Shown: positions 1 to 64,000 of the stretch, in pieces
Layout of the letters: each line of letters begins with the position of its first letter
How positions within the stretch are numbered: position 1 is the stretch's first letter
The notes under the pieces: generated by a model
What the model was told of the DNA's origin: nothing
Database searches by the model: none
The model's input: the letters and a program-made list of their open reading frames with translations, nothing else
NCBI RefSeq assembly: GCF_000732725.1
Contig: NZ_JPNB01000002.1
Span: 248,001 to 312,000, forward strand
Direction: 5' to 3'
Source: Kineothrix alysoides
GTDB taxonomy: Bacteria > Bacillota > Clostridia > Lachnospirales > Lachnospiraceae
Length of the DNA: 64,000 nucleotides
Made by a program: the position numbers and the translations under genes

Positions 1-78
1 ATATTCATCATATACATTGTATTGTTCCAATAGATCTTCTGCTATTTTTCCTGTTCCCCATATAAAAATTCTTAACAT
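1..78 (-). CDS. Rossmann-fold nucleotide-binding protein, partial (N-terminus only)
   Basis: The reading frame starts at an ATG at 78 on the minus strand and runs off the window edge, giving 26 residues that begin MLRIFIWGTGKIAEDLLEQY. An AGGAG ribosome binding site lies about 10-15 bases upstream. The beta strand followed by WGTGKIAEDL is a glycine-rich dinucleotide-binding turn. The same kind of turn (LYGAGIVG, LYGYGVLG) occurs in the C-terminal domains of two other proteins of this island. The gene is the last visible one of the minus-strand glycan island. Its function beyond nucleotide binding cannot be told from this fragment. Confidence 0.6.
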   Translation of the reverse strand, partial: MLRIFIWGTGKIAEDLLEQYNVYDEY

Positions 79-118
79 ATCTTTTTGTACTTCTCCTCTT
101 AATTATTTATAAAATCTA

Positions 119-1287
119 TTATCCAATGTATTCCGGAGTTGTCCAGACTATTTTCTTTTTAGGGATTTTTTGTTCCAATAAATGCTCTTCTATCTCTTCT
201 GCAAGCTTCTGATCGAAAACAGCAATCACGACAAAATCAAACTCAACCTCTGCAAGGATTGTCGGACTTTCAATGCGTACTCCCCCATAATATTCTATTT
301 TATTATGTTTTCCATCTACCCAAGCTGCCACTTCCGCATATTTCTGAGTCCTTAAACAGTCCCAATATGACTTTCCGACAATACCAGCACCATATAAAAT
401 CACCTTACATTTTGCAGGAATCAACTCGAAAGGAAATAAATAGGGTGTATTCGTTAATTCTATGCCATAAACACCTCTTACTACAATGGACATTACACCC
501 CTGATATATCGTTCAAGCTGTAGCTGCATCGTATCCCAGACATTATATTCTTTAAATCTTCGTTCAAATTCTGCCTTTAGCAAAGAAACTTCTGCAAACT
601 CTTCAAAAGTGCAGCTATGGCACATAGAATCTTCATTTTGAATATAATGATACCAAGATCTACGTATAATATACATACTATTTGCTTGTATCACAGCAGG
701 ATAAACCACACTCGCATCATCACCTAATGAAATTTCATTGTCTACCTCTTCAATTATTCTTTTCAATAATTCTTTTTTAAAAATCTTATTCCAAAGAGCC
801 GCCGTAATTCCCATGTATTAGCATACCCATTAAACATCATTTTAGGAATAATTATTTCTTTAATCTGATTGGTACAATAAAAGCCTTCTTCAAAATTGTC
901 TTCTATTGATTTATCCTTCATCTCTCCAGTATAAAATCCAGAAGATACAATGTCTGGTTTATATTGGATATATACCGTCATCAGACTTTCATACATATCA
1001 GGTTCAATCCAGTCATCGCTGTCCACAAAAGTCACGACCTCTCCCCCTGCTGATTCAACTCCTTTTTTTCTCGCGGTAATTGCTCCGGAATTTTCAATAT
1101 GTATAACTTTTATTCTTGAATCGACTTTTAAAAATTCATCACAAATTTCTCCCGAAGCATCCGTTGACCCGTCATCTACAAGAATAATTTCCATATCGGA
1201 ATATGTCTGACAAGTGATACTGTTGATACATTTTTTCAAATGCCTTTCAGCATTATAAACGGGAACAATTACACTTAACATTTGCAT
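119..1287 (-). pseudogene. GT2 glycosyltransferase fused to a Rossmann domain, broken by one frameshift
   Basis: Two overlapping minus-strand frames form one protein. The 5' part (1287 to about 790) is a family 2 glycosyltransferase N-terminus with SVIVPVYNAE, VDDGSTDASG and the DSDDW metal/nucleotide motif. The 3' part (to 119) carries the GT2 tail and a C-terminal Rossmann domain with VILYGAGIVGKSYW. The frames join at about 790-795. The first ends ...NGYANTWELRR, while the other frame offers GITAALWNK. Adding one G to the GGG run there restores NTWGITAALWNKIFKKE, a normal GT2 sequence. The lesion is therefore a one-base loss in a short G run. It could be a true pseudogene, a phase switch or a sequencing error. 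The start overlaps the upstream gene by 13 bp. Confidence 0.8.
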
Positions 1288-1784
1288 TCTCCTCCCCCAT
1301 TAAATATTGCGGTGCTCACAGTAATCATATCTTCCAGTTTGATTTTTCGTTCCATTAAGTCGTAGAATATCTCATTTGCATGAAAAATGCTACAAATTAA
1401 TATTTTATCAATTTTCTTTGATTCATATTCCTCCACCAGCTTATCAATACCAATTACCTCATTCTGATGAAATCCATTCCGATGATTCTGATTATTCTTA
1501 TCACAGATAGCCACTATCTTTATCGATTTGTCACACTTTTCCAAATCTTCAGCAACAAGTTCCGTGAACTCTGTGATGGCATACAATGCTATTTTCTGCG
1601 CTCCCTGTTCATATAAAAAGTCTCCAATATTCCATCCATCGATTTTATTTTTTAAATATTTCATGATAATTGGATATTGGTATTGATATCTTTCAGCAAT
1701 ATCTATATAATTATTGTCCTTAAATATAGGTTCCTGTATCTTTGGAAACATATTTGTTTTTTCTCTTTCACAGTCGTTATTCAT
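1275..1784 (-). CDS. small Rossmann-like glycan-locus protein, function unknown
   Basis: A 169-residue protein with no catalytic domain that I recognise. The N-terminal 45 residues form a helical cap (IAERYQYQYPIIMKYLKNKI). The rest looks like a Rossmann half: beta strand KIALYAITEFTELVAEDL, then VAICDKN, then KILICSIFHANEIFYDLM. The layout matches the C-terminal domains of the neighbouring GT2 and FrhB-fusion proteins, but the glycine-rich turn is degenerate (ALYAITEFT rather than LYGxGxxG). A truncated paralogue lies at 3493-3609, directly after the pyruvyltransferase gene, which points to a duplicated pyruvyltransferase/Rossmann-protein pair. It overlaps the following GT2 gene by 13 bp, so the two are probably translationally coupled. 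Confidence 0.6.
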   Translation of the reverse strand: MNNDCEREKTNMFPKIQEPIFKDNNYIDIAERYQYQYPIIMKYLKNKIDGWNIGDFLYEQGAQKIALYAITEFTELVAEDLEKCDKSIKIVAICDKNNQNHRNGFHQNEVIGIDKLVEEYESKKIDKILICSIFHANEIFYDLMERKIKLEDMITVSTAIFNGGGECKC

Positions 1785-1800
1785 TTATGTTCTCCACTTT

Positions 1801-1984
1801 GTTCTTTAATACTTAATGCTGATTTTAAAAAATAGCTGACTTGTCTTTCTCTACTCCTAATTTACCTTCAATACATTCAAAATCCATATTATCATCTAGC
1901 TTTCCAGAATGGATATAGCAATCTGCCATGCGACTACAAATTCCAAACTTTTCATTCAATTCATTTTCGTCAAACTGCTTTTTT
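1801..1984 (-). pseudogene. 3' relic of a polysaccharide pyruvyl transferase gene
   Basis: Reading the minus strand gives EKFGICSRMADCYIHSGKLDD followed by MDFECIEGKLGVEKDKSA. This aligns with the C-terminus of the intact pyruvyltransferase at 3623-4684 (KKFGICDRMVNSYINPGKLDD, then IDFGYIEERLIVERDKS). A run of six T then shifts the frame; in the next frame LKSALSIK matches LKAALDVK of the intact gene. Only about the last 60 codons remain. The relic sits immediately upstream of the intact small Rossmann gene, mirroring the arrangement at 3493-4684. Confidence 0.75.
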
Positions 1985-2112
1985 TATCTCATTATCGTAA
2001 TTTGTTCAGATAATTTATTTTATATTATTTTAATCTCTTTGTTGAAATATTATCCAAATATGCATTTCTCTAAATATTGTCATCTTATTTGAATCATTCT
2101 CTAAAAATGGAA

Positions 2113-3207
2113 TTATATTTTTCCTGCTTCGCACCAATCTGAAATTTTAAAATTCGTAACTCCATTTTGCGAAATCCATTTCTTTTTGTTTAACGATAAA
2201 TTAATTCCAACATTATGCTCATTGCAGTAATTACAAAATGCAAAAGGAGTATTTAGCTTTTCCATTAATTCTTTTCCACTTTTTATCTTAAACAAATCAA
2301 TCTGTCCTGATTCAAATGGAATATTTGTATGAAAATATTCATTAAAGTATTTTCCATAAAAAGCCATAGGACAAGAAGCAATATGTCCATCATGTATATT
2401 ATTACAAATACAGTTACTCGTATTATCAAACGGGAGTTCTCTTTTTTCATGCATTATTTGATTAAAATAAGAGACGTTACGTATTAGGCCTACCTTAACT
2501 CCATGTTTTAATATTTCATCAACAATGTAATCTATTCTTTTAATTAATGCAGGATATGCGGAAATATCAATTTTAACATTATTTTCTTTTATAATCTCCC
2601 ATAGTTCATCGGAAAGATTCTCAACCAAAATTCCATTTGTAACAATTCTTATATCTGATTCCTTATATTTATTTCTTGTGATGCTTACAAACTTTCCCAA
2701 TTGAGGATTAAGAAATGGTTCTCCTCCCATTATTCTTATTTGTTTAATATATGGAATTAATTCTTTAAGCCTATATATATCCCTTTCGAATAATTCATAA
2801 TCTGTAAATATTTCTTCTTTTACTAATGGACAGAAATGAGAACATCCTCTACAATTTAAATTACAGTGATCATTTGTATGATATTCTAAATATTCTAAAT
2901 AATAAAATTTTTCTAACGAAATGATATTTTCCCCATCACAAACTAATAATAAGTTTCCACTTATTTTTCCTATTTGCAATTCATCTAAAATTTCTCTTCC
3001 CAAATATCGAGCCGGAATAACCACTTTATCTCCATCTTCAAATTTCCTTAGCATTTCATAAAACGAGATAACTCTGACTCCAAAAACATAAGTTCCCCAT
3101 TTATTCATATCCATGTCGACAAACTCAAATTCAGCATCTGTAAACTTTGCTTTAGCAACCTCTAATACCCTTACTCCATCTATTCCACATGTTCTTATAA
3201 AATACAT
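2113..3207 (-). CDS. radical SAM protein of the glycan island
   Basis: A 364-residue protein. Around residue 115 it carries HCNLNCRGCSHFCPL, whose CxxxCxxC cysteines (CNLNCRGC) ligate the SAM-cleaving 4Fe-4S cluster. IRIMGGEPFLNP follows, the GGEP SAM-binding motif. Later cysteines (CICN, ASCP, CNYC) suggest an auxiliary cluster of SPASM type. The first 100 residues (including VIPARYLGREILDEL) resemble the Rossmann-like partner domains of this island. An AAAGGA site lies about 9 bases before the ATG. The family commonly modifies peptides or sugars; the substrate here is unknown. It lies between the two halves of a duplicated gene pair, so it may have arrived with the rearrangement. Confidence 0.8.
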   Translation of the reverse strand: MYFIRTCGIDGVRVLEVAKAKFTDAEFEFVDMDMNKWGTYVFGVRVISFYEMLRKFEDGDKVVIPARYLGREILDELQIGKISGNLLLVCDGENIISLEKFYYLEYLEYHTNDHCNLNCRGCSHFCPLVKEEIFTDYELFERDIYRLKELIPYIKQIRIMGGEPFLNPQLGKFVSITRNKYKESDIRIVTNGILVENLSDELWEIIKENNVKIDISAYPALIKRIDYIVDEILKHGVKVGLIRNVSYFNQIMHEKRELPFDNTSNCICNNIHDGHIASCPMAFYGKYFNEYFHTNIPFESGQIDLFKIKSGKELMEKLNTPFAFCNYCNEHNVGINLSLNKKKWISQNGVTNFKISDWCEAGKI

Positions 3208-3492
3208 CTTATTTTTCCTTTCATAGAAGATTAAATCAGGTGTTTAGAAAACGCTGTAACTCGTATAAATACAGGCACTTTTGATAAAAAATTTAATTCC
3301 TTACTGATTTGTTACAGGATTAAATTGTCAAAAAACTAATCTACTCAAATCCGAAAAAAATATAGAGTTATAATATCATATAAACAACTTTCTTGGGCGA
3401 AAATTTCCCTGATTCATTCTAAAATTAATTTCCTTGTGCTCTTTTCAAACTCCTCCGGCTTTTTTCCGTTCCTGATAAGCGGTTGGAGAATC

Positions 3493-3609
3493 TCATTTTA
3501 TTTTTAAGTATTTCATGATAATCAAATCTTCGTATTGATATCTTTTCGTAATATCTATATAATCATCATCTCTGAATATAAGACCCTGAACTTTGAAAAA
3601 TATATTCAT
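3493..3609 (-). pseudogene. 5' relic of a paralogue of the small Rossmann-like gene
   Basis: A 38-codon frame begins MNIFFKVQGLIFRDDDYIDI and continues TKRYQYEDLIIMKYLKIK before TGA. It aligns with the first 45 residues of the protein at 1275-1784 (IFKDNNYIDIAERYQYQYPIIMKYLK). The remainder is missing. It lies 14 bp downstream of the pyruvyltransferase stop, the position a co-transcribed partner gene would occupy. Between 3208 and 3480 I see no gene, only short unrecognised coding-like scraps on the minus strand. Confidence 0.7.
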
Positions 3610-3622
3610 TCATAATCTCCAT

Positions 3623-4684
3623 TTATATTTTAACATCTAATGCAGCTTTTAAAAAATCAATTGACTTATCCCTCTCCACTATTAATCTTTCTTCGATATA
3701 TCCAAAATCTATGTTATCATCTAATTTACCCGGATTAATATAGCTATTTACCATTCGATCACAAATTCCAAATTTTTTGCTCAGTGTATTCATTCTGCTA
3801 CTCATCTTATCAACTAAAAAAGTATAAAATGGAGTTTTGAACTGCATAGAAAACAATGTAGCATGATAAGAGTTTGTCACAACAAAACTTGCATTTTTTA
3901 TATACCATAAAAAATAATCTACCCCTTCATAAAACACATTTCCATAATCCATATTAAACATATATGATTTAGCATCCGCAACCGTGTGTACAATAGGCAA
4001 ACCATACTTTCTTGACAAAGTGTTTACAAATTCAATTCCCTTCATCAAATTATCATCGTGAAATAACCAAAAAAATAAAATAAATGGTTTATTCTTTACA
4101 TGATCTTCCGTAATTATAGCAGAATAGTCTTCTGTCTTTAAAAGTAACGTTGGATCTAACACACATTGGCACTCCTTATGACAGACTGTCTGAATAAAAT
4201 CTACATGCGCTTGTTCTCTTAGTGAAATTTCTTTGAATTTAGATACATGCTTTTCAAATAAATCTTTATATTCATATACTTTTTCTGAGCTCATCCCAAT
4301 GCTTGCCGCATATGATATTCTTATTGCGTTCTCATCAAGGTGTGGCAAAAAGAACTCCACATCCCCAAGCATTATATTCCATACCTGATCACTTCCAACA
4401 CAATAATAATCATATTGATTTCCCTCAACTTTAGAAATCATCGGACTGCTGATCCCACATGTTTTTTGCAGAAAATCTTCAAATTTCTTCCTTTTTCCAC
4501 ATAATAATTGCCTTGATTTTATATCATTTTTGTATAATGAATATGTAAATTCCTTTGGAACAAAATTGATAATCTCAGCCACACAATCAGGCAATACATT
4601 TATAACTCGTCTTAATGCATATGCTTGTAAAACTGCTCCATAGTTGTCTGCATAATGAAAAGTTAAAATACCTATTTTTTTCAC
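3623..4684 (-). CDS. polysaccharide pyruvyl transferase family protein
   Basis: The protein opens with KKIGILTFHYADNYGAVLQA, the hallmark start of the PS_pyruv_trans family (CsaB/WcaK-like). It ends with the family's VVTNSYHATLFSMQF region followed by a conserved tail. Family members transfer pyruvate ketals from PEP to sugars of cell-surface polymers, although some in FrhB-linked loci have uncharacterised roles. I chose the GTG at 4684, because AAGGATGG lies 6-13 bases upstream. A longer frame would need a TTG at 4708 without a ribosome binding site. The intergenic gap to the FrhB-fusion gene upstream is short, and pairing of FrhB-like and pyruvyltransferase genes is a recurrent exopolysaccharide arrangement. 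A decayed copy of its 3' end lies at 1801-1984. Confidence 0.85.
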   Translation of the reverse strand: MKKIGILTFHYADNYGAVLQAYALRRVINVLPDCVAEIINFVPKEFTYSLYKNDIKSRQLLCGKRKKFEDFLQKTCGISSPMISKVEGNQYDYYCVGSDQVWNIMLGDVEFFLPHLDENAIRISYAASIGMSSEKVYEYKDLFEKHVSKFKEISLREQAHVDFIQTVCHKECQCVLDPTLLLKTEDYSAIITEDHVKNKPFILFFWLFHDDNLMKGIEFVNTLSRKYGLPIVHTVADAKSYMFNMDYGNVFYEGVDYFLWYIKNASFVVTNSYHATLFSMQFKTPFYTFLVDKMSSRMNTLSKKFGICDRMVNSYINPGKLDDNIDFGYIEERLIVERDKSIDFLKAALDVKI

Positions 4685-4711
4685 AATATTTCCATCCTTA
4701 TATTTCAAAAT

Positions 4712-6811
4712 TTATAATTCTGCTTCTATTATCATTATTTCTGAGTAAGACTTTCTTATTTGCCAATAGATTTCTGAAAAATAATTCGGAGCAGCAATAA
4801 CCCATATATAGTTTTCTCCCAACTCCGGATATTTTTTATAAAAATTTTCAAACGTATAAATTCCATCCTTTTCTGAAAAGTTATCAACAACATATTCTAT
4901 TTTTTCTTTATGCTTTTCCCAGAACTTTTTTCCCAGCACACCATATCCATATAACACAATCTTTGAATTGTCCAATAAATCTTTATATTTTGAACACCTT
5001 TCCCTGCTCCAATTTACAGAGTCTTTTACACACGTTCCATTCGCCTTTCCAGCTATAATCGAATGTGGCGGAACGCTTTTATTAACTACCGTTTGTGCAG
5101 AGATCAAGCTATCCTGACCAATAGTAACACCTTTCAGTATAGTAATGTTAGAAGTCAACCAGACGTGGTTTTCTATTACCACCTCACTTGCAAAATTAAT
5201 CTGTTCTCCATCGTCATTTCGTAACTGATGGAAGTCACTGTCATAAACCAATACATTTCTTCCTAACATTACATCTTCTCCAAATGTTATTTTTTTATCT
5301 GCAATAATGCTACTGCCCCCGTTTGCAGTAAAAAAACCCGAGTTAAACACTGCATTTTCCTTGATTTCTAATGTTGCATTGTAAAACAATGCTCCGCCAT
5401 GATAAGAATTCCAAACAGCATCCCTATTCATTCGAATATATGTCTCTGCTTTGGATCCTTTTAATTTATTAATACCAACTTCAAAATTCTTATCTCCATG
5501 TAAATAGATCCTGGCTGATGGATGTAAATCAATAATTGCATTTTTATAAGGGATTAATTTTGCCTCTCCCTTTCGAACAATATTTTTACATAAATAATTG
5601 TAATATAAATATTTTACTCTTGATACCTGACCTAAATCTTTTATTTCCTTTAATTCTTTAAGTATTCTTTTTCCTATTTTAAAATAATTTTTATGAGTAC
5701 TTCTTTTAGTAACGCCTATACATAAACTAACAGCCTTACTAAAGGGATATTCCTTTATCAATTCAAAAAATTCATCTCCTTTTGACGTTCTTCGCGGATT
5801 CTCAAATATTGCCACATTTCCTGGTAATACATCTTCAATTGTTTTCTTTTTCGCATACAAGTATTTCTTAGTATGCTCAAATAATTCAACTCCCTTCGCT
5901 GAGTTCAATAATACTGCAGAGATTCCCTGAAACATATCATAATCGCTCTCGCCTTCAATTCCCCAGAAATCCCCAATAGTAATATCTGCGGCTTTTCTGG
6001 GAAGTGTTCTATACAGACATTCATAGCAAGATTCTCTTGTATATAAATCGTAATTAATAAAACCTCTCACCCACCAGTCATGATGCCTATCTTGAAGGGA
6101 TTCCATTCCATTTGCAAAGCATATCTGGGATGCCAAACTCTGCCATCCATTTTTCTTGTTTTTTAAATGTACTTTCACCGCTCTAGCGCCATAAAGTTCT
6201 TCTAACTCCGAAACATATTTTTCAAATGCCAGAGGGGAATTAATGCTGCGGCAAATAAAATCCATGTAATAAATATTAGGGAAATCTTCCCCTAAATATA
6301 ACGATAAAGCAGCATTTTGACATGGTGTACCGCAAAATAAAATTTCTTTACCTTTTTGTATTTCTTTTTTAATTGCTCGATATATGCCTTCTGTATCACT
6401 CTGAAAATATTTCGATCCTTGCAGCTGCTTTAACCCGTCTAAATCATATGCCAAAAAATGCTCTGCCGACTTCCATTTTTCCCCATATCGCGCGCCACAA
6501 ACAACGCCCCCCTTCTCAATAAAGATTTTAGCAATTTCATAAAAGATTCCACCCGATGTACTTTCATGACGCACCTCCCCCTCTCTGCTCCACGCAGAAT
6601 ATACTGAAGGCCGATTCATCATTCTCACATCATCCTGATTTAGAGATGGACATTTTTGAATACACAATTTACACTTTATACATTTTTCCATATCTACTTT
6701 AGGATACCAAAATCCCTTTTGATCCGTTTGAAAAGAAATCGCATTTTGGCTGCATATGTCTGCACACATTTTACAACCAGTACATTTAGATTTTTCTATT
6801 TTATCTATCAT
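4712..6811 (-). CDS. FrhB-like iron-sulfur oxidoreductase fused to hexapeptide acyltransferase and Rossmann domain
   Basis: A three-part 699-residue fusion. Residues 1-60 hold two ferredoxin-type clusters (C10-C13-C16-C20 and C44-C47-C50-C54). Residues 80-400 match the F420 hydrogenase/dehydrogenase beta-subunit family (GGIFYEIAKIF, LFCGTPCQNAAL, ITIGDFWGIE). From about 415 to 595 is a left-handed beta-helix acyltransferase (VWLTSNITILKGVTIG, then PPHSIIAGKANG). The last 100 residues form a Rossmann-like domain (IVLYGYGVLGKKFW, YVVDN). FrhB-like proteins are known next to pyruvyltransferases in polysaccharide loci, but the attached acyltransferase and Rossmann parts are unusual. It probably modifies a nucleotide sugar or surface glycan redox-dependently and by acylation; this is inferred. 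The ATG is 22 bp after the aldo/keto reductase stop. Confidence 0.8.
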   Translation of the reverse strand: MIDKIEKSKCTGCKMCADICSQNAISFQTDQKGFWYPKVDMEKCIKCKLCIQKCPSLNQDDVRMMNRPSVYSAWSREGEVRHESTSGGIFYEIAKIFIEKGGVVCGARYGEKWKSAEHFLAYDLDGLKQLQGSKYFQSDTEGIYRAIKKEIQKGKEILFCGTPCQNAALSLYLGEDFPNIYYMDFICRSINSPLAFEKYVSELEELYGARAVKVHLKNKKNGWQSLASQICFANGMESLQDRHHDWWVRGFINYDLYTRESCYECLYRTLPRKAADITIGDFWGIEGESDYDMFQGISAVLLNSAKGVELFEHTKKYLYAKKKTIEDVLPGNVAIFENPRRTSKGDEFFELIKEYPFSKAVSLCIGVTKRSTHKNYFKIGKRILKELKEIKDLGQVSRVKYLYYNYLCKNIVRKGEAKLIPYKNAIIDLHPSARIYLHGDKNFEVGINKLKGSKAETYIRMNRDAVWNSYHGGALFYNATLEIKENAVFNSGFFTANGGSSIIADKKITFGEDVMLGRNVLVYDSDFHQLRNDDGEQINFASEVVIENHVWLTSNITILKGVTIGQDSLISAQTVVNKSVPPHSIIAGKANGTCVKDSVNWSRERCSKYKDLLDNSKIVLYGYGVLGKKFWEKHKEKIEYVVDNFSEKDGIYTFENFYKKYPELGENYIWVIAAPNYFSEIYWQIRKSYSEIMIIEAEL

Positions 6812-6833
6812 ACTAATTATCTCCTAATTTGAA

Positions 6834-7715
6834 TTATAATCTTGAAAAATCACATGTGTCCGGGTTATAACGTAATCTAATATTTTCATTTATACTGCTA
6901 ATCCATGAAACCTCCCTCTCTTCCAGAAAAAATTCATCAACGCTAAATATATCATCAAAATGATTTTTATCTAAAGTTCGAGGAATAGCAACATGGTACA
7001 ATTGATAATGCCAGCGTAAAATTATCTGAACTGGTGTTTTCCCATATTTTCTCGATAACTCATATACTGGCTTTGCATTTATTAGCACGTCGTGCATTCT
7101 GCCTATAGGTGAATATGCAATAGGCAGAATATTATTTGCCTGACAATAATTAATCAAATTATCCTGTGTAAACAAGGGATGAATCTCAAATTGATTTACA
7201 GACGGAATAATTGATGCTTGTTGTCGTAATTCTTCTAAATGATGGATATTAAAATTGCAAACACCTATTGATTTGACTAAGCCTTCCTTATACATTTTTT
7301 CCATTTGAAGGTAAGTATTTATAAATGTTCCTGTTTGCGGCCAATGAATCAAGTATACGTCCAAATAATCTGTATTTAACTTTTTTAAAGTTTCTTCTAA
7401 TGCTTTTCGCACGTTTCCTTCTCTTTGCTGACTATTAGAGATTTTAGACATTAATATAACTTCATTTCTATTTATGCCTATATCATTTATCGCTTTACCT
7501 AATACTTCCTCATTCAAACCATACGCACTAGATGTATCAAACAATCTGCACTTTCTCGATTTTAAAGCATAGCAATATATCTCATATTGCCTTTGAATCA
7601 GTTTAACTGTTTGCGGCTCTTTTCCTTCCCCCCAGATGCCAGTTGCACCAATTCCCAATAGCGGTATACTCATTCCATTATTTAATTTTAATTCTTCCAT
7701 ACGCTTATACTCCAT
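6834..7715 (-). CDS. aldo/keto reductase
   Basis: A 293-residue (beta/alpha)8 NADPH-dependent reductase of usual family length. Catalytic Asp and Tyr lie in LFDTSSAYGLNEEVLG, Lys in VILMSKIS and His in VYLIHWPQ. The C-terminal cofactor region includes VAIPRTLDKNHFDDI. The N-terminal hairpin (LKLNNGMSIPLLGIG) is typical. An AGAGGA site precedes the ATG. Lying within the glycan operon, it may reduce a sugar or sugar-derived aldehyde intermediate, but nothing in the sequence fixes the substrate. Confidence 0.85.
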   Translation of the reverse strand: MEYKRMEELKLNNGMSIPLLGIGATGIWGEGKEPQTVKLIQRQYEIYCYALKSRKCRLFDTSSAYGLNEEVLGKAINDIGINRNEVILMSKISNSQQREGNVRKALEETLKKLNTDYLDVYLIHWPQTGTFINTYLQMEKMYKEGLVKSIGVCNFNIHHLEELRQQASIIPSVNQFEIHPLFTQDNLINYCQANNILPIAYSPIGRMHDVLINAKPVYELSRKYGKTPVQIILRWHYQLYHVAIPRTLDKNHFDDIFSVDEFFLEEREVSWISSINENIRLRYNPDTCDFSRL

Positions 7716-7845
7716 AGCTTAAATCCTCTGCATTCTTTTTCCACAATGCTGTCCTATGTTTTCTTGCCTGTTACACTTGTATTTTTATATTTTAAATATT
7801 AAATTTGGCTTTATCATAAAAAACTAAACTGAGATGCCTCTATAT

Positions 7846-10338
7846 TTATGCCATTTCTCTCCATATTTTCCCACCGCATATTTCATTTATCTGCTTTTCT
7901 TTTCCTTTGACATCCACCGTACTACACAAATCATGCATGCTAATAATATGATTCTCAATACACAACTTTTTTTGTATAATATCAATAATATCCACTTTTT
8001 GCTCACGTTTATAACTATCCAGCGCTTCTATGTCCACTGCACATAAATAATCCAGTCCTCTCCCATCTCTATCCAGCACTGTTAACTCTCCTTCAGTTGT
8101 CTGACTAACGATGTAACCATCATTGATTCTCTTATAAAATGAATATTGTTCCGACAGAATCTCAAATTTGTCCGCACAACCATTTTTAAATTTTATAGTT
8201 TTAGATCCATCTATTCCTCCAGGCATTATAATCTTCGTTCCATCATATACAACTCCCAAAAAATGCATACATTGTGCCGCAAATTCCTGAGGCAGCAAAT
8301 ATTCTGTTACTTTATTTGTTCCATCCCATTTGACGATTGCCGTATTCTGTCGTGGAGCCAACCAAAAGTTGCTACCATCCCATGCAATTCCTGAATATCG
8401 ATTCCTATCACTTCCCACCTCTATCCAGAAATATTGGCAGTTGCTCATATCAAATTTTAAAACCTTATTATCTAGTGCTGATGCCATATAAAAGCAATCG
8501 TTTATTTGGACACAATCACAGCGTACATAACAATCCTCCAGCTCTTTCCGTTTATCTTTCAGACAATCATAAATTCTATCAAAATATGTCAGCGTTTCTT
8601 TCTCCATATCTACGCAAACAATTGCTGGATAATTGCTTCCAATCAAAAAAACTTTATCTTGGTAGGCGATTGCCTGAAACATCTTCAGAGAAATATCCTC
8701 ATTATTTACCGGCATCAGTACTAAGCTCTTCCATTCTTTAATATCTTGACGGTATATCCATATTTTTTTTGCATTAAAAGGCACAAATAGTAATTGTTGC
8801 TCCCATCTAACTATCTTTGCAGATAATCGATTTGCAATGAAATCTTCTTCCGGAATCGAATCTATCAGATTTATCTTTCCATTATCCATGTCTAAGGAAA
8901 AGATGATATTTATATCTCTCGCTACAAATAAAAGTTTTCTATCTATTTGAATACAGTCTTCCGCAATCAGCACAGCCGAATTGTCTTTCTCATTATCTAC
9001 AGTAACATTTTGCAGCATAACAGGTTTTCCAACTTTTCTACAAAGTTGCACCAAGCTGCTGGCATCTCCATAATATGCATCACCTACCGCAATTGCCCTA
9101 TCCAGATCTGCTGTATTATCATAAATTCCCCAAGCTTCACTGATATACTTATCCCTGATTATCTTATATTCGTTCCAAAGTTGTGGCCTCATAGAGGCCA
9201 ATGTGTTCTCGATTAACGGATGCGGCCGCCAAAGTAATGCTACTTCGTCTTTGTTTTCCTTAAATGCAGCAAGCACTGATTCCATTTTTCTCAGCATCCG
9301 TCGGCCGCTTTGTAATAGTGCCTCAATACTCGTATTATAAAAGATAATTTTTTTCCATCTTCCATCGGGCTTCTGTATAATCTTTATCCACTCTTCTGGT
9401 ATTATCAGGTCATCTTTTTTCGTACTCATAACCTTATCCACCTTGGGTGAACCTAATCCCAATATTTTTTCTTCCCAATACTTCCTTGCTTCTTTTGTGT
9501 TCTTTGTTGCTTCAGTCAGTACATCAATATAAATCTGCCGCATATTCTCCGACTGTACAATTACCTTATCCGCATTAAACACCCCGGATGTCATACAGAA
9601 ATGCTTCATACCCTCTATCTCGCTTTTATTCTCCGGCTTTATCTCATCCAAAATAAAATATGGTATATACACAAGCATATCTGTATATTGTTTCAAGTTC
9701 TTCGAATAAAAAAAGGGATGCACGCTTGTTACATAATTACCTCCATCGTAGGGATTATGGATGAATATCATATCCGGCTTACGTTCTTCAAAATCATATT
9801 GTTCATAATTCGTAATAGGCACATAATCCGGATACTGATCTCCTTCATAGTGAATCTCACCAAAACTCCCGTCCTGATTCTTATCAAAATAAGGAATGGG
9901 TATTACATAAGCATCACAATCCTCGTCTTCATCAGACGCCTTCCAAATGCTTTCCAACGAATCCCACATGGAAGCCTTATATGGAAGAAATACAACCTCT
10001 TTCCTATATTCTGGCAGATCATATCGAATTCCATTATTCAGTTGTGTCAATTGCTTTTGAATTTCCTTTGATAATTCTCTGCACTGATAATCATCCGATA
10101 GCAAGGTGCTCATTTGATAAATATTTTCGCAATAATCTTCAAGTATTTTGACAAGATGGGAATATTTGGCTCCTAACGAATCGATATAAGTTCCGAGAAG
10201 AATGGCAGATTCCTGACATTGTGTAAGCACATCTAATAAATTACTTTGATCCTCTTTGCTGTTTCTGCCGATGATATCATTAGCTTTTTCAAGCGTCTTG
10301 ACGGACTCTAACATTTCCTTCTTCTTATATCTCTTCAT
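7846..10338 (-). CDS. CDP-glycerol-transferase-like protein with C-terminal beta-propeller-like region
   Basis: About 830 residues from the ATG at 10338, which has AGAAGGTGG just upstream; a longer frame to 10398 would run through a terminator hairpin. The first 100 residues are helical. Residues about 110-500 resemble CDP-glycerol glycerophosphotransferase or glycan-locus GT-B folds (VFLPYKASMWDSLESIW, LLWRPHPLIENTL, DAYYGDASSLVQLC). Residues about 500-800 contain repeated beta-strand blades with aromatic/Asp motifs (SGIAWDGSNFWLAPR, MHFLGVVYDGTKIIMPGG), suggesting a beta-propeller. It probably transfers a polyol phosphate or sugar to a surface target, with the propeller binding substrate; this is inference. 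Related two-domain proteins seem common in Lachnospiraceae glycan loci. Confidence 0.65.
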   Translation of the reverse strand: MKRYKKKEMLESVKTLEKANDIIGRNSKEDQSNLLDVLTQCQESAILLGTYIDSLGAKYSHLVKILEDYCENIYQMSTLLSDDYQCRELSKEIQKQLTQLNNGIRYDLPEYRKEVVFLPYKASMWDSLESIWKASDEDEDCDAYVIPIPYFDKNQDGSFGEIHYEGDQYPDYVPITNYEQYDFEERKPDMIFIHNPYDGGNYVTSVHPFFYSKNLKQYTDMLVYIPYFILDEIKPENKSEIEGMKHFCMTSGVFNADKVIVQSENMRQIYIDVLTEATKNTKEARKYWEEKILGLGSPKVDKVMSTKKDDLIIPEEWIKIIQKPDGRWKKIIFYNTSIEALLQSGRRMLRKMESVLAAFKENKDEVALLWRPHPLIENTLASMRPQLWNEYKIIRDKYISEAWGIYDNTADLDRAIAVGDAYYGDASSLVQLCRKVGKPVMLQNVTVDNEKDNSAVLIAEDCIQIDRKLLFVARDINIIFSLDMDNGKINLIDSIPEEDFIANRLSAKIVRWEQQLLFVPFNAKKIWIYRQDIKEWKSLVLMPVNNEDISLKMFQAIAYQDKVFLIGSNYPAIVCVDMEKETLTYFDRIYDCLKDKRKELEDCYVRCDCVQINDCFYMASALDNKVLKFDMSNCQYFWIEVGSDRNRYSGIAWDGSNFWLAPRQNTAIVKWDGTNKVTEYLLPQEFAAQCMHFLGVVYDGTKIIMPGGIDGSKTIKFKNGCADKFEILSEQYSFYKRINDGYIVSQTTEGELTVLDRDGRGLDYLCAVDIEALDSYKREQKVDIIDIIQKKLCIENHIISMHDLCSTVDVKGKEKQINEICGGKIWREMA

Positions 10339-10388
10339 TTTCCACCTTCTGAATATATGATAACGTTTATAAATCACCTTTTTCACAA

Positions 10389-10428
10389 AAAAGGCCATTC
10401 ATGTGAATGATGACATGAATGGCCTTTA
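10389..10428. terminator. bidirectional intrinsic terminator
   Basis: A 14-bp perfect stem (AAGGCCATTCATGT with its complement) around a short loop. On the minus strand it is followed by TTTTTTGTG, on the plus strand by TTTATCTTTTCTT. On the minus strand it sits just upstream of the 7846-10338 gene, so that gene probably starts a new transcript. Confidence 0.8.
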
Positions 10429-10659
10429 TCTTTTCTTCATTCCGCCTTATGCCTCCATGCAATTTTTATATGGCTATCCTTGCCTGCGTTCTATTTTAAC
10501 TTACTTTATATATCGGCAGATTTCATAAAAATATTACAATATATGATTTGTACATATTACAAAAATATGGGTATTCGGTTGGATATAATGTATGGCTATT
10601 AATACAATTTTATTTAACCGCCTTTACGATGTCCTCAATTTAAGAAAGATCGCTCATTA

Positions 10660-11628
10660 CAAAAACCATTCCATATAGCCGAAAATTCTTTCATCCCGCT
10701 TGACGCTTCCATCCATTTTAGTATTACATCAACTTTTCCTTATATAACCACTACTCCAACCGGCTTTGTTCAATGTCATGAGCTTTATCCTCGGATAATC
10801 AATGCGAAATCTAATTCCACCGGAACGATTGCCTACCGCAACATTCCACACTGCTGACGTTCTATCTGCACAATTATGATATAAAAGAGCCGTACCCATG
10901 CAAAGAATGCCATCTGGAAAAAGTGATGTGATGATAGATACTTCACTAAAAATCTTTTTATCTTGTTATTGATAATATCCTTAACGATTTTTCTCCGTTT
11001 TTCCTTCTTGCATCAACTTTTGTAGCATGCACCAGTGGATACTGCTTTTCGAGAGTGTTTTTGTAAGTATGATACCACCATGCTCCTCCCCACATAATTT
11101 CCGCCTTTCCATCCCATATCATAGAGTTCTACATCATAAATTGACTATTTAAAAAGCCGATTTCTTTCAGCACTCCCTTTCGAAGCATAAACATCCCATA
11201 ATATAAATCAGTACCCCTCCGAGTCCTTCTTCTCCGTACCCTTTAGCCTTATTTACCGCCTCACTATAACTATCAAATTTTTCACTAAGGGATAACTACT
11301 GTCATTGTTTTTTCTGTTTCATAAAGCACAGTTCTCGTTCTCCGCAAACATCCCGGAGTAATAATATCTTCAGGCTGAAGAAGCATTAATTCTTCATCAA
11401 CACTAAGGCTTCTACTGCTTCATTAATAATTGCAGCATAACCAGTAAATTCTTCCATAAAAGCATATGATATATCCTGCTGCCCTTCAACCCATTCTCCC
11501 ATTCCATCTGAAGATGCATCGTCTATAACAATTACCGATAAGTTTTCCATACTCTCTAACAAATAAATTGTCTTCAAATTGATTTTCAGCTTATCTATTT
11601 GATTATGTGCTACTATTATAATTGTCAT
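10660..11628 (-). pseudogene. decayed GT2 glycosyltransferase
   Basis: The 5' part (11628 to 11386) encodes MTIIIVAHNQIDKLKINLKT and IDDASSDGMGEWVEGQQDIS, a GT2 N-terminus. It closely resembles the N-terminus of the protein at 15020-17506 (VIIVVHNE, IDNASIDGTAEWLSLQRDIA). Downstream, similarity continues in shifted frames: LMLLQPEDIITPGC (compare LLMFPQFVITPGC) near 11,390-11,340 and MLRKGVLKEIGFLNSQF near 11,170. Several frameshifts and stops separate these blocks. Remaining sequence to about 10,660 is coding-like but broken. It appears to be a dead paralogue of the neighbouring multidomain glycosyltransferase. The bases from 10,429 to 10,660 hold nothing recognisable. Confidence 0.75.
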
Positions 11629-11734
11629 TTGTCCTTCTGCTTACACCCTATTTGCATTTACATGGTTCCTGCTTTATTTGTCCCTTCTATTTGCTGCTTG
11701 CAGTACTCTGTACCTTTTTTCTTTATGCTTTTTA

Positions 11735-11743
11735 TGTTATAAT
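11735..11743 (+). promoter_or_regulatory. extended -10 promoter for the GT2-TPR gene
   Basis: TGTTATAAT is an extended -10 (TG, one base, TATAAT), 58 bases upstream of the ATG at 11801. The -35 region is T-rich and weak. Confidence 0.45.
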
Positions 11744-11800
11744 CTGTTCAAACGTCACATATCATCATTACTTTTTGAACACAGAAAATGGAGGAATTCT

Positions 11801-12877
11801 ATGCTGCCAATATCTGTATGTCTCATTTCTAAAAATGAGGAAAAATATATTGGGGAGTGTTTAAGTCGCCTTATAAAATATGATTGGGAAATAATCGTTG
11901 TGGATACCGGCTCTACCGATCGTACTATTGAAATTGCGCTTTCCTATACACCAAATATATTCCATTTTGACTGGATCGATGATTTCAGCGCTGCCAGGAA
12001 TTATTCTATAGCCCAAGCTCATAACGATTATGTACTGATTGTTGATTGTGACGAATACTTAGAAAATTCTTCACTAACTGAAGAAACAGTTAGAAACCTT
12101 CCTAATTTAATTTCTCCCAAGCAGGTGGGAATGATTTGCCTTCGTAATATTTCTTCGCATACCACCGGCAATTTAGCAGAAAGTTCTTCCGATATTATAC
12201 ATGAACATATTGCCCGCTTCTTTCACAGAGGCTATACCTATTACCAAGGCTCTATACATGAACAGCTTGTCTCCCGGGAAGGGAATGTACTTTCTTTTAC
12301 TTCACTCCCTCTTTGCTTCTATCATGTAGGCTATAGCACTGATGAAATTAGAGCGGCAAAAGCGGACCGTAACATTACAATGCTGAAGCAATCCTTAAGC
12401 AATCAAGGCGGCAATCCCTATTTATACTTTCAACTGGGACAATCTTACTTTGGAATCTCTGATTATGAAAATGCTCTGCCTTACTTTGAGAAAGCTTTAT
12501 CTATGGATGTCGACGAACGGGAAGAGTATGTCCAGACGCTCGTAGAATCCTATGGATATTGCCTGCTATATTTAAAAAAATATAAAGCCGCCTTACAATT
12601 GGATGGATTATATCCCATCTTTTCCAAACGTTCTGATTTTGCCTTTCTTATGGGCCTTATTTATATGAACAATGCTATGTTCGAACAAGCCATCGCCGCA
12701 TTTGATCACGCTGTCTCTATACAGCGCTATGCCATAGAAGGAGTCAACAGTTACAAAGCATTCTATAACATAGGAGTCATCCATGAATGCATGGGACATA
12801 TTTCTGAGGCAATGAAATATTATCAGAAATGTGGCAGTTATCCCCCTGCTCTTCACAGGCTAGACATTCTTAAATAG
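11801..12877 (+). CDS. GT2 glycosyltransferase with TPR repeats
   Basis: A 358-residue protein. I chose the ATG at 11801 because GGAGG lies 7-11 bases before it and the product then begins with the GT2 strand LPISVCLISKNEEKYIGECL. Motifs VVDTGSTDRT and VDCDEYLEN (the DxD-type metal site) are present, as is DDFSAARNYSI, typical of the SunS/YwdF-like GT2 branch. From about residue 210 come TPR units (YLYFQLGQSYFGISDYENAL, FLMGLIYMNNAMFEQAI, FYNIGVIHECMGHISEAM). GT2-TPR proteins glycosylate peptides or proteins in several bacteria, so flagellin is a reasonable acceptor. It is transcribed opposite to most of the island and converges on fliB. Confidence 0.85.
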   Translation: MLPISVCLISKNEEKYIGECLSRLIKYDWEIIVVDTGSTDRTIEIALSYTPNIFHFDWIDDFSAARNYSIAQAHNDYVLIVDCDEYLENSSLTEETVRNLPNLISPKQVGMICLRNISSHTTGNLAESSSDIIHEHIARFFHRGYTYYQGSIHEQLVSREGNVLSFTSLPLCFYHVGYSTDEIRAAKADRNITMLKQSLSNQGGNPYLYFQLGQSYFGISDYENALPYFEKALSMDVDEREEYVQTLVESYGYCLLYLKKYKAALQLDGLYPIFSKRSDFAFLMGLIYMNNAMFEQAIAAFDHAVSIQRYAIEGVNSYKAFYNIGVIHECMGHISEAMKYYQKCGSYPPALHRLDILK

Positions 12878-12890
12878 CAAATTTTATGAC

Positions 12891-14063
12891 TTATTTCAAT
12901 AATAGTAATACATGGGCCACCGATATTCTTCCCTCTTTCTTCATGCGTTTAATCACTTGTTCCATATCAGCCCTTCTATGGCTGATCATCCTTGCACATA
13001 AAGAAATAATAAATTCTTGCATCTCCTTGGATATCTCCTGATGAAGGCAATAGTATAATATTGTCAGATGCTTTATAAGCAACTGTTCCAAAATAATAAT
13101 ATAACTATTATCCAGCAGATAATACCGATTCATTTCTTTCAGTGCATACCAGAACCAGCTGCATACCGTGGCATGCTCCATTAGAATATCAAAATTAGCA
13201 GCCTCTCTCTGCTCCCATAGCACATACGCCTTTTCATAATTTTCCCATGAACAGTTATGATTACACTTTATCAGCTCCTCTACCTTGCCTCTGCTCCCTC
13301 TCATATCCTCGTTTGCCAAAATCATCGCTACATCCTGAAAGTCAGAAAATAATTGGCATAATTGCTTGAATCCGTTGTTCTTATCTTCCTGTATCGAACC
13401 AACTTCCTTGAGAAGTTCTTCTAAATAAAAAGGTGACCATATATGTGACAATTCTTTAATAATCAACCCTCTATTTCCTTCCCTATGAATTTCCTTTATT
13501 CTATCCATACTGTATACACAAACAAATTGTCTGAACCACAGAGGAAAGTTTCTATTCTGCAATATATCTATTACACAATTTCTGATTTCCACATCTAACT
13601 CTATAATTTCATAAAGTTCTCCCGTATCACCTTTTTCTCCTTTATCATCTTCCTCCATAACAAAAGATAATGGCCCTTGAATGGAGAATAAGAATTCCAC
13701 AACTGCCGGGCAAGCCAACGTTAAATATTTTTCCTCCGTTTGGCCTATAATTGTAGAATGTCTTGGAAATGTACGGCATGTACTTCCTAATATTTCCTCC
13801 CCTTCTTCTATTACCATATTGCATAGCTGGTCCTTATTACAAAATGGACACATACCTTCTATGAACTTAAATTGATACCTTTCTAATTCCTTATTATAAA
13901 CAATATGGCTTTTGGCCAATTCAGATAATTGAGATGAATCTGTAACAAGCCGTTGATAAACATCCTCTTCTATGGGAACACTCCATCCCTGACAGCACGT
14001 AAATAAACAGTCCTTACCTATACAAGTAAAATCGTCATAAAAACTGGGTTTTAATACATGCAT
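12891..14063 (-). CDS. fliB: flagellin lysine N-methylase FliB
   Basis: About 390 residues. FliB methylates the epsilon-amino group of lysines in flagellin. The N-terminus shows the family pattern FYDDFTCIGKDCLFTCCQGW, followed by CPFCNKDQLCNM and CRTFPRH, a cysteine-rich iron-sulfur region. The remainder is alpha-helical. I prefer the ATG at 14063 because the family motif starts there and GGAAGGGG lies about 10 bases upstream; an in-frame start at 14087 overlaps the preceding gene. It directly follows the methyltransferase gene (4-bp gap), so the two are co-transcribed. Its presence supports flagellin as the substrate of at least part of this island. Confidence 0.85.
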   Translation of the reverse strand: MHVLKPSFYDDFTCIGKDCLFTCCQGWSVPIEEDVYQRLVTDSSQLSELAKSHIVYNKELERYQFKFIEGMCPFCNKDQLCNMVIEEGEEILGSTCRTFPRHSTIIGQTEEKYLTLACPAVVEFLFSIQGPLSFVMEEDDKGEKGDTGELYEIIELDVEIRNCVIDILQNRNFPLWFRQFVCVYSMDRIKEIHREGNRGLIIKELSHIWSPFYLEELLKEVGSIQEDKNNGFKQLCQLFSDFQDVAMILANEDMRGSRGKVEELIKCNHNCSWENYEKAYVLWEQREAANFDILMEHATVCSWFWYALKEMNRYYLLDNSYIIILEQLLIKHLTILYYCLHQEISKEMQEFIISLCARMISHRRADMEQVIKRMKKEGRISVAHVLLLLK

Positions 14064-14067
14064 CTCC

Positions 14068-14970
14068 TTATTCCCCTTCCGTATCATTACTTACAATTGT
14101 AAAAGTTGCATGATCCCCATATTCTTTCTCGTTCGCCTTTGCCGCACAATCTTCAAAAAATTCAACATCACTTTTCTCAAAATAGCTGCTTAAAACATCT
14201 CGTGACTGCTCCATAAAAGGAATTCCCTGTTCATAAAGATAGCTGCGCATATATTGCCCACAATTTGAGTTATACTCAACACTCTCTATCTTAAGACCTG
14301 CCTGACAGCATAAATATTCCATACTTTTCTTAGAATGGAGAAATAGATGTCTGGGAGCATCCAACTGATACCAGCTAACGCCGAAAGTATCAAAGGCAGC
14401 ATTAGGAAATACCGGAAGCGTAATAATACATTTTCCATTTCTTCCCAACAACTTTCTTACACTTTTCAGAACTTCCAGAGGATTTGACATATGCTCAAAA
14501 GAATCCCCAAATTTAATGATATCATAGGTCCCTTCCATTTCAGTTATTTCACATTTTTTAATAAAGATCCTATCTCCATATTGAATATCATGAGGAATAA
14601 AAGGATCACAGCCATATAAATTGCTATATCCAAGCTCCTTTGCCAGCAATCTGAGATATGCGCCTGTACCGCAGCCCACATCAAGCAACCGGGGACCAAA
14701 CAAAGCTTGTTCCGGAAAGCTTCCGACCTCTTCTTTTAATTGAAGACTATAATAATTACCTTCATAATATTTCCCGAGATCTTCTGGAATGGAAGATATC
14801 TGCATACATTGACAATTACTACATACAAAATAATCGAATTCTTCTTTTGTTCCGAACATCATTTCTTTCGCTCGATAAGCTTTATTCACGTCTGCTTTTC
14901 CACATACTCTGCAAACTGTCCATGTATCTTCTAAGTTATTTTTAATTTTAAGCTCCTCATTTTCCCTCAT
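14068..14970 (-). CDS. class I SAM methyltransferase with N-terminal zinc finger
   Basis: A 300-residue protein. CRVCGK and CSNCQCMQ near the N-terminus form a zinc-binding knuckle. LLDVGCGTGAYLRLLA is SAM motif I, and DIIKFGDSFEHMSNPLEVL is the post-I acidic region. The layout matches methyltransferases that act on sugars or nucleotide sugars in polysaccharide loci (Methyltransf_23 group). It is upstream of and nearly contiguous with fliB. The substrate is probably a glycan component and is not determined by sequence. Confidence 0.8.
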   Translation of the reverse strand: MRENEELKIKNNLEDTWTVCRVCGKADVNKAYRAKEMMFGTKEEFDYFVCSNCQCMQISSIPEDLGKYYEGNYYSLQLKEEVGSFPEQALFGPRLLDVGCGTGAYLRLLAKELGYSNLYGCDPFIPHDIQYGDRIFIKKCEITEMEGTYDIIKFGDSFEHMSNPLEVLKSVRKLLGRNGKCIITLPVFPNAAFDTFGVSWYQLDAPRHLFLHSKKSMEYLCCQAGLKIESVEYNSNCGQYMRSYLYEQGIPFMEQSRDVLSSYFEKSDVEFFEDCAAKANEKEYGDHATFTIVSNDTEGE

Positions 14971-15019
14971 TATATCTATCCTTTTCTCTCTTCCTTGTGC
15001 AATTTTATCTTGTAGTAAT

Positions 15020-17506
15020 TCATTTTTCCATATCTCTTATCCTTGCATACCATGTATGTTTTTCACCAGCTTTTTTCCGGGCAGCGTCTGCAATCTTCTG
15101 CGCTGCGTCGGGATTTTCCAATATTCTATTAATAATTTCCGGCACTTCTTCCATATGTTGTAGATTATAACTAATATAATCTTTATTTCGTTCAAATTCC
15201 TCACTTAGATATTTACTGTCATCCGTAACACAAAGTGCACCTGCAAGCATGGCATTTATTACCCTGTCATGGATTCCATCCTTGAACCAAGGCATAGTAT
15301 TGAGTACAATTTTGCTGTCCAGCATTTTCTTTAAACATTCATCCTGCGTCATCACCCCATGACATATAAGATGCGGATTGTCATAGTATTCCGAATTTTC
15401 CCAGCCTTCTCCGCATATCTCTACATCAATTCCTGCATAGATCAGTCTGGCTACTACTTCCTTTCTAAAATAAAATTTTAAATATATATCTACCATTCTA
15501 TTTTCTTCAATTACATGCTTTATGTACATATCATCTGCCGCCGGCTGTTCCAACGCAATTTTTTCTTCAATTGCCCATTCCAAAGTCTTATATGGATGCT
15601 TTATCAGTTCTTCAATGAGCACCTTCTGCCAGACACCAAACTGATCAAATTCCTCACGATATTTATAGCTGCCAGTAAATAAAACCTTGGTATTTCTGTC
15701 TGCAATCTTCTTGCAAAATCCATTACTTACATCCTCTCCTGCCAACGGAAGGAAAATATTTTTTTGAACTTTCTTATTGAATCTTTCTGCATAATCCACA
15801 TGATTCCTATCCACATAAGCGGCAATTCCATATTGAGGAGCTTTATCCAGCGTATCAAAATAATAAAACGGATGGTCCAGCATATAATTGATGCAGGGAA
15901 CCTCACAAACATCCCATATGTTTTTTCCATTTATTTTCAGCAACCATCCTCTATTATTAAAAATAATTGCTTTTTCAACCCCCGTTCGCAATATATGCAT
16001 AAAATTATCCGGGTTCTCTATTATCTGAGCTACAAACATTTCATATACTTTGTATCCGATACCTTTATATGCCTTTACCAATTGACGTGCAGTATAATTG
16101 AGAATATCGTTCTCATCCTCTATTATTACTATCTTTTTTTGTTTATCCCTTCTTTTGCTTGCCCGGATCACATACTGAAATGTTTCAAACATAAAAAACT
16201 CTGCATTTGGCTCTAAGTCTATCAAACGCTGTATATACAGCTTGTCCTCTCTTTTTAAGTCCAAGCAATCGCTGACAATCTCATCTATATTATAATTACA
16301 CGCTTCAAACATACGGATAATCTCATTGTAAGTAAACATATGGATATGTGTTTTATCAAGCAAGCCTGTGTCGGAATAAGTAAAATTGCCTGCAACCAAA
16401 TCTCTTATAACCGATACATGCATCAAATTCGGTATACTTGCAATAATGCACCCATCGTCCTTTAAATAATCACTACAATATTTTATAACTGACGCCGGAT
16501 CCTTTAGGTGCTCAAGCACATCTCCAAAGATGATGTAATCAAACATTGATTTTTCGTATGGAAATGCCTGTTCCTCCAGATTTCCTACTTCCACCTTCGC
16601 TACGAAAGAGGCTATCTTAGCCGCCCGGGGATTTATTTCATATCCGTATATCCCGGCATTAGGATACCGGTTCTTTATTTCTACAAGAGTTGCACCGCAA
16701 TCGCATCCTACTTCTAATATGGTTAACTCACTATCGGTGTTATGTGTCATCATCTGAATCAAATTAGGATTATATGTTGTATTGAAATAATTCATACCCC
16801 ATTTATCTTTTATGTTATTTCTATCCTTTTCTGCCATAAGTCCCTTATATTTTTCGGATATTTTATCTGGGAGCATGCAATAGGCTATGGCATTAGGAAT
16901 ATTTATCAACGTAAACTTTTTTGTCATAACCCTGAAAAGATAATCTTGAATTACGCTCTCTGCAAGGAGAAACTGTTCATCAAATCTCCCCACTTTATTC
17001 ACCACATCTCCTCTTATTAAAACAGCATATTCCGCCAGGCCTACTACTTGCTTCATCACAAGCTCATTATTTTCCCCTGCAAGCAAAACAGCCGTTTGAT
17101 AATCCACCGCACTATGTCCGTCAAAAGACTTATCCCCGCAAAATGCCGGTCCCACTGCTCCTATCTCCGCTTTGGAATATAACCCTTGCAGCATTCTGGA
17201 AATACAACCCGGCGTTATGACAAATTGAGGGAACATAAGTAAAAAATCACCTTTTATGCTGAATAAATCAATAGCAGTATTAATTACTTTTGCATATCCA
17301 GTAAGACCTTCCTCTATCGTAGCATAGGCTATATCTCTCTGTAAAGAAAGCCACTCAGCAGTTCCGTCTATGGAGGCATTGTCTATAATCACAACCTGCA
17401 AATTGTCCACATCTCCAAATCTCCTTATGGAGTCAAGACAAATTTCAAGTTCCGGCTTTTCATTATGTACAACTATAATAACGGTTACCAAACGCCCTCT
17501 ATTCAT
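15020..17506 (-). CDS. GT2-methyltransferase-CgeB-like trifunctional glycosyltransferase
   Basis: An 828-residue fusion. Residues 1-230 are GT2 (VTVIIVVHNE, IDNASIDGTAEW, VITPGCISRML). Residues 255-440 are a SAM methyltransferase (ILEVGCDCGATL, YIIFGDVLEHLKDP). Residues 465-828 are a CgeB/DUF3880-type glycosyltransferase (VCEVPCINYMLDHPFYYFD, LNTMPWFKDGIHDRVINAML). Such fusions are expected to build and methylate a sugar side chain in one polypeptide. No Shine-Dalgarno precedes the ATG at 17506. IS110 sequence begins within about 15 bp upstream, and a stranded AAAAAGGA lies beyond the element's far end (19033-19040). A TTG at codon 6 preceded by AGAGGG could be a weak replacement start. Confidence 0.8.
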   Translation of the reverse strand: MNRGRLVTVIIVVHNEKPELEICLDSIRRFGDVDNLQVVIIDNASIDGTAEWLSLQRDIAYATIEEGLTGYAKVINTAIDLFSIKGDFLLMFPQFVITPGCISRMLQGLYSKAEIGAVGPAFCGDKSFDGHSAVDYQTAVLLAGENNELVMKQVVGLAEYAVLIRGDVVNKVGRFDEQFLLAESVIQDYLFRVMTKKFTLINIPNAIAYCMLPDKISEKYKGLMAEKDRNNIKDKWGMNYFNTTYNPNLIQMMTHNTDSELTILEVGCDCGATLVEIKNRYPNAGIYGYEINPRAAKIASFVAKVEVGNLEEQAFPYEKSMFDYIIFGDVLEHLKDPASVIKYCSDYLKDDGCIIASIPNLMHVSVIRDLVAGNFTYSDTGLLDKTHIHMFTYNEIIRMFEACNYNIDEIVSDCLDLKREDKLYIQRLIDLEPNAEFFMFETFQYVIRASKRRDKQKKIVIIEDENDILNYTARQLVKAYKGIGYKVYEMFVAQIIENPDNFMHILRTGVEKAIIFNNRGWLLKINGKNIWDVCEVPCINYMLDHPFYYFDTLDKAPQYGIAAYVDRNHVDYAERFNKKVQKNIFLPLAGEDVSNGFCKKIADRNTKVLFTGSYKYREEFDQFGVWQKVLIEELIKHPYKTLEWAIEEKIALEQPAADDMYIKHVIEENRMVDIYLKFYFRKEVVARLIYAGIDVEICGEGWENSEYYDNPHLICHGVMTQDECLKKMLDSKIVLNTMPWFKDGIHDRVINAMLAGALCVTDDSKYLSEEFERNKDYISYNLQHMEEVPEIINRILENPDAAQKIADAARKKAGEKHTWYARIRDMEK

Positions 17507-17520
17507 AAATCACGTATAAT

Positions 17521-17788
17521 CCAATTATCTCAGATGGTAATTGGATTTTTCCTTTCTCCCAGATTCTCTGGGCATTTTAATCCATCTCTGATATATTTGA
17601 TAAGGCACTGTGGATCTGTACCTATATATTTACAGCTTTGACTGTTCCGAGGTGACTCAGACCACAGCTTTTCGTCTATTACTGTTGATCAGTTTGTTAA
17701 CGCCTGACGTTTCTATTTACGTGATTACACAGCCGGATTCTCTGTGGAAGACAACAGTGCCAAAATACATATCAGGAGGTATAACTCT
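17521..17788 (+). ncRNA. candidate bridge RNA region of the IS110 element
   Basis: Non-coding sequence between the element's left end and the transposase start, containing several hairpins: CCAATTA...TAATTGG (17521-17544), CCCAG...CTGGG (17558-17572) and CACAG...CTGTG (17728-17746). ACAGCTTT is repeated near 17631 and 17664. IS110-group elements are known to express a bridge RNA from this position whose loops pair with target and donor DNA. Loop assignments were not attempted. Confidence 0.5.
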
Positions 17789-18964
17789 ATGTCGATGTAC
17801 TTTATTGGAATTGATATTTCCAAGTACAAACATGATTGCTGTATTATTTCAGCAACGGATCAAAAGGTTGTTTCAAAGTTTTCTATTAAAAATGATAAGG
17901 CAGGCTTTGAACAGCTACTCACTATTTTTCATTCTCTCTCCAATCCTCAGGACATAAAGATAGGGTTTGAATCAACAGCCCACTATGCCCTCAATCTTGA
18001 ACTCTTCCTTGAAAATGCCAACCACAGCTTCATGGAAATTAATCCAGTTCTCATCAAGGAATACAAGAAATCCACATCTCTAAGGCGAACCAAGACCGAC
18101 TCTGTTGACTGCGAATCAATAGCCCGGTGGTTAATGACTGTCGAGTACAAACCCCACTCAAAAGGATTTTACCACGCTTATTCCTTAAAGTCATTAACTC
18201 GTTTGCGTGACAGACTAGTTCGACAGCGTTCTTTTTATCTTGTAAAGATTACCAATGTGCTGGATCACACCTTCCCCGAATTCAAGCCCTTCTTTCATGA
18301 GCGTTTCTCTAAGACCGCTCTGTATCTGCTTGAAAACTACGGTTCCGCCGAAAAGATGGCAAGAATGAATTCCGCATCCTATGAGAAGCTCCGCTCTTTA
18401 TCAAGGGGTAATTTTTCTCCCCAACAGTTCCTTCGGTTAAAGGAGCTTGCCGCCAATACGGTCGGTGTAAACAACTCTATTTTTGATGTGGAACGGAACA
18501 GCCTGCTCACCCTGTACCAGTCTCTCGTAAAAGAGATTGACACGCTTGAAACAGAAATCAACAAGCTGATCGAGGAAGTACATCCTCACTATATGTCTGT
18601 TCCTGGCATCGGGACTATATCTGCCGCCGTTATCTATTCGGAATATGGAGATATATCGAACTTTTCAACACCAGCCCAGATGCTCGCATTTGCAGGGATC
18701 GAACCAGGTGTAAACGATTCCGGAACAGAATCACACGGAGGACGGATGGTAAAACATGGCTCACCGGGGCTCCGGTATGTCCTCATCAATTGCTGCCTTC
18801 CTTTAATCCGCTTTGATATGACATTCGCCGCCTACTATGCGAAAAAACGGGGAGAAGGCAAGCCCCACAGGGTTGCTATCACTCATGTGGCAAAGAAACT
18901 TGTTAGAGTCATCCATGCATTGGAGAGGCAAGGGGTAGACTTTAACGCTCAGAAGCTCCAATAG
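17789..18964 (+). CDS. IS110-family transposase
   Basis: A 391-residue recombinase. The ATG at 17789 has AGGAGG about 10 bases upstream. The N-terminal RuvC-like DEDD domain shows FIGIDISKYKHD, IGFEST and KTDSVDCESIARWL. The C-terminal Transposase_20 domain shows SVPGIGTISAAVIYSEYG, FAGIEPGVNDSGT (including the family's serine) and HGSPGLRYVLI. Length and domain order are normal, and the frame is intact, so the enzyme may be active. Confidence 0.9.
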   Translation: MSMYFIGIDISKYKHDCCIISATDQKVVSKFSIKNDKAGFEQLLTIFHSLSNPQDIKIGFESTAHYALNLELFLENANHSFMEINPVLIKEYKKSTSLRRTKTDSVDCESIARWLMTVEYKPHSKGFYHAYSLKSLTRLRDRLVRQRSFYLVKITNVLDHTFPEFKPFFHERFSKTALYLLENYGSAEKMARMNSASYEKLRSLSRGNFSPQQFLRLKELAANTVGVNNSIFDVERNSLLTLYQSLVKEIDTLETEINKLIEEVHPHYMSVPGIGTISAAVIYSEYGDISNFSTPAQMLAFAGIEPGVNDSGTESHGGRMVKHGSPGLRYVLINCCLPLIRFDMTFAAYYAKKRGEGKPHRVAITHVAKKLVRVIHALERQGVDFNAQKLQ

Positions 18965-19032
18965 CAGCTGTATCATAAGAACATCATTATCCCATCTGAA
19001 ATACGGTGTTTTCAGATGACTTGTTTGCTATA

Positions 19033-19040
19033 TCCTTTTT
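19033..19040 (-). promoter_or_regulatory. stranded Shine-Dalgarno upstream of the IS110 insertion
   Basis: Minus-strand AAAAAGGA lies about 34 bases after the stop of the CgeB-like gene, where the next gene of the operon should begin. Instead IS110 sequence follows, and the next gene start (17506) is about 1.5 kb away. It is probably the original ribosome binding site of the 15020-17506 gene. Confidence 0.45.
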
Positions 19041-19073
19041 TATCACTAAAGAATCTTTTTAAAAACCCCTTGA

Positions 19074-20252
19074 CTATTTATAGTTTGTCACCTCTAATAT
19101 TGTATCTACTCTTTCTTTATAGGTATGATACTTCTTCACTTTTTCATATCCATTTCTTGCGATTTCTTCCCTTTCCTTTTCATGGACTAAATAATAATCA
19201 GCTTTGTTTAATAAATCATCGTAATCTTCATAGTACACATAATCTTGTCCGGGAATAAAATACTCCAGAAAATCCTCCTGATAATTTGATAGCAAAAATC
19301 CCCCACATCCCATAATATCAAACGCTCTAAGAGGAATGCCGGAAATAATACTTTTTAAAGAAACATTTAAATTGATTTTGGAGCATTTATAAATCACTGG
19401 ACCTTCTTGCATGACTTCCGCTGTTCCCCTGTTATTAACTTTAGGAAGACGGGGAGTCTGTTCGTACGTATAAAAATCGACATGAAATCTTTCCGAAAGC
19501 AGTCCAAGTATTTCCTGCCTCTCCAGAGCAGTAACATGTCTGGCCAGAAAATAATGTGCATAAACCCATGCAAGCCGTTCAAATCCGTCTTGATTAACTA
19601 CTGTTGGGCAAACTCTTTGTAAATCTTCCATAATTTCCGGTGTCAACATACTTTCAAGAATAAACTTACCATAGACTTTTTTTTGTACTTGAATGCAACC
19701 GTCCAGATACCCTTTTGTATATTCTTTTAATCCCGACAACCTTTCATAGAAACAATTCTTCTGTTCGCTATATGTGGAACCAATAAAAGAAAGCTGTGTA
19801 CCATAAAATTTGCGCAGCTCATCATTTATTATATAGCCGTCATATCTCTCTACTGGAGCCGCCATAGGTAGATAATATACCGAATTAGCTCCATGCGCCC
19901 ATAAATCCAAACACACAGCTTTATCAAATACGAAGATATAATTATAAGGAAAAAATATGGTATTGGAATACAATTGTATAAAGGGACTATCAAACGTCCA
20001 TGACACATACTTTACCATGCAAGCATTAGATGCTATAGCGACAACAGGAAAATAGTTAAAAGAAAAAATAAAATCATAGTTTTTTCCTGCAATCGTCCTG
20101 ATGAGCTTTTCTCCTAACTCCATATTCAGTCTTGTATTCTCCGTTTCTCTTGGAAAAGAATAAAAATCTACAATATATCCTCGCCTCTTAAATTCTGCTG
20201 TTATGTCAATCTGACCCAGACTTTTCCATTCTATAAATAAAATCCGCACCAT
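19074..20252 (-). CDS. CgeB-like glycosyltransferase (paralogue 1)
   Basis: A 392-residue protein of the CgeB/DUF3880 type: an N-terminal GT-B half (ILFIEWKSLGQIDI, VSWTFDSPFIQLYS, YYLPMAAPVE) and a C-terminal Glyco_trans_1_2 half (LSFIGSTYSEQ, GIPLRAFDIMGCGGFLLSNY, DYVYYEDYDDLL). It shares these blocks with the proteins at 21311-22480 and 23141-24940, so the three are tandem paralogues. CgeB-like proteins are inferred glycosyltransferases named from B. subtilis spore-coat genes. The acceptor here is probably flagellin or a surface polymer. Confidence 0.8.
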   Translation of the reverse strand: MVRILFIEWKSLGQIDITAEFKRRGYIVDFYSFPRETENTRLNMELGEKLIRTIAGKNYDFIFSFNYFPVVAIASNACMVKYVSWTFDSPFIQLYSNTIFFPYNYIFVFDKAVCLDLWAHGANSVYYLPMAAPVERYDGYIINDELRKFYGTQLSFIGSTYSEQKNCFYERLSGLKEYTKGYLDGCIQVQKKVYGKFILESMLTPEIMEDLQRVCPTVVNQDGFERLAWVYAHYFLARHVTALERQEILGLLSERFHVDFYTYEQTPRLPKVNNRGTAEVMQEGPVIYKCSKINLNVSLKSIISGIPLRAFDIMGCGGFLLSNYQEDFLEYFIPGQDYVYYEDYDDLLNKADYYLVHEKEREEIARNGYEKVKKYHTYKERVDTILEVTNYK

Positions 20253-20380
20253 ATTCCTCCGATTTCTATTGTCATTTTATATTATAATATATCGGTTGCA
20301 TAAGAATCTTTAATAATCACTAAAAAATAAATGCCATGTTGTTAAATCAATGATTTTTTCTCAACACTTTACTATTATGA

Positions 20381-20386
20381 TATAAT
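20381..20386 (+). promoter_or_regulatory. -10 box for the fucosyltransferase gene
   Basis: TATAAT lies 40 bases before the ATG at 20426, after an AT-rich stretch. The -35 is weak. The gene is on the strand opposite to its neighbours and needs its own promoter. Confidence 0.4.
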
Positions 20387-20425
20387 GAAGAAAATTATAT
20401 GCCATTATGAGTTAAAGGAGAGGTT

Positions 20426-21304
20426 ATGAAAATTCAATATTTAAATGGCGGTCTTGCCAATCAAGTATTTCAATATATATTTGTGCGCTTTGCAGAATTA
20501 TATAATCCTTCGGACGAGCCCTGGTTCATTGATGATTCTTTCTTTTTCGTAAATAATGTGCATAACGGATATGAACTGGAAAAAGTATTTGGTATACAAG
20601 CTAATCTTTTGAGTAAGAGTTTTGATCCTGATGTTTGGCTGGAATTTATTAAAAACAAAAAAGAAGGAATCAGCATTGCTCAATCCTTTAAAAATCTGGG
20701 ACTTAACGTACAAATGATTGCAGAAACAATTAACTATCAAGAGCACAATCCCTTTGATGGCAAAATATTTCAAGTCCCTTCTAACGAGTTCCACCCAGAA
20801 ATAACAAAATTCCCAGGTGAGGTAATTTATTATCACGGATATTGGATTAATACAAAGTGGTTCCGAACCTACCGCCATATATTAGAAAGAGAGTTGTCCT
20901 TTCCAATAATAATTGACGAAAAAAATAATGCTTATGCTTCACATATCTTATCTTCTCTATCGATTGGCATTCATATACGTCGGGGCGACTATGTGAGTAT
21001 TGGTTGGGCGCTGTCCGATACATATTATTTTCAATCAATGGAAAAGTTAACAAAAGAACATCCTGACGCCGTTTTTTTTATTTTTTCCGACGATATTACT
21101 TGGTGTCGTACTAATTCAGATTCTTTAGGATTAACACTGGCAAAAAATTTAGTATTTGTAGAAGGAAATACACAAGACTCCAACTATATCGATTTGCAGC
21201 TAATGAGTATGTGCAGCGGATTACTTATGTCCAACAGCGCTTTCTGCTATCTTGCAGCCCTGTTGAATACACGTTTAAAGTTTTGTACTGAACCGCCAAG
21301 ATGA
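20426..21304 (+). CDS. alpha-1,2-fucosyltransferase family (GT11) protein
   Basis: A 292-residue protein starting MKIQYLNGGLANQVFQYIF, the GT11 N-terminal block. The signature SIGIHIRRGDYVSIGW (HxRRGDY) binds GDP-fucose, and FFIFSDDITWC and LMSMCSGLLMSNSAFCYLAA are the later family motifs. AAAGGAGAGG precedes the ATG. GT11 enzymes transfer fucose to galactose or related sugars of surface glycans. It lies on the plus strand inside a minus-strand array of CgeB-like genes and ends 7 bp from the convergent gene, which suggests separate acquisition. Confidence 0.85.
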   Translation: MKIQYLNGGLANQVFQYIFVRFAELYNPSDEPWFIDDSFFFVNNVHNGYELEKVFGIQANLLSKSFDPDVWLEFIKNKKEGISIAQSFKNLGLNVQMIAETINYQEHNPFDGKIFQVPSNEFHPEITKFPGEVIYYHGYWINTKWFRTYRHILERELSFPIIIDEKNNAYASHILSSLSIGIHIRRGDYVSIGWALSDTYYFQSMEKLTKEHPDAVFFIFSDDITWCRTNSDSLGLTLAKNLVFVEGNTQDSNYIDLQLMSMCSGLLMSNSAFCYLAALLNTRLKFCTEPPR

Positions 21305-21310
21305 TCGTTT

Positions 21311-22480
21311 CTAATCATTAATAATCTGTAAAATTTCTTCAATACGCTTTTGATATGTATGATATTTTTTTACCTTCTCATAGCCATTGCGGGCAATCTG
21401 CTTACGCTCTTCCTCATGAGTAAGATAATAATCCGCTTTACGCATTAAGTCCTCATAGTCACTATATAATACAATATCTTCCCCTGGAACAAAATGTTCC
21501 AAAACATCCTCCTGATAGTTGCTAAGCACAAAACCTCCGCTTCCCATGATTTCCATTATCCGGAGCGGAATTCCTGTCACTATACTCCTGAGCGTAACGT
21601 TAAGATTAATTTTAGCACACTTGTAAACTAATATGGCCTCTCGCATATTATTTGCACTTCCTTGGTTTATTACATTTATCAGTTCCGGGGTCTGCGAGTG
21701 TGTATATAAATGCACCTGATATCTCTCTGCCAGCATATTCAAAACTTCTTCACGCTCTATTGCTGTGATTTTTCTTGCCAATATATATCTTGCATAATAC
21801 CACTCTTGAGTACGTGTATCATCCGGATATAGCGGTACAGGGCACGCACTCTCTAATTCAGGAATTACTGGGGTCAACATCTTATCTATTATAAATTTAC
21901 CATATATCCTTTTTTGCGCCTGAATAATTCCATCCATATATCCCTTGGCAAACTCACTTACTCCTTCTGTTAAATTATATAACTGATTTTTTTTCTCATT
22001 ATAAGTGGAACCAACAAATGCTATATCTGTTGTATACTTTGTTTTTTGCTCTTCGGTCGGTATCATCCCATCATATATTTCCACCGGAGCCGCCATAGGA
22101 AGATAATATACGGTTTCAGCCCCTCTTCTTTTCAGATCAAGATAGGTCTCTTTGTCAAATATAAAGGCATAATTATAAGGATAGGATATCGTTCGGGAAT
22201 ATAGCGCCACGTTCGGGCTATCATAAGTCCAAGACACATATTTTATTCTGCACGCATTGCAAGCCAGAGATACTACGGGAAAATAATTAGTGGAAAATAC
22301 AAAATCATATTTATCCTCTGCAATCTTCTTTACCAGTTTTTCACCCATCTGAGGATTATGACGCATATCTTCCATACGAATAGGATAGTTAAAAAAGTCA
22401 ACAATATATCCCGCTTCAATGAAGGTTTCTACAATATATGCCAGTCCAAAACTCTCCCATCCTATTACCAGTATTGTCAT
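21311..22480 (-). CDS. CgeB-like glycosyltransferase (paralogue 2)
   Basis: A 389-residue protein with the same architecture as paralogue 1: ILVIGWESFGLAYI, VSWTYDSPNVALYS, YYLPMAAPVE, IAFVGSTYNEKKN, GIPLRIMEIMGSGGFVLSNY. Its start overlaps the preceding StrF-like gene by 4 bp (ATGA type), so the two are translationally coupled. It is probably a retaining GT-B enzyme of the flagellar or surface glycan pathway. Confidence 0.8.
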   Translation of the reverse strand: MTILVIGWESFGLAYIVETFIEAGYIVDFFNYPIRMEDMRHNPQMGEKLVKKIAEDKYDFVFSTNYFPVVSLACNACRIKYVSWTYDSPNVALYSRTISYPYNYAFIFDKETYLDLKRRGAETVYYLPMAAPVEIYDGMIPTEEQKTKYTTDIAFVGSTYNEKKNQLYNLTEGVSEFAKGYMDGIIQAQKRIYGKFIIDKMLTPVIPELESACPVPLYPDDTRTQEWYYARYILARKITAIEREEVLNMLAERYQVHLYTHSQTPELINVINQGSANNMREAILVYKCAKINLNVTLRSIVTGIPLRIMEIMGSGGFVLSNYQEDVLEHFVPGEDIVLYSDYEDLMRKADYYLTHEEERKQIARNGYEKVKKYHTYQKRIEEILQIIND

Positions 22481-23160
22481 CTTCCTTCATTCCTTTCCAC
22501 TATCTCTTCTCCATATTCCGCCAAAAACATCTGTCTATATTTATCATAATTCCATAGGCTGATTATCCCTTTGTCATCATGAATATACCAATCTTGATTC
22601 TGTAAGGGTACCACAATCGAATATCCTTTTCTTTTCATTTCAAAGCATTGAGATATATCATAATAATCCCATCCATCAAATAAATCTTCCCTCCATGGCA
22701 AGTCATACTGTGTCACCATAAGCAATCCATCTACTGCATCTACGCTCCAGTAACCATCCTTATCAAGTTCATATCTATATTTTTCCCATAATACATTTCC
22801 ATTTCCTCTGCTCACTCTTTCCCCATGCCACATAATACCGTCCTTTGGCATATTGAGGCATCCTACTAATCCAATCATGCCAATCCGGAAATCCTTCTTA
22901 AATATCTGCAGAACATCATAAATAAAGTATTTATTAATAATAAAAACATCTTGATGCATATATACCTTATATTTCGCATCATTGCAACGCATCCCCTCAT
23001 TATAGCCGGAAGTCATAGAGGCTGCCTCTCTTACTTCTACAAGCTCTATTTCTATCCCTTCCGGCTTTTCCAACCAATTAATATATTTAATACATTCGTC
23101 AAAAAAGAGAGTATCATTCACACAAATAATAAAGCATATCTTATTTTCGTTTATTCCCAT
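22477..23160 (-). CDS. StrF-like glycosyltransferase family 2 protein
   Basis: A 227-residue protein that begins with ICFIICVNDTLFFDECIKYI, then EVREAASMTSGYNEGM, KYKVYMHQDVFI and SVDAVDGLLMVTQYDLPW. These are hallmarks of the small GT2-like family around the StrF domain (Glyco_tranf_2_5), in which MHQDV is the DxD-like segment. It overlaps the upstream paralogue 3 gene by 20 bp and the downstream paralogue 2 gene by 4 bp, so all three form one operon. Confidence 0.8.
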   Translation of the reverse strand: MGINENKICFIICVNDTLFFDECIKYINWLEKPEGIEIELVEVREAASMTSGYNEGMRCNDAKYKVYMHQDVFIINKYFIYDVLQIFKKDFRIGMIGLVGCLNMPKDGIMWHGERVSRGNGNVLWEKYRYELDKDGYWSVDAVDGLLMVTQYDLPWREDLFDGWDYYDISQCFEMKRKGYSIVVPLQNQDWYIHDDKGIISLWNYDKYRQMFLAEYGEEIVERNEGR

Positions 23161-24940
23161 ATCTCTCCCCCAGCTTCTGTATCTCTTCTTCTAGCTTTTC
23201 TTTATCCCGTATCTGTGCCGCATGTAATATATGCATCAAAGCAATCACTGATAATTTCTCTGTTTGAATATTATCTATTACCCATTTCTCATCTTCCTGT
23301 CCTATTCCGTACTCTATCCTTCGAAGATAAAATACAGTTTCCAAATAAAGCCGGCATAAATCCTCTATACTACTATGTTGAAGTACACTCGGTTCTTTTC
23401 CAGATTCGAAATATTGTGTCAATTCTTTAATATATATATTTATAAAAGTATATAAATAATCAAATTCCCAGAAAACAGCTCTCAGTTCCTTGGAGAAATT
23501 CCGGTTGTACCAAATAATCACTTCTGCCCATGCCTCCATGGATCTTTGGCACAGTAACTGATTTATATAGTTTATCAACTGCTCCTTCAACTGAAAAAAA
23601 AGTTCTTTTTCTTGCCCCATCAGGAAAAAAAGACTATCTATCGTATCCGCCTTTACTTCATCAGGATTATTCGTATAACGGCATAACTCTTGATGCCAGC
23701 ATATGTTTCCATTCTTTGTTCTCAAATCTTCTAACTGCTGCATCGTATCAAAAATCTCTATTTCTCCTTCTTTGAAAATTATCGCCAATATCGTAAGGAT
23801 ACGGTGATAATATGTATGTGATTTTTTAACCTTATTATAGCCATTCCAAGCTATCCGTTCTCTTTCTTCTTCATGCTCCAGATAATAAGCCACTTTTTCA
23901 AGCAAGTCTTCTTCATTTGTATAATAAACATAGTCCTCTCCCGGAATAAAGAAATTCAAGAAATCTTCTTGATAATTTGTTAGAAGAAAACCACCGCACC
24001 CCATAATATCCATTGCCCTTAATGGAATTCCTGTATGTATACTCCTCAGTGTCATATTTAAATTAATCTTGCTGTTTTTGAATACGAGGGGCATCTCCTT
24101 CACATAATCTACAGTCCCCTTATTGTTTACCCCAGGAATGTGAAGAGTATAATCGGGCGTGTATAAGGTCATCTGATGATTTTGAGCCAAAAGCTTTAGT
24201 GCATTCATCCGTTCCTTACCGGTCATATGCCTGGCAAAAAAATAATTCGCATATATCCATGCATCCGTCTCCCATTCATCCTCTCCCCTTTTTATTGGGC
24301 ATACAGCACGCAGCTTCTGCAATATTATTTCATCCAACAATTCCTCCAGGAAAAAAACCTCTTGTATCTCATGCTGCATATTCATAATCCCTTGCAAATA
24401 CCCTTTAGCATAATCATCAACTCCCTCCAGCAGCTTCATGAAGTCCTGATTGTCTTCCTGATAAGTAGATCCTACAAAAGAAATATCGCTCGAATAAACC
24501 TCTTGATCATTCCTATTATCTATACTGTCATAATACTCTACCGGGGCTGCCATAGGCAGATAATAGACGGTCTTTATTCCCTGGTCGCAAAACTCCTTAT
24601 ACAAAGAATAATCAAAAAGAAATACATAATTAGTGGCACAGGAAAGATATTTAGAATAAAGCAATAAAAAAGGCGAATCGTATACCCACGATACATACTT
24701 TGTCCCGCAGTTATAGCAGGCATTAGCCGCAACTGGGTAAAAGTTGAGCGAGAATACGAAGTGATATGTTTTTTCCTTTAATGAGCTCTCAAGGGCATTC
24801 CTAAGACGTTCATTCTCTCTCATGTTTTCTTCTTTGGTGTCCCATGTATACATGGTAATATTGCAATTACACCTTTTCAACTCTGCTATTATATACTCTT
24901 GCCCGAAGCTGTCCCATTCTAAAAATAATACTTCTATCAT
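23141..24940 (-). CDS. CgeB-like glycosyltransferase (paralogue 3) with C-terminal extension
   Basis: About 599 residues from the ATG at 24940, which has GGAG 9 bases upstream and starts the conserved strand MIEVLFLEWDSFGQEYI; an upstream ATG is only 6 bases away. Residues 1-385 match paralogues 1 and 2 (VSWVYDSPFLLLYS, YYLPMAAPVE, ISFVGSTYQEDN, GIPLRAMDIMGCGGFLLTNY). The last 200 residues are helical, unrelated to anything I recognise, and absent from the other two. It is the first island gene after flagellin, beginning about 30 bp past the flagellin terminator, so it may be expressed by read-through. Confidence 0.8.
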   Translation of the reverse strand: MIEVLFLEWDSFGQEYIIAELKRCNCNITMYTWDTKEENMRENERLRNALESSLKEKTYHFVFSLNFYPVAANACYNCGTKYVSWVYDSPFLLLYSKYLSCATNYVFLFDYSLYKEFCDQGIKTVYYLPMAAPVEYYDSIDNRNDQEVYSSDISFVGSTYQEDNQDFMKLLEGVDDYAKGYLQGIMNMQHEIQEVFFLEELLDEIILQKLRAVCPIKRGEDEWETDAWIYANYFFARHMTGKERMNALKLLAQNHQMTLYTPDYTLHIPGVNNKGTVDYVKEMPLVFKNSKINLNMTLRSIHTGIPLRAMDIMGCGGFLLTNYQEDFLNFFIPGEDYVYYTNEEDLLEKVAYYLEHEEERERIAWNGYNKVKKSHTYYHRILTILAIIFKEGEIEIFDTMQQLEDLRTKNGNICWHQELCRYTNNPDEVKADTIDSLFFLMGQEKELFFQLKEQLINYINQLLCQRSMEAWAEVIIWYNRNFSKELRAVFWEFDYLYTFINIYIKELTQYFESGKEPSVLQHSSIEDLCRLYLETVFYLRRIEYGIGQEDEKWVIDNIQTEKLSVIALMHILHAAQIRDKEKLEEEIQKLGERYGNKRK

Positions 24941-24969
24941 ATCCATATTCTCCGAATTGTTGTTTTTAG

Positions 24970-25003
24970 GTAAAGAAAAGAGGATTGACAAGTGTCAATC
25001 CTC
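24970..25003 (-). terminator. flagellin intrinsic terminator
   Basis: On the minus strand GAGGATTGACA, a short loop and TGTCAATCCTC are followed by TTTTCTTTACC. It lies 19 bases after the flagellin stop. Confidence 0.85.
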
Positions 25004-25021
25004 CTGGTAAGGCAACAAATA

Positions 25022-25849
25022 TTACTGTAACAAGGACAATACACCCTGATTAGTCTGATTAGCCTGAGCAAGCATTGCCTGACCTGCCTGAGCAAGGATA
25101 TTGTTGTTAGAGTATTTAACCATCTCTGTAGCCATATCCGTATCACGAACTCTGGACTCTGCTGCTGTAGTATTCTCAACGATATTATCCAAGTTGCTGA
25201 TAGTATGCTCCAAACGATTCTGATATGCACCGAGGGACGATCTCTGAGATGCGACCTTTTCAAGAGCATCCTTTACTGTTGTTATATAAGTTCCTGCAGT
25301 TGCACCAGTTGTATCAGAAGACCAAGACAGCCCTGTTCCTGAAGTAAGCCCTAAATCCGTTGCTCTCATAGCCTTTGTTTGAAGCGATAACTGCTCACTA
25401 TTCTCAGCACCAATCTGCAAACCGAATGTTTTATCTGCAGAGAATAAAAGCTGATCATTGAACTTCGTTGTAGTAGCGATTCTATCAATTTCTGATGTTA
25501 ATTGGTTGATTTCATCAGAGATATATCCTCTCTGAGTCGTTGTGTAAGTACCATTAGCTGATTTTACAGAAAGCTCATTCATTCTCTGAAGCATATCCTG
25601 AACTTCTGCAAGAGCACCTTCTGCGGTCTGTGCTAAGGAAACACCATCCTGAGCGTTTGTAGAAGCCTGTGTAAGACCTCTGATCTGACGTCTCATTTTT
25701 TCAGAGATGGAAAGTCCTGCTGCATCATCTGCTGCACGGTTAATCTTGTAACCGGAAGATAACTTCTCAGTTGATTTAGCCTGTGCATTAGTTGTGATAC
25801 CTAACATTCTGTTAGAGTTCATTGCTGTAAGATTGTGTTGTACTACCAT
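25022..25849 (-). CDS. hag: flagellin
   Basis: A 275-residue minimal flagellin. The N-terminal D0/D1 (VVQHNLTAMNSNRMLGITT, LSSGYKINRAADDAAGLSIS) and C-terminal D1/D0 (ESRVRDTDMATEMVKYS, ILAQAGQAMLAQANQTNQGV) are joined by a short Ser/Thr-rich stretch at about 165-195 (TSGTGLSWSSDTTGATAG). That stretch is the likely surface-exposed O-glycosylation zone. A sigma-28 promoter lies at 25973-25999, the leader carries two candidate CsrA hairpins, and a strong terminator follows. The ribosome binding site AAGGAGG is about 8 bases before the ATG. Filament subunit exported through the flagellar type III system. Confidence 0.97.
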   Translation of the reverse strand: MVVQHNLTAMNSNRMLGITTNAQAKSTEKLSSGYKINRAADDAAGLSISEKMRRQIRGLTQASTNAQDGVSLAQTAEGALAEVQDMLQRMNELSVKSANGTYTTTQRGYISDEINQLTSEIDRIATTTKFNDQLLFSADKTFGLQIGAENSEQLSLQTKAMRATDLGLTSGTGLSWSSDTTGATAGTYITTVKDALEKVASQRSSLGAYQNRLEHTISNLDNIVENTTAAESRVRDTDMATEMVKYSNNNILAQAGQAMLAQANQTNQGVLSLLQ

Positions 25850-25852
25850 AGT

Positions 25853-25890
25853 ATATTCCTCCTTGAATATGTAGTGGCTTCCTTGCCACT
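25853..25890 (-). promoter_or_regulatory. twin CsrA-type hairpins in the flagellin leader
   Basis: In the mRNA, AGTGGC-AAGGAA-GCCACT (25890-25873) is followed after 2 nt by ATATTC-AAGGAG-GAATAT (25870-25853). Each has a 6-bp stem and a hexaloop holding the ANGGA core of CsrA sites. The second loop is the flagellin Shine-Dalgarno. Bacillus CsrA is known to repress hag by binding two such leader sites, with FliW relieving it. Confidence 0.7.
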
Positions 25891-25972
25891 TGTTTTTTGT
25901 AATGCTTTCTTCGGACCGTACGCTTCCTCTGTAAACATTAAATTTTGTAAGTAATTGTTTTACTTGTAATAT

Positions 25973-25999
25973 ATATCGGCTCGAATTCGAGATACTTTA
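25973..25999 (-). promoter_or_regulatory. sigma-28 promoter of flagellin
   Basis: Minus-strand TAAA, exactly 15 bases, then GCCGATAT. This matches the flagellar sigma-28 consensus TAAA-N15-GCCGATAA at 11 of 12 positions. Transcription would start about 115 bases before the ATG. Confidence 0.9.
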
Positions 26000-26027
26000 T
26001 AGCTAATTTTGTTTTTTTTATTATTTT

Positions 26028-26501
26028 TTATTTTTTTTTATCCATAAACTGAGGCTGGACAATTTGGGAATTACTCATACTCTTGTAGTAATCCAATGCA
26101 GCTTTAGAGGTCGTTCTATTCTTCTGCAAGGTCTTCCTGCCCACAGTAAAATAGTTTTGGGCAAGTTTATAATTCCGCGTTTCCTGTGCCTGAATTGCCA
26201 CACTTTTTTCTGTTACCTCTACAATTAATTGCTGCAGCTTAGCTATCTGGCTCTTATACTGTTCCCTGCCCCCTACTAGCTGCTCCTCAATATGCCGATA
26301 TAATGTCTCGAATCCTTCGTCCAGCTTCGAAAGTTCTTCTATCAGCTTCTCCTTTTCATCAATTGTTGCACCAAAATCTTCCACAGAACCTTCATTTTTC
26401 AGAATTTGTTCCTGGTTTAGATTTATTTCTTGTATACGGGATAAAATATCCGTTTTCTTATGCATGCTTTGTTCCAGAACTTGAAGATAATTTTCTATCA
26501 T
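26028..26501 (-). CDS. FliT/FlgN-like flagellar protein (putative export chaperone)
   Basis: A 157-residue, almost wholly alpha-helical protein (ILSRIQEINLNQEQIL, EKLIEELSKLDEGFETLY, QIAKLQQLIVEVTEKSVAIQ) ending in a lysine-rich tail. Its start overlaps the fliS stop by 4 bp. Small helical genes after fliS often encode FliT-like chaperones for FliD. Sequence alone does not separate FliT from the FlgN superfamily. It ends 28 bp before the flagellin promoter. Confidence 0.6.
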   Translation of the reverse strand: MIENYLQVLEQSMHKKTDILSRIQEINLNQEQILKNEGSVEDFGATIDEKEKLIEELSKLDEGFETLYRHIEEQLVGGREQYKSQIAKLQQLIVEVTEKSVAIQAQETRNYKLAQNYFTVGRKTLQKNRTTSKAALDYYKSMSNSQIVQPQFMDKKK

Positions 26502-26884
26502 ACAGCTCCTTTTTCCTTATTCAGACGCATCACTTCTTTCCACGTATCCCTTACCGAACGAAAGTGCTCGCATACTTCTTCTAATATTCCAATATCCTTC
26601 TTAACATTTGCTTCCACCAAACGTCTGTCTAAGTAAGCATATATATTATCAAAGTCTTGTGCGATCGGATATTTCATGTCCAGAGTTATCCGCATATACT
26701 CGACAATCTTCTCCACCTTCACTATGTTTATATGTGCTTTTTCTATTTCTTTCTTCTCTATCGCCGCAATAGCGATATTACAGAACTTGATTGCTCCGTT
26801 ATACAGCATAAGTGTTAATTCTGCCGGTGAAGCAGTCAGCACCTGATTGTTGTTATATTGTGCATATCCGTTTGGCAACGCCAT
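26498..26884 (-). CDS. fliS: flagellar export chaperone FliS
   Basis: A 128-residue protein with the family start GYAQYNNNQVLTASPAELTLMLYNGAIKF in part (NNNQVLTASPAELTLMLYNG), and the helical core IEKAHINIVKVEKIVEYM followed by LDMKYPIAQDFDNIYAYLDRR. FliS binds the C-terminus of flagellin in the cytoplasm and prevents early polymerisation. It sits 6 bp after fliD and overlaps the next gene, in the flaG-fliD-fliS operon driven by the sigma-28 promoter at 29402-29428. Confidence 0.95.
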   Translation of the reverse strand: MALPNGYAQYNNNQVLTASPAELTLMLYNGAIKFCNIAIAAIEKKEIEKAHINIVKVEKIVEYMRITLDMKYPIAQDFDNIYAYLDRRLVEANVKKDIGILEEVCEHFRSVRDTWKEVMRLNKEKGAV

Positions 26885-26890
26885 GTCTTA

Positions 26891-28897
26891 TCAACCTCCT
26901 AATAAACTTGTTACAGCACTCTGATTGGATTGAAGCTTCGCCAAAGCTGTCTCCATGGCTGAAAATTGATTATAATATTTATCTTCCATAGCCTTAAGCT
27001 TTTCTTCCATCTGCTTAATCTTAGTCGTATAATTATTGTAATCCTCTTTCATCTTCTTGTCATCATAAATCGACCCAAAGCTTCTGAAGTCTGTACTGGA
27101 TGTAAGACTATTTAAATTAGTATAAAGCTTCTGAGACAATCCGGAAAAGAATTCAATAACCGAATCCGGATCCGATGCAATGGCCGCTTTCAGCTTGTCT
27201 TCATTCGTGCTCACACTACTGTCATCCGCATCCCCAGAAATATGATAAGCATTTTTTTCATTATCTGCCGAACTAAAATAACCTAATGTCTCAATACCGA
27301 AGTTCGCCAGATATACTTTGGAACCATTTACTTCCACTCCTCCGAGCATAATGCTCTTCAGGCCGGAGGCAATAGTTGAAAGATTAGAGTCTCCACGCAG
27401 AATAGAATCTTTAATCTTAGTCTCCCATTCTTCCACTTCAGAATCAGACATTTCATCCTTCTCATCGCTTGTAAGAGGTTCGTACCCCTTGGATGACTCG
27501 GCATTATAAAGCTTATCCATCTCATTTATTAAAGAGTTATATTCCTTAATAAATTTCTTGATCATATCATAAATGCCGTCGGTATCCTGCCTGGTTGTCA
27601 AAGTTACCTCGTCGCCTTTATTGCCCAATACCGTTATCGTAAGTCCATTTACTTCAAATACATTGCTGGTGGATTTATACTCCATTCCATTTAACGTAAT
27701 AACAGCGTCACTTCCTGAGATTCTTACCGCATCGCTACCCGTCATACCGCCTTCAATCAAGTCTTTGGCAGTCTGTATCTTCGCTTCAATCTTGGATGTC
27801 GCTTCGGTAATGAGTGTACTTTTGGCATTACCGTCTTCATCAACATAATCTGCTATTGCATCAAGCGATGTTTGTGTTGATGCGAGGCTCGTCTTAGACT
27901 TTTCATATGCATCCACATATGTCTTTTTTTCCTGCAGCTCAGAAAGTTCATCCGTCGCAATCTTAAGATCAGCTTCGGTTCCTGACTCTTTCAGACTCTC
28001 GATTTCCGCTTTCTTGGCGGTAATCAACGAATCTAAGCCGCCTGAGCTCTGCGCACTTATCTCTTCACTATATTTGCTTCTATAACTATTCTCCGCAGTC
28101 GTAATCTGCTCCTGCTGTTTATTCAATGTCTCTGTCAGAGTCGTCCGCTGGCTCAAATATGCCGTCAAGCGCTGCGTTACCTCAGCATCGATTGCTGCCT
28201 GTGTCGCAGTTATATCCCCGTCCATATCCTTATATTTTTTATATTCCGCCAAGCTGGCGGTGTCATAAGAAAGAATCTGCAGCTTTTCCAAAGCGGCCGT
28301 CCCCTTACTGTTTGATGCAGTAAGAGAAAAGTCGTTATCTACTCCACTCTTTTTAGAGCTTATAAAGAATCTCTGATTTTTTTCATCGAAATTTGCATCC
28401 ACACCTGCACTTTGAAGATTTGACAAGAGCTGATTTATCGTCATACCGGAAGTAACGGTTACGTCCGTCGTCTTCCCATTTACGGTAACGCTGAAAGAGC
28501 TGCCCTCTTCAATTCCCAAGTCCGTCAATTTACTGCTCTTCGTATAGCTTCCATTCAACTGTCCGCCGGTTAAATAACCAGATGCTGCCGTCTCTTTAAT
28601 CGTCATCTTCTGTGTCGCATTCATAGCGCTGTCGCTGGTCACTACACTCGCTACCGACGAATTGGAAATATCTGTCGTCTTCTTACTGTAATCCGAAGCG
28701 GTTCGCATATTATTAAGAGTACCGGTAAAAAAGGAATGAACCTTTGTATTCAATGTCTTCCACGCGTCCTGCTTCCACTGTAGCTTAGTCTGTTGCTTTT
28801 TCACCTTATCGACTTTCGTCTGCTGGACCTTCATCAATTCTGTAATAATAGACTCTGTATCCAATCCAGAATTCATACCCGTAATTCTTATAGGCAT
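26891..28897 (-). CDS. fliD: flagellar filament cap protein FliD
   Basis: A 668-residue protein. The N-terminus (RITGMNSGLDTESIITELMK) and C-terminus (MEEKLKAMEDKYYNQFSAME, SLLGG) are canonical hook-associated protein 2 domains. Residues about 210-375 form a long Glu/Lys/Ser-rich helical insertion (AEIESLKESGTEADLKIATD) with coiled-coil character. This makes the protein longer than many FliD (about 450-500). FliD caps the filament and catalyses flagellin insertion. It lies 12 bp after flaG in the same operon. Confidence 0.93.
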   Translation of the reverse strand: MPIRITGMNSGLDTESIITELMKVQQTKVDKVKKQQTKLQWKQDAWKTLNTKVHSFFTGTLNNMRTASDYSKKTTDISNSSVASVVTSDSAMNATQKMTIKETAASGYLTGGQLNGSYTKSSKLTDLGIEEGSSFSVTVNGKTTDVTVTSGMTINQLLSNLQSAGVDANFDEKNQRFFISSKKSGVDNDFSLTASNSKGTAALEKLQILSYDTASLAEYKKYKDMDGDITATQAAIDAEVTQRLTAYLSQRTTLTETLNKQQEQITTAENSYRSKYSEEISAQSSGGLDSLITAKKAEIESLKESGTEADLKIATDELSELQEKKTYVDAYEKSKTSLASTQTSLDAIADYVDEDGNAKSTLITEATSKIEAKIQTAKDLIEGGMTGSDAVRISGSDAVITLNGMEYKSTSNVFEVNGLTITVLGNKGDEVTLTTRQDTDGIYDMIKKFIKEYNSLINEMDKLYNAESSKGYEPLTSDEKDEMSDSEVEEWETKIKDSILRGDSNLSTIASGLKSIMLGGVEVNGSKVYLANFGIETLGYFSSADNEKNAYHISGDADDSSVSTNEDKLKAAIASDPDSVIEFFSGLSQKLYTNLNSLTSSTDFRSFGSIYDDKKMKEDYNNYTTKIKQMEEKLKAMEDKYYNQFSAMETALAKLQSNQSAVTSLLGG

Positions 28898-28909
28898 ATC
28901 AACTTCCTC

Positions 28910-29320
28910 CTATCTCTTCTCATCTACCAAAATACCTGCCAACTCCCACACCTTCGCAATCATATCCAAAGTCTCCTCCGGCGGGAATTCTCTGATTACT
29001 TCCTTTGTATCCCTATCCACAATCTTAATCATTACTCTGTTCGTCTCATCATGAATACCAAATATGGCTTCAGAATGCGGCATCTTCTTATTGAGCTGTT
29101 CTACGGCTTTCTTGATTTTGTCATTTTCTGCCTGACGCATATCTCTGTTATCCGCGCCTGTATTTTGTGCATCCTTATTTTCTGTCTTGGCTGCGGGTGC
29201 CGCAGACACGCTGACATTTACTGATGCATCGGGAGAGGAAACCTCCGTGTTTTCTACAACCGGCTTCTGCGTTACTTGTGTCTGAATATTCCTGATACTT
29301 CCTAATGAATCCATGGCCAT
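28910..29320 (-). CDS. flaG: flagellar protein FlaG
   Basis: About 136 residues from the ATG at 29320, which has GGAGG 8 bases upstream; an upstream GTG at 29329 falls inside that site. The first 60 residues are low-complexity (VSVSAAPAAKTENKDAQ). The C-terminal FlaG domain is clear: IKKAVEQLNKKMPHSEAIF, MIKIVDRDTKEVIREFPPEE, LDMIAKVWELAGILVDE. FlaG modulates filament length in other bacteria. First gene of the flaG-fliD-fliS operon. Confidence 0.9.
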   Translation of the reverse strand: MAMDSLGSIRNIQTQVTQKPVVENTEVSSPDASVNVSVSAAPAAKTENKDAQNTGADNRDMRQAENDKIKKAVEQLNKKMPHSEAIFGIHDETNRVMIKIVDRDTKEVIREFPPEETLDMIAKVWELAGILVDEKR

Positions 29321-29324
29321 TATA

Positions 29325-29340
29325 ATCACCTCCGTGTGAT
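29325..29340 (-). promoter_or_regulatory. CsrA-type hairpin enclosing the flaG Shine-Dalgarno
   Basis: In the mRNA, ATCAC-ACGGAG-GTGAT: a 5-bp stem with hexaloop ACGGAG. The loop contains both the ANGGA core and the GGAG ribosome binding site. Architecture matches the two flagellin leader hairpins. Confidence 0.55.
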
Positions 29341-29401
29341 AGTCGTATTATATAACATCTTTTAAATTCCTCAAAAAGCCTATTCCATATGCTTATTAAT
29401 T

Positions 29402-29428
29402 ATATCGGATGAATTTTACAATAATTTA
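29402..29428 (-). promoter_or_regulatory. sigma-28 promoter of flaG-fliD-fliS
   Basis: Minus-strand TAAA, exactly 15 bases, then TCCGATAT, matching TAAA-N15-GCCGATAA with two changes. It lies about 80 bases upstream of the flaG start. Confidence 0.8.
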
Positions 29429-29543
29429 CCCCTTTTTTCTAATACCACAATATTTTTTGATTTATATTGATTCCTAAACCGAGAATCATAAAACTTGAAT
29501 TAGTATATTCACGTACTGACTGCAAAATAAATCGGTTATGTAC

Positions 29544-29617
29544 AAAAAGGTCTTTGCTTCAACGCTTAGAAGCAAAAACCTTTTATAAAAATCAGAAAAT
29601 ATGCTTTTCTGATTTTA
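29544..29617 (-). terminator. tandem terminators after csrA
   Basis: On the minus strand AATCAGAAAA-loop-TTTTCTGATT followed by TTTAT, then AAAAGGTTTTTGCTTC-loop-GAAGCAAAGACC followed by TTTTTGT. They end the flgM-to-csrA operon and insulate the flaG promoter. Confidence 0.8.
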
Positions 29618-29622
29618 TATAG

Positions 29623-29841
29623 CTATACTAAAAATTTTTTTAGCGCATCCAGACTTTCCACATCTACAGATGCTTTGTTCTCATTCTGTATCTGCACATA
29701 CACTTCTTTACGGTATATAGGAACTTCCTTAGGTGCTGTAATTCCTATCTTTACCTGCTCACCCTTTATTTCTAAAATAGTAATCTCAATGTTATTATTA
29801 ATAATCAAAGCTTCATTTTTCTTTCTGGATAAGGCTAGCAT
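29623..29841 (-). CDS. csrA: carbon storage regulator CsrA
   Basis: A 72-residue RNA-binding protein: MLALSRKKNEALIINNNIEI, ILEIKGEQVKIGITAPKEV and the RNA-binding segment PIYRKEVYVQIQNEN. It begins one base from the fliW stop and is last in the flgM operon. CsrA dimers block ribosome binding sites bearing ANGGA loops; the flagellin and flaG leaders in this window carry such loops. FliW binds CsrA and antagonises it until flagellin titrates FliW away. Confidence 0.97.
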   Translation of the reverse strand: MLALSRKKNEALIINNNIEITILEIKGEQVKIGITAPKEVPIYRKEVYVQIQNENKASVDVESLDALKKFLV

Positions 29842-30297
29842 CTATTCACCCGCTTTCTTTGCCTGAAGGATGTCATAGATAGGATATTTAACCTGATATT
29901 CATCTCCCTCTATAATTACCTGACATGCTTTTCTTTCCCCAGTATTAATAACGATGGGACCTTTTAAGTTCACAGTCATCTGGGTTAAGTCCTGAGGCAC
30001 AGTGACGGTTACAAGCACCAATAACTCCTCCAAATCAAGTTCACCGAGAGGCTTAATCCACTCTTCCTCCACTTCCGGATTATAATCCGGCTTTACCACC
30101 AGCGGATCCATGACCGGCATCGCGAACGCCGGTTCCTGCAAAGATTGAAGCCAATGAATCGATCCGGCTCCCGTCTCTTTGTCGTGAATCATCGTAAACT
30201 TCGTCAACTCAGAAAAACCTACAATCCCTTTCGGAAATGTAATAACCTTTTCTTCATCTATTGTAATCTCACCAAATGCTTTTGTTTGTATTATCAT
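29842..30297 (-). CDS. fliW: flagellar assembly factor FliW
   Basis: A 151-residue beta-barrel protein with family blocks IQTKAFGEITIDEEKVITFP, GIVGFSELTKF and LVTVTVPQDLTQMTVNLKGP, ending with YPIYDILQ. FliW binds CsrA allosterically and also binds flagellin, coupling flagellin translation to secretion. It is directly adjacent to csrA, the standard pairing in Firmicutes. Confidence 0.95.
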   Translation of the reverse strand: MIIQTKAFGEITIDEEKVITFPKGIVGFSELTKFTMIHDKETGAGSIHWLQSLQEPAFAMPVMDPLVVKPDYNPEVEEEWIKPLGELDLEELLVLVTVTVPQDLTQMTVNLKGPIVINTGERKACQVIIEGDEYQVKYPIYDILQAKKAGE

Positions 30298-30386
30298 ACC
30301 TTCTCCTTATACTCTGTAAATGCCGCCATAGTAAGCACCACTTTTTGTATGCGTTTCATTTCATAAACCTTCTTCTCCAAATGCCT

Positions 30387-31949
30387 TTAAATATAATTCA
30401 TCAATGAATTCTGCATGATTTTACTGGTTGCCAAAAGCGCCGACTGATAGGAATTGTTCATGCTCGTAAGCTGTATCGTCACCTCTGCGATATCAACATC
30501 TTCATTAGAGGACTGCAGCGTCTGGAATGTGGTCTTTTGAGTCATCAGGCGGTTCGATATTAAATCGAGACGGCTTCCCCTCGTACCATTATCCGTAATG
30601 GCAACACTGGTATTATCCAGTGTTCCGTTCATTTTAGTTATCAAACCTTCAAATGTTTTCTGTATATTTTCACGGATATATGTATACGCCTTATCCGCAG
30701 CATCTGCCGTAGCCTTTAAATTATTATATTCTGTAGTTCCCTCGGCATAACCAGTGAGCATCTTCCCAATATTTGTCTTAGCTTCGTTAATTTGCTTCAA
30801 GGCGGCGAGAGCGCTTTCCAAATCGTCAATATTTCTGTCCACATCTAAGGTAAACACTTCATCAGCCGTAGTATTAATGCGAATCGTCTGATTATATCCT
30901 ACGTCGTACTTAATAACCTGAGATGCCCCCTCTTCTGTCAAATAATCATTGTTATAATTTATCTTTGCTCCGGTTGTGTCTGTATATTCACATGCAAAAT
31001 AATGCTGAGGACGTAAATCTCCTTCTTTCCAGGAGTCCTTCTCATAAGTTACACGAATTTCCGTATTATTCCCTACCGATACAAAGTCATCATACGCATC
31101 TTTTCCCATAAGAATCTCACCGGTCTCCGGCACAAATACCACTTTACCGGAATTCGCAGGATCAGTAATATAATCGTAGGGACTGGGAACCGATGTCGAT
31201 GATACTTGCTCAATCGGAGCTGCGAACACATCTATATATGTATCCGATACCGCATCATATTTCGTTATAGCGGGTATTACTGCATCACCAGCTGCATCCG
31301 TCCCTCCTGTTAAATTATCATAAGACAACCGTATACGGTAAATGTCATTATTTTTTATATCAACAGCTTCCTCCAGGGGAGGGTCAGACGGATCATAACT
31401 CGTCGAAGACGCGCCTTTCAACTTACCGATATTCGTATAATTAATCGTATCGGCAGCCGAAACATTAAGCTGTTCCGTTATTTTGAACTTCTCCGTCTTA
31501 TTTTCCGTATAAGTCAGGGTCGTATCGGTACGGTACCCTGTAAAGACATAACGTCCCGCATAATCCACATTTCCCGTTGCATAAAACTCTTCTTTCAGCG
31601 ATTTTAGCTGGGTAACTATAATATCCAGCTGATCCACACCCAAATCCTTATTACTTCCCTTGGTACACTGCTGTAATATATCGTTAATAACGTCGGTAGT
31701 AGTATTCAGCGCATCTGCAGTAACCTCAAGCCAGCTTTTTGCATCCGGTGCATTCTTTTCATAATACTGTTTAATCTGGGACACGTCGCTCCGAAGTCTC
31801 AGCGCACGGATAGCGATAACCGGATCATCAGAGGGCCGTGTTATTTTCTTCAGCGTGGACATCTGTGTGCTCAGCTTATCCTGAAGCACTTTATTATTAT
31901 TGATATTATACAGCGAATTATTCTGCATAATTTTATTTGTCATTCTCAT
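30387..31949 (-). CDS. flgL: flagellar hook-filament junction protein FlgL
   Basis: About 520 residues. I take the ATG at 31949 because the product then starts MRMTNKIMQNNSLYNINNNK, as in the family, with AGGAGG upstream. The N-terminus continues QMSTLKKITRPSDDPVIAIRALRLR, and the C-terminus DVDIAEVTIQLTSMNNSYQSALLATSKIMQNSLMNYI has the flagellin-like D0 helix. The middle (residues 180-360) is a long insertion rich in Asp/Thr. FlgL (HAP3) joins the hook-associated FlgK to flagellin. It follows the second flgK gene closely. Confidence 0.92.
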   Translation of the reverse strand: MRMTNKIMQNNSLYNINNNKVLQDKLSTQMSTLKKITRPSDDPVIAIRALRLRSDVSQIKQYYEKNAPDAKSWLEVTADALNTTTDVINDILQQCTKGSNKDLGVDQLDIIVTQLKSLKEEFYATGNVDYAGRYVFTGYRTDTTLTYTENKTEKFKITEQLNVSAADTINYTNIGKLKGASSTSYDPSDPPLEEAVDIKNNDIYRIRLSYDNLTGGTDAAGDAVIPAITKYDAVSDTYIDVFAAPIEQVSSTSVPSPYDYITDPANSGKVVFVPETGEILMGKDAYDDFVSVGNNTEIRVTYEKDSWKEGDLRPQHYFACEYTDTTGAKINYNNDYLTEEGASQVIKYDVGYNQTIRINTTADEVFTLDVDRNIDDLESALAALKQINEAKTNIGKMLTGYAEGTTEYNNLKATADAADKAYTYIRENIQKTFEGLITKMNGTLDNTSVAITDNGTRGSRLDLISNRLMTQKTTFQTLQSSNEDVDIAEVTIQLTSMNNSYQSALLATSKIMQNSLMNYI

Positions 31950-31971
31950 ATCGGATTCAATCCTCCTATCA

Positions 31972-33816
31972 TCACACGCCAGTCTCAAGAATTAAGCGGT
32001 CGTATACTTCTGTCAATATCTGCATCATCTTAGCGGAAAGCGTATATGCGTTCTGAAATCTTACCATATTCGTCGCTTCTTCGTCCTCATCCACACCCGA
32101 AATAGCGGTTCGTTGGTTATCGATCGTTACTGCGATTCCATAATATGTATTGTAAAAAGTCTCCGCATTGCTGGCATTTAAGGCTACGTCGGAAAGAATA
32201 CACTGCAGAAATTCGCTGGCTGTGGAATTACGGAAGCTGAACTTGGTCTTGTCTCCCAGAATTGAAATCAATTCAGTAATCTTGCCGCATTCCTCCACAC
32301 CGACCTCTGCGCTGCTTCTCGTTCCGAGCAGATCAGCTTTCGCCGACAGCGCTTTATTTACTTGAAAATTAAATGCCGTCAATTCATAATATCCGTCATC
32401 ATCATTAAAATCGCTTTCTTCGTATTGGGTGTCGTTCTTATTGGCTCCCGTTACCGCTTTCCCTGCTGTAAAAAACATTACTCCCTTATTGCCCTCCGCG
32501 TCATATCCGCTGGTAAAAACTTCGTTTACCTGAGCAGCAAATGCTCGGACGAACTCATTCAGCTGAGACAGATAATAAGGAATTCCTTGATAGCTGATAT
32601 CCGCACCTATTTCCGCTTCCTTCGCAATCTTAGAGGCATCGATTATCGTATCGCACTTCGCGTCATCCATCTCAAGCGTATAGGTAGAGGTAGTATCATC
32701 AAAAGTCCATGACTTGTAGTAATAAATCGTGTTTCCGATGACAATGCTTCCTCCTGTATCGGAAAGATTGCATTTATTCATATCCGTCAGATATTCCTGG
32801 GTCACCTTAATCTTCACTTCCGCATTAGAACCGTCAGCAGTTCTTCCCACATTGGTTACTGTGCCGGAAAATGCCTGATTGTTATTGCCGTCGCGCATCG
32901 CCACAAGGCCCTTTAACCCGCCTCCCATAGATGCATTATTCAGATTGAATACATTGCCGTTATCCCAGTAAATATCGTACAATCCATCCGCATCCGTCAT
33001 ATTTATTTTTTCATTGTCTGCTCTGGAAACACATTCTAACGTATGGTAGTCGTTGCCGTCCACTAACATCTGTCCGCCGGCGATGTACACCATAAAGCGT
33101 GTTCCGCCTGTTTTCCTGGTAGGGTCATTGGCATCGGTAACTTCAATCTCTTTCGTCTTGATATCTACGATTTCTGACAGCTCGTCCAACATAAGATCTC
33201 TCTTATCCCGTAGTTCGTTGGCTGCAGCTCCCGTCATCTCAATAACGTTGATCTGCTTGTTCAGTGTAGCAATTTCTGTAGAGATAGCATTGATTCTATC
33301 GACCCTGATCTTGATCTCTGAGTTGACGTCCTTTTGCAGTTCTTTTAAGTTTCCCGCCGTATTGTTGAAATAGTCCGCCATGCTTTCTGCCGCTGCAATG
33401 AACTGTGCCTTGCTGTCCGTACTGCTGGAATTGGTGGAAACAGACTGTAATGCTGACCAGAAAGAACTATAAATTTTACCGAAGCCCGAGGTTCCGTCAT
33501 CGTCCAAATATTGCTGCAAGGTATCCGTGTAATATTTCTTTACATCGTATTCGCCGAGGGTAGTGTTATTATTGCGGAATCTCATATCGTAATAGCTGTC
33601 CCGCATACGCTCAATAGCTACCGTATCAACGCCCGCTCCGGCACAGCCGTATGTAGCGAACACGCGAAGGGCATTGGAAGCTTCCTGCGTCACCGTCTGT
33701 CTGCTGTAGCCGTCTGTGTTTACGTTGGAAACGTTATTTGCCGCCGTATTAAGAGCTGCATTCGCTGCCCGTAATCCCGAGGATGTGATTGTCAATCCAA
33801 AAAATTGTGATGGCAT
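31972..33816 (-). CDS. flgK: flagellar hook-associated protein FlgK (copy 2)
   Basis: A 614-residue protein. The N-terminal flagellar rod motif is FFGLTITSSGLRAANAALNT and NNVSNVNTDGYSRQTV; the C-terminal D0 motif is EEATNMVRFQNAYTLSAKMM. FlgK (HAP1) forms the hook-filament junction. A second FlgK of 541 residues precedes it by 11 bp. They differ strongly in the middle, so this is an old duplication, and the two may form a composite junction. Confidence 0.92.
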   Translation of the reverse strand: MPSQFFGLTITSSGLRAANAALNTAANNVSNVNTDGYSRQTVTQEASNALRVFATYGCAGAGVDTVAIERMRDSYYDMRFRNNNTTLGEYDVKKYYTDTLQQYLDDDGTSGFGKIYSSFWSALQSVSTNSSSTDSKAQFIAAAESMADYFNNTAGNLKELQKDVNSEIKIRVDRINAISTEIATLNKQINVIEMTGAAANELRDKRDLMLDELSEIVDIKTKEIEVTDANDPTRKTGGTRFMVYIAGGQMLVDGNDYHTLECVSRADNEKINMTDADGLYDIYWDNGNVFNLNNASMGGGLKGLVAMRDGNNNQAFSGTVTNVGRTADGSNAEVKIKVTQEYLTDMNKCNLSDTGGSIVIGNTIYYYKSWTFDDTTSTYTLEMDDAKCDTIIDASKIAKEAEIGADISYQGIPYYLSQLNEFVRAFAAQVNEVFTSGYDAEGNKGVMFFTAGKAVTGANKNDTQYEESDFNDDDGYYELTAFNFQVNKALSAKADLLGTRSSAEVGVEECGKITELISILGDKTKFSFRNSTASEFLQCILSDVALNASNAETFYNTYYGIAVTIDNQRTAISGVDEDEEATNMVRFQNAYTLSAKMMQILTEVYDRLILETGV

Positions 33817-33827
33817 CTTAATTCACC

Positions 33828-35453
33828 TTACCTTCCCAATGTACTTATAATATGCTCTATCATTTCATTAATTACATTAATGTATCTGCTCGACGCGTTA
33901 TAAGCATTCTGGAACTTGATCATAAATTCCATCTCTTCGTCGGAGAATACTCCTACAACCTGTTCTCTCGCGGCAAAAGCTTCATTTACCGTGTTGACCT
34001 GTGCCGCTGCAATTTCCTTGTTCGCTTCCCCGGTGTTGCTTACCTGCGAAATTAAGCTTGAATAATACTTCATGAGATTAGTCTTCGTCTTCAAGTTCGG
34101 GTTGAGCGTATAGGACTCATCCGAAAGCACATCCAAAAGCTTCTGCATCGTTGCCTTATCCTCTGTTCCGTCCTTCAAACGGAAGGAAAGCAGGGCTGGT
34201 TCTGCTACAAGGTCCTCATTGATGACAATATTGCCAACAGTAAAGCCTACCGCGTCATCGTTCGCAATCATTTCGAACAACTGATACGGTTTACCGTCTT
34301 CATCTCTCAGGTAGGTGCTGCTGGGATCGCTGAGTGTCGCTTCTTCGGCTGCATTTTTAAGCACTTCATTAATTTTAGTAGTAACTGATTTTATCAAATA
34401 GTCAAACTCAGCCTGAATGTTCATGAGCAACGACTGCGAAATATTAGTGTTATAATTCTCTATATCCACAGTGGCCGGATCAACCTCTTGGTAAGTCGCG
34501 CGTTTTTCACCTCTTGCCAGCAATAATGCTCTCATGGAACCTATATCCGTATTCATATCGGAGGATATGGTCTGGGTCGGGTCGTATACTCTGGATGCCT
34601 CCAGATCCAGAACCTTTTCTCCATTTACCGTCTTATAGTTAGCAAGCTGTGACCAGTAAGGGGTATAAAATCCGGTAGTCTTATCCTGATACAGTTCTAT
34701 TTTATTTATCGAATCCGACCTTATGAAATCGACGCCTTCGAACCTCACGGTCACTACACCGTATATATCCTCGGAGTAACTGATATCTCCAAGCTTTGCC
34801 ATCTCATCCAGTATCTGATTTCGTTTATCTCTTAGATCGTTGGCATTCTCAGTGCCGCCGGTCTCTATTTTCATTATTTGTTTGTTGATCTCGACCAACT
34901 GCTCACCGTACTTGTTAAGGGTCTCCACATCGGCCTTCACCTGAGTGTTCAGGTTGTCCTGTTGATCGCTGAGCCCTTGATAAACAAGCAGTGCCCTCTG
35001 CAAAAATTCCTTGGAGCGGGTCACGAACAGGTTCTGATTCGTAGCCTTGCAAGGATCCTTCGCCAGCTCTTCAATAGCAGTCCAGAGATTCTCCAAAGCC
35101 TCCGAGAACTCCGCGCCCTGAAATTCTCCAAACAAGTCCTCCACTTCCTCGATGACCTGCGTGTTCGTCTCATAGAACGCACTGCGTCCGGATTCTTTAC
35201 GATATGTTTTATCTAAAAATTCATCTCTTACTTGTCTTGTTTGGGAATAATATACGCCCAGACCGGTCTGCTGATATGCAACAGAGGAGGCGTTGACTGA
35301 GAGAATATTATAGCTTCTCGTTCCGAACAGGATCTGCTGTCTCGTATATCCTGTGGTATCAACGTTAGCCATATTATGCGCCGTCGTATTGAGCGCGTTT
35401 TGACTTGTTTGTAATCCGGATGCACCGACGTATAAGCTTCCAAATAGTGACAT
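33828..35453 (-). CDS. flgK: flagellar hook-associated protein FlgK (copy 1)
   Basis: A 541-residue protein. N-terminal LFGSLYVGASGLQTSQNALN and NMANVDTTGYTRQQI, and C-terminal DEEMEFMIKFQNAYNASSRYINVINEMIEHI, define FlgK. It is shorter than copy 2 and resembles ordinary FlgK length (about 550). It follows flgN by 22 bp in the sigma-28 operon. Confidence 0.92.
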   Translation of the reverse strand: MSLFGSLYVGASGLQTSQNALNTTAHNMANVDTTGYTRQQILFGTRSYNILSVNASSVAYQQTGLGVYYSQTRQVRDEFLDKTYRKESGRSAFYETNTQVIEEVEDLFGEFQGAEFSEALENLWTAIEELAKDPCKATNQNLFVTRSKEFLQRALLVYQGLSDQQDNLNTQVKADVETLNKYGEQLVEINKQIMKIETGGTENANDLRDKRNQILDEMAKLGDISYSEDIYGVVTVRFEGVDFIRSDSINKIELYQDKTTGFYTPYWSQLANYKTVNGEKVLDLEASRVYDPTQTISSDMNTDIGSMRALLLARGEKRATYQEVDPATVDIENYNTNISQSLLMNIQAEFDYLIKSVTTKINEVLKNAAEEATLSDPSSTYLRDEDGKPYQLFEMIANDDAVGFTVGNIVINEDLVAEPALLSFRLKDGTEDKATMQKLLDVLSDESYTLNPNLKTKTNLMKYYSSLISQVSNTGEANKEIAAAQVNTVNEAFAAREQVVGVFSDEEMEFMIKFQNAYNASSRYINVINEMIEHIISTLGR

Positions 35454-35475
35454 ATGATATTACCTCTCTAAGGGA

Positions 35476-35994
35476 TTATTGTTTTGTATCGAATTCACTT
35501 CTGTCTACTCCGATTACACTTCCGGCGTTATACGCACCCTTGTTGTAATTGGCAGTTGCAGGAGCCGCCTTCGTTGCCTGAACCATGTTTATCTCGAACT
35601 CTACCATCTCCAGTGCGCTGGACAGCAATTCTCTGTTCTGGGAATTCACTCTCTGCACCTTGTGGACGACGTCCTTCAGCCTATCATAGACTTCCGCCAG
35701 CTTCTGACTCTCTACCGGCCTTGGTTCAAGCATTTGAATAATGTTAGCAAGCTTCAAATCTTCAACATCCCTGTTTACTACGTTGGCAATATCACGGACC
35801 ACTTCTTGTCTGTCATGATCCAAATGATTAATTCTGCTTACAACGATTTGTTCTTCATCCGTGATTTTTGATAACTCTTTTAAATCACCGGCTATGATAA
35901 CCGGCGTCTTGTTTTTGGATAGCCCCAGCAAGTTTTCATACTCTTCACACAATTTACCTAATATATCTATCAGGTTCTCCATCAAACTTGCCAC
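35476..35994 (-). CDS. flgN: FlgN-family flagellar chaperone
   Basis: A 172-residue helical protein (ENLIDILGKLCEEYENLLGL, KTPVIIAGDLKELSKITDEEQ, NSQNRELLSSALEMVEFEIN). Its position between flgM and flgK and the helical length fit FlgN, which chaperones FlgK and FlgL for export. It starts 4 bp after the flgM stop. Confidence 0.88.
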   Translation of the reverse strand: MASLMENLIDILGKLCEEYENLLGLSKNKTPVIIAGDLKELSKITDEEQIVVSRINHLDHDRQEVVRDIANVVNRDVEDLKLANIIQMLEPRPVESQKLAEVYDRLKDVVHKVQRVNSQNRELLSSALEMVEFEINMVQATKAAPATANYNKGAYNAGSVIGVDRSEFDTKQ

Positions 35995-35998
35995 GGGA

Positions 35999-36274
35999 CT
36001 ACCTCATTTCTTCATATTTCTGTAATAGCTTATCAGCAAATTTCTCCGTGCTCACCTCATAAGTACCTGACTGAATACTCTTTTTGAGAGGAGCAGTTAA
36101 GTCTTCTCTGACATCGGCAATGCCCGCTATCGCCTGTTTCGCAGCCTGATACTCTTTTCCAACGCTGGAAATAGAAAGCTGATCGGATACGCTTGCACTC
36201 GCTGTCTTCTGGCTCTTATCAACTTTTGCCTTTTTATATATCTGCTGAACCTGTGAATAAGCTTCTATACGCAT
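35999..36274 (-). CDS. flgM: anti-sigma-28 factor FlgM
   Basis: A 91-residue protein: MRIEAYSQVQQIYKKAKVDK, DQLSISSVGKEYQAAKQAI, VREDLTAPLKKSIQSGTYEV. These match FlgM, which holds sigma-28 inactive until it is exported through a finished hook. It is first in the operon behind the sigma-28 promoter at 36320-36346, giving feedback control. The leader near the ATG is GGA-rich (ACGGAAGGAGGA). Confidence 0.93.
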   Translation of the reverse strand: MRIEAYSQVQQIYKKAKVDKSQKTASASVSDQLSISSVGKEYQAAKQAIAGIADVREDLTAPLKKSIQSGTYEVSTEKFADKLLQKYEEMR

Positions 36275-36319
36275 CGCTCACTCCTCCTTCCGTGTTTTTT
36301 TACTGATTTCTTATTATTA

Positions 36320-36346
36320 GTATCGGTTTTTTTTTTAATAACTTTA
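36320..36346 (-). promoter_or_regulatory. sigma-28 promoter of the flgM operon
   Basis: Minus-strand TAAA, exactly 15 bases, then ACCGATAC, matching the flagellar consensus at 10 of 12 positions. The TAAA box includes the TAA stop codon of the dipicolinate synthase B gene (36344-36346), so promoter and coding end share bases. Confidence 0.8.
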
Positions 36347-36928
36347 TAGGAGAACAAAATTTATTTGAATTTGTTTCCCTTCCATTGCATTTTCCAGCGT
36401 GGATACGATCAGCTCTGTCTTCGCGATCATAGATTTTGGCTTCTGTGCGGGATTATCCTGTGCAAAAGGTACAAAATAGATTCCTTTCGCATTCATCAGC
36501 ACTCCGATATTAGAAAAATTTAAGCCCAGCGCGTCGTTGGTGGAGACGGAGATTACAAGGGGCTTATTGTTTCTCATGTGAGATTTGGCCGCCATCAGGA
36601 CCGGAGTATCCGTAATTCCTGCTGCAAGTTTGGCGAGTGTGTTTCCGGTACATGGCGCCACTATGAGAATATCCAGAAGGTTTCCGGGGCCCAGGGGCTC
36701 CGCTTCCTCGATGGTGACTATTGGCTCGTTTCCGGTAATATCCTTAAGCTTTTCTTTAAAATCTGCCGTTTTACCGAAACGGGTATCCATGGAAGAGGCA
36801 TGAAAGGAAAGTATCGGGACGACATTAGCGCCCTCTTTTTTTACATTTTCTATTTCCTTTAGTATTTTATCGAACGTACAAAAAGATCCTGTAATAGCAA
36901 ATCCGACATTTTTTCCATCTAATTTCAT
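36344..36928 (-). CDS. dpaB: dipicolinate synthase subunit B
   Basis: A 194-residue flavoprotein-like subunit (SpoVFB). It opens LDGKNVGFAITGSFCTFDKI, followed by APCTGNTLAKLAAGITDTPVL and PLVISVSTNDALGLNFSNIG. With subunit A it makes dipicolinic acid from an aspartate/DAP-pathway intermediate in the mother cell during sporulation. Its start overlaps the dpaA stop by 4 bp, so the two subunits are coupled. Confidence 0.92.
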   Translation of the reverse strand: MKLDGKNVGFAITGSFCTFDKILKEIENVKKEGANVVPILSFHASSMDTRFGKTADFKEKLKDITGNEPIVTIEEAEPLGPGNLLDILIVAPCTGNTLAKLAAGITDTPVLMAAKSHMRNNKPLVISVSTNDALGLNFSNIGVLMNAKGIYFVPFAQDNPAQKPKSMIAKTELIVSTLENAMEGKQIQINFVLL

Positions 36929-37833
36929 AGTTCCACCATCTTCTCCCTTTCCTCAAGAATCGCTCTTAATAATATTTCCGCACTGGTCTTCGGGGAATAT
37001 CTTCCGGGAATGCCAAGCGACAGCACCGCCTTTATTCCAGCGCGTTCGCATGCTGCAAAATCCGTCCCTCCGGGGGCTGATGCGATGTCTATGATAACCG
37101 CATCCTCTTTAAGAACGCTGATTTCCTCTTCCTTAAGCACCCTGGCCGGTACCGTATTGAAGATAAACAACATGTCGGAGATTACATCTGACATATCCTT
37201 CATGAGTACGGTATGATACCCCTCCTCTCCGGCTTGCGCCAATGCAGTTTCACTCCTCGCAGCAATCGTCGTATCGATGCCCCACTCCTTTAACAGCCCT
37301 GCAATTGCTTTCCCACATTTCCCATATCCTAATACCATGGATTTGCCGGAGTGGATATTGTTCACACTAAGCCCAATGGCCTCTGCCACAGCGCCTTCTG
37401 CTGTGGTGAGTGCATTCTCCTGCTCTACTTCTTCCATCCGTAAGAAATCCCGGCAAAAAACACCCTTTTTTTCAGCTTCGCTTATCACCTTCGCCGGAAG
37501 ATTCCCTCCAAACAAAATCTGTTTTTCCCGAAGTCCCTTGCAGAATTCCTCTATCCGGACCTTCTCTTTCCCCTGTGAAAAAATATGGACTCCGTCTCTG
37601 GAAAAAGGTACCGGCCCGACGATTATATCCGCCTGCCTCATTATTTCTGCGACAGAATCCGCATCGCAAGCTTCTATATTAATATGTTTATTCACACTGC
37701 TCCTTCCCCCTCTGTCTTCTGTTTCCACGCACAAGACGACCTTTCCAAAATACCCGGTCAGTTCCTCCGCCAAAAATGAAAGCCGTCTGTCTCCGCCGAT
37801 TACTAATACCGTTTCCATCATTTTTGCATCCAT
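36925..37833 (-). CDS. dpaA: dipicolinate synthase subunit A
   Basis: A 302-residue protein (SpoVFA). It contains VLVIGGDRRLSFLAEEL at the N-terminus, SGKSMVLGYGKCGKAIAGLL (dinucleotide-binding turn) and IIDIASAPGGTDFAACERAGI. It binds NADPH and partners dpaB. Spore-core dipicolinate gives heat resistance, so this pair marks the organism as a spore former. The downstream flagellar operon is transcribed from its own promoter. Confidence 0.93.
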   Translation of the reverse strand: MDAKMMETVLVIGGDRRLSFLAEELTGYFGKVVLCVETEDRGGRSSVNKHINIEACDADSVAEIMRQADIIVGPVPFSRDGVHIFSQGKEKVRIEEFCKGLREKQILFGGNLPAKVISEAEKKGVFCRDFLRMEEVEQENALTTAEGAVAEAIGLSVNNIHSGKSMVLGYGKCGKAIAGLLKEWGIDTTIAARSETALAQAGEEGYHTVLMKDMSDVISDMLFIFNTVPARVLKEEEISVLKEDAVIIDIASAPGGTDFAACERAGIKAVLSLGIPGRYSPKTSAEILLRAILEEREKMVEL

Positions 37834-37901
37834 GCTTCTTTCAACCTTTCAAACATGCCGCTGTGCGGCACAAACAATATAGTGAAGTTTCACACTTCTC
37901 C

Positions 37902-39755
37902 TTACCATTTCAATGTAACACGATATTTCTCCATCCAATAATTAATCTGATACATATACGCCAGCATCTGCGGCCCTGCCATCAATTGCCCGTACCACGG
38001 TTTTCCGTAATCCGAAGAAGCCGTGAGAAACTTCTGAAGTTTTTCGGAATCGATGAACTCTAACACCGGAGACGAGCTATCCTGTACGATTTTTATCAGC
38101 TCTTTTGCAAGCAGCCGCTCATATTGTTTGTCGTAGGTCTTGGGATAGGGCGACTTCTTGCGGTATAATATTTCCTCCGGCAAATATCCCCTTCCGCACT
38201 CCCGCAGAAGACCTTTCACTACACCGCCGCGGCATTTCATATCCCAGGGAATATTCCATACATATTCTATTATCCGGTGATCTGCAAAAGGAACTCTCGC
38301 CTCGAGACCGGAATACATGCTGGCCCGGTCCATGCGGTCAAGAAGAGTCTGCATAAACCATTTCTGATTGAGATATGCGATTTCGCGCCGCCTGGCTTCT
38401 TCCGCGGAATCTTCCGCAAGTCTCGGCGTCTCCGCCACAGACTTTTCATAAACCTCAGACACATATTCATCCATATTTAAATATTCGATAAACTCATCTT
38501 TGAGGAGGGCCTTCCTCGCCTCCAGATCCATCGTCCACGGGAAGGTATGTGCTTTGAAGCATTCCTCCTTATGAAACCACGGATAGCCGCCGAAGATTTC
38601 ATCGGCACATTCTCCGGTAAGCGCCACCTTGTTATATTTGCTCACTTGTGAGCAGAAATAATGCAAAGAGGAATCCACATCCGCCATGGCGGGAAGATCC
38701 CTGGCATCCACAGACTGCTTCAAAAGTTCCGCCTGATCCAGCGTGGTGCATTCCAGATATCTGTGCTTTGTATCCAGATATTTCACCATCTGCTCTGCAT
38801 AGGGGCGATCCTGCGTAGGCTGAAAGGCGGAAGCCTCAAAATATTCGCCGTTACCTACGAAATCAAAGGAAAAGGTGTTCAGCCGTTCACCCTTTTTCTT
38901 TAGCACGCCTGCGCATACTGCCGATACCAGGCTGCTGTCCAAGCCCCCTGACAGGAAGGTGCAGATAGGAACATCCGATACCATTTGCCGTCTTATAGCG
39001 TCGGTTACCAGCTCCGCAGTCTTTTCTACCGTCTCGTCATAGCTGTCCTCATGGGGCCGGCTGGACAAAGACCAGTAGCATTTTTGTGTTAAGCCGTCCT
39101 TGCCGAAACGGATATAATGTCCGGGGAGAACCTCATCGATTCCCTCAAAAACGCCGACGCCATAGGTTTTAGCCGGCCCTATGCCAAAGATTTCGTTCAT
39201 TCCTTTTTTGTCTAGGACCGGCTCTACTCCCGGATAGGATAGGATTCCTTTTATCTCCGAGGAAAAAATGACACCCGTTCCTTCTTTTTTATAAAAAAGC
39301 GGTTTCACTCCGCCTCTGTCTCTATATAAATAGAGCTGCCCGGCAACCGGTTCCCATATGGCAAAAGCAAATATGCCGTTTAGTCTTTTTACAAATTCCG
39401 GTCCGTATTCCAAGTAGCTCACGAGAATGACTTCCGTGTCGCTTTTTGATTGAAATGTCCAACCCCCTGCGGCCAGCTCGTTTCTAAGCTCTTCGGTATT
39501 ATAGAGCTCTCCGTTGTATACAATCGTCCATGTATGCCCGTCTACCATGTAATGAAAAGGCTGTTTTCCCCCTTCAAGGTCTATGATGGAAAGCCGTACA
39601 TGAGCCATCCCTATGTGGGAATCCAGAAAAATTCCCTGCTCGTCGGGCCCCCGGTGTTTTTGTATGTAGTTCATTCCCTCCAGAACATTTCTGTAATACT
39701 CAAGCCGAAGCTTATAATCATTTTCAGAATCAAAAAATCCTCCGATACCGCACAT
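37902..39755 (-). CDS. asnB: glutamine-hydrolysing asparagine synthetase
   Basis: About 617 residues. I start at the ATG at 39755, which puts the nucleophile Cys at position 2 (MCGIGGFFDSEN) and has AAGGAG 8 bases upstream. The glutaminase domain includes QKHRGPDEQG and VYNGELYNTEELRNEL. The synthetase domain has the PP-loop TFLSGGLDSSLVSAV. AsnB converts Asp, ATP and Gln to Asn. A hairpin (TGCCGC-ACA-GCGGCA on the minus strand, 37855-37870) lies between it and dpaA. Confidence 0.93.
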   Translation of the reverse strand: MCGIGGFFDSENDYKLRLEYYRNVLEGMNYIQKHRGPDEQGIFLDSHIGMAHVRLSIIDLEGGKQPFHYMVDGHTWTIVYNGELYNTEELRNELAAGGWTFQSKSDTEVILVSYLEYGPEFVKRLNGIFAFAIWEPVAGQLYLYRDRGGVKPLFYKKEGTGVIFSSEIKGILSYPGVEPVLDKKGMNEIFGIGPAKTYGVGVFEGIDEVLPGHYIRFGKDGLTQKCYWSLSSRPHEDSYDETVEKTAELVTDAIRRQMVSDVPICTFLSGGLDSSLVSAVCAGVLKKKGERLNTFSFDFVGNGEYFEASAFQPTQDRPYAEQMVKYLDTKHRYLECTTLDQAELLKQSVDARDLPAMADVDSSLHYFCSQVSKYNKVALTGECADEIFGGYPWFHKEECFKAHTFPWTMDLEARKALLKDEFIEYLNMDEYVSEVYEKSVAETPRLAEDSAEEARRREIAYLNQKWFMQTLLDRMDRASMYSGLEARVPFADHRIIEYVWNIPWDMKCRGGVVKGLLRECGRGYLPEEILYRKKSPYPKTYDKQYERLLAKELIKIVQDSSSPVLEFIDSEKLQKFLTASSDYGKPWYGQLMAGPQMLAYMYQINYWMEKYRVTLKW

Positions 39756-39926
39756 CCTCATTTCTCCTTCCAACAATGCGACACTATTCTTCATTATCAT
39801 ATGTTCCCAAAGGAAAAATGCCACCGACGATTGCCTTTTTCGACCCTTATCGATATTATGCAAAGAAAAAATATAAAAAAATTCAAATTTCGAATAAAAA
39901 TTACTATTTTTTTCAGAAGTACATGA

Positions 39927-39932
39927 TATAAT
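39927..39932 (+). promoter_or_regulatory. -10 box upstream of motA
   Basis: TATAAT lies 61 bases before the motA ATG. I see no convincing -35 and no sigma-28 match here. Confidence 0.35.
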
Positions 39933-39992
39933 GTGAAGTGAATGAGTATAATTACATAATTAATTAAGGACAACACGTAAGGAGAAAAGGTT

Positions 39993-40778
39993 ATGGATAT
40001 TACAACAATTTTGGGGTTAATTGTAGGACTCACAGCCATCATAGGTGCCATGTATTTCAAGCATCTCAGTCCTACTATCTTTCTTAATCCTGCAGCTTTT
40101 TTTGTTATTATCGTCGGTACAGTCGCTACTATACTGAACTCTTATCCGCTAAAAAATCTTAAATCTATAGGTGCACTTTTTAAGATTATTTTCACGAATC
40201 AGCAAAGCACCGATATCGCCGAATTAATTAAGCAGATGGTGGCTCTGGCTAACGAAGCGAGAAAGGAAGGTCTGTTATCCCTGGAAAACAGGGCCAGCGA
40301 GATTGAAGATCCTTTCTTAAGAAAGGGACTTCGTATGGTTATCGACGGTATGGGCGATGAATATATTATGGATGTTCTCGGTACCGAGATTGAATCGATG
40401 GAGGCGAGACATGAGACAAATGCCGGAATCTTTACATCCGCCGGTACATATGCTCCTACTCTGGGCGTTTTGGGCGCCGTATTCGGACTGATTGCCGCTA
40501 TGGCTAATATCGACAACACTGAGGCCGTGGCCGAAGCCATCGCCGCAGCATTTATTGCAACGATTCTCGGTATTTTTACCGGTTATGTTTTATGGCATCC
40601 TTTCGCTAAGAAGCTGAAGGTTAAGAGCGCGGAGGAAGTATTGATAAAGAGCATGATTATCGAAGGACTCTTATCCATCCAAAAGGGCGATTCTCCCTTG
40701 ATGGTTCAGGAGAAGCTCCTTTCCACACTTCCTGAGTCACAGCAGAACGAAGTTCTTGAAAGTCTGAAGCAATATTAA
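39993..40778 (+). CDS. motA: flagellar motor stator protein MotA
   Basis: A 261-residue, four-helix membrane protein of standard length. It starts MDITTILGLIVGLTAIIGAM and includes the conserved cytoplasmic stretch MVALANEARKEGLLSLENRA and TLGVLGAVFGLIAAM. It forms the proton- or sodium-conducting stator with MotB. A strong site (TAAGGAG) precedes the ATG. motB follows 47 bp later, in the same operon. Confidence 0.95.
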   Translation: MDITTILGLIVGLTAIIGAMYFKHLSPTIFLNPAAFFVIIVGTVATILNSYPLKNLKSIGALFKIIFTNQQSTDIAELIKQMVALANEARKEGLLSLENRASEIEDPFLRKGLRMVIDGMGDEYIMDVLGTEIESMEARHETNAGIFTSAGTYAPTLGVLGAVFGLIAAMANIDNTEAVAEAIAAAFIATILGIFTGYVLWHPFAKKLKVKSAEEVLIKSMIIEGLLSIQKGDSPLMVQEKLLSTLPESQQNEVLESLKQY

Positions 40779-40825
40779 TGTCCTGCGGCAAGAAGCACGC
40801 AGATTGGTAAGAAAGGATTATTCAT

Positions 40826-41701
40826 ATGGCAAGAAAAGGGAAGAAAAAACATCATGAAGAAGAAGCAGGAGAAGCATGGCTCCTCCCCTATTCCGACTTG
40901 ATGACTTTATTATTGGCCATTTTCATAGTTTTGTTTGCCGCAAGTAAGATGGATCAGGGGAAATCGGAAGCACTGGCAGAGGCCTTTCGCCAGAACATTG
41001 TCGAAGACGGCGGAGGCGGCATGCTATCCAACGACGGTGAATCTATTATTAATCTTTATCCCGGTACCCCTATTACGGAGCCTTCCACCGGAGACGGAGA
41101 CAGTGAAGGAGTCGGCGACGGCACTATGGATGGAACTTCGAATAGCGAAGGTGCAAGAGAAGCTCTTTATGAGCTGCTCGGACAGCAGGAAGTTGACAAC
41201 CTTGAGGACGTTCAGGCACAGCTTGAAGATATGTTCCAACAGGAAAATATAGACACCTCAATTTCCAGCCGAATCGATGAGAGAGGACTTGTCATCAGCC
41301 TCGATAATGCGATCCTCTTCGATTCCGGAAGCGCGAACCTCAAGCAGGAAAATGAGGATACTTTGCTCAAAATAGCAAGTACCATCAGTTCACTTGATAA
41401 TTATATCCGTATTGAAGGGCATACGGATGACCGTCCTATCCATACGGCTGTTTATCCCTCCAACTGGGAATTGTCTACAGCCAGAGCGGCCAGCGTTGTA
41501 AAGCTTTTCCGCGACAGCGGCGGCATATCGCCGGCTAAGATGGTTGCGGTAGGGTATGCGGAATTCAAGCCGGTGGCTGATAACTCTACGGAGGAAGGCA
41601 GAGCAAAGAACAGGCGTATCGACATTATTATTCTGAGCCAGAGATATGATAGTTTGGAAGAACAGATCGGGGATATTCAGTCGATTGATAATACGAATTA
41701 A
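40826..41701 (+). CDS. motB: flagellar motor stator protein MotB
   Basis: A 291-residue protein with a short Lys-rich N-terminus, one membrane helix holding the critical Asp (PYSDLMTLLLAIFIVLFAAS), a glycine/acid-rich linker (DGDSEGVGDGTMDG) and an OmpA-like peptidoglycan-binding domain (IEGHTDDRPI, SNWELSTARAASVVKLF, RAKNRRIDI). It anchors the stator to the cell wall. Confidence 0.95.
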   Translation: MARKGKKKHHEEEAGEAWLLPYSDLMTLLLAIFIVLFAASKMDQGKSEALAEAFRQNIVEDGGGGMLSNDGESIINLYPGTPITEPSTGDGDSEGVGDGTMDGTSNSEGAREALYELLGQQEVDNLEDVQAQLEDMFQQENIDTSISSRIDERGLVISLDNAILFDSGSANLKQENEDTLLKIASTISSLDNYIRIEGHTDDRPIHTAVYPSNWELSTARAASVVKLFRDSGGISPAKMVAVGYAEFKPVADNSTEEGRAKNRRIDIIILSQRYDSLEEQIGDIQSIDNTN

Positions 41702-41714
41702 GATGATATGACTT

Positions 41715-41751
41715 CGGGGAAGGAATCCTTTTGAATTCCTTCCCCGTTTTT
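41715..41751 (+). terminator. motAB intrinsic terminator
   Basis: CGGGGAAGGAAT, a short loop and ATTCCTTCCCCG are followed by TTTTTG, 13 bases after the motB stop. Confidence 0.9.
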
Positions 41752-41836
41752 GTGTAGTTATATGCGTTTTACTGTCCACACAGCAGCTTAACACTTGCTA
41801 AGCTACGTAAGAATGTGGTCAAGAGAGTGAACAATA

Positions 41837-43693
41837 CTATTTGGTTTGGAAAGTATTGATTAACTCATTTAATTCTTCCGACATTTCATTTAATTTGGAA
41901 ATGTTATTAGTTATTTCGGTTACCGTCGTCGACTGCTCTTGTGCAGCAGAGGAGATTTCCTCCATAGCGGAAACATTTTCCTCGGAAGTCTGAGCGATGC
42001 TGCCCAGCATATCCAGTATGTAATCCTTTTTCTGGTTCGTCTCATAGCTGCGCTGCGCAATTTTCTCGATATCCTCCAGCAAATCCTGCAGTTCTTCAGA
42101 TATTTTATTAAAAACATCTTCCGTCTCAGACACTGTGCCGTTAATATTTTCAACACCCTGTCTGTTTATTTTAACGAAATTCACTGCCTCACCGGATTGC
42201 TTCATCATTTCATCTACCTTGGCTTTAATGTTCTCTGCGGCCTTTGCCGTCTCCGTAGCGAGAATACGTACTTCTCCTGCAACCACAGCAAAGCCTTTTC
42301 CTGCTTCTCCCGCTCTTGCCGCCTCTATATTCGCATTCAAGGCCAGAAGGTTGGTTTGGCCCGCCACACCGGAAATGATGCTTACAATTTCACTTATCCT
42401 CTCAGAGTGCTCGTATATTTGTCCGATGACCTGCTCCATTTTCCTGGAGTTGATATTATTTTCATCGCTGGCTTCCTTTAGTCCTTTTACAGAAGCAAGT
42501 CCATGCTCTTTTAACTTCATCGTCTTTTCAGCCGCTTTCTCCATTTTTTCGCTGGCGGCAGCCGTCTCTTTAATATCTTCACCCAGCAGATTGACATTTT
42601 CCACGCTTTTTACAGTATTATGCGTCTGAGTCTCACTAAGCTCCGTCATCTGGCTTATGGACTTGGAAACCTCATCTGTCATTTGCACCATGCTGTCCGC
42701 AGATTCCTTCAGCTCACCGGAAAACTGATGCATCACGTCCCCAGAGGCAATGATGGATTTCACGATAAGATTCAGTTTATCGATCAGGGCATTTACGGAA
42801 TCTGCCAGGAGTTTTGTCTCGTCTTTCGTCCTGATGTCGATTTTCTCTACAGTCAGGTCACCTTTAGATACTTTATGTAAAATTCCGGAAATCACTTTAA
42901 TCGGCCGGGTTATCCTGCGGGTAAGGGGTATTCCTGCACATAAGGACAGTATCAATATGATCGCCAGGGCCGCAATATTGTAATCGAGTATAATCTGTGT
43001 GCCCCTGAATAAATCGCCGTTATAGATTACTGCCGTAACTGTCCAGTCCCAATATGGGAAATACTGTGTATACACTGTCTTCTCCCCGGAAACATTGCTG
43101 ACATCTCCGCTCAGTTCATACTCCAGCATGCCGCCTCCACTTTTCGCAGTCTGAATTATCTCCTGGATAATTGACCTTCCGTCCTTCGACGTCAAATCAA
43201 TGATGTTGCCGTTTAAAAATGGGTGGAAGATTACGTCTCCGGCAGAATTGACGATAAAGAAATATCCGCCCTCCCCCAAATCCAACGTATGATATTTATT
43301 TTGTGTACTTTCAGTGGCAGAGGATACCGCATCCGCTGCTCCCTCTGCATCCGAAGCTGTGGTTGCGCCGGATACCGCATCCGAAGCTGCAGTCTCACCG
43401 GATAATGTACCTGTTGTGCTGCCATGCATCTCACTGATAGCGTCTATAGAAGCCGCCTGTGCCTCCTCCTGCGTCATCCATTCGCTGCCTTCCGCAGCAT
43501 AGTTATAATTCTTGTTAATTTCGAATAAGGAGGATTCTATCACATTTTTCAGAATAATTTCGTTAGAGCGGGTGAGCTCTCTTTTTGCAATAACATAATT
43601 GACGGAGGAAACGCTCGCCAGAGCGACGAGAACGATGGCAATGATAAAAACACAAATTTTCTTGTTTATTGTGTCCATTTTAAAAAGTTTCAT
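41837..43693 (-). CDS. methyl-accepting chemotaxis protein with low-complexity insertion
   Basis: About 618 residues from the ATG at 43693 ([20 protein letters not shown]). One N-terminal membrane helix precedes a periplasmic sensor, apparently Cache-like ([19 protein letters not shown]). A second helix ([20 protein letters not shown]), a HAMP domain ([20 protein letters not shown]) and a signalling domain with [20 protein letters not shown] follow. An Ala/Ser/Thr/Asp-rich stretch, residues about 80-135 ([18 protein letters not shown]), interrupts the sensor and includes a repeated DNA unit. The receptor controls CheA/CheW. It is convergent with motB. Confidence 0.88.
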
Positions 43694-43974
43694 AGAGTTT
43701 CTCTCTTTCTTTTGTATGCAAAGAAAGTACAATGATGGCAAAATCCGTTACAGTTCAGCCTTCGGTCAATTTGACTTCGCGGTGTTTAAAGCTGAGCGGT
43801 GGCCCGAATCCCTTCTCTTTTGCTTTGATATTGTCAGACATTTCTTTGTTATTTACTTAATTAATGTAATAACACATTTCTAAACAATAATCAATATCAG
43901 TTAACAATAGTCTGTGATATTTTTTCTCATTTGTGATATTTTCTTTCATTTACTTCATATTACAGCTTCCATTT

Positions 43975-44155
43975 TCTTCTAAATCCTTGCTGTCTTTACT
44001 GCCATTTCCTTGTTCTCTTCAACTGCAAAGCGATTCCCTTTATCTTCAGTTCGGGAATTTCAATTGCCACATTTAGTAAGGGCAGTTGGTCCGCAATATC
44101 ATTAATGATCCTGATAATACAAGAAATCTGAGCAGCGAAGGAATTGATATCCTCA
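43975..44155 (-). pseudogene. relic of a chemoreceptor signalling domain
   Basis: Minus-strand translation gives AQISCIIRIINDIADQLPLL then NVAIEIP, aligning with the receptor hairpin ([22 protein letters not shown]). After a frame change comes RFAVEENKEMAVKTARI, matching RGFAVVAEEIRKLAVKTA. A stop follows. The region from 43742 to 43970 holds nothing recognisable. Confidence 0.65.
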
Positions 44156-44190
44156 ATTCAAAAACGAGGGTAAGATAAACTTACCCTCGT
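44155..44190 (-). terminator. terminator of the GGDEF-EAL gene
   Basis: On the minus strand ACGAGGGTAAG, a short loop and CTTACCCTCGT are followed by TTTTGAATT. It lies about 50 bases past the gene's stop. Confidence 0.85.
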
Positions 44191-44240
44191 AACTATACAG
44201 CATTTTGAATCGACAAATGTCCTCATTACCTTATAGACTT

Positions 44241-46820
44241 TTATTTTATGGGATTTTTCAAAAGCTCCACTTCTTCTCCACTAATCGGTTTACTGAAATA
44301 ATAGCCTTGAATATAATCCCCTTCCAAATCCCGTACTCTGTCTCTCTGATGCTTTTCCTCTACTCCTTCTACTGTGATCTTCAAACCGAGGCAATGCGCC
44401 AATCGAATGATATTTTCGATAAAAGCGTCTTTTCCCTCCGTTAGGAAAATATCAACCAGAGACTTATCCAGTTTTATCTTTTCCACCGGTATGTATGTCA
44501 GATAGTTAATGGATGAATATCCCGTACCAAAATCATCCAGCGCCAGTCTGACGCCGATAGAAGAAAAATCTTCGAATAGCTTCATAGCCTTCTCGTTATT
44601 ATTAAGGAAAATACTTTCTGTAATTTCAATTTCAATCAAATCGGACGAGATGTCGTGCTCCTCCAGTAAATCTTTCAAATAGCTGACATAGCCGCCATCC
44701 TGAATCTGCTTGCTGGAAAAGTTAATCGCCACCGGCCTTAGCTCCATGCCGTGCTCCCTCCATGTTACCATCTGCTCGATTACCTTCTTCGTCACAATGC
44801 GCCCCAGAGTTACGATAATCTCGGACTCTTCGGCTATCGCGATGAACTGAGCGGGGGAAATTGCATGCCCCTTCAGTCTCGTCAGGGCCTCATATCCATC
44901 CAGCATACCTGTAGCTGCATCGACCTGCGGCTGGTATAGAACATAAAAACCGTCGTTTCTGCAAGCTTCACTTAAAATGTTTTTAATACCCTTGCGTCTA
45001 AGCGCTTCATCCTTCATGCTGGCATCATAATAAACCCATTCATTCGTTCCCAATTTCTTAGAAGCATACATCGCGTAATCGGCATTGGAAACTATTTCGC
45101 TGGCACTCGCCGCATCCCTTTTAAAATAAGCGATTCCCACGCTTATTCTAATATAATGCTTCTTTTCGTCAAAAGTAATGGGCGTTGCAGTAATCTGCTT
45201 AATCCGGCATAACAATTTACTGTCAGGCTCCTCCCGAGTTCCTCTTATGATTAGAAGGAATTCATCCCCGCCTAACCGCGAAGCATATAAAAGATTATCA
45301 TCCATAAGCCTAATCAGACGTCTGGCAGTCTCCATTAAAATCTCATCGCCGCAGGCATGTCCATAAGTGTCGTTAGTCTCCTTGAAATCATCGATGTCCA
45401 TAACGATGACCGTACATTCCTCCTTTGCCGCAATCAGCCGACTCAGCATTTCCATTGCGGCGCGCCTGTTGGGAAGGTCCGTCAGGTAATCATGCTCCGC
45501 CTGATAAATAATGTATTCCTCCTTCGCCTCGAGGTATTTTGTATAGTTCTTATTTTCTTCATATTGCTGCTTTAGTTTTTCTTCGGTAATGATTAATTTG
45601 TTGTAGGTCTCCTTCAATTCGTCATGAGATTTCTGCACCTCCCACATCAGACGGCGGCGCTTTATATTATCCACTATTGAAACCAGCAGGATGCACAAAC
45701 AGACTGCAAGGAATAAAAGAACAGGAAGAAGTATCTCTCTGTATTTTTCAAAAACTGTCTGGGACTTGTTCACAATAATGGCATCCTTGGGTATAAGCGA
45801 AAAATCGATGTTATACTTTCTCAAGACCTGATAGTCGAAACGATACTGGCTCTCGCCTCTGGTCACAACGGGAATGTCGGCGACATCCGCCCCATTCAGA
45901 ATATCCAGCACTATGGAACCGGCTAAATAGCCTGACTTCTCGTAAGAAACTATTTTACCGCCAAGCAGCCCCTCTCCGACTCCTGCAATGGAAGCCCGAT
46001 ATATCGGCACCTTGGTATGCTCCACAATATACTGCACACTTTCCGGAATGGTATACAGGTTGCCATCCTTGTCTTCAAAACGGCTCATATATATAACGAT
46101 GCTGTCCTGAGTAATCCTCCCCAGCTCTTCTCCAAATTCCTCCAGCGTATATTCGGAGGAATTAATTCCCGAGAATTCATATCCGGGGAAATCATCCTCC
46201 ACGGAATAAAACTGCTTTTCATCCCCTTGTCCGGTTAATGTACTGTCATAAATGGCAACTATCTTTGTCGCTTCAGGCTGAAACTTAATTGCCAAATTAA
46301 AGGTATCCTTCAGATACATTTCTTCCACCGCGCCGGTAATATAAGGATTCTCCCCGGCTCTTACCGCATGTTCCACATTGTTGATACAAAAAAATACCAT
46401 AGGGATTCCCGCAAACAGCTCCTGCTGATAGGTCTGCGCAAATTCTAAAGCGGCGTCATCTCCAAGCAGTATCGCATCATATTTCTGACAATGCTGTAAC
46501 TTATACTTAAGATTTTGGTAAAATAAATCTTCATTTTCCTTATTATTAAATCTCTTCATATCCATATATTCGATATTGAGCTCAATATTGTTGCCCGCAA
46601 ACGCCTCTCTGATTCCTGCCTTCTGTGGGTCTAAGGTCTCAAAGCTCTCGCTGTAAGAGCTGATAAAGAGTACATGCTTAACAGAAGAATACTCCATAAC
46701 AGAAAAAGGGGTATCCTCCCTATAAAAAAACAAATAGTAAATCAGTACTACCAGAGCTGCCATTAATAAAACGGCTCCGATCGCATATCTCCGCACCAGC
46801 TTTTTTTCCTCTTTTGTCAT
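44241..46820 (-). CDS. membrane GGDEF-EAL protein with ABC-substrate-like sensor
   Basis: About 859 residues from the ATG at 46820 (AGGGGAG 6 bases upstream). An N-terminal helix (YAIGAVLLMAALVVLIYYLF) is followed by a periplasmic domain like ABC_sub_bind proteins (VLFISSYSESFETLDPQKAG, MVFFCINNVE) and a second helix at about residue 360. The GGDEF domain has RLGGDEFLLI. The EAL domain keeps YEALTRL, ALDDFGTGYSSINYL and VEGVEEKHQ, so both diguanylate cyclase and phosphodiesterase sites look intact. It links an extracellular small ligand to cyclic di-GMP, which commonly governs flagellar versus sessile behaviour. Confidence 0.9.
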   Translation of the reverse strand: MTKEEKKLVRRYAIGAVLLMAALVVLIYYLFFYREDTPFSVMEYSSVKHVLFISSYSESFETLDPQKAGIREAFAGNNIELNIEYMDMKRFNNKENEDLFYQNLKYKLQHCQKYDAILLGDDAALEFAQTYQQELFAGIPMVFFCINNVEHAVRAGENPYITGAVEEMYLKDTFNLAIKFQPEATKIVAIYDSTLTGQGDEKQFYSVEDDFPGYEFSGINSSEYTLEEFGEELGRITQDSIVIYMSRFEDKDGNLYTIPESVQYIVEHTKVPIYRASIAGVGEGLLGGKIVSYEKSGYLAGSIVLDILNGADVADIPVVTRGESQYRFDYQVLRKYNIDFSLIPKDAIIVNKSQTVFEKYREILLPVLLFLAVCLCILLVSIVDNIKRRRLMWEVQKSHDELKETYNKLIITEEKLKQQYEENKNYTKYLEAKEEYIIYQAEHDYLTDLPNRRAAMEMLSRLIAAKEECTVIVMDIDDFKETNDTYGHACGDEILMETARRLIRLMDDNLLYASRLGGDEFLLIIRGTREEPDSKLLCRIKQITATPITFDEKKHYIRISVGIAYFKRDAASASEIVSNADYAMYASKKLGTNEWVYYDASMKDEALRRKGIKNILSEACRNDGFYVLYQPQVDAATGMLDGYEALTRLKGHAISPAQFIAIAEESEIIVTLGRIVTKKVIEQMVTWREHGMELRPVAINFSSKQIQDGGYVSYLKDLLEEHDISSDLIEIEITESIFLNNNEKAMKLFEDFSSIGVRLALDDFGTGYSSINYLTYIPVEKIKLDKSLVDIFLTEGKDAFIENIIRLAHCLGLKITVEGVEEKHQRDRVRDLEGDYIQGYYFSKPISGEEVELLKNPIK

Positions 46821-46916
46821 ATGAAACTCCCCTATATCCATATCCTCTTTTTAATAGAAGCGGCTTCCACGTAAAAGAATATCATTTCGTTTTTTCTTAT
46901 TGTTACTGTGTTTTCT

Positions 46917-46944
46917 ATTATACTCTCTCGCAGAAGAAAGTAAA
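46917..46944 (-). promoter_or_regulatory. sigma-A promoter of the GGDEF-EAL gene
   Basis: Minus-strand TTTACT, 16 bases, TATAAT, about 100 bases upstream of the ATG at 46820. Confidence 0.6.
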
Positions 46945-47345
46945 AGCATAATAATTTTCGTATTTTTACAATATTTCCACTATATTTATATCATATTTAT
47001 GCAATACTTATAAATTAATTAATTTTTATATGAATTATCAAAAGAAAATTTCATAAAATATTTTAGTCCGAAATATCCATCTAATAATATACAAAGGTTA
47101 TTCTCCGGAAGAAACATACGATGCAATGGCAACACACTGTAAATAATAAAACCAAAACTTCGTACAAAATTAGTAGTTGTATTTATAGAAATAATAATTA
47201 TTATCGGCACAATATTGACAGTGGAACACGTTACAATACGGTCCCACTTCCGGTATAAAATAAAGTGTTATGGACTCACAAAATAATTCAGCAAATTGAG
47301 ATCTTTTAGTATATTTTCCAAACCGCCGATAACAGGGAGAAGCCT
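46945..47345. other. intergenic region, no gene recognised
   Basis: AT-rich, about 400 bp. It contains an imperfect inverted repeat GTGGAAC...GGTCCCAC (47221-47253) and a TTATCGGC without a partner -35. No coding frame was recognised. Confidence 0.5.
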
Positions 47346-47936
47346 TTATTCACTCACTACTATCTGCTCAATAATCCCACTCAACATTATATCTATTACT
47401 TGTTTCTTCCTTCTATCACCTTCATCCGGCAGGCTGATCCATGCACCATATAACGCTCCAAAAACTGTCGAAACTGTCTTCGTATCATATACAAATGGAA
47501 TTCCATGCCGTACCAGCACGTTCACCGCATCCACATTCTGTTCTGTAAACTCTGCCAAACGCTGCTCGGATACCTTTCTCGATATCATTTCGATATTTGC
47601 AGCATTTATCTGGGATAAAATCGGATATTTCAGCATAAGCTCATACATTTTTAAAAAGACCTGCTTTACCCGTTCTCCGGCAGAATATGCTTTATTCTCA
47701 TCCAGTACCTTTTCCAGACTGGTAAAGATATCTGCCTGAGCCGTTTCAACGATATCGAGATAAAGGTATTCCTTTCCGTCATAAAATTTATAGAAAGATG
47801 CCTTGGCAATATTAGCAGCAGCTACTAAATCATCAATGGTTACTTTCTTTAGCCCGTATGCCGTAAATAAATGTTCTCCTTCCGTTAAAAGCTTTTGCTT
47901 AATCCTCTCTTTTTCCTTCTCACTAAAGCGCGGCAT
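47346..47936 (-). CDS. TetR/AcrR-family transcriptional regulator
   Basis: A 196-residue protein with an N-terminal helix-turn-helix (EHLFTAYGLKKVTIDDLVAA then ANIAKASFYKFYDGKEYLYL) and a helical ligand-binding domain. AGGAGAGG precedes the ATG. It follows the methyltransferase gene on the same strand, separated by 100 bp containing a short tandem repeat. It probably regulates its own operon in response to a small molecule, but the ligand is unknown. Confidence 0.88.
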   Translation of the reverse strand: MPRFSEKEKERIKQKLLTEGEHLFTAYGLKKVTIDDLVAAANIAKASFYKFYDGKEYLYLDIVETAQADIFTSLEKVLDENKAYSAGERVKQVFLKMYELMLKYPILSQINAANIEMISRKVSEQRLAEFTEQNVDAVNVLVRHGIPFVYDTKTVSTVFGALYGAWISLPDEGDRRKKQVIDIMLSGIIEQIVVSE

Positions 47937-47969
47937 ATCTCATCCTCTCCTTTTTATTTGCAATTTTTT

Positions 47970-48068
47970 TCACTTAATGGAATCTTTTTTTTACTTGATA
48001 GAATCTATTTGCTTTACTTTATGGAATCTCTTTCTCTTACTCTATGGAATCTCTTTCTTTTACTTTAA
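47970..48068. repeat. four imperfect direct repeats of ACTTTATGGAATCT
   Basis: Copies at about 47972-47985, 47993-48006, 48016-48029 and 48040-48053, spaced 21-24 bp, each near ACTTnATGGAATCT. A fifth truncated ACTTTA(AGG) follows at 48062. The last two run into the 3' end of the methyltransferase gene. This could be operators for the TetR protein or a slippage-derived repeat. Confidence 0.65.
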
Positions 48069-48834
48069 GGTGAATAATCTGGCTGCGTTTTCTCGTGGAG
48101 GGCAGAATGTTTAATATCCTAAGAAGCCACGGCTGACGCTCCTTCAACAGACTTCCCATGCTCCACGACTTTACCAATTCGATACGAGAGTCCAGCTTTT
48201 CTAAATCTTTTACCCTGTCTATTCCCCATAAGAACTTGCTGCTGATTCCCTTATTCATAAAAAAAGGATGGACTACATCAAAAAATATATCGGCCTTGGG
48301 AAAGGCTTCTGCTATCTTTTGGAGAACTTTTTGCACATCTTTTTCCCCAAAATACATGAGCAAGCCTTCTGCTATGATTATTACCGCATTGCCTTCTCCA
48401 GTTCTAATCCCATCCGTCCAGCTTTCATCCAAAATAGATTCTGCGATAAAATGAATATCCGTTTCCCCTACAAATTGCTTTCTTAACTCTATTGTCTCCG
48501 GCAAATCCAAGTCGTACCATTCTACTTCTTCGCATGAAATTCTATTATATCTTGTATCCAGCCCTGCCCCCAAATTGACGATAACAGCTTTTGAAACAGA
48601 AGACAATATTTTAGAGATTTCATCATCTATGATCTTTGTGCGCGCCAAAATCCCAAGAGTGGATATGCTTCCGCCATCCACTATGAAATTCGATGTATCC
48701 GCTCGACTTAAAAATTCCACCGCCTTTTCATCACGAATCACACCGTTCACTCGTAATGTTTCATGAGCCCGGGCCGCTAATGGAATAAATAATGTCTCTG
48801 AAATTTCAGGTATTTTTAACTTCTCATTCTGCAT
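48037..48834 (-). CDS. leucine carboxyl methyltransferase (PPM1/TcmP)-family O-methyltransferase
   Basis: A 265-residue SAM methyltransferase: VIVNLGAGLDTRYNRI, EEVEWYDLDLPETIELRKQF and NAVIIIAEGLLMYFGEKDV are the family motifs. The substrate is unknown; family members methylate polyketides and other small molecules. Its start overlaps the zinc-ribbon gene by 11 bp. The last codons run into the repeat tract at 47970-48068, so its tail may have been extended by repeat growth. Confidence 0.82.
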   Translation of the reverse strand: MQNEKLKIPEISETLFIPLAARAHETLRVNGVIRDEKAVEFLSRADTSNFIVDGGSISTLGILARTKIIDDEISKILSSVSKAVIVNLGAGLDTRYNRISCEEVEWYDLDLPETIELRKQFVGETDIHFIAESILDESWTDGIRTGEGNAVIIIAEGLLMYFGEKDVQKVLQKIAEAFPKADIFFDVVHPFFMNKGISSKFLWGIDRVKDLEKLDSRIELVKSWSMGSLLKERQPWLLRILNILPSTRKRSQIIHLKVKERDSIE

Positions 48835-49192
48835 TTAATTCACCGCCTTCTTTGAATTTAATACCGCATATATTGCAGCTCTTATCATTCTTTTTAATCT
48901 GTCGATTGCCGCACGACTGGCATTCATAAATTCCTTCCGGCAGCGACAGCTTTATACTCACATTGTCTTTATAATGGCGATTCCAAAATTTGTCTTGCTT
49001 GAATTCAATCATCAGCCATATAGAAAATAGCACCAATACCGCTATCCCAGTAATAAATGATATTTTTGAAAGCCATAGCAATTCTGTCCAGTTTTTCGGA
49101 ACAAGACTAGAGAGCATTGGTATTACAAAGGACAACGTCAGGCCTGCTCCTATTACCTTCCCCCCATACCCATTTGAGTTGATTTTTTTCAT
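48824..49192 (-). CDS. small membrane protein with C-terminal zinc ribbon
   Basis: A 122-residue protein. Two hydrophobic segments (VIGAGLTLSFVIPMLSSLVP and ISFITGIAVLVLFSIWLMIE) precede a cytoplasmic zinc ribbon, YECQSCGNRQIKKNDKSCNI then CGIKF. No family recognised. It heads a three-gene minus-strand unit with the methyltransferase and the TetR regulator. Confidence 0.65.
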   Translation of the reverse strand: MKKINSNGYGGKVIGAGLTLSFVIPMLSSLVPKNWTELLWLSKISFITGIAVLVLFSIWLMIEFKQDKFWNRHYKDNVSIKLSLPEGIYECQSCGNRQIKKNDKSCNICGIKFKEGGELNAE

Positions 49193-49347
49193 CGCATCCC
49201 CTTATATGAACTAAACAATTATTTTATTATTTATAGTATATATTATATTTTTTTAATGTCAAATGAAATGTGACCCGCTCAAATCCCCTTTCTTCTGCCG
49301 GGTATCAGTCTAAGTTCTTTATAAGATTTTAAAAATATAAGTTTCAA

Positions 49348-49356
49348 TGCTATAAT
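49348..49356 (+). promoter_or_regulatory. extended -10 promoter
   Basis: TGCTATAAT, an extended -10 (TG, one base, TATAAT), about 86 bases upstream of the gene at 49442. Confidence 0.5.
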
Positions 49357-49441
49357 ATAGCAAAGTAAAATTATATTTTTGTTTTAGTATTGATTAGATT
49401 TCCGGTTAACTATAAAAATTGATAGTCAGAAGGTGAATATA

Positions 49442-50182
49442 ATGGTTTATGAAGAACGCTTTATCGCATTTTTGAATATTCTCGGGTTTAAGAATATGAT
49501 TGAGTCTACAAAGGATAATATTGAATATCAGGAAAAAATAAAGAACATATTGAACTATATCGCAGGTATAAGAGATGATAATTATTATGGGTCTTTGGCA
49601 GAGTACGGGGTCTTTAAAGAAGTGTCTGTCTTTTCCGACAGCATCGTAATTTCATATTCCAGCAGTCTTGATATTGGCGGCGCGCTTTTCCATGTGCTTA
49701 TGGATTTGGTTTACATTTGCAATGATTTATTGATACATGGTATATATGTCAGAGGAGGCGTCAGCTGCGGACAAATGTATCACGATAAAAATGTTTGCTT
49801 AGGTCCTGCAATGGTGAAATCCTACGAAATAGAAAATAAAACTGCCGTTTACCCAAGAATAGTCATTGATCCTCCTGCCTTCAGGAGAGGCCTCGATTTA
49901 CCCGGTAAAGCAAGTACCCTTGAGCAGGAGGCAAAGCATCTTAAGGCCTTAATTTGTTGTGATAAGAACGGCATATATTATCTTGATTTTTTATCGCAGC
50001 ACCAAGAGTTTAACGACTCCTTAGATTATAATTACTTTTTAGAAAGCATAAAATCGAACATAATTTCACACTTAAACGCAAGATACCATAGAGATATTGC
50101 GCAAAAATACTTTTGGTTTGCAAATTACTATAATGAAACAATTAAAAAGTCTATGAAAAATATCCGGCTGATATATTCATAG
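49442..50182 (+). CDS. nucleotide-cyclase-fold-like protein, function unknown
   Basis: About 246 residues from the ATG at 49442, with AGAAGG upstream. YEERFIAFLNILGFKNMIE, VFSDSIVISYS, IYVRGGVSCGQMYH and CLGPAMVKSYEIE follow the order of a widespread hypothetical family that resembles class III nucleotide cyclases. As I recall, the family usually reads FLDILGF; here the first metal-binding Asp position is Asn (FLNILGF), so activity is doubtful. The second Asp (FSDS) is kept. No membrane or nuclease effector gene is adjacent. It stands alone between unrelated genes. Confidence 0.5.
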   Translation: MVYEERFIAFLNILGFKNMIESTKDNIEYQEKIKNILNYIAGIRDDNYYGSLAEYGVFKEVSVFSDSIVISYSSSLDIGGALFHVLMDLVYICNDLLIHGIYVRGGVSCGQMYHDKNVCLGPAMVKSYEIENKTAVYPRIVIDPPAFRRGLDLPGKASTLEQEAKHLKALICCDKNGIYYLDFLSQHQEFNDSLDYNYFLESIKSNIISHLNARYHRDIAQKYFWFANYYNETIKKSMKNIRLIYS

Positions 50183-50215
50183 ACTTGGAGCCATATAAAA
50201 ATAACTAATTCTATA

Positions 50216-50311
50216 TTAAAAGTGTGTATAATACCACCATGGAAACGACTTAGGGTCCACAGACTTATCGCCAAATCTTTGAAGTGGATTTCTGCCATAT
50301 CCTGCAATAAC
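50216..50311 (-). pseudogene. orphan C-terminal gene fragment
   Basis: Directly after the LysR stop, a minus-strand frame reads VIAGYGRNPLQRFGDKSVDP then KSFPWWYYTHF and stop. The composition is strongly protein-like but there is no start or upstream part. I do not recognise the family. It is probably the tail of a deleted gene. Confidence 0.4.
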
Positions 50312-50313
50312 AA

Positions 50314-51192
50314 CTAATTTGTATTTTGATAGCAGGCATCTATAACACAATTCATCGAATGGGTTAAATACTTATTTTTATGATAAATCACTTTAAAATG
50401 GCGTTCGAATACAAGATCATCGATATTGACAGGACATAGCGTTCCTGCCTCTGCTTCACCTGTGATATAGCGTTCCGATATGACGGAAATGCCGATTCCT
50501 TCAGCGACTGCCGCTTTGATCGCGTCTGCATTGCTGCATGTCCATGTGGAATTCCAGCGAAGCTGCTTCTCCTTCATCTTGTCTTCAAAAATCTTGCGCG
50601 TTCCGCTTCCGACTTCCCTCAAAATAAAGTTTTCCTGCTCCATTTCCCGTGAATTGATACTGCTGCGCGCGGCAAAAGGATGGCTTTTTGCACAGATCAA
50701 TACCAAGGTGTCTCTCATAAACGGAGAATTTATCAAGTCCTCCGAGTCCACATCACCTTCCACAAGGCCTATGTCCAGCTTATCTTGAAAAAGTAATTTC
50801 TTCACCTGCTCTGTATTTCCTATTTCGACCTGCAATGTTAGCTGAGGATATGTTCGCATAATTTTTGCTGCGAGCTTAGGCAGTACGCATGCCCCAATCG
50901 TTACGCTGGCACCTATACGCACAACTTCGTTTTGACTTAAATCGCGCATATTCTGCTCCGCATCGAAATTCATTCGTATAATATGGCGGGCATAGCCCAT
51001 AAGCTGTTCTCCTGCTTGGGTAAGATACAGCTTTTTGGATAAACGTTCAAATAAACGCACATTATAATGCCGTTCCATTTCTGCAATAGCCTGACTGACT
51101 GCAGATTGTGACATATACAGTTTGCCGGCTGCTGCGGTCATGTTCATTGTGTCGCAGACCTCAATAAAAATCTGAAAATGCCGGAATGTCAT
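50314..51192 (-). CDS. LysR-family transcriptional regulator
   Basis: A 292-residue protein with an N-terminal winged helix (FIEVCDTMNMTAAAGKLYMS then QSAVSQAIAEMERHYNVRLF) and a periplasmic-binding-like effector domain (IGASVTIGACVLPKLAAKIM). AGGAGG precedes the ATG. It diverges from the yeiH-type transporter gene, the same pairing as yeiE-yeiH of enterobacteria, so it probably controls that transporter. The 45-copy heptanucleotide array occupies the shared intergenic region. Confidence 0.88.
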   Translation of the reverse strand: MTFRHFQIFIEVCDTMNMTAAAGKLYMSQSAVSQAIAEMERHYNVRLFERLSKKLYLTQAGEQLMGYARHIIRMNFDAEQNMRDLSQNEVVRIGASVTIGACVLPKLAAKIMRTYPQLTLQVEIGNTEQVKKLLFQDKLDIGLVEGDVDSEDLINSPFMRDTLVLICAKSHPFAARSSINSREMEQENFILREVGSGTRKIFEDKMKEKQLRWNSTWTCSNADAIKAAVAEGIGISVISERYITGEAEAGTLCPVNIDDLVFERHFKVIYHKNKYLTHSMNCVIDACYQNTN

Positions 51193-51231
51193 TTATCCTG
51201 CCTCCTGATTGTTAATTGATAATTTATGGTT

Positions 51232-51550
51232 CATTGTTCATTGTTCATTGTTCATTGTTCATTGTTCATTGCTCATTGCTCATTGCTCATTGCTCATTGC
51301 TCATTGCTCATTGCTCATTGCTCATTGCTCATTGCTCATTGCTCATTGCTCATTGCTCATTGCTCATTGCTCATTGCTCATTGCTCATTGCTCATTGCTC
51401 ATTGCTCATTGCTCATTGCTCATTGCTCATTGCTCATTGCTCATTGCTCATTGCTCATTGCTCATTGCTCATTGCTCATTGCTCATTGCTCATTGCTCAT
51501 TGCTCATTGCTCATTGCTCATTGCTCATTGCTCATTGCTCATTGCTCATT
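51232..51550. repeat. heptanucleotide tandem array, CATTGTT x5 then CATTGCT x40
   Basis: Five perfect CATTGTT units (51232-51266) are followed by 40 perfect CATTGCT units (51267-51546) and a partial CATT. Unit length is not a multiple of three, so all three plus frames stay open and encode permutations of the same heptapeptide (SLLIAHC). It lies 40 bp upstream of the LysR start and about 320 bp upstream of the transporter. Confidence 0.98.
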
Positions 51551-51830
51551 AGTATTTACTTATCGTTATAATAAAATTATATTGTTTTACTAATATCAAG
51601 TCAAGGTATATAGTAAATCTTGCAAACTATGAAGTGAATGATACAATCGTTTCCCTCGCTTGAAATCAATCGTTTTTTAAGGCATGGTATTACCGCTGAA
51701 GTCATATTGCTATCATATTGGTAAATCATGAAGATTTTGCCCGTCCAGAAGTAAACCTACAAAACAAAATATAAAAAGTCCACCGTGTTACTATTGATTA
51801 TAACAAAGTGGAAAGGAAAGGAGCGTATTG

Positions 51831-51866
51831 ATGTATTTCATTATAAATACACCATACAAATATTAA
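51831..51866 (+). CDS. 11-residue leader peptide before the transporter
   Basis: ATG at 51831 with GGAAAGGAG about 7 bases upstream encodes MYFIINTPYKY and stops at TAA, one base before the transporter ATG (TAAaATG). The transporter itself has no Shine-Dalgarno, so its translation probably depends on ribosomes finishing this peptide. Confidence 0.5.
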   Translation: MYFIINTPYKY

Positions 51867-51867
51867 A

Positions 51868-52863
51868 ATGCGCAGAATAAAAAACAAATTACCCGGAATA
51901 GCACTTTCTGCTATCATTGCCCTTCCTGCCTGGCTGATCGGCAATCATTTTCCTATTATCGGAAGCCCTGTACTGGGCATTCTGTTCGGTTTGATGCTGT
52001 CCTTTTGGAAAAGGCCTGCGGGATTTCAGGAGGGCGTGAGCTATACCTCTAAGAAACTGCTGCAATATTCTATTATTCTGCTGGGATTTGACATGAATTT
52101 GTTTCAGGTTTTTCAAACAGGCAGACAGACGCTTTTTTTAATGGTCTTTACTTTGACCGCAACCTTTCTGGCTGCTTTTTACTTTGGCAGACTGTTAAAG
52201 ATTGATAGGGATACGAATATTCTAATCGGCGTAGGCACTGCAATTTGCGGAGGTTCTGCGATTGCTGCTGCCGCTCCGGTCATTCGTGCCAGGGAGGAGG
52301 ATGTGGCGCGTTCTATCTCGACCATATTTTTCTTTAATGTTATAGCCGCTTTCCTCTTCCCTTTCCTGGGACATGTTCTTCATATGACCGATTATCATTT
52401 TGGATTATGGGCCGGCACCGCCATCAATGACACATCCTCTGTAGTCGCTGCCAGCTATTCATTCAGCAATGAGGCGGGGAACCTCGCTGTAATCGTGAAG
52501 CTGACCCGAACCTTGATGATCATTCCCGTTACATTAGTATTAGCACTGCTTACCGTAAAGCGGGATTCACATACAGGCGGCGCAAAGTATCGGATTTCCT
52601 CTATTTTTCCATGGTTTGTATTAGGCTTTATAGCAGCTTCCGTAATCAGCACCTTTTTGCCATTGCCTACAGAAGCAGGATTTTTTTTAGCAAAGGTCGG
52701 GAAATATGTTATCGTTATGGCTATGGCAGCAATTGGTCTTAATACAAACCTTCCATCCCTTGTAAAAAACGGATGGAAGCCAATTGTACTGGGTTTAAGC
52801 TGCTGGGCAGTACTAGCTGCAACATCTTTGATTGTGCAGTTATGGTTTCTTCCCCTGCTATAG
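51868..52863 (+). CDS. yeiH: YeiH-family putative sulfate exporter
   Basis: A 331-residue UPF0324/YeiH family membrane protein with about 9-10 hydrophobic helices (LSAIIALPAWLIGNHF, TATFLAAFYFGRLL, VIAAFLFPFLGHVL). The family signatures IGVGTAICGGSAIAAAAPVI and AGTAINDTSSVVAA are intact. The role is inferred: YeiH proteins are annotated as sulfate exporters. The ATG at 51868 follows a leader peptide stop by one base; no closer ribosome binding site exists and an in-frame stop at 51844 excludes an earlier start. Confidence 0.85.
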   Translation: MRRIKNKLPGIALSAIIALPAWLIGNHFPIIGSPVLGILFGLMLSFWKRPAGFQEGVSYTSKKLLQYSIILLGFDMNLFQVFQTGRQTLFLMVFTLTATFLAAFYFGRLLKIDRDTNILIGVGTAICGGSAIAAAAPVIRAREEDVARSISTIFFFNVIAAFLFPFLGHVLHMTDYHFGLWAGTAINDTSSVVAASYSFSNEAGNLAVIVKLTRTLMIIPVTLVLALLTVKRDSHTGGAKYRISSIFPWFVLGFIAASVISTFLPLPTEAGFFLAKVGKYVIVMAMAAIGLNTNLPSLVKNGWKPIVLGLSCWAVLAATSLIVQLWFLPLL

Positions 52864-53026
52864 CAACAATATCCTCTCTGCTGAATTGTTAATAGCATAA
52901 ATTAAAGTTGCAGCCTCCCGGTCGGGATATGTCTGCCTATCGGATTGGAAGTTCCCGCAAGACACCTCTTGTCTATTTTGCTCTTTTAATTTTTGTTAAC
53001 GATTACCGCTGCTTTTCCGGTTAAAA

Positions 53027-53587
53027 CTATACGCCTTCTTTTATCTTCTTTTGCGTTACTGTCGATGCATTAATTACCATTTCCGCCATAAAACTAATAG
53101 CTATCCCGCTAAACATTCCCGCAATCACATCACTAGGATAATGAACCCCCAAATACAATCGCGATATTGCAATCAAAAACGCCAGTATAAGAGTTGGTAT
53201 CCCGATTTTCTTCGGCAGTTTTCTATAAAATATGCAGCCTGCCGCAAATGCACTGGCCGTATGGCCGGACGGAAATGAAAAATCTGCCGGTTTATGAATA
53301 AGAGGCACCAATGCGGTTATTGCATCGTAAGGTCTGCTTCTCTCCACTAAATTTTTCAGTATCATATTATTGATAATAAGTGACATAATCAGCGCACAAA
53401 TTCCCATACAGCCTATTTTCCTCGTTCGAGGGAAAATTAAGAGAAGGACAGAAATTGATATCCATATAAATCCACTATTTCCCAAGGTTGTAATAAAGAT
53501 AAAAAATGGAGTTAAAATATCGTTTCTTATAAAATCTTGTATAAATAATAGGATGCTGCTATCTAAGTGAATGAGTGCTTCCATCAT
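53027..53587 (-). CDS. PAP2-family membrane phosphatase
   Basis: A 186-residue protein with about five hydrophobic segments and the acid phosphatase motifs VERSRPYDA (C1), FSFPSGHTASAFA (C2) and RLYLGVHYPSDVI (C3). Family members dephosphorylate undecaprenyl pyrophosphate or lipid phosphates at the membrane. It converges on the transporter gene. No operon partner is visible. Confidence 0.9.
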   Translation of the reverse strand: MMEALIHLDSSILLFIQDFIRNDILTPFFIFITTLGNSGFIWISISVLLLIFPRTRKIGCMGICALIMSLIINNMILKNLVERSRPYDAITALVPLIHKPADFSFPSGHTASAFAAGCIFYRKLPKKIGIPTLILAFLIAISRLYLGVHYPSDVIAGMFSGIAISFMAEMVINASTVTQKKIKEGV

Positions 53588-53938
53588 ACCATCTGCCTCT
53601 TTTCTTTTTCTCTTTATCTTAAAAAAGAAATATAAACAGCAGATGGAGAAGATATGAACGATTTCTAAACCTATCTGCGTTATATTCTATTTATTTATAT
53701 GCTTTCTTTGATGTGATGGAGTACAGAAAACTGTAGTGAATTCACACCATTTCGTATAACAAGCAATAAAAAAGCAAAAAGAACAAATGCCAGATTTGCT
53801 GCAAGTGTTCCGCTTTCTGCTTTACTACATTTTATATTATTTTATATTCAACTTCAACACTTTTAAAAAATAGACACCCTTGCTTTCCGGTAACAGTATC
53901 CATTTCCCTTTCTCAACTCTGGAATTTTTGATAAGCAC
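53588..53938. other. intergenic region, no gene recognised
   Basis: AT-rich 351 bp between the PAP2 gene start and the stop of the sugar permease gene. No coding frame, clear promoter or good terminator was identified. Confidence 0.5.
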
Positions 53939-54814
53939 CTAGCCTTTAACGGCGCCGGCAACCATACCTTTGATAATCTGTTTACTGAATACGAAATAGA
54001 ATATGAGAATGGGTAACATGGTAAGCAGCATACCGGCCATAATTCTTGGATAATCGGTTGAAAACTGACCGGAAAACTGTGTCAGTGCCAGTGATACCGT
54101 CTGCAGCTTTGGATTTTTCAGCAACACCAGCGCAAACGAGAATTCATTCCAGCATTGGAAGGTTGTAATAATGCCAACAGTCGTAAGAATCGGTTTGCAA
54201 ATAGGAAAAATGATTTGAAACAGCGTTCTGGTAAAGCTGCTTCCGTCGATTGCCGCAGCCTCTTCCAACGCTGTCGGAATTGACTTTAAAAATCCGTCCA
54301 CCAAAAAAATTGCCAGTGAAAGTCCAAACGCAACATACGGCAAAATCAAAGTATACCAGTGGTCTGATATTCCAACGCGTTTAAATATTACGTAGATTGG
54401 AACAAGCAGGGAATGAATCGGAATCAGCATTCCCATCAGGAACAGAACATATAGCAGCCTATTCCCCCTGAAAGGAATTCTCGATAAAATATAGCCAACA
54501 ATAAATCCCAGAACAACGACAAAAATCACTGAAATTACTGTGGTTCTGACACTGTTAATAATGGAGGGAAGAATTCTGTAGTCCGAGTTGGTCAGTAAAT
54601 TAATATAATTTTGAACGCTGATTTGAGTAGGAAAACCAATAATATCCTTATTGAATTCAGTCACCGACTTTAAAGATGAATAAAACATCCAGATCAACGG
54701 AAAAATGCAACTGAAAGAAAATATAATCAGCACCGTATTTAAGAATGCGGCCAAAACGCCTGTCTTCACCGTCTGCCCGACAGCTCTGCCGGAATGAGAT
54801 AATTTATCGTTCAT
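53939..54814 (-). CDS. CUT1 sugar ABC transporter permease (MalG-like)
   Basis: A 291-residue permease with six membrane helices. The EAA loop LEEAAAIDGSSFTRTLFQII contacts the ATPase, and the tail QIIKGMVAGAVKG is typical of MalG-like subunits. It begins 2 bp after the partner permease stop. No ATPase gene is present, as is common for CUT1 systems sharing an MsmK-type ATPase. Confidence 0.92.
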   Translation of the reverse strand: MNDKLSHSGRAVGQTVKTGVLAAFLNTVLIIFSFSCIFPLIWMFYSSLKSVTEFNKDIIGFPTQISVQNYINLLTNSDYRILPSIINSVRTTVISVIFVVVLGFIVGYILSRIPFRGNRLLYVLFLMGMLIPIHSLLVPIYVIFKRVGISDHWYTLILPYVAFGLSLAIFLVDGFLKSIPTALEEAAAIDGSSFTRTLFQIIFPICKPILTTVGIITTFQCWNEFSFALVLLKNPKLQTVSLALTQFSGQFSTDYPRIMAGMLLTMLPILIFYFVFSKQIIKGMVAGAVKG

Positions 54815-54815
54815 C

Positions 54816-55712
54816 CTAATAATCCTCCGATTCTTTTGTATATGCTTTTACTAGAAGCTGAACGCCTCCAATCAGGAGCAGGCTCGTAATAAATATACCG
54901 ATCGAGATTGTGCTTCCATAGCCCATATTCGATCTCTGAAATGACATCTGATAGCTATAAAGCGCCATAACATTGGATTCATTGCCGGGTCCACCCAGCG
55001 TCATTGCATAGATATGGTCGAACACTTTCATATTACCCGCAACACACAAAGTCACGCAGACAAGGAGTGTTCTTTTAATCAGGGGAAATACGATATGGAT
55101 TGCCCTCTGAATGGCATTAGCACCGTCAATTTCTGAAACCTCAAAAATTTCTTTGTCCACGGAGGAAATCGCAGATAGAATGATCACCATATAATAGCCG
55201 ATATATTGCCAGATGAGCGGGATAGCAACGACAATCATGATCGTTTGCGGTTCATTCAGCCATACCTTGACTGCACTCTCCTTTCCGATAAAGGTCAAAA
55301 ACCAGTTAATCAATCCACGTTTATAGTCAAATACCATCATCCAGATAAAGCCGATATACACCGCAGAGATTGTGCTCGGAAAAAAGCTTAAGGTCTGATG
55401 AAGACCCTTACACTTGACCAGCCGCGAATTAATGACCAGTACGATGACAAAAGCCAGACCAATCTGCCCTACAACACAGGCAGCCACTAAAAATACGTTA
55501 TGGCCAAAAGACTGCCAAAAAATGGAGTCCTTGATTAAGGTTAAATAATTATCAATTCCGATAAAAGTTTTTTTCGGCCCACCCTTCCACTCAAACAAGC
55601 TGTAATAAGCCGCCGCCGCAAGCGGAACAAAAACAGAAAAAATATATAACAATATGGGAAAGAATAGGTAACCAAAAATCACTCTATTCTTTGGCCTTAT
55701 CGCATTTAACAT
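54816..55712 (-). CDS. CUT1 sugar ABC transporter permease (MalF-like)
   Basis: About 298 residues from the ATG at 55712, which has AAGGAGGGG upstream and starts MLNAIRPKNRVIFGYLFFPI. Six membrane helices; the EAA-like loop FEVSEIDGANAIQRAIHIVF is slightly diverged. It pairs with the MalG-like subunit. A 12-bp hairpin lies between it and the binding-protein gene upstream. Confidence 0.9.
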   Translation of the reverse strand: MLNAIRPKNRVIFGYLFFPILLYIFSVFVPLAAAAYYSLFEWKGGPKKTFIGIDNYLTLIKDSIFWQSFGHNVFLVAACVVGQIGLAFVIVLVINSRLVKCKGLHQTLSFFPSTISAVYIGFIWMMVFDYKRGLINWFLTFIGKESAVKVWLNEPQTIMIVVAIPLIWQYIGYYMVIILSAISSVDKEIFEVSEIDGANAIQRAIHIVFPLIKRTLLVCVTLCVAGNMKVFDHIYAMTLGGPGNESNVMALYSYQMSFQRSNMGYGSTISIGIFITSLLLIGGVQLLVKAYTKESEDY

Positions 55713-55775
55713 AAGTGCCCCTCCTTGAATCATTACTTTCTGCACACATCTGTTAGCAAACTTCCTAAGCTTTAT

Positions 55776-55812
55776 ATAAGCCTTATCCCAACACACCTCA
55801 GATAAGGCTTAT
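55776..55812 (-). promoter_or_regulatory. intercistronic 12-bp stem-loop
   Basis: ATAAGCCTTATC and GATAAGGCTTAT form a perfect 12-bp inverted repeat around 13 bases, between the binding-protein stop and the permease start. No U-run follows on the transcribed strand, so it more likely stabilises the upstream mRNA or attenuates than terminates. Confidence 0.7.
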
Positions 55813-55849
55813 ACTTGCCTGATGCAAGAAGCTGCATATTAAGCTGTTC

Positions 55850-57268
55850 TTATTTCATTACTTCCTCATAGGCCGCCTGCGCATTTTCCGCAACTGCCTC
55901 AGGTGTAATGTCTCCGTTTAACATTGATTGTAGATCCGTATTCAGGGCCCCCCAAAGTGCGCCGGAAATAAAGGAATCGTATATTTGAGATGACTTATAA
56001 TCCACATATGTAAAGTTATACAAATCCTGTGTCAGCTGATTAAACTTGCTCAAATCCACGCTATCAGGAGCAGTCAAACCGCTCACTGCATAATTGCTGG
56101 ATACATAATTAGCAAAGTCTGCTCCCGTCGTTTTGTATATAAAATCAATAGCTGCCGCTAATTTAGCAGGATCCTCAGCTACTTTCGGGTTGATGGCAAG
56201 AGCATAGCCTAAACCGTTTGCCTGTGTGTCTGTATCTCCTGTTGCGCCTTCCGGCTGCGGGAATACTGCCAGTTTCGAATTTGCAAATAACTCCGGATTG
56301 GATTCTTCCAAAGTTGCACCAATATAGGTCATATCCCAATTTCCGCCTATGTAAGCCGCGCAGTCACCGGAGATGTAATATTCGCGAGCCGTGTAGTGGT
56401 CGATTGCGTTGAAATCTTCATTGAAGATGCCTGAAGCGAAAATATTCTGCATGAATGTCAACGCATCCACAAAGCTCTGATCTGTAAACATAGCACCATC
56501 GTTAGCAACAAGTGAGCTGAACCAGTCCATACCTGTAAACCGGTTGCCTATGCATGTCAGGAATGTTGAGTTAGCCTGCCACTGGTCCTTATTTGCAAAG
56601 CCCATTACCGTGATGCCTTTTTTGTCAAAAAAGTCCTTTGCCTTTACAACATCTTCCCATGTCGTCGGAAATGTATCAAAGCCTGCTTCTGCCCATAACT
56701 TAGAATCGTAAATAATTGCCGTACAAGTGCCTCCTGTCAATGCCGGAATTCCATAAATCTTTCCGTCGCTCGTAAATGCATTGAACAGCTCTTTCTTATA
56801 CTTTACATTATCCGGTGAATTTACCACGACATCCGTCAAATCGAGCGCAAGTCCGTCTGCACCCCATCGTACGGCGTCCATTCCCTGAAGCACATAAATA
56901 TCCGGAAGATCATCGTTTGCCGCAAGAGTAGCTATTTGTGTCTTATACTCTGTGTTAGCCAAGATATTTTGGCTTAATGTAATATCCGGATGGCTTTCTT
57001 CCCATTCCGCAACCATCTTGCGGAAACCATCAGCGCCGGGATTGCCCTTTGCTTCCTCTTCCGTTGAAAAATGCATGACTGTAAGCTCTCCCTGATAAGC
57101 ATCTGAAGAACTGCTGTCTGCTTGTGCCTCCTCTTTGTCTGCTGCCGGAGTATCCGTTGCTGCAACTGCTGCCTCCTGTGCTGTCCCCGTGTCTGTCGTA
57201 CCGCAACCTGACAATGATGCAATGAGCATTGAAGCAGCTGCGATAAGGGTTAATACTTTTCTTTTCAT
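55850..57268 (-). CDS. CUT1 sugar-binding lipoprotein
   Basis: About 472 residues from the ATG at 57268 (GGGAGG upstream). The signal peptide ends in the lipobox ASLSGC, followed by an Ala/Asp-rich linker (residues about 25-50). The SBP_bac_1 domain follows (LTVMHFSTEEEAKGNPGADG, ADKEEAQ, ITVMGFANKDQWQA, YIGGNWDMTYIGA). It delivers an unknown oligosaccharide to the two permeases. The promoter and triple palindrome at 57371-57442 control it. Confidence 0.9.
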   Translation of the reverse strand: MKRKVLTLIAAASMLIASLSGCGTTDTGTAQEAAVAATDTPAADKEEAQADSSSSDAYQGELTVMHFSTEEEAKGNPGADGFRKMVAEWEESHPDITLSQNILANTEYKTQIATLAANDDLPDIYVLQGMDAVRWGADGLALDLTDVVVNSPDNVKYKKELFNAFTSDGKIYGIPALTGGTCTAIIYDSKLWAEAGFDTFPTTWEDVVKAKDFFDKKGITVMGFANKDQWQANSTFLTCIGNRFTGMDWFSSLVANDGAMFTDQSFVDALTFMQNIFASGIFNEDFNAIDHYTAREYYISGDCAAYIGGNWDMTYIGATLEESNPELFANSKLAVFPQPEGATGDTDTQANGLGYALAINPKVAEDPAKLAAAIDFIYKTTGADFANYVSSNYAVSGLTAPDSVDLSKFNQLTQDLYNFTYVDYKSSQIYDSFISGALWGALNTDLQSMLNGDITPEAVAENAQAAYEEVMK

Positions 57269-57370
57269 CTTTTTACCTCCCAATTTTTTTTGCATTTATG
57301 TACATATCGTTATGATAAAAATGCCATTTCCCAGAAGATTTTTTTATAAAAACTAATTGATATTCTATAT

Positions 57371-57409
57371 ATGAATTTCATGCAATGAATTTCATACAAT
57401 GATTTTCAT
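57371..57409. promoter_or_regulatory. three palindromic operators of the sugar transporter promoter
   Basis: ATGAATTTCAT at 57371-57381 and 57385-57395 and ATGATTTTCAT at 57399-57409, with exact 14-bp periodicity. They sit just downstream of the minus-strand -10. The adjacent divergent PadR gene is a candidate binder, though CUT1 operons usually have other regulators. Confidence 0.65.
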
Positions 57410-57413
57410 ATAA

Positions 57414-57442
57414 AAATTACCATATTTATTTCATCTTGTCAA
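57414..57442 (-). promoter_or_regulatory. promoter of the sugar transporter operon
   Basis: Minus-strand TTGACA, 17 bases, TAATTT. The -35 is perfect and the -10 weak, suggesting activator dependence. Confidence 0.55.
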
Positions 57443-57523
57443 TTATTTTCTAATATTTTATTTTTTGTTTTTTCAACATTATTTGATTTTCAATGACTTC
57501 CCCGTTCCTTTCTAGAAACATTC

Positions 57524-57552
57524 TTGACTTTAACATATAAAACTTTTAGAAT
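57524..57552 (+). promoter_or_regulatory. sigma-A promoter of the PadR gene
   Basis: TTGACT, 17 bases, TAGAAT, 33 bases upstream of the ATG at 57585. Confidence 0.7.
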
Positions 57553-57584
57553 TGAGTTAAAGATTAGAGAGGATGTGAATCAGC

Positions 57585-58163
57585 ATGGCGAGAGTTAATA
57601 ACAGTTATTATGCTATTCTTGGAATTCTAAGCATCGAACCGATGTCCGGCTATCAGATTAAGAATTCTATTAACGGAGGCGCAGGTTATTTTCTGGAAAT
57701 TGATTACAAGCAAATCTATCCTACACTCAAGAATATTGTCGCCGACGGATTGGCGACCTATGAAGTAGTAAAGACGGAAAAGGGAGGAGAAAGCAAGCGA
57801 TACATGCTGACCGACGCCGGTTTTCATGAATTAGAGAAGTGGTTGAAGAAGCCGGTTACAAATGGAAAACAGAGGGCTTCGGAGCTAATGCTAAAGCTAT
57901 TCTACGGTCATAACACATCGGTAGATGTTATTTTGGCGCACATGGAGAATTATCGGCTTTCGGTAGCAACTTTTCTTCAGGAACTGGAAGACTTAAGCGC
58001 CTATGTCGACAGCAAGTCTGAGAAAAACCCTTTTTGGTATTACAGGCGGACGACCGTTAACCGGGGGCTGATGCACCGCCAGACGGAGTTAGATTGGTGT
58101 GAGCAGACAATTGCATATATTCAGGAACATATCAAGCCGTCTGCGTTGCTCGTCAAGGATTAA
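57585..58163 (+). CDS. PadR-family transcriptional regulator
   Basis: A 192-residue protein: winged helix (YYAILGILSIEPMSGYQIKN, YKQIYPTLKNIVADGLATYE, KRYMLTDAGFHELEKWL) and the C-terminal helical dimerisation domain with a Vir_act_alpha_C-like layout. AGAGAGG lies about 10 bases before the ATG. It faces away from the sugar transporter operon, whose promoter has three palindromes. Confidence 0.88.
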   Translation: MARVNNSYYAILGILSIEPMSGYQIKNSINGGAGYFLEIDYKQIYPTLKNIVADGLATYEVVKTEKGGESKRYMLTDAGFHELEKWLKKPVTNGKQRASELMLKLFYGHNTSVDVILAHMENYRLSVATFLQELEDLSAYVDSKSEKNPFWYYRRTTVNRGLMHRQTELDWCEQTIAYIQEHIKPSALLVKD

Positions 58164-58266
58164 TACAAAAAATGGTAGTGTAAAATAAGTTGTGTCTTTG
58201 GAAATAAATGGCTTCTCTCTGGAAAGAATTAGATAAATAATTCTTTTTCAGGAAGGAGCTTTTTAT

Positions 58267-59481
58267 ATGGCTATTGCAAAGGACCAATTACAACAAATTA
58301 TTGCTGATAACGACATTAATAGTCCCAGTGATATCTATGCCCTATTTAAGGACAGTTTTAAAGATATGCTGCAGGAGCTATTAGAATCGGAAATGAATGC
58401 TTCAATTGGCTATGAAAAAAATAATAAGGAGCATATGGACTCGGACAACAAGCGCAATGGATATTCTCCCAAAACCGTAAAGAGTCAGTATGGAGAAGTA
58501 CAACTGGATATTCCCCGAGATAGAAATGGGGAATTCGAACCCCAGATTGTTCCTAAGTACCAACGGGATATTTCGGGGATTGAGGAAAAAGTCATTTCCC
58601 TCTATGCCAGAGGCATGACCACCCGCGATATCCATGATCAGATTGAAGACTTGTATGGAATTCAAGTGTCAGCCGAAATGGTCAGCAAGATTACGGATAA
58701 GCTTCTGCCCGAAGTAAAAGAATGGCAGTCCCGTCCCTTGGAGCCAATCTATCCCTTTGTCTTCATGGATGCGATCCATTACAAAATCCGTGAGGATGGA
58801 CGAATTTTGAATCGAGCAGCTTATGTGGTATTAGGCGTAAGTTTAGATGGGAATAAAGACATCCTGAGCATCAACATCGGGGCAAATGAATCCTCTAAGT
58901 TCTGGCTGGGTATGTTAAATGATTTAAAGAATCGTGGTGTCCAAGAAGTGCTCTTCTTTTGTGTAGATGGACTTAACGGATTCAAGGAAGCAATCGCCGC
59001 GGCCTATCCGCAGGCACAAGTACAACGGTGTATCATCCACATGCTGCGCAATTCCTTCAAATATGTATCCTATAAAGACATCAAGAAGTTTGCGTCTGAC
59101 TTTAAAGCAGTATACAAGGCACCCACCGAAGAAGCAGCCCTTTCTGAATTAGAAGGAGCGAAAGAAATCTGGGGTAAAAAATATCCGTATGCAATCGCAA
59201 GTTGGGAACAGAATTGGGATGTTGTAAGCCCCTTTTTTCAGTTCAGCGAAGATATCCGCAGGATAATGTATACGACAAATATCATAGAAGGAGTAAATCG
59301 ACAGTTTCGTAAGGTAACCAAGACAAAAAGTGTTTTTCCCAATGATACTTCCTTGGAAAAAATGTTGTACCTGGCGACTCAGAATGTAAAGAAGAAGTGG
59401 ACGCAACGTTATCGTAACTGGGACTTAGTCTTAAGTCAGCTTCTTATCTTGTATGGTGATCGGATTAGCGAATATCTGTAA
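58267..59481 (+). CDS. IS256-family transposase
   Basis: A 404-residue mutator-type transposase. It has KRNGYSPKTVKSQYGEVQLD, LYARGMTTRDIHDQI and the DDE residues in VFMDAIHYK, FCVDGLNGFKEAI and TNIIEGVNRQFRKVTK. IIHMLRNSFKYV is the conserved C/H-region equivalent. AGGAAGGAG precedes the ATG. The frame is intact and of full length. Confidence 0.93.
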   Translation: MAIAKDQLQQIIADNDINSPSDIYALFKDSFKDMLQELLESEMNASIGYEKNNKEHMDSDNKRNGYSPKTVKSQYGEVQLDIPRDRNGEFEPQIVPKYQRDISGIEEKVISLYARGMTTRDIHDQIEDLYGIQVSAEMVSKITDKLLPEVKEWQSRPLEPIYPFVFMDAIHYKIREDGRILNRAAYVVLGVSLDGNKDILSINIGANESSKFWLGMLNDLKNRGVQEVLFFCVDGLNGFKEAIAAAYPQAQVQRCIIHMLRNSFKYVSYKDIKKFASDFKAVYKAPTEEAALSELEGAKEIWGKKYPYAIASWEQNWDVVSPFFQFSEDIRRIMYTTNIIEGVNRQFRKVTKTKSVFPNDTSLEKMLYLATQNVKKKWTQRYRNWDLVLSQLLILYGDRISEYL

Positions 59482-59490
59482 ATAGAAAAA

Positions 59491-59523
59491 ATCGGCAGGC
59501 TGCCCGCAAAGCTACCTGCCGAT
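59491..59523. terminator. hairpin after the IS256 transposase
   Basis: ATCGGCAGG and CCTGCCGAT form a 9-bp stem. On the minus strand TTTTTTCT follows, so it would stop antisense transcription from entering the transposase; the plus side lacks a U-run. Confidence 0.6.
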
Positions 59524-59543
59524 CCACATATATCTTATTTCAC

Positions 59544-60167
59544 CGATAATTATAGTTTAACCAGAATATTCCAAGATAAACAGATTTTTCATTTTTATTT
59601 CGGAGGTCGGGTGTGGGCAGCGTCCACGAAAAGTTGCTTTTCAATTATCGATTACTTTTCATGTAGAAATGTATAAAATTTCTTTATCTGCACAGACTAA
59701 AATAAGAAAATAAATTCGACACAAAAGTTCACCTATAACTAACAAGAATTTTACATATCTAATTCAATTCCAGATACTTGATGTCATTTGAGACACAGGA
59801 AAATTTACGCCCTCCAAAAAATATAAAAAGTGTTTATCCCCCCACTGTCGAATAAACATAAAAAATCTGTAGTAGCTTATTGAACAAATCATACTACTAC
59901 AGATTCTCTTCTACACCTGATAATTCAAGTCAGATAATATTCTTTTTTCAAGTTCTCCTTCAGTCTAAATCGGATAACTCAGCTGCCTTGCAAGGTTAGG
60001 ATTAGCAGATTTCATGCATTACTCTGAATGGCTCATCCGATACTTTAAAGCTCTACCAGACTATTATCCACGTCTCTTCTGCGTATTCTTCTTGTTCCTT
60101 CAAAGGAAGCCTATCTTTTATCCACCTGCCTAAAGCATCTCTCCTCTAAAACCACTTAACACTTTCA
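59544..60167. other. intergenic region, no gene recognised
   Basis: About 620 bp. It includes the chemoreceptor's terminator (59857-59905). The piece from 59940 to 60160 reads as coding-like scraps on the minus strand (RQLSYPI, EGELEKRILSDLNYQV) with stops; no family recognised. Confidence 0.45.
59857..59905 (-). terminator. terminator downstream of chemoreceptor 2
   Basis: Minus strand AATCTGTAGTAG, an 18-base loop, CTACTACAGATT, then TTTTATG. It lies about 260 bases past the chemoreceptor stop. Confidence 0.65.
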
Positions 60168-62324
60168 TCAGATCCGGAAATATCCAATTGCATCTGACAA
60201 TTTCTGAATATCGTTTTCCAGTTCTTTCGCCTTATTCGCCATCGAATTAATGTTTTCTGTCTGCAATACTACCGTTGCATTGACCTCCTGTGTGGTAGCC
60301 GCTGTCTGCTGCGAAATGGCCGAGATACTTTCCACTGCGATCATAGTATCTGTTTTGGACTGTTCCATTACTTTGGTCTCTGCTGTAATATCCTTCATGT
60401 TATTTGTCAGAATATTAACTTTTTCCTGTATCTCTCTAAAGACTACTATCGTATTTTCCAGTGCACCTTCCTGCGCGAGCACAATTTTCTGTGCTTGATT
60501 CGCAGCTGATGTCGTACTTTCCGTCTGTCTTTGTACTCCATCAATAATTCTGCGGATTCGTTCCACCGCCTCTACCGACTGATCTGCAAGCTTTCTGATT
60601 TCATCGGCTACAACAGCAAAGCCTCTGCCTGCTTCCCCTGCACGTGCCGCTTCTACAGAGGCATTTAGCGATAGCAGATTAGTCTCATCCGCAATTTCAT
60701 TGATAAATTCCACAACTTCATAGATACTGCGTGACTGTCTGCCTAGTTCCTCCATGCCATCCATTACCTGTCTGGTGATCTGTGTTGTCTCTTTTCCTTT
60801 TGTACGCAGTTCTTCCACAATATCCATTCCTTTATTTACTGTCTTATCGGTTTCCCTTGTATTTTCCATCGTATTGGAGATATATCCTGTTACATCCTCT
60901 ATCCTGGAAGACAATAATTCCATCTGTGTTACACACTTTTGGGTATCGCCTGCCTGTAACTGATTCCCTTGTCCAATCTCATCAATTGCCAGTGCAATTC
61001 CTTTTGATCCTCCCAGAATATCTTCCGCCTGATCAGATACCTCTATTGCAATCGTGTGTACTCTGTCTCCAAATTCTGTAACCTGTCCGATCAACTGTCT
61101 GACCTGCTCTACCATATGGGTCAGAGCATATGCCAATCTGCCAAGCTCGTCCTTTTTCTTATCCCGGAAAATAACCGTCATATTGCCTGCCGAAGCTTTT
61201 TCAGAAATTCCTACCATGGTATTGATACGATTTCCAATTCCAAGCGCTAACGTTAATCCAATAATCAGAGAAAATAACGCTGTTGCAATCGTAATCATAA
61301 TTGTAATCTGTTTAATCTGCTGTACCTGGCCTGTTATGTTTTGTTCCGGAATCATACTGCATACCATTGCGCCTGTTGTCCCGATTTTAGAATAAGCAAA
61401 CAATTGAGTTTCATTATTCCATTCTGTTTCCAGATAGCCACTATCAGCTTGATCCTCCAAAGCCCTTTGGAAACACTCCATATCCTTAAAAACAACCTGA
61501 GTATTTATATCATTACAAGTAATCTCTCTTCTATCCGGTGTAATAAAGCTGACAATACTGCCTTCTCCCAAATCCATTTCTTCCAGAACAGACCGTACGG
61601 TATCCATATTTAAATCAATAATAAAAAATCCGTTTCCTTTACTCAATTTTCGTACATAAGAGACCGCATAGGAATCTGATGACTTTGAAAGAAGTTCATC
61701 GAGATAAACATGTTCCCCATACCATGCTTCCTTTTTGCCGGATGTCCATATCTGCCCCTCTTCACTTTGCATAAAGGTTTGATAGCTATCTGCCGTCAGT
61801 TCTCCGTCTGTTGAAAAATGCTTTGTAACAAAAGTTTTGTAACCAACCTTACTCTGTCCGCTATTTTCATCTGAGGAAACTTCTTTCGTCTTTGCTGCCG
61901 TTCCTTCTCCAATAATATGTACTGCACTAATAGATGGTACCGCAGTCTTTATAGCCATTAAATCAGATTTAATCTCCCGGTACATTGTATTACTGTCCCC
62001 ACCATGTACCTGATCCTTTGTATAATACGAAACAATCTGAGAATTGTTTCCCAATTCCTTTGCTTTTTCAGACAATGTGCTCATCGTCAAGTCAAAATAC
62101 TTTCCGATTGCACTCATCGTTTCTGTAGCAGAGTCTTTGTAGTTATGCACAATCGTTGTCAAGGCCAGTCTGTACGATACCGTTCCCAGCAACATGATAA
62201 ATCCCACCGGAATAATAAAGCCAATAATCAGATTTCTTAAGATTCCTCTGCGAAAGCTCTTTTCACAATTTACTTTGTCGTATTTTTTGCTCTTTCTTAC
62301 ATTTTCTTTCTTCTCTTTTCTCAT
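60168..62324 (-). CDS. methyl-accepting chemotaxis protein 2
   Basis: A 718-residue receptor with a basic cytoplasmic N-terminus, a membrane helix ([20 protein letters not shown]), a large periplasmic sensor of about 290 residues, apparently of dCache type ([20 protein letters not shown]), and a second helix ([20 protein letters not shown]). HAMP follows, then the signalling hairpin [25 protein letters not shown] precedes the ATG. Its promoter has two palindromes that suggest control by a LacI-type regulator. It lies between an IS256 element and an Opp/Dpp operon, so peptide or sugar sensing is possible. Confidence 0.9.
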
Positions 62325-62360
62325 ATGCCTCTGTTAAACTCCTTCCCTTAACCCCAATAC

Positions 62361-62374
62361 GTTTAACGTTAAAC
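62361..62374. promoter_or_regulatory. palindromic operator 1, GTTTAACGTTAAAC
   Basis: A perfect 14-bp palindrome in the chemoreceptor leader, 37 bases upstream of the start codon. A second copy with one mismatch lies 109 bp away. Confidence 0.65.
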
Positions 62375-62469
62375 TTATTATTTTTTCATTTTTTCTTTTC
62401 CTTTCAGAATAATCCCCGTAGAATCCCCATTATTCTATAGATTATTATACGAATAAAATATTTAATTAG

Positions 62470-62483
62470 GTTTAACGTTCAAC
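62470..62483. promoter_or_regulatory. palindromic operator 2, GTTTAACGTTCAAC
   Basis: A near-perfect copy of the 62361 palindrome, placed just downstream of the -10 of the promoter at 62487-62515. Paired sites about ten helical turns apart suit looping repression by a LacI-type dimer pair. Confidence 0.6.
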
Positions 62484-62486
62484 TTA

Positions 62487-62515
62487 AAACTATCATTCCC
62501 TACCCGCTTTGTCAA
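62487..62515 (-). promoter_or_regulatory. promoter of chemoreceptor 2
   Basis: Minus-strand TTGACA, 17 bases, TAGTTT, with the operator immediately after. An alternative -10 (TATAAT in CGTATAATAATC) lies nearer the gene. Confidence 0.5.
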
Positions 62516-62571
62516 GGAGAATCATTTGCATTTATATACTCCAAAAATTTTATTAGGATGATAGAGAGTTG

Positions 62572-62697
62572 CTAAAACGTGTTGAAAAGATACGCAACCG
62601 TAGTAACTCCAAACACAGCCAAAAACCAAATTGCAGCAAGAACTGCAAGAATTCTCAAAGATACTCGTCTTCCATGTACTTATCTGGATTGGTCCAT
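62572..62697 (-). pseudogene. broken small membrane protein
   Basis: The minus strand reads MDQSR, stop, then VHGRRVSLRILAVLAAIWFL AVFGVTTVAYLFNTF and stop in the same frame. The second part is a basic-then-hydrophobic single membrane segment, as in a real small gene interrupted by one TAA. No family recognised. The remaining bases to 62985 hold nothing I can identify. Confidence 0.3.
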
Positions 62698-62985
62698 ATC
62701 TTTTTCTTGGAATTTTATTTTTCTCCAAGTATTGATTTCCAAAACACGTTTCGAGAACGCAAAAAGGCTCCCCGTATTAGTATTTCTACTAATAACGAAG
62801 TGCCTGATAACTTCTGCAATCCAGGGTTGTTCCTCACAATTGTTGCCGCTTAAATTTAATAAAAGTTTGCTTCGTGTGACTCCGCAAGAAATTTTCTGTT
62901 TCTAACATCTGTCTTCATGAATCTCCGAAAAATTCAGGCGGTTTTAAGATGGTTTTAAGGCTCTACTGAATCAATCCATCTTCTC

Positions 62986-63936
62986 TTAATTAATTTCTCT
63001 TACTCTGCAGCAAGCTACATAATGGTTTTTTTCAATCTCTTCCAGCTTTTGAGGTTGTTTACAGTCCTTAATCGCGTAGGGACACCTCGCTAAAAATCTG
63101 CAGCCCTGCTCCGGATTAATCGGCGAGGTGATTTCTCCCTTTAGCTGAACCCGCTGCATGGGGTGATAAATATCTGTAGATGGAATAGCTGACAGCAAAG
63201 CTTGCGTATAAGGGTGAAGTGTATTTAGAAACAAATCTTCTGTGGATGCCTTCTCTACAAGCTGTCCCAGGTACATGACACAAATTGTATTGGAAATATG
63301 TCTTACTACAGAAAGATCATGCGTCACAAACATATATGCAATTCCTGTTTTTTCCTGCAGATCCATAAGTAAATTCAATACTTGCGCCTGAATCGAGACA
63401 TCTAATGCCGATACGGGTTCATCACAAACAATAAAATCCGGATTCAGCGCTAATGCCCTGGCGATACCCACTCTTTGACGACGGCCCCCATCTAATTCAT
63501 GGGGATAGGATTGTCTTAGCCTCTCATCTACACCCACTAATTCCATTAATCTATGCGTCTGATCTTTTAATTCAGCTTTTGTTTTGTAAAGTTTAGAATG
63601 TCTTAAGGGTTCCATAATCGTAGATTCGATACGAATTCTCGGATTAAGGCTTGAATATGGATCCTGAAATACAATCTGCATTTTCTCTCGTACCCGCCTT
63701 AATTCATTTCCCTTTGCATTTGTAATATCATTTCCATTTAATAAGATCTTACCACCCGTTGCATCCTGCAATCTTATCATGGTTCTTCCCAACGTGCTTT
63801 TTCCACATCCTGATTCTCCAACAACACCTAGCGTTTCGCCTTTTTCAATCTTGAAAGAAACATCGTCTACTGCGTGATTAAGCCCAGTTGGAACTTTAAA
63901 GTACTTTTTTAAATTTTGCACTTCAATTAATGACAT
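62986..63936 (-). CDS. oligopeptide/dipeptide ABC transporter ATP-binding protein (DppF/OppF-like)
   Basis: A 316-residue ATPase. Walker A is GESGCGKSTLG, the Q-loop VFQDPYSSLNPR, Walker B IVCDEPVSALD and the H-loop THDLS. The signature is ELDGGRRQRVGIARAL rather than LSGGQ, a variant I believe is common in this subfamily. The C-terminal HPYTQALLSAIP and GCRFLARCPYAIKDCKQP mark the oligopeptide branch. It powers peptide (or nickel/other) import with the partner whose end is at the window edge, overlapping its stop by 10 bp. Confidence 0.92.
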   Translation of the reverse strand: MSLIEVQNLKKYFKVPTGLNHAVDDVSFKIEKGETLGVVGESGCGKSTLGRTMIRLQDATGGKILLNGNDITNAKGNELRRVREKMQIVFQDPYSSLNPRIRIESTIMEPLRHSKLYKTKAELKDQTHRLMELVGVDERLRQSYPHELDGGRRQRVGIARALALNPDFIVCDEPVSALDVSIQAQVLNLLMDLQEKTGIAYMFVTHDLSVVRHISNTICVMYLGQLVEKASTEDLFLNTLHPYTQALLSAIPSTDIYHPMQRVQLKGEITSPINPEQGCRFLARCPYAIKDCKQPQKLEEIEKNHYVACCRVREIN

Positions 63937-64000
63937 GTTTTCTCCTCCTGTTTTAAGTTACAGCACCGGCAAAAATGTCCTTCCGCTATTTCAGCAAATG
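63927..64000 (-). CDS. oligopeptide ABC transporter ATP-binding protein (DppD/OppD-like), C-terminus only
   Basis: The last 23 codons read FAEIAEGHFCRCCNLKQEEK TCH, then TAA at 63927-63929, overlapping the following ATPase start by 10 bp. The EGHF(x)RC tail is typical of Opp/DppD C-termini. The rest of the gene lies beyond the window. Confidence 0.5.
   Translation of the reverse strand, partial: FAEIAEGHFCRCCNLKQEEKTCH

Follow-up and report, generated by a model that had tools for sequence, protein, structure and literature searches.

The flagellin gene of Kineothrix alysoides that lies in the window (the whole 64,000-nucleotide stretch of DNA analyzed here) is preceded by two adjacent GGA-loop hairpins, H1 and H2. 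They very probably constitute a translational operator of the flagellin mRNA, by analogy with known systems, at which a CsrA dimer would sit over the Shine-Dalgarno (SD) sequence until relieved by FliW. A third hairpin, H0, is found between the promoter and this pair and displays a six-nucleotide palindrome in its loop. Judging from sequence comparison, there is an even chance that in many Firmicutes (Bacilli and Lachnospirales) a hairpin of this type is conserved in flagellin mRNAs, just upstream of the CsrA operator, as a kissing loop through which two messages would dimerize, with an effect on mRNA stability, location or response to CsrA.

Table 1. Features of the flagellin leader and the csrA-fliW locus (positions within the window)
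Feature	Position	Strand	Description
Flagellin gene	25022..25849	-	275 aa; Flagellin_N + Flagellin_C
H2 (hairpin 2)	25853..25870	-	ATATTC-AAGGAG-GAATAT; likely CsrA site, BS2-like; SD in loop
H1 (hairpin 1)	25873..25890	-	AGTGGC-AAGGAA-GCCACT; likely high-affinity CsrA site, BS1-like
H0	25900..25940	-	Between promoter and twin hairpins; outer stem TAATGTTT/AAGCATTA (25940-25933 with 25907-25900)
H0 inner part	25927-25925 with 25915-25913	-	3-bp stem GGA/TCC beyond internal loop; 9-nt loop AGCGTACGG
Palindrome CGTACG	25917..25922	-	Core of H0 loop; candidate kissing-loop site
5'-terminal small hairpin	25949..25965	-	AAGTAA...TTACTT, near expected mRNA 5' end
Sigma-28 (SigD)-type promoter	25974..25999	-	TAAA-N16-CCGATA; consensus match by eye and regular expression
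csrA	29623..29841	-	72 aa; Pfam CsrA 88 bits, residues 1-52; C-terminal extension past CsrA domain
fliW	29842..30297	-	151 aa; Pfam FliW 138 bits; PDB 5dmb/5jak FliW

The twin hairpins occur on the minus strand exactly as originally predicted for positions 25853-25890. Two nucleotides (AC) separate them, and H2 is followed on this strand by ACT and then by the flagellin ATG at 25849. When the pair is folded alone, both hairpins are present in the minimum-free-energy and the centroid structure at -12.8 kcal/mol, compared with -3.9 +/- 1.8 kcal/mol for shuffled sequences (z = -4.98; 0 of 200 as good), and both form again in the fold of the 131-nucleotide leader (z = -3.1). The leader therefore contains two GGA sites, one in an upstream hairpin loop and one over the SD. 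The ANGGA loop core ascribed to them is indeed there, both loops reading AAGGA, although the fuller consensus that they satisfy is the hexaloop ANGGAN. The original prediction also described the two hairpins as identical in design, which is accurate within the genus but not outside it, where H2 usually has only two to four pairs.

The comparison drew on the flagellin loci of 61 relatives, 79 named genome contigs, 200 family genomes and 61 Bacilli, and on further leaders that were fetched individually. Of the 137 related leaders in the first set, 99 have, upstream of the SD, a hairpin with GGA in its loop and a stem of 5 bp or more, compared with 2.8% of shuffles, and the loops of H1 and H2 conform to ANGGAN nearly everywhere among related leaders. 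All six H1 pairs covary with changes on both sides among 107 distinct leaders (0 of 2000 shuffles for each pair). In a gap-free alignment of 30 rows, which were selected for a 20-nucleotide spacing, two-sided changes again appear at all six H1 pairs, 92% of the cells pair, and the whole twin structure scores 0.404, as opposed to 0.127 when shuffled and at most 0.104 when slid.

Covariation had been anticipated for both stems, and for H2 it extends only to the inner part. The two pairs next to the H2 loop (C-G and U-A) are kept, with an AU-for-UA swap at the second of them in some species (0 of 2000 shuffles), but the outer pairs 4-6 exhibit no covariation beyond shuffles in related leaders. 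The widely conserved part of H2, as judged from these alignments, is the CsrA consensus (A/U)C-ANGGAG-G(A/U) over the SD. Because the outer pairs elsewhere are no better than shuffled, the 6-bp stem is largely confined to the window's genus, where it probably improves the hexaloop in which the SD is presented.

The distance from GGA to GGA peaks at 20 nucleotides, the value in 67 of the 139 leaders from outside the Bacilli, and in most leaders overall, Bacilli included, it falls within 19-25 nucleotides. CsrA is able to bridge sites that are 10-63 nucleotides apart, with an optimum of about 18 (PMC7652899), and the 20 nucleotides between H1 and H2 are inside this range for a single dimer.

The csrA and fliW genes that were expected in the window are recognized at 29623-30297, and the csrA product finds its best PDB match in the CsrA chain of 5dmb, a FliW-CsrA complex. 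The two genes share a strand with the flagellin gene and are separated from it by about 4 kb that contains FlaG, FliD and FliS. Among the 200 family genomes, 111 have a flagellin match and 108 have csrA above the cut-off. No ANGGAN hairpin of at least 5 bp was found in the flagellin leaders read from five genomes without a csrA or fliW match (G008, G010, G017, G042 and G048), two of which are only 83-90% complete. The exception is G003, where the twin hairpins are present and neither csrA nor fliW gives a match; this assembly consists of 710 contigs, so the absence is possibly an assembly gap. Second, divergent csrA paralogues, as open frames of about 100-140 aa, occur directly upstream of long flagellin genes at several other sites (G004:C79, G016:C90, G031:C144 and C292, G058:C97, G144, G162, G176 and G298), and each of them perhaps represses a single flagellin to which it is dedicated.

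The combination of ANGGAN hexaloops, an SD in the second loop, spacing near 20 nucleotides, a covarying first stem, csrA-fliW 4 kb away and the absence of H1 where csrA is absent supports the CsrA/FliW interpretation, which is the best reading of the leader, as the original prediction of a CsrA-dimer site had it. These structural, positional, covariation and co-occurrence data come from the present analysis; for CsrA binding, bridging by a single dimer, repression and relief by FliW, we infer from the Bacillus and Campylobacter systems. One CsrA dimer would place one pocket on the GGA of H1 and the other on the GGA of H2, which is the SD, and ribosome initiation would be blocked. FliW would take CsrA and free the flagellin mRNA. 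Unexported flagellin would capture FliW, which would return CsrA to the leader and halt flagellin synthesis.

This is a known type of flagellin leader control that is not new in kind. In the Campylobacter jejuni flaA leader, two neighboring hairpins carry ANGGA in hexaloops spaced 21 nucleotides apart, the second hairpin covers the ribosome-binding site, and the pair covaries and has an affinity for CsrA of about 50 nM (PMC4894983). The present leader resembles this SL1/SL2 arrangement in its adjacent ANGGA hexaloops, the way the second covers the ribosome-binding site, compensatory changes, a spacing of 20-21 nucleotides and an antagonist that is FliW rather than an sRNA. It differs in that C. 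jejuni belongs to an unrelated phylum, that control is proven there and predicted here, and that the flaA leader is only 45 nucleotides long, so it has no room for H0. The original prediction called the compact twin geometry striking. We have dropped the view that it is unusual, since it matches the proven flaA leader and is the common form in Lachnospiraceae.

The Bacillus subtilis hag leader likewise has two CsrA sites, BS1 and BS2, at 51-55 and 75-82 (PMC8523840), of which the second overlaps the SD, and FliW as the antagonist (Yakhnin 2007 and Mukherjee 2011, as cited in PMC7652899 and PMC8523840). The hag sites are somewhat further apart, and the H2 stem described here is longer. The Clostridioides difficile fliC leader is similar in having two CsrA sites, AAGGATG and AAGGAGG, which are also predicted only (PMC8523840), and we found no published structural alignment of it.

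Two interpretations of H1 and H2 dispense with CsrA. H2 alone might be a brake in which the SD-side stem slows ribosome loading or senses temperature, with H1 serving only to stabilize the mRNA. In favor of such a brake, H2 is A/U-rich and marginally stable, and the SD lies partly within its 3' stem. The AAGGAG core is in the loop and not hidden, however, and outside the genus the ANGGAG core persists without the long stem. H1, moreover, holds its GGA loop at a near-fixed distance and is missing where csrA is missing, and we regard the brake as very improbable. It is extremely improbable that both hairpins are general 5'-UTR stabilizers that answer to no regulator. The leader does contain several stable hairpins, but the loop sequence is conserved as well as the stem, with ANGGAN nearly everywhere, and the stems vary freely with compensation while the GGA does not.

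Transcription is expected to begin at about 25967, as judged from the sigma-28-type element, and the great majority of related leaders have the same element. The AAGTAA/TTACTT hairpin recurs in many Lachnospiraceae leaders and in all 12 leaders of the genus alignment, and it is perhaps a 5'-end stabilizer. Two other flagellin genes in this genome (C1:51605 and C2:961717) do not have H1 and H2. Control of this kind would thus apply to a single gene of the three, and the flagellin genes within one cell appear to be differently controlled. A block of glycosyltransferase genes (15020-24991) beside the flagellin gene perhaps serves flagellin glycosylation; the one product tested matched Glyco_trans_1_2 and DUF3880, and an IS110-family transposase (17744-18964) lies within the block. 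Beside one Bacilli flagellin locus (L144, 615-985, minus strand) there is a group I intron (Rfam RF00028, 83.5 bits).

H0 is strongly non-random. All 12 genus leaders (L005-L016), which were not selected for palindromes, have a six-nucleotide palindrome in the H0 loop, whether CGTACG, CCTAGG or CGCGCG. CGTACG is the most frequent in other Lachnospirales, where CCTAGG, CGATCG and others also occur. In Bacilli the H0 position mostly carries CGGCCG, commonly as GCGGCCGA inside stems that vary, such as AAGG-GCGGCCGA-CCTT in L140-type leaders and TAAG-GCGGCCGA-CTTA in L139. The inverted repeat that flanks the palindrome covaries. Whole-leader MAFFT alignment of the genus misaligned the palindromes, and H0 was therefore analyzed anchored on its loop.

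A strict finder detects the H0 palindrome hairpin in 67 of 237 flagellin leaders. Its rate is 0.2% among shuffles and 0.9% among random segments from the same loci, and in 567 regions upstream of other genes with an SD it gives 1 hit. The hits in flagellin leaders include 24 of 43 Bacilli leaders with H1 and 34 of 140 among the others; most Lachnospiraceae leaders outside the clear cases failed this finder. A palindrome-blind screen, which takes the best hairpin with an 8- or 9-nucleotide loop from each leader, yields perfectly palindromic cores in 51 of 239, as opposed to 1.7% of dinucleotide shuffles. This screen and the strict finder with its real-sequence controls replaced a first, fold-based screen that was weak (20 of 95 versus 5%) because the minimum-energy fold often pairs C and G inside the loop. 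A purine stands directly 5' of the palindrome in 60 of 67 cases and directly 3' of it in 63 of 67. A flagellin tree built for 55 leaders with H0 implies at least 12 changes of palindrome type. Since the rows of the tree were selected for the palindrome, the genus set and the palindrome-blind screen are the fair tests; in the structural pair count, the 100% pairing of palindrome positions likewise reflects row selection, and only changes from one palindrome to another are informative.

The replacement of palindrome by palindrome suggests that two flagellin mRNAs kiss loop to loop, and this mechanism is plausible. Viewed purely as sequence, H0 resembles a DIS in its self-complementary apical hexamer, its purine flanks and the retention of self-complementarity while the letters change. 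It shares a six-nucleotide GC-rich palindrome in the apical loop with the HIV-1 DIS and the oskar mRNA kissing loops, and flanking unpaired purines with the HIV-1 DIS (PMC7357161). In contrast to those elements, which belong to a viral genome and a eukaryotic 3' UTR, H0 lies in a bacterial flagellin 5' UTR and its dimerization is predicted only. The calculated duplex energies of its hexamers range from -8.6 (CGUACG) to -12.9 kcal/mol (CGGCCG), compared with -13.9 kcal/mol for the HIV-like GCGCGC.

The main rivals of the kissing loop both fit the changing palindromes poorly. The palindrome of H0 might be a DNA site for a dimeric transcription factor a short way past the promoter: palindromes are typical of such sites, and this one is located about 50 bp below the expected start. 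The sequence of a protein site would be held constant, however, whereas one palindrome is exchanged here for an unrelated one both inside a single genus and from family to family, and the inverted repeat around it covaries. We consider this interpretation unlikely. That the H0 loop pairs with some other RNA and not with itself is quite unlikely. Any RNA with a complementary stretch can serve a kissing loop as partner, but pairing with a foreign RNA would not require the loop to be its own complement. Moreover, AGCGTACGG occurs nine times in the genome, and of the eight copies that were retrieved and inspected, the copy in this leader alone has a flanking stem.

H0 is apparently undescribed so far; no mention of it was found in the open-access literature, so its novelty is not proven, and Rfam scans of the window region and 17 related loci returned nothing relevant and no family over H0. 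In five leaders (L042, L044, L049, L066 and L217) a larger structured element replaces H0. Its complementary segments TTCGCACA and TGTGCGAA are possibly an intramolecular kissing pair, and Rfam gave no relevant match for the element in L042, L044, L049 and L066.

The twin hairpins would extend the proven CsrA-FliW flagellin checkpoint to the Lachnospiraceae, which are major motile gut commensals with immune-active flagellins, and H1-H2 offers a clean RNA for tests of dimer bridging. H0 would be of greater importance. Functional RNA homodimers are very rare, and we are aware of no conserved example of this type in the leader of a bacterial message. If the proposed pairing is true, H0 would place the flagellin message beside HIV genomes and oskar mRNA as a conserved homodimerizing mRNA from bacteria, and if real it would reside in a message that motile Firmicutes, tractable Bacilli included, express at a high level.
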